A DNA stretch of 12,438 nt from Candidatus Schekmanbacteria bacterium (GTDB lineage: Bacteria > CSSED10-310 > JACPHN01), in NCBI GenBank assembly GCA_016188575.1, contig JACPHN010000200.1, forward strand, positions 1 to 12,438, written 5' to 3'. Below are positions 1 through 12,438 of the stretch, in pieces. The notes under the pieces were generated by a model. It saw nothing but the letters and a program-made list of their open reading frames with translations, ran no database searches and was not told where the DNA came from. A program made the position numbers and the translations under genes. The stretch's first letter is position 1, and each line of letters opens with the position of its first letter.

Positions 1-750
1 CATCGCCCCCGGCGTCCCGAACATCTCGCTCTTGCCGGTCTGCCGCATCGAGCTCCAAAGATGCGACGCCGGCAGCTCCGCGACGATGCCGAGATCCATC
101 AGCGTCGCGTGACACCCTGCTCCGCCGGCACCCGCGCCGACCAGGATGTTGCCGCACGAGACATCGCGGTGCACCAGGTGCCGCGCGTGCAGCGCGCACA
201 ACGCCGAGCAGATCTCGACGCCGAGCCGGCAGACTTCGCGCAGGTAGGCGGCGCGCGGGCCGCTGCCGTCGCGCGGTGCACCGGGCAACGCCGCGCAGTA
301 GCGATGGATGGGAACGCCGTCGATGAATGGCATGACCAGCACCGGCCCCAGGCGTTCGACCTCGGGGAGAAAGTCCAGCACCGGCACGACGTGCGGGTGA
401 GCGATGCGCAGCAACGCCGCGAGCTCCGCCTGCAGGCGATTGGTGGCTCAGGCGCGGCGGTCACCGCCGCCGCCGCCACCACCGCCGCCCTCGCCGCCGC
501 CCGAGCAGCGCAGCGCCTTCAACGCCACGGGGCGGTTTTCCCAGGTATCGGTGGCGCGGTAGACCACGGCCATGCCGCCCGCCCCGATCGGGGTGAGGTC
601 GCGGTAGCGGTCAGCGACGATCTCGGGTAGAAAGTCTTCCTCGACAGCAGGCACACTGCCGGCCGCCGGTATCCACAGCCGCCTGTCCTCGTCGTCGTCG
701 AGGAATCCGCGCAGAAAAGTTCTGAGGCCGGGGGTGTCGGGCGCGCTCAT
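1..750 (-). pseudogene. Ser/Thr protein kinase (Hanks type), 3' end outside the window, one in-frame TGA
   Basis: Translation from ATG at 750 gives a bacterial eukaryote-like protein kinase. Seen: glycine-rich loop GAGGMAVVY at residues 56-64, ATP lysine in VALK (K78), alpha-C glutamate in LQAELAAL (E109), catalytic loop HRDVSCGNIL with D196 and N201, DLG (not DFG) at 219-221, and GTPGAM at the window edge (codon 250). The frame is continuous except for a TGA at codon 101 (448-450), which follows a run of about ten glycines. A CGA or TGG codon there would restore the gene. AGAGG lies just upstream of the ATG. The gene starts 13 bp after the upstream kinase gene, so the two were probably co-transcribed. 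Either it is inactivated or the TGA is a base-call error. Substrate and any C-terminal sensor domain lie outside the window. Confidence 0.8.
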
Positions 751-763
751 TCGCCTCTGTATA

Positions 764-2062
764 TCATGTCCGCAATCGCGCCGCTGCCCCTGAGGTCACC
801 CCCGGCTCCCCGCCAAAGTTGGGTAGGGCGGCAGTCGTCGTCGTGTGGAAGCAGTTGGGTCCTTCAAGGCGCGAGCCGAGTAGCGGCTTTGCCGCGCCCG
901 TGGGACCGTCCTCGTCCAGCGCGGCGCTGTCCACTACCCGCAGGCCCTCGCCCATCCCCTCGATCGCCACGAGACTCGCGATCGCCCCGAGCAACCGCGA
1001 TCGACCGCTCTCGGCAGGCCCGCGCAGCCAGATCCGCGCGTTCGGGTCCGCTCGCAAGACCTCGACCGTCGCGTTCACGACTGCGCGCGAGGTCGTCGTC
1101 AGCGCCGGCGCCCGCAGGTGACTCGCGATGACTGCCGGCCAGTCCGTCGCGTCGTCCCCAAGCGCTTCGTCCCACGCCGCCAGCATCTCCATGGCCGATC
1201 GCGGGCGCTTCTCGGGATTCGGGTTGAGGCAGCGGAACAGCACCGGCTGCACGTCCCGCGGCGCCCCGATTGCGTCCTCGATGTCCGGCATCCAGGTGAA
1301 CCGCGCCTCGAGGTCGCCCTGCGCGAACGGCACCCGGCCCGCATAGATGCGCAGGGCGATCAGCCCGAAGGCGCAATAATCGCTACGCAGTGACGGCATC
1401 ATGGTGGCAAAGTCCGGATGGGCATCGCGCAGCGCGGGCACCAGGCGAGCGAGCATCTCGGGCGCGGCCCACGCGAGCGTCCCGCCGACGCCAGCACCGA
1501 CCGCCTCGGCCTGGCGCGCCAGGCCGAAGTCCGCGATCTTCGGCACCGGCACGCCGTCGGCCCCCGGCTCGATGAGGATGTTCGCCGGCTTGAGGTCCAG
1601 GTGCAACACGCCGCTCGTTTCCAGATAGACCAACGCCGCCAACGTGTCGCGCAAGAACCGCGTGGCCGCCTGGCCGCGCAAAGTGGCGGCTCGCTCCGGA
1701 TCGTCGAGCCACGCTTCGAGACAATCCGGCAGGTACTCCATCACCAGCCCGACGGCGCCGAGCTCCTGGTCGTAGGCGACATCGAGCATGCGGACGATGT
1801 GCGGGTGCGCGAGGCTGGACAGCACGCGCATCTCGTCGCGGAACCGCGCCGCGGCGCGCTCGTTGGTCGCCGGCACCACTTTCACCGCCACCTGCTGGCC
1901 TTGCCAAACGCCACGGAACACCTTGCCGAACCCGCCCTCCCCGATGAAGGATTCCACCACCACCGGCCCGATCCGCCCCCGATGCACCACGTACTCCGGC
2001 ACCAGCACCACCTGTGGGTCCGTCTTCACCTGCCGTTGCGGCACGACCGGCTCCGCCAGCAT
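764..2062 (-). CDS. Ser/Thr protein kinase with C-terminal P-loop-like segment
   Basis: Complete Hanks-type kinase domain. Numbered from ATG at 2062: glycine loop GEGGFGKVF 41-49, ATP lysine in VAVK (K61), alpha-C glutamate E77, catalytic loop HLDLKPAN 154-161 (HLD instead of HRD, catalytic D156), DFG 178-180, APE 200-202, and a conserved arginine in PEKRP. It should be catalytically competent and, lacking the HRD arginine, may not need activation-loop phosphorylation (inference). After the kinase domain, GPAESGRS at 348-355 resembles Walker A with Arg in place of Lys, as if an AAA-type ATPase module began there. The protein ends about 80 residues later without a visible Walker B, so the tail looks truncated. 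No convincing ribosome site precedes 2062; the original start was probably ATG 2256, separated by a one-base loss (next entry). Confidence 0.8.
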   Translation of the reverse strand: MLAEPVVPQRQVKTDPQVVLVPEYVVHRGRIGPVVVESFIGEGGFGKVFRGVWQGQQVAVKVVPATNERAAARFRDEMRVLSSLAHPHIVRMLDVAYDQELGAVGLVMEYLPDCLEAWLDDPERAATLRGQAATRFLRDTLAALVYLETSGVLHLDLKPANILIEPGADGVPVPKIADFGLARQAEAVGAGVGGTLAWAAPEMLARLVPALRDAHPDFATMMPSLRSDYCAFGLIALRIYAGRVPFAQGDLEARFTWMPDIEDAIGAPRDVQPVLFRCLNPNPEKRPRSAMEMLAAWDEALGDDATDWPAVIASHLRAPALTTTSRAVVNATVEVLRADPNARIWLRGPAESGRSRLLGAIASLVAIEGMGEGLRVVDSAALDEDGPTGAAKPLLGSRLEGPNCFHTTTTAALPNFGGEPGVTSGAAARLRT

Positions 2063-2256
2063 CGACGCTGGCGCCGTTTCAGCGCGAACGGGTTTCCGCC
2101 ATCGTCTCGCACCAGGTACACCACGCAGGTGGCGCCTCGACCGAGCTCCCGCAGCACCTCGTACCCATCGATCGTGCTCGCCAGCTCGGGTCGCCAATGC
2201 GTGCTGCCGTACGGCAAGCCGCGCACCGGTGCCCCTTCGTCCGCCCAGGCGTCCAT
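2063..2256 (-). pseudogene. Out-of-frame N-lobe of a protein kinase, original 5' end of the kinase gene
   Basis: From ATG 2256 the frame reads as kinase strands beta-1 to beta-3: GYEVLRELGRGATCVVYLV, with a glycine loop, then NPFALKR with the ATP lysine. It then loses frame relative to the kinase that follows. One extra A in the AAA at 2077-2079 (minus strand CTGAAACGG) joins FALK to APASMLAEP and so to the intact kinase. The restored product would carry a partial N-lobe followed by a complete kinase domain, as if one of two tandem kinase domains had been internally deleted. ATG 2256 lies 20 bp after the repaired stop of the PIN gene, which fits a toxin-kinase operon. Confidence 0.6.
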
Positions 2257-2275
2257 CTCTGGGTCGTACGCATGC

Positions 2276-2700
2276 TCAGCCACCAAGAACCTCCGGATCG
2301 AGCGAAAAACCTTCGATGAGCGCCGCTTCGCGAAGCCGCCGATCCAGGCATACGAACCAACGCCCCGAGGACGATCCTCGCACAAAACCAGGGCCGCCGC
2401 CAGTTGAAACGCATCGGCGGCACGAAGCGGATGAAGGCGCAAGACGCGTTCGCCGCGTTCACGCACGAGCTCGATCGGTTGCACTTCCGCCGCAAGGCTC
2501 AGCAAGCGTTCCAGCACCTCGATCGCACGTACTGCCGCCGGCTGCGACAGCTTGCTCTCACGGACCGTTCGATGGATCGCGGATAGGCACTCGATGCGCG
2601 TTCCCCACCAGACGATGCGCACGCCTTCCAGCTCACAAAGCGCGGCCGAAAACGGTTCTTTCAACACCAGCGGGAGGAACGCCGAGCTGTCCCAGAACAT
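2276..2700 (-). pseudogene. PIN-domain ribonuclease toxin (VapC-like), single-base frameshift
   Basis: ATG at 2700 overlaps the antitoxin stop (TGATG). Acidic PIN residues are visible: D4 in FWDSSAF, E37 in TRIECLSAI and D96 in LRAADAFQLAAAL. After residue 114 the frame is lost. Adding one base near 2355-2358 (GGTT on the minus strand) continues as FVCLDRRLREAALIEGF, with the fourth acid D120, and ends at TGA 2276. The repaired length of about 141 residues is normal for a VapC-type toxin. PIN toxins are Mg-dependent RNases that cut tRNA or rRNA; here the missing C-terminal acid should abolish activity. In the current frame translation continues into the kinase N-lobe and stops at 2026, giving an accidental chimera. 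Identification is firm; whether the frameshift is biological or a base-call error is open. Confidence 0.8.
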
Positions 2701-2979
2701 CAAAAGCCTCCCTCACGCTCGGCGAGCAAGGTTTTTCGCACCTCGCCGGCAGGGTCCACCGCCAGGTTGGGGGTCGGGCTCTCATCCGAGACCGAGGGCA
2801 ACCGGATGATGCCCTTGCGCGCCAGCGCTAGCAACGACTCGGGTATCGAAACCAGGGAAAACGGCACGATTTGCACGACGGGTGGCCCCTGTCGGTGACG
2901 ACGATTTGCTCACTCGATCGGACCTCTGCTACTAGCCCACTGAGGCCACTTTTTATTGAGCCATCGAAACCGATTTCAT
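2700..2979 (-). pseudogene. Phd/YefM-type antitoxin, two single-base frameshifts
   Basis: Read in three joined frames this is a typical Phd-family antitoxin. The start is MKSVSMAQ, then, after adding one T at about 2955-2957, LKSGLSGLVAEVRSSEQ and IVVTDRGHP. After adding one base in the GGG at 2880-2882 (plus strand), it continues VVQIVPFSLVS and a C-terminal tail ending EREGGF before TGA at 2700-2702. The N-terminal part is the DNA-binding and dimerisation domain; the tail would occlude the toxin active site. As written, translation stops after eight codons at TAA. AAGG lies six bases before ATG 2979. The stop overlaps the toxin start by one base, the usual toxin-antitoxin arrangement. With both genes broken the module should be silent, unless the gaps are sequencing artefacts. 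Confidence 0.7.
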
Positions 2980-3008
2980 ATTGACCTTTTTATGCTGTTT
3001 GAGATAGT

Positions 3009-3434
3009 TTGCCCACGGTCTTCCCATTCCCAGAGCTCCCGGCCACCCCCCAAGAGTCGAGACGCCTTGCGGATCATCGCGAAAAAGAAACCACGCTGTC
3101 CCCAGACCGGGAACGGACATGCAGCCTGTGCAACGAGTCCTTTTGGCCGCGCCGCGCTGCTTTCGTGCTGTACGCGCGCGGCGTGCAGATCGGGCTTGCA
3201 TGCCCAGACTCTCTTGGCCTGCCAGGCGAGCCCAACCTTCAGCTCATCTTGGTGCCGATTCGCCTGCGTGGCCGGGCTCGGCCTGAGGCGCTCATCGAGT
3301 GCCCACGCTGCCAACGGCGCAGTCGTTTCGGCATCTTGCACCAGTGCGAATGCCTGCAAGCTGAGTGCAGCCACCTGCTCGATCTGCTCGAAGTCCCCGG
3401 CGGGCAATACTTCGCGATCTCTCGCGCGGCCTGA
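3009..3434 (+). CDS. Small cysteine-rich protein, probable zinc-binding, function unknown
   Basis: A 141-residue frame with strong G/C bias at codon third positions, as in the real genes here. Not recognised as a named family. Cysteines occur in pairs expected of a zinc ribbon: C38-x2-C41 (RTCSLCNESFWPRR), C65 in LACPDS, C98-x2-C101 (IECPRCQRR), then C113, C115 and C120. A second cysteine expected after C65 is replaced by serine. No membrane segment or signal peptide is seen. The only possible start is TTG 3009, because a TGA lies just upstream and no ATG or GTG precedes the first cysteine pair; no clear ribosome site is visible. The start lies about 30 bp from the divergent antitoxin start, so the two would share a regulatory region. 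The gene ends 73 bp before the Uma2 gene. Confidence 0.6.
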   Translation: MPTVFPFPELPATPQESRRLADHREKETTLSPDRERTCSLCNESFWPRRAAFVLYARGVQIGLACPDSLGLPGEPNLQLILVPIRLRGRARPEALIECPRCQRRSRFGILHQCECLQAECSHLLDLLEVPGGQYFAISRAA

Positions 3435-3466
3435 ACGGCGCGGCGTAGGAAAAAGCCCGACGGCGG

Positions 3467-3475
3467 TGCTATGCT
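3467..3475 (+). promoter_or_regulatory. Extended -10 promoter candidate for the Uma2 gene
   Basis: TGCTATGCT is an extended -10 (TGn plus TATGCT at 3470-3475). It would start transcription near 3482, ahead of AGGA at 3497-3500 and TTG 3508. No good -35 is visible, as is common for extended -10 promoters. Confidence 0.35.
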
Positions 3476-3507
3476 CGCGTTTGCACGCCGCACGAAAGGA
3501 CCCAACC

Positions 3508-4059
3508 TTGACCACGACCGCGATCCAGGAACGACTCATCACCGCCGACGAGTTCGAGCGCATCGCCCACCGATACGGACGCTCCGAGCTCATCGACGGC
3601 AGGATCATTGAAATGAGCCCTACGAAGCGAAGACACGGCTACATAGAGGGTCGCCTTTACAAGCTCATCGAGCGGCACTGCGAAAAGCTTGGCCTGGGCG
3701 AAGTGGGCACCGGCGAGGTTGGCTGCAAGCTGCCCAACGGCCGGGTTCGTGCACCAGACGTGTTGTTCGTACGCAAGGAGCGTTTAGCTGCGGCGGCTGA
3801 GGACGAGTTTTGGCCATTCGCTCCCGACTTGGCGGTCGAGGTCGTTTCGCCCGACGACAGCGCCCGCGAGGTCCGCGACAAGGCCAACGAGTGGATCGCC
3901 GCCGGTTCCCAGGCCGTCTGGACCGCCGATCCCGCCTCCCGCACCGTCACCGTCTACGCGCTCGCCATGGCCCCCCGCGTGCTCGGCATCGGCGAGACCC
4001 TTGAGGGCGGCTCCGTCCTCCCCGGCTTCGCCTGCCTGGTGGACGAGATCTTCGACTAG
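3508..4059 (+). CDS. Uma2 family (DUF820) PD-(D/E)XK restriction-endonuclease-like protein
   Basis: 183 residues from TTG 3508, which follows AGGA at seven bases; no better start fits, since the frame upstream does not look coding. Uma2 landmarks in order: ITADEFERIA, ELIDGRIIEMSP (27-38), RAPDVLFV (81-88, D84), the core PDLAVEVVSPDDS (106-118, E111), then K125 in VRDKANEWIAAG, and a C-terminal strand pair ending VLPGFACLVDEIFD. D84, E111 and K125 fit the PD-(D/E)XK metal-binding triad. Family members are abundant in cyanobacteria, Planctomycetota, Myxococcota and Chloroflexota, often in many copies; the biological role is not settled. No partner gene is adjacent. Full length and intact. Confidence 0.9.
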   Translation: MTTTAIQERLITADEFERIAHRYGRSELIDGRIIEMSPTKRRHGYIEGRLYKLIERHCEKLGLGEVGTGEVGCKLPNGRVRAPDVLFVRKERLAAAAEDEFWPFAPDLAVEVVSPDDSAREVRDKANEWIAAGSQAVWTADPASRTVTVYALAMAPRVLGIGETLEGGSVLPGFACLVDEIFD

Positions 4060-4066
4060 CCTGCAC

Positions 4067-4311
4067 GACCACCTTGGCGCCGAGCAGGCTGTCGAGCCGG
4101 GCGCCGCACTCGGAGCCGATGCGCTCGGCCGTCGTGGCGTCGCGGAACAGGAACGCCAGGCCGTCCGCGTCGTCGCGCGCGAGCAGTAGCTCGCCGAACG
4201 CTGACGCGATCGGCTCGCCTTCGTGATCTCGGCAAGCTCATCCTCCCGCCCGACGAGCCGCGTCGCGGGCAAGTCCAGCGTGCTTTCGGCCGGCCCGCTC
4301 GAGCCGGGAGT
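4067..4311 (-). pseudogene. Degenerate gene scrap with an ATPase-like VGRE motif
   Basis: The stretch between the Uma2 gene and the palindrome has no intact gene. On the minus strand one frame reads LPATRLVGREDELAEITK, like the segment preceding the P-loop in regulatory ATPases and kinase-ATPase fusions. A second frame continues with GEPIASAFGELLLARDDADG and LAFLFRDATTAERIGSECG, protein-like in composition but unrecognised. The frames meet near 4215-4220, consistent with a frameshift. Both ends are cut, by the Uma2 3' end and by the REP-like element. Probably a remnant of the same kind of signalling ATPase as the kinase block. Tentative. Confidence 0.3.
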
Positions 4312-4323
4312 GAGACTTCCCGG

Positions 4324-4383
4324 GTGCGCGGGCCTCCGGCCCGCATCTTCGCTCTCAGGAAGGCGGGCCTGAGGCCCGCGCAC
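4324..4383. repeat. REP-like double palindrome (60 bp)
   Basis: Outer arms GTGCGCGGGCCTC (4324-4336) and GAGGCCCGCGCAC (4371-4383) are perfect inverted repeats. Each half is itself a hairpin, GCGGGCC-TCC-GGCCCGC and GCGGGCC-TGA-GGCCCGC. This organisation is typical of dispersed extragenic palindromes in GC-rich genomes. The group II intron 5' end lies one base beyond the right arm. Confidence 0.8.
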
Positions 4384-4384
4384 C

Positions 4385-5066
4385 GTGCGCCTGCGAGCGT
4401 ACGTGGTCGGAGGGGTGGAAGTCCTCTTCGGGCTTATGCTCTCCGGCCCGTAACCAACTGTAACTGCGTCGCCGCGAGGCGGGGTGGGAAGCAACAGGAG
4501 GTGAACGACCAGTCCGTTGGATGGCTAACTCGATTCGGCCTGACGAAACCGGCGAGCCTGCGATGCAATGGCGAAGCCCAGACCCCGAAATCGGGAAGTC
4601 CGTCGAGCTGATGGGTAGCGTGCGAAAGCGACGACGGGTGACGTTGGGTGGTTGGAGACGGAATGGTCGGAAGGCCAGGTACGTGAAGCAGGGAGACCTG
4701 ACCGATGGAGAGAGTCGGCCAGGAGTTAGAGCGCCCATATTAGCGATGATGCGGGGTAATGCCCGTGGAGCGAAGGGAGCGCAGGAAGGTGGATGTGTGA
4801 AGAACAGACAAGCGCAAGCACAACCGACGGCAGTGCCGGAAGGCGGCATCCAGGGCGAAACTGTGAACCCACCTCGCGACCGAAAGGGCGGGAATGGTAA
4901 CCATTCGCCTACAGGTGACCGGGCTAAACAAGTCGGAGAGGTCCGAGCGAGAGGGTCGTGGACAGCACCGCATGTCTGGAACGAACCCATGTTGACGGCC
5001 CTCGAAAAGGGGGTGAAGGGAGGCAAGTGGTTCAGCCTGATTGACAAGGTGTCACCCATGGATAAC
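4385..5066 (+). mobile_element. Group II intron, 5' fragment (domains I-III and start of the domain IV ORF)
   Basis: The 5' end GTGCGCCTGCGAGCG fits the GUGYG group II start and lies directly after a hairpin. About 410 bp of structured, non-coding sequence follows (including GGGAAGCAACAGGAGGTGAA and GATGGGTAGCGTGCGAAAGC), then the start of an intron-encoded reverse transcriptase. Homology ends at about 5066 inside that ORF. No domain V or VI is present, so the intron cannot splice or move. It lies on the plus strand between convergent genes. Group IIC introns are known to insert next to terminator-like or attC hairpins; the position after the REP palindrome resembles that, but the class was not established here. 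The 5' boundary is inferred from the GUGYG motif. Confidence 0.8.
4797..5066 (+). pseudogene. ltrA: Group II intron-encoded reverse transcriptase/maturase, N-terminal 90 residues only
   Basis: From GTG 4797 (preceded by GGAAGG) the frame reads VKNRQAQAQPTAVPEGG, then GNHSPTGDRAKQVGEVRARG, then WTAPHVWNEPMLTALEKG and KGGKWFSLIDKVSPMDN. This matches my recollection of the N-terminus of bacterial group II intron proteins, just before the RT-0 region. After SPMDN the expected continuation is replaced by unrelated sequence, so RT motifs, domain X and any endonuclease domain are missing. An alternative ATG at 4793 is in another frame. It is non-functional. Confidence 0.7.
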
Positions 5067-5124
5067 CGGCGTCGGCCGAATGTCGGGTTTCCTCGTTTAC
5101 AAGCTGGGCGTTCGGAGCTGCCTT

Positions 5125-5180
5125 GCCTGATAGGGGTAGGAAGGGCCGGGAGTAACCGGCCCTTCCTACCCCTATCAGGC
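5125..5180. repeat. Perfect 25-bp inverted repeat with 6-nt loop
   Basis: Arms at 5125-5149 and 5156-5180 (GCCTGATAGGGGTAGGAAGG through GGCCGG, and its exact complement) flank the loop GAGTAA. It lies about 95 bp beyond the stop of the PEP-synthase-like gene and 58 bp past the intron breakpoint. Neither side has a T-run, so it is not a classical intrinsic terminator, though it may still stop or stabilise the minus-strand transcript. It could also be a small mobile palindrome. The structure is certain; its role is unknown. Confidence 0.85.
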
Positions 5181-5232
5181 GTGGCCGAAACAATGAACGA
5201 GGCCGACGACGCTGCCGAGCTTTGCAGCGCGC

Positions 5233-5278
5233 GCCATGCCCGGCCCAATCAGCCCCCGCCATGCCCCGGCCGATCAGC
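5233..5278. repeat. Near-identical 21-bp direct repeat at the 3' end of the PEP-synthase-like gene
   Basis: GCCATGCCCGGCCCAATCAGC (5233-5253) and GCCATGCCCCGGCCGATCAGC (5258-5278) differ by compensating small changes. The second copy contains the stop codon of the minus-strand gene. It is probably a local duplication; no function is evident. Confidence 0.6.
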
Positions 5279-8003
5279 TCGCGCGTGGATCCAACAGGCG
5301 GATGATACCCTTGCCGCCGTCGACCGAGACCCGGGAGCCGCTGGCGACCTTGTCGAGCAGGCCGTGCACCTTGATCACCGTCGGCAGACCGAGCTCGCGC
5401 GCGACGATTGCCGAATGGGACAGCAGCGACCCCCGTTCGATCAGCAACCCGGAGATCGACGGATAGATCGGCACCCAACCCGGGTCCGTGCGCGCGGTCG
5501 CGAGGATTTCTCCGCTGAGGCTCAGATCGTCATGGGGTGACCGCACGACCTTGACGATCCCCTCCACGGTGCCGGGGCAGCACGGCAGCCCCTTCAGGGT
5601 ATCGGGTGGCAGATCCGATTCCTCCTGCGTGGCGGACCGTTCGTCCCAGGATCGATCGAGATAGACGGCGCCTCGCGTCACAAAGCGCTCGCCGGGTTCT
5701 TCCGCCTCGCGATAGCGCGCGTGCTCCTCCTTGCGCAGCGCCGCCAGGCGGCGCAGATCCGTAAGCACGCAGCGGCCCTCGACGAACGCCGTCAGCTCCT
5801 CCACCGTCAGGTAGAACACGTCGTCGACGCGGTCGAGCGCGCCCCGCCGCACCAGATCCTCGGCGAGCCCGCGAAACATCGTGCGCACCAACCCGAACAC
5901 GCGCGTTCGGGCAAAACGCAGGTTCTCCCGATTCTTCACCGCCTTGCGGGCGTGCTTCAGCACCCAGAAGAACACCGACCGCCGCCAACCCGCGAGGTGC
6001 TCCGCGGTCTTGCGCTCCGCGGCCATCCGCGGCGACTTCTCCTTCTCGTCGAACGCCCCGAGGTCGCACTTCCCCACGTGCAGGTAGTTGCGAATCATCA
6101 CGAACAGGTAGCTCGGGTCCGTGTTCAGGTCCGTGCTCTCGAGCTTGAGCTCGCCCATGCACCGGAAACCAAAGCGCGCCAGATAGTCGGCCACCTCCGC
6201 GTTGAAGGCCGCAAAGCGCGGCTCACGGCGGATGATCTCGTAAAGGCTCTCCGGGTCCTCGCTTTCGCACAGCGCGGCGAGCTGCTCGTCGGCCGCCACC
6301 ATCGCCGCGAGCGCCACGATCTTGCGCGTCGGCTCGGCGCTTTCCAGCCCCCCCTCGCCCGACAGCAGATCGTTGTGGATGTCCTCCCCGAGGCCCGCGA
6401 GCCAGGCGCCGCTCAGCTTCTTGAGCAAGCCGAAGTGGATCATCGTCAAAAAATCGTTGACGATGGGAACCTTCCAGTTCTTCATCATCCGCACCTGAAT
6501 CTCCTGGTAGTAGCCGAGCACCTCATCGGCCAGCATGCGGTCGTAGGGGCGGCCGAGATACTCGTTGTAGATCTTCCAGAAGCGGGCGAAGAACGCCTCG
6601 ACCTTGTCGTCGATCGTGAAGTGATAATAGAGCAGCGTTGCCCCGACCTTGAGCCGTTTGACGCGCTCCCACAACGTTTCCTCGAACATCGGCCGCACCA
6701 GCTCCTGCAGCGCGTCGGGCGGAAGGCTCTCGCTTACGCCCATCATCGTCTCCATGAAGCTGCGATTGTTCTTGAAGCCGGGGAACACAGAAACCAGCCG
6801 GTACCAGTTCACGAGGTTGTAATACACATGGCCATCGATAAGGCCGAGCATGTTCCGAAACATGCGGGAGTTGCTCTCGATGCGCTTTCGCGACACGCCC
6901 ATGACTTCGCAGAGCTGCACGTAGACCTGCTCGTAGGCCCAGGAAGCGAAGCTGAAGGTAAGCGGTGCCGTCACGCCGGAGTAGCTCTCGACGATGTTGG
7001 AGTTATCCCAAATCTGAATCGCGCCCTCGCGGGCGCCGGCGCGCCGGCTGCCCGTGGTGATCGGCCGCGACTGGAGAATGAAGAGCTGGCCGTTCTTCAG
7101 CGCGAACTCGATGTCCTGGGGAAACCGGTAGAAGCGCTCGATACGTAGGCACGTTTCCGCGACCAGCTTGAGGGTCTCGGCGTCGAGGACCGGACGCGCG
7201 GCGGCCTCGGCGTCGACGGCGACCTCGTGGCAGCGGCCGGGATTCGCGGCGTCGCGGGCGTAGCGCGAAGTCTTTTCGCCGACCTCCGAGCGAACACTGC
7301 CGAGATCGCGAGCGCAGAAGTAGGTATCCGCGTCGAGCGCCCCGGAGACGATGCCCTCGCCGACACCGTAGACGGCGCTGATGACCATGCGGTCGGGGTC
7401 GCCGCTGATGACGTCGCGGGTGAAGGCGATACCCGAGGCGTCGGGATCGATCATTTTCTGCAGGACGACGGCGACCTCGATGGCGTCCAGACCGATGCCG
7501 TTTTCGAGCCGGTAGGCGAGGCTGCGGCCCGAATAAGCCGAGGCCCAGCACTTCCTGACCGCGTCGAGCACCTCTTGCATGCTCGCCAGGTACAGGTAGC
7601 TCGAGAGCTGCCCGGCGAAAGAATACGCGAACGAGTCCTCGCCGGCGGCGGAGGAGCGCACGGAAATGCGCTCGGGCGCAAGCTGTTCGTGCATCCGCGC
7701 GAGCGCGCCGGCAATGTCCACGGGCATGGCGGCGCCGAGAAAAAGCACTTCGATTTGCCGGTGGATGTCGTCGCCGGCGCGCAGCTCGACCGCGCCTGCC
7801 GCGCGCACTGGCGCCAGGAGGCGATCGATCTCGCGGTCAAGCCGGTGGGCCGCCACGAAGACCCCAAAGGCGCGGGAGCTGAGTATCGCAAAGTCGGGAA
7901 CGCAAAAGCCCGCCTCCGCCAGCAACGCGAGGTTATAGCCCTTGCCACCAGCTCTCCGGCGCAGCACCTGCGGCCGCGAACCGGGACCAAGATCGTAGAT
8001 CAT
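5274..8003 (-). CDS. PEP-synthase-like / rifampin-phosphotransferase-like ATP-dependent phosphotransferase
   Basis: 909 residues. Domain 1 (about 13-316) is a PEP/pyruvate-dikinase ATP-binding domain: GGKGYNLALL with K21, VRSSAAGEDS 115-124, LQKMIDPDASGIAFT 181-195, GVGEGIVSG 213-221, and DIEFALKNGQLFILQSRPIT to 316. Domain 2 (about 330-800) starts IWDNSNIVESYSGVTAPLTF and is largely helical. Domain 3 (about 815-905) is the swivelling phosphohistidine domain, RGSLLSHSAIVARELGLPTV with catalytic H863. The long middle and absence of a C-terminal PEP barrel match rifampin phosphotransferase rather than true PEP synthase. Such enzymes split ATP to AMP and Pi and transfer the beta-phosphate through histidine to an acceptor held by the middle domain. 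The acceptor here is unknown. GGAG lies nine bases before ATG 8003. The start is 124 bp downstream of the HMG-CoA reductase fusion gene, same strand, so they are probably co-transcribed. Intact. Confidence 0.85.
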   Translation of the reverse strand: MIYDLGPGSRPQVLRRRAGGKGYNLALLAEAGFCVPDFAILSSRAFGVFVAAHRLDREIDRLLAPVRAAGAVELRAGDDIHRQIEVLFLGAAMPVDIAGALARMHEQLAPERISVRSSAAGEDSFAYSFAGQLSSYLYLASMQEVLDAVRKCWASAYSGRSLAYRLENGIGLDAIEVAVVLQKMIDPDASGIAFTRDVISGDPDRMVISAVYGVGEGIVSGALDADTYFCARDLGSVRSEVGEKTSRYARDAANPGRCHEVAVDAEAAARPVLDAETLKLVAETCLRIERFYRFPQDIEFALKNGQLFILQSRPITTGSRRAGAREGAIQIWDNSNIVESYSGVTAPLTFSFASWAYEQVYVQLCEVMGVSRKRIESNSRMFRNMLGLIDGHVYYNLVNWYRLVSVFPGFKNNRSFMETMMGVSESLPPDALQELVRPMFEETLWERVKRLKVGATLLYYHFTIDDKVEAFFARFWKIYNEYLGRPYDRMLADEVLGYYQEIQVRMMKNWKVPIVNDFLTMIHFGLLKKLSGAWLAGLGEDIHNDLLSGEGGLESAEPTRKIVALAAMVAADEQLAALCESEDPESLYEIIRREPRFAAFNAEVADYLARFGFRCMGELKLESTDLNTDPSYLFVMIRNYLHVGKCDLGAFDEKEKSPRMAAERKTAEHLAGWRRSVFFWVLKHARKAVKNRENLRFARTRVFGLVRTMFRGLAEDLVRRGALDRVDDVFYLTVEELTAFVEGRCVLTDLRRLAALRKEEHARYREAEEPGERFVTRGAVYLDRSWDERSATQEESDLPPDTLKGLPCCPGTVEGIVKVVRSPHDDLSLSGEILATARTDPGWVPIYPSISGLLIERGSLLSHSAIVARELGLPTVIKVHGLLDKVASGSRVSVDGGKGIIRLLDPRAS

Positions 8004-8056
8004 GACGCCGGGCTCCTTGGGACCCGAGGCGAGCTACCCAGCGCGTGCGGCTGCGA

Positions 8057-8072
8057 GCGGCGCGAACGCCGC
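8057..8072 (-). other. Intercistronic hairpin
   Basis: GCGGCG and CGCCGC with a 4-base loop sit in the 124-bp gap between the two co-oriented genes. No T-run follows, so it is not a strong terminator. It could tune mRNA stability or downstream translation. No other element is seen in this gap. Confidence 0.35.
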
Positions 8073-8127
8073 CGGCGACCGGAACAACCATCCGGAACTG
8101 CCGGCGTGACGCATTCGCCCTGGCCAC

Positions 8128-10881
8128 TCACCACTGCAGCTCGCTTTCCAGGTAGCGAAAGTGGGAATGCAGCACCCGCTCCAGAAACGAGTACTCCTTG
8201 AACGTGTGCGCCATGCAATACAGCGCGAGCCGATTGATGGCGAGATCGTAGCAGGCGAGGTCGAAAACCTCGCGGAACTCCGCCGGGTCGAACGCCGTTC
8301 CGGAATAGCTTTCCAGTTGACGCCGATAGAAGTCGACCCACCGCCAGCGATCGTCGGCACTGGCCTCGGGCGGCAGCACGAACGACAGCAGCTCCGCGAC
8401 GTCGTGTTGCGGCACGTGGATGGTCGCCAGCTCCCAGTCGTAGGCGCAGAGGCGGGGTCCGTCGGGTGTCGCGCGAATGGCGATGTTGCGCGGATTAAAA
8501 TCGTTGTGCACGAGCGTGCGCGGCGCTTCCTCGAGGCGGCCCCAGATTTCCGGCAGGTCGACGATGAGGTCCTTCACGAGGTTGACTCGTATGGGCGTGA
8601 AAATCTCCGGGAACTCGAAAGCGTTGTGGTCGAGCAGCTCCTCCCAGAGCTCGGTCATGCCGATGATCCGCTCCGCGGTAGGAGCATCGATCCAGTCGGT
8701 GGCGAGCAGCGCCGAGAAATCGCCGAGGTACAGGGAGTGAAAGCGCGCGATGTCGCGCAGCGCCACTTCGAGGAAAGCGGGAGTCCACTGCGCGATATCG
8801 TCGACGGTGTTCATGTGGGAGAGGCCCTCGAGGTACTCCATGGCCAGCACGAAGATCTCGTTGCGATCGTCCCGCCAGGTCAGCAGCGTTTTCGGCGCGA
8901 TCTCGGTGTAGCGCGGGTCCTTGAGGTCCGCGATGGCGAGCTCGCGGATGTGGGAGCGGCGCGCCCCGGTCTTGAAGCGGTGCATGTCGAAGGCGACGGC
9001 GAGCTGGCCGCCGCAGGCGTGCGCCAGCGAGGCCGACACGCGGATGAGCTCGGCGTCGGTAGGCTTCGATTTCAGGACGAGCTTCGTTTCACCTTGCCGC
9101 CCGCGCGCGCACCAGCTCACGCGCAGCGGATAGTGGCCGATCATCTTGTCGATCGCGCCCATTCCGAGCTCGGTGAGGATACTCGAGCTGGTGTCCAGCT
9201 CGACCGGGGTGACCGCGGTGACCGTCACTTCGTCCGGGGACAGGGCGTCGGCGGACAGCGCGGCGGCAGCCTGGTCGGCGGCGACGCAGCGGGCAAACAG
9301 CGCCGGCGTGAGCAGCTCCTTGCGCAGGCCGGTCGTAGGCCGGTTGCGCCCCAGGCGCTCGTGCGCGGTCGCGAAATGGCCTGCGGCGATGGCCGCCATC
9401 GTGGAGAGGTCGAGCGCCAGGCAGAACCCGGCGATGATCTCGGCAAGGCGGAAGACGCGGTTGGTGCCGTAGCAGCCGAGCATCTGCAGGCACTCTTTTT
9501 GCGTGGGCAGCGCGGTACCGCCGCCGATCGTGCCGATGATCAGCGTCGGCAGCACCATCGAAGCGTAGACGCCGCCGGCGCCCTGGCGCAGGGTGAAGAT
9601 GCCGAGCGAGCTTTCGTGCACGCAGCCGATGTCCTGGCCGGTGGCCGCGAACATGGCGGCGATGACGTTGGCGATGTTTACGTTGGCGCCGATCATGCCG
9701 ATCTGGATGCCGCCGAGCAGTCCGGCGTGGTAGGTCGTGAGAAGCTGCTCCCGCTGCACTTTCAACACGCGCTCGAGCACCTGATCGGGGATCAGGGCCT
9801 CGGCGATCACCTTGATGCCCCGCCCCTCGATGAAATTCAGCAAGCTCACCTTCTTGTCGCCACTCATGTTGGCTTCGATGATGAAGTTCTCGACGGTGAT
9901 GTCGGGGTAGCTTGCGAGCTCCCGGAGCATCCACTGACACACCTTCCAGGTGACGATGGTGGTCATGTTTTGCCCCGCCGCGTCGCCGGTGCGGTAGACG
10001 AAGCGCAGGTGGATCATGTTGCCGAGCTGAAAGGGTTCGACCGAGACGAGCTCGGCGTATTTGCTGGCGAGCTTGACCTGCTCGCGAATCCCCTCGCGAT
10101 GGTCGGCGATCCAACACTGCAGCCGGTACGCCTCTTCCATGCTGCCGCAGAAAAAGATCGGGGCGCGAATCATTTGCTGGTGGAAGACACGCGTGAAGAC
10201 GCCGCCGGAACGCGACAGGGCGGTCGCGCCGCGGGTCGCCGAGGCGACCAGGGCGCCTTCCGTGGTGGCGAACGGCGCGACCACGTAACCGGTGACGTTG
10301 CGGCCGTTGATCAGCAGGGGGCCGGCGGCACCGAGGGGAATGCTGGCGCCGCCGACGAAGTTTTCGATGTTGCCCTGCAGCGCCTCGGGCTCGTACGGAA
10401 ACGAGCGCACGTGCTCGAGCGTGGTACCCGTGAAGGACTCGAGCCACTTGACTCGGTCCTCCCAGCTCTGGCGCGAATAGTGGCCCCGCAGAGGGACGCG
10501 AGGCGCGGACTTGGCCTCACGGTCGATCGGCTTGTAACGGCCGCTGCGGTCGTTGAGGCGAAGCTCGTCGGAGATGCTCCACAGCCGCGCCCGGGAGCGG
10601 GGATCGTTGGTGACGAAGGAGACGCGGAAGCCGTGGCGAGCGGCGGCGACCTCGCGCACCTCCACGTTGCGGACTTCCACCGTCTTGCGCGGCGAGCTGA
10701 CCGTGAGACTGAGGGCATCGCCGAGCTCGTAGGGGAACTCCTCGAAGACCGCCGCAAACCCGGACTGACCGATTTCGGCGACCTTGCCGGCCAGCACCCG
10801 ACCGTGGGCTTGAAGCGTGGCGGACACTTGCTGTCGCGGGGAAACCTGGTATCTGTCCTGCGGTCTGCCGTCACCGGCCAT
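8128..10881 (-). CDS. Fusion protein: PilZ-like domain, class I HMG-CoA reductase, APH-fold kinase
   Basis: 917 residues; AGGAAAGG precedes ATG 10881. Residues 10-108 look like a PilZ domain with degenerate c-di-GMP motifs. Residues about 135-520 are HMG-CoA reductase (HMG-CoA plus 2 NAD(P)H to mevalonate): ENFVGGASIPLGAAGPL 173-189, TTEGALVAS with catalytic E208, GDKKVSLLNFIEGRG with K343, ATGQD with D417, GTIGGGTALPTQKECLQMLG 450-469, and AAGHFATAH with H507. All four catalytic residues are present, and the motif pattern is that of class I (eukaryotic/archaeal) enzymes. Residues about 585-917 are an aminoglycoside-phosphotransferase/choline-kinase fold: KLVLK (K604), LVHNDFNPRN with D794 and N799, and AYDWE with D815. 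It should phosphorylate a small hydroxylated molecule; mevalonate is an attractive but unproven guess. First gene of a unit with the PEP-synthase-like enzyme. No membrane segments are seen, so it is presumably cytosolic. Confidence 0.9.
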   Translation of the reverse strand: MAGDGRPQDRYQVSPRQQVSATLQAHGRVLAGKVAEIGQSGFAAVFEEFPYELGDALSLTVSSPRKTVEVRNVEVREVAAARHGFRVSFVTNDPRSRARLWSISDELRLNDRSGRYKPIDREAKSAPRVPLRGHYSRQSWEDRVKWLESFTGTTLEHVRSFPYEPEALQGNIENFVGGASIPLGAAGPLLINGRNVTGYVVAPFATTEGALVASATRGATALSRSGGVFTRVFHQQMIRAPIFFCGSMEEAYRLQCWIADHREGIREQVKLASKYAELVSVEPFQLGNMIHLRFVYRTGDAAGQNMTTIVTWKVCQWMLRELASYPDITVENFIIEANMSGDKKVSLLNFIEGRGIKVIAEALIPDQVLERVLKVQREQLLTTYHAGLLGGIQIGMIGANVNIANVIAAMFAATGQDIGCVHESSLGIFTLRQGAGGVYASMVLPTLIIGTIGGGTALPTQKECLQMLGCYGTNRVFRLAEIIAGFCLALDLSTMAAIAAGHFATAHERLGRNRPTTGLRKELLTPALFARCVAADQAAAALSADALSPDEVTVTAVTPVELDTSSSILTELGMGAIDKMIGHYPLRVSWCARGRQGETKLVLKSKPTDAELIRVSASLAHACGGQLAVAFDMHRFKTGARRSHIRELAIADLKDPRYTEIAPKTLLTWRDDRNEIFVLAMEYLEGLSHMNTVDDIAQWTPAFLEVALRDIARFHSLYLGDFSALLATDWIDAPTAERIIGMTELWEELLDHNAFEFPEIFTPIRVNLVKDLIVDLPEIWGRLEEAPRTLVHNDFNPRNIAIRATPDGPRLCAYDWELATIHVPQHDVAELLSFVLPPEASADDRWRWVDFYRRQLESYSGTAFDPAEFREVFDLACYDLAINRLALYCMAHTFKEYSFLERVLHSHFRYLESELQW

Positions 10882-10964
10882 GGCGCGCCTTTCCTGGGGG
10901 GGAATACTCGATGCTCGGACGAGAGCTCACGCTGCCGGCCGGGGGCGCCGAGCAGCGGAAGTGC

Positions 10965-10970
10965 ATTATA
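10965..10970 (-). promoter_or_regulatory. TATAAT -10 box for the HMG-CoA reductase fusion gene
   Basis: A perfect TATAAT on the minus strand lies 83 bases before ATG 10881 and would start transcription near 10958. The -35 region is weak (TGGCAG at an 18-base spacer). That suggests an activator or alternative sigma factor, or a chance match. Confidence 0.45.
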
Positions 10971-11308
10971 CGGTCGGCCGCGCGGCGGCTGCCAGCGCGC
11001 CCGCTGCGATACCTTATCGTTCATCCCCGGTGCAATGCGCAGCGGTGGCGCCGCTCGCGCGACCTTGCGACGTGCGATAGCCAGGGATTACCTTCCATGT
11101 CGCTGGTATACCTTCACGGGAAAACACGAAAGTCTCGGCGCGGTTGCCCCGGGCTTTAGTCCTGCGCGATGCGCGGCCAAGCCCGCGTGTCCAGCCCACT
11201 TGTAGCGCACGGTCACCCCCGTGAACGCTTACGAACAACCGGGTGCAGCGGACAGCGCCCTGCGGTAGTAAGCTACCTCCGAGCGCTGCCGCTGACCCGG
11301 CGCCCCGT
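10971..11308. other. Intergenic region without a recognisable gene
   Basis: This stretch separates the divergent HMG-CoA reductase and hicA promoters. Frames on both strands are short or are tails of antisense ORFs. Short GC-rich self-complementary patches occur around 11130-11200, but none forms a convincing repeat. Nothing else can be supported. Confidence 0.5.
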
Positions 11309-11337
11309 TCGGCATCAAATAGTTTACGCTCTATATT
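11309..11337 (+). promoter_or_regulatory. Promoter candidate for hicA-hicB
   Basis: TCGGCA (11309-11314, four of six matches to TTGACA), a 17-base spacer and TATATT (11332-11337, five of six) fit a sigma-70 promoter. Transcription would begin near 11343, only a few bases before ATG 11349, so the toxin mRNA may be nearly leaderless. The patch is AT-rich against its surroundings. Confidence 0.45.
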
Positions 11338-11348
11338 GAATCGGTAAA

Positions 11349-11552
11349 ATGCCAAGAAAAATCAGAGAGCTTATCCACGATCTCAGAGAAGCCGGATTCT
11401 ACGAAATACCAGGTGGCGGCAAAGGTGCACATCGCAAATTTACGCATGCCAGATATGCTGGCGCGGTAACCCTAAGCGGGCAAACTGGTGACGACGCCAA
11501 GCCGTATCAAGAAAGGCAAGTCAGGCAAGGGATTGAGCAGGTGAAGCGATGA
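11349..11552 (+). CDS. hicA: HicA-type mRNA interferase toxin
   Basis: 67 residues, the usual size for HicA. The double-stranded-RNA-binding-like fold is recognisable: helix KIRELIHDLREAGF, strand-turn IPGGGKGAHRKFTH with catalytic H28, then the C-terminal signature GDDAKPYQERQVRQGIEQVK. HicA toxins bind and cut mRNA and are neutralised by HicB. The stop overlaps the hicB start (ATGA at 11549-11552), giving translational coupling. Shine-Dalgarno sequence ahead of ATG 11349 is weak. Base composition is clearly lower in GC than the neighbouring metabolic genes, a sign of separate acquisition. Intact. Confidence 0.9.
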   Translation: MPRKIRELIHDLREAGFYEIPGGGKGAHRKFTHARYAGAVTLSGQTGDDAKPYQERQVRQGIEQVKR

Positions 11553-11770
11553 AAGCAAGCGATCAGTATCATAAATGGGTCGAGTGGAGTGACGAAGACC
11601 AAATTTACATTGGAAAGTGTCCGGATTTAATTACCGGCATTCATGGCGATGATCCAGTCAAGCTTTACAGTGAACTCTGCGAAGTCATTGACGATGTGAT
11701 TCACCACTTTGCCTCTGAGGGGCGGCTTCTGCCTCGGCCGCGCATTCGTCCCATGCAAGAAGTCCTGTAA
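11549..11770 (+). CDS. hicB: HicB-like antitoxin (short form)
   Basis: 73 residues beginning MKASDQYHKWVEWSDEDQIY, followed by IGKCPDLITGIHGDDPVKLY and an amphipathic helix ELCEVIDDVIHHF. This matches the degenerate RNase-H-like HicB fold that caps HicA. The protein ends RPRIRPMQEVL without a helix-turn-helix or ribbon-helix-helix DNA-binding domain, so autoregulation may be weak or use another route (inference). AGGTGA upstream serves as ribosome site. It overlaps hicA by four bases. Intact, and lower in GC than the surroundings like its partner. Confidence 0.85.
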   Translation: MKASDQYHKWVEWSDEDQIYIGKCPDLITGIHGDDPVKLYSELCEVIDDVIHHFASEGRLLPRPRIRPMQEVL

Positions 11771-11893
11771 AGCTCTTCAAAGACGGTGAGCGCGGTCAAA
11801 CGTCGTCCGGAGAGGCTACAATCATAGCCAATGCCATGCCGAACCAGTCGCTCCAGCGGACCCAAAATGCGCACGCAAATTTTAGGTTACTTG

Positions 11894-11913
11894 AAGCGCT
11901 GTGAGCGCTTTTT
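11894..11913 (+). terminator. Intrinsic terminator candidate downstream of hicB
   Basis: AAGCGCT, loop GTG, AGCGCTT, then a run giving five Ts in total. The stem is seven base pairs. It lies about 125 bp after the hicB stop and fits the end of that transcript. The stem is short and the T-run is followed by GGG, so strength is uncertain. Confidence 0.5.
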
Positions 11914-12086
11914 GGGCCTCGGCAAAATGTCCTTTACACCTTCCTGCGTACAGACGAGTGCCCCCGGCCGGAGCGATGCGACCCCTGGCCTCGGCCTGAT
12001 CGGCGAACCAGTCAGGCGGCGGGTTGGAGCTCCGCGCTAGCGCTTTCCACGGCGCCTGACGTCCGGAACGGTCCGCTCTGGGCGCC

Positions 12087-12106
12087 CCTGCCTGCCGGCA
12101 GGCAGG
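12087..12106. repeat. 20-bp palindrome, copy 1
   Basis: CCTGCCTGCCGGCAGGCAGG is a perfect palindrome and recurs at 12358-12377. It lies in the weak minus-strand ORF as PACRQAG. Probably a dispersed short palindrome. Confidence 0.8.
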
Positions 12107-12296
12107 CGTGCCTGGAGGTCCCCAATGTTGGCGCCAGTTGGCTTCAAAAGGTGACACCAACCGCTTCCAGCCGAGACTCTTGAAGCTCCTGACCTGCCCC
12201 AGGGGCCCGCGATCATAGCCCAACTTTTCCAGCCAGCTCGCGACCCTCTCCCCGGTCAGCAGCTCATGGGGACTGTGGCCCTTGCACTTGCCGTCA

Positions 12297-12438
12297 GCGA
12301 ATGGATGCAAGCTCAGAAAGGCGGTGCGGAGATTCAGAAAACCGCTGCTCATGCCGGCCTGCCTGCCGGCAGGCAGGCCGGCATGAGCAGCGGTTTTCTG
12401 AATCTCCGCACCGCCTTTCTGAGCTTGCATCCATTCGC
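12297..12438. repeat. Perfect 142-bp palindrome ending at the last base of the window
   Basis: Bases 12297-12367 are exactly reverse-complementary to 12368-12438 with no loop. The centre is copy 2 of the 20-bp palindrome (12358-12377). The match runs to the last base, so the true arm may be longer. It may be a fold-back assembly or amplification artefact seeded by the short palindrome at a contig end, or a real inverted duplication. Confidence 0.95.

Follow-up and report, generated by a model that had tools for sequence, protein, structure and literature searches.

The window analysed here is an entire contig of 12,438 bp from a 9.2-Mb genome of a sparsely sampled phylum, and the gene context described is that of this contig. 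On its minus strand, at 8128..10881, lies an open reading frame that runs from ATG to stop over 917 codons with no internal stops and that encodes, according to the frame and to Pfam, a fusion of a PilZ-like domain, a reductase of the class I HMG-CoA reductase (HMGR) fold and a kinase of the APH fold. The ATG is preceded by a ribosome-binding-like site (AGGAAAGG, 10888..10895, minus strand), the codon make-up is coding-like (GC1/2/3 of 0.65/0.45/0.87) and the AlphaFold2 model of the full fusion, built with 40 aligned homologues, has a mean pLDDT of 85.5. From the three-domain, single-frame protein proposed in the preliminary description, the intact frame and the HMG-CoA_red and APH domains were recovered, whereas PilZ stayed under the Pfam cut-off. 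The fusion gene is followed on its strand, after 124 bp, by a second gene with its own AAGGAG site, which encodes P0003 (5274..8003), a 909-aa PEP-synthase/Rph/RedH-like phosphotransferase by family search, motifs and neighbourhoods. It has the phosphohistidine motif LSHSAIVAREL and shares an ATP-binding and a phosphohistidine domain with Rph, RedH/PigC and PEP synthase, but differs from them in that Pfam detects these two domains only and no PEP-binding domain. Homologues of P0003 occur near other loci of the fusion kinase. Directly past its gene, an inverted repeat or hairpin with 30-bp arms (5120..5185, no strand assigned) is a candidate end of the two-gene unit formed by the fusion and P0003. 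Elsewhere on the minus strand of the window, a weakly PIN-like ORF leads into kinase-like sequence and then into an out-of-frame Ser/Thr kinase (2029-2703 and 767-2197); this pair, which may reflect a frameshift or two genes, has a single-frame homologue in contig C217 (L074 14995-19422, 49-62% identity). An ORF on the plus strand (2956-4059) encodes a putative endonuclease domain of the Uma2 type (Pfam E 1.4e-36), and the last 142 nt of the contig (12297-12438) form a perfect palindrome of two 71-nt arms with 100% identity, probably an assembly fold-back.

The N-terminal domain (residues 15-110; 10552..10839, minus strand) was delimited by Pfam, model and alignment. Pfam PilZ matches residues 15-101 with 19 bits in the whole protein and 22.2 bits in the isolated domain, below the gathering cut-off of 22.5, so that the PilZ resemblance first described is a weak one. 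The AlphaFold2 model predicts a beta-rich, barrel-like domain (strands 20-91) followed by a helix (94-110); a PDB search with the isolated domain gave no meaningful match, and the structure search with the full-length model returned HMGR and kinase chains only. Its second c-di-GMP motif, (D/N)xSxxG, has the degenerate form EIGQSG in the window protein and is kept in one of the six N-terminal domains compared, that of L016 (DLSEDG). Since extensions like that of the window are confined, among the fusion homologues, to proteobacterial members, and PilZ was matched in 2/6 of those compared, we read the domain as a lineage-restricted addition that is PilZ-like but of uncertain identity. In this sense, the N-terminal regulatory domain initially suggested does exist as a domain in the window and in some proteobacterial members, but without an intact c-di-GMP motif.

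The reductase domain (residues 140-512; 9346..10464, minus strand) was assigned to the class I HMG-CoA-reductase fold by Pfam, structural match and residue tables. Pfam HMG-CoA_red matches it with E 4.8e-112, far above the cut-off, and its model superposes on 6hr8/6hr7 with Z 37.1 and an rmsd of 1.8 A over 319 residues, with Z 36.5 against human 1dq8 and at most 28.4 against class II enzymes. The motif residues already noticed in the sequence (E208, K343, D417 and H507) align with the human catalytic set E559, K691, D767 and H866 and are invariant in 40/40 members, as are R590, N658, D690, K692 and N755 (human numbering) in the 40 aligned fusion reductases; the fold, the catalytic set and R590, D690, K692 and N755 are common to the fusion, human HMGCR and the Methanothermococcus enzyme 6hr7. 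The pocket, however, differs from that of human HMGCR. The position of Ser684 is occupied by Glu in 35 and by Asp in five of the 40 fusion reductases, and by Ser in none (Glu336 in the window); that of Lys735, a residue with a role in HMG recognition (PMC9500038), is Ala, Ile, His or others and never Lys (0/40; Ala386 in the window); that of Met657 is Gln in 40/40, and that of His752 is Asn or Asp. Both HMG-binding residues, Ser and Lys, are kept in the two canonical HMGRs found elsewhere in the window genome. Compared with class I HMGRs, the fusion carries an extra kinase and falls under the NCBIfam cut-off (311.5 bits against the curated equivalog TIGR00533, where 441.8 are needed), and in the tree a single clade (100/99), distinct from the canonical HMGRs, unites the fused reductases. 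Judging from a few pocket positions, the substrate of the fusion reductase is probably other than HMG-CoA. Standalone HMGR-like proteins without the HMG-binding Ser and Lys were also seen (L064 10103-11269, L065 7773-9035, L013 7926-9197 and L080 5008-6576), in Alteromonas, Vibrio, Photobacterium and Hymenobacter hosts, and the gene cluster of the Alteromonas one also includes AMP-binding, SDR and iron-redox genes. Because the atypical clades of Vibrio, Alteromonas and Hymenobacter lack Ser684 and Lys735, the departure from HMG-CoA may be broader than the fusion family.

The preliminary description considered that the fusion makes mevalonate from HMG-CoA and then phosphomevalonate. The intact HMGR fold and catalytic residues, the complete active site of the fused kinase and the use of the mevalonate pathway in the window genome agree with this proposal, but the HMG-recognition residues are gone in 40/40 members, which argues against HMG-CoA as the substrate. 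The window genome also has a separate canonical mevalonate pathway that includes the two canonical HMGRs, with a diphosphomevalonate decarboxylase over the cut-off and a GHMP mevalonate kinase just under its own, the two genes being adjacent on another contig; no DXP reductoisomerase was found in this genome. Other hosts have different markers: DXP reductoisomerase is present, and diphosphomevalonate decarboxylase does not exceed the cut-off, in two Hymenobacter, Limnobaculum, HdN1, two Streptomyces, Actinomadura and the genome of L046, an actinobacterial MAG. In Limnobaculum and in both Streptomyces the fusion is the sole HMGR-family gene found. Antrihabitans (L035) constitutes an exception, with markers of both pathways. 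In addition, L045 and L046 have a thioester reductase in the place of the HMGR-fold domain. Mevalonate production was consequently rejected as the main reading on the pocket residues and host pathways, and we regard it as very improbable; it is a different reductase substrate, a result that the preliminary description had set against its own proposal, that this evidence favours.

The kinase domain (residues 552-917; 8131..9228, minus strand) is an APH/choline-kinase-fold small-molecule kinase by Pfam, model and residue tables. Pfam APH matches residues 671-866 with E 4.6e-9, far above the cut-off; the family search gave only APH-type matches and no GHMP fold or motif in this part of the fusion. 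The motifs reported at the outset, HNDFNPRN (792-799) and DWE (815-817), are present within a complete catalytic set (K604, K606, E647, H792, D794, N799, D815 and E817), and the beta3 Lys, the helix-C Glu, HxDxxxxN and DxE are invariant in 44/44 kinases aligned. Modelled alone on 44 sequences, the domain reached a pLDDT of 92.1 with AlphaFold2, and the predicted pocket is intact. Its nearest folds are a corramycin phosphotransferase, a glucosamine kinase, choline kinases and a 25-hydroxysteroid kinase (Z ~16-19), the best match being 8agy (Z 18.7) and choline kinases scoring ~16-18. Fold and catalytic motifs are common to LicA, the corramycin phosphotransferase and the 25-hydroxysteroid kinase, whereas identity to known APH/choline-kinase-like kinases is ~8-16%, and the fused kinase represents a distinct subfamily, placed C-terminal to a thioester reductase. 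Given the APH fold and the antibiotic phosphotransferases (corramycin, APH) among its nearest folds, the kinase might act in resistance or self-protection, or as a sugar or antibiotic phosphotransferase, fused for co-expression and unrelated to the reductase product. This seems to us highly doubtful: choline and steroid kinases are equally near in fold, the fusion is kept across phyla, the thioester-reducing domains to which the kinase is joined belong to two different folds, and the type A clusters described below contain lipid-type genes (CDP-alcohol transferase, DUF3419, UbiA).

A scan with the kinase part over ~85,000 species gave 44 loci with strong matches, 39 of which encode reductase and kinase in one frame, or 41 when the window and a Streptomyces plasmid are added. 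These 41 are for the most part from Actinomycetota, plus gamma- and one deltaproteobacterium. The actinobacterial hosts are Streptomyces, Kitasatospora, Actinomadura, Nonomuraea, Nocardiaceae and Paractinoplanes, and further hosts are Kosakonia, Limnobaculum, HdN1, Pseudomonadales and one deltaproteobacterial MAG; no relatives were found among viral contigs and phages. The fusion on the plasmid of Streptomyces sp. NBC_01435 shows 42% identity and lacks the N-terminal domain. The 41 in-frame loci establish that the reductase-kinase fusion is real, which excludes a kinase that is always separate and rules out a fusion or frameshift artefact. In L036 (Streptomyces sp. NRRL S-646, 9534-11058) the gene is broken over several frames, through sequencing error or decay. 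The kinase is unfused in two Hymenobacter genomes, and the window kinase groups with Hymenobacter in the kinase tree (100/99); the Hymenobacter HMGR was considered as a split-off half and dropped, as this reductase groups with an Alteromonas plasmid enzyme in a different atypical clade.

An SDR of the NAD_binding_4/thioester-reductase type stands before the kinase, instead of HMGR, in L045 (a gammaproteobacterial MAG) and L046. There, domains of the alcohol-forming fatty acyl reductases and NRPS thioester reductases (PF07993, TIGR01746) occupy the reductase slot; the former enzymes are members of the NAD_binding_4 family. These enzymes and the HMGR-fold partner carry out the same type of chemistry on thioesters, but the SDR fold is unrelated and may stop at the aldehyde. 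L046 falls inside the HMGR-fused actinobacteria, adjoining Nocardiaceae (98/95), although L046 and L045 are long branches in the kinase tree and their exact placement is less certain. Because L045 and L046 carry an SDR where the other fusions carry HMGR, two unrelated thioester-reducing folds alternate 5' of one kinase. In the simplest interpretation, the substrate of the kinase would be their common output, the alcohol formed from a thioester.

A different course of events is suggested by ACAD10/11, fusions of a kinase with an acyl-CoA enzyme that phosphorylate 4-hydroxyacyl-CoAs (PMC11342911). By analogy with them, the kinase could phosphorylate a hydroxyl already present on the acyl chain (e.g. 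beta, gamma or omega), before reduction or driving an elimination, and the final product would be an acyl or alkyl derivative that is either unsaturated or phosphorylated. ACAD11 is the sole solved relative of the kinase-family profile by sequence (E 4.4e-4) and, like the fusion, ACAD10/ACAD11 combine a kinase of the APH type with an enzyme acting on acyl thioesters (PMC11342911); their partner is, however, a dehydrogenase and not a thioester reductase, and the ACAD11 match is restricted to the catalytic-loop stretch (profile 247-291). The swap between two unrelated thioester-reducing folds points instead to a shared reduction product. We consider phosphorylation of a hydroxyl already on the acyl chain the main rival of a kinase acting on the alcohol made by the reductase, and an unlikely one.

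The neighbourhoods of the kinase loci contain two main types of cassette. Type A includes a PEP-synthase-like (PEPS-like) protein in 12 loci, among them the window, a Roseinatronobacter plasmid and, with a weak match, L035; UbiA prenyltransferases also occur in 12 loci, ten of them with a PEPS-like gene and none with a TMK-like one, and further type A genes encode acid-activating AMP-binding enzymes together with DUF3419 or, in its place, a CDP-alcohol transferase plus a CTP-transferase-like protein. In type B, a GH3-type acid-activating enzyme and a thymidylate-kinase-like (TMK-like) P-loop protein occur together in 27 loci, and in the Streptomyces plasmid the TMK-like gene overlaps the 3' end of the fusion gene. 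According to the presence matrix, the 12 loci with PEPS-like and the 27 with TMK-like proteins have no overlap; TMK-like proteins are restricted to actinobacterial groups and, since the distribution largely tracks phylogeny, this exclusivity possibly represents few events. A simple pattern recovered the phosphohistidine motif in 7/10 PEPS-like proteins, that of the window included, and the P-loop is present in 22/22 TMK-like proteins checked. A second phosphate could come from either protein, and this suggests a route from acid to thioester, alcohol, phosphate and diphosphate, the last of which UbiA would use in type A. The window contig carries two of the cluster genes only; the nearest UbiA homologue of its genome lies on another contig (28% identity), DUF3419 was not found in this genome, and neither was the c8 family, in a search without positive control. 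A UbiA-like gene is located 3' of a B12-binding radical-SAM gene in L074 of the same genome (8236-10721).

Taken together, we hold with moderate confidence that the fusion is a bifunctional enzyme, a reductase of a non-HMG acyl thioester and an alcohol kinase. This reading is based on the HMGR fold and catalytic set being kept while Ser684 and Lys735 are lost in 40/40, on a kinase active site that is intact in 44/44 and whose nearest folds phosphorylate small-molecule hydroxyls, on the fusion of the same kinase to another thioester-reductase fold in L045 and L046, and on neighbours that comprise AMP-binding or GH3 proteins plus PEPS-like or TMK-like ones. The HMGR-fold domain would convert a CoA- or carrier-protein-bound non-HMG acyl thioester to a primary alcohol at the expense of two NAD(P)H, a conversion of thioester to alcohol that is also catalysed by alcohol-forming fatty acyl reductases (PMC8492656), and the APH-fold domain would turn the alcohol into an alkyl phosphate. 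P0003, as an ATP-dependent phosphotransferase of the PEP-synthase/Rph type, would probably add a further phosphate, and the resulting alkyl diphosphate may, in related clusters, feed a UbiA-type alkyltransferase. We infer the order of these steps, the diphosphate and anything on substrate identity; the relatives suggest a fatty or polyketide acid converted to a phosphorylated alcohol, rather than mevalonate. Against this reading, reduction of a thioester may go no further than the aldehyde, and the target of the kinase could be a different hydroxyl, or one phosphorylated ahead of reduction, as ACAD10/11 do. The phylogenetic pattern behind the PEPS/TMK exclusivity and the two-gene context of the window contig also weigh against it. 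The self-contained two-step enzyme of the preliminary description is retained as thioester reduction followed by phosphorylation, with an intact kinase pocket and a conserved fusion, but not with HMG-CoA and mevalonate. More tentatively, and as a rather doubtful extension, HMGR-fold or SDR reductase-kinase fusions followed by a PEPS- or TMK-like enzyme may constitute a widespread pathway that converts fatty or polyketide acids to alkyl mono- and then diphosphates, as non-isoprenoid substrates of UbiA-type enzymes for new lipids or secondary metabolites.

The preliminary description knew of no enzyme with this architecture and, in agreement, we found no description of the reductase-kinase fusion in the open-access papers covered; one may exist elsewhere. 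Each single domain is already known and the novelty resides in the fusion, or in more than that if the diphosphate route is real. Since one and the same kinase occurs with the HMGR fold or with an unrelated thioester reductase, its function is directly testable. If our reading is true, many Streptomyces, Actinomadura and Kosakonia genomes encode proteins that score as HMG-CoA reductases without making mevalonate, and isoprenoid-pathway predictions would be affected. The reductase-kinase module would also provide a genome-mining hook for uncharacterised lipids and natural products, and the HMGR fold would be tied to general alcohol-forming thioester reduction.
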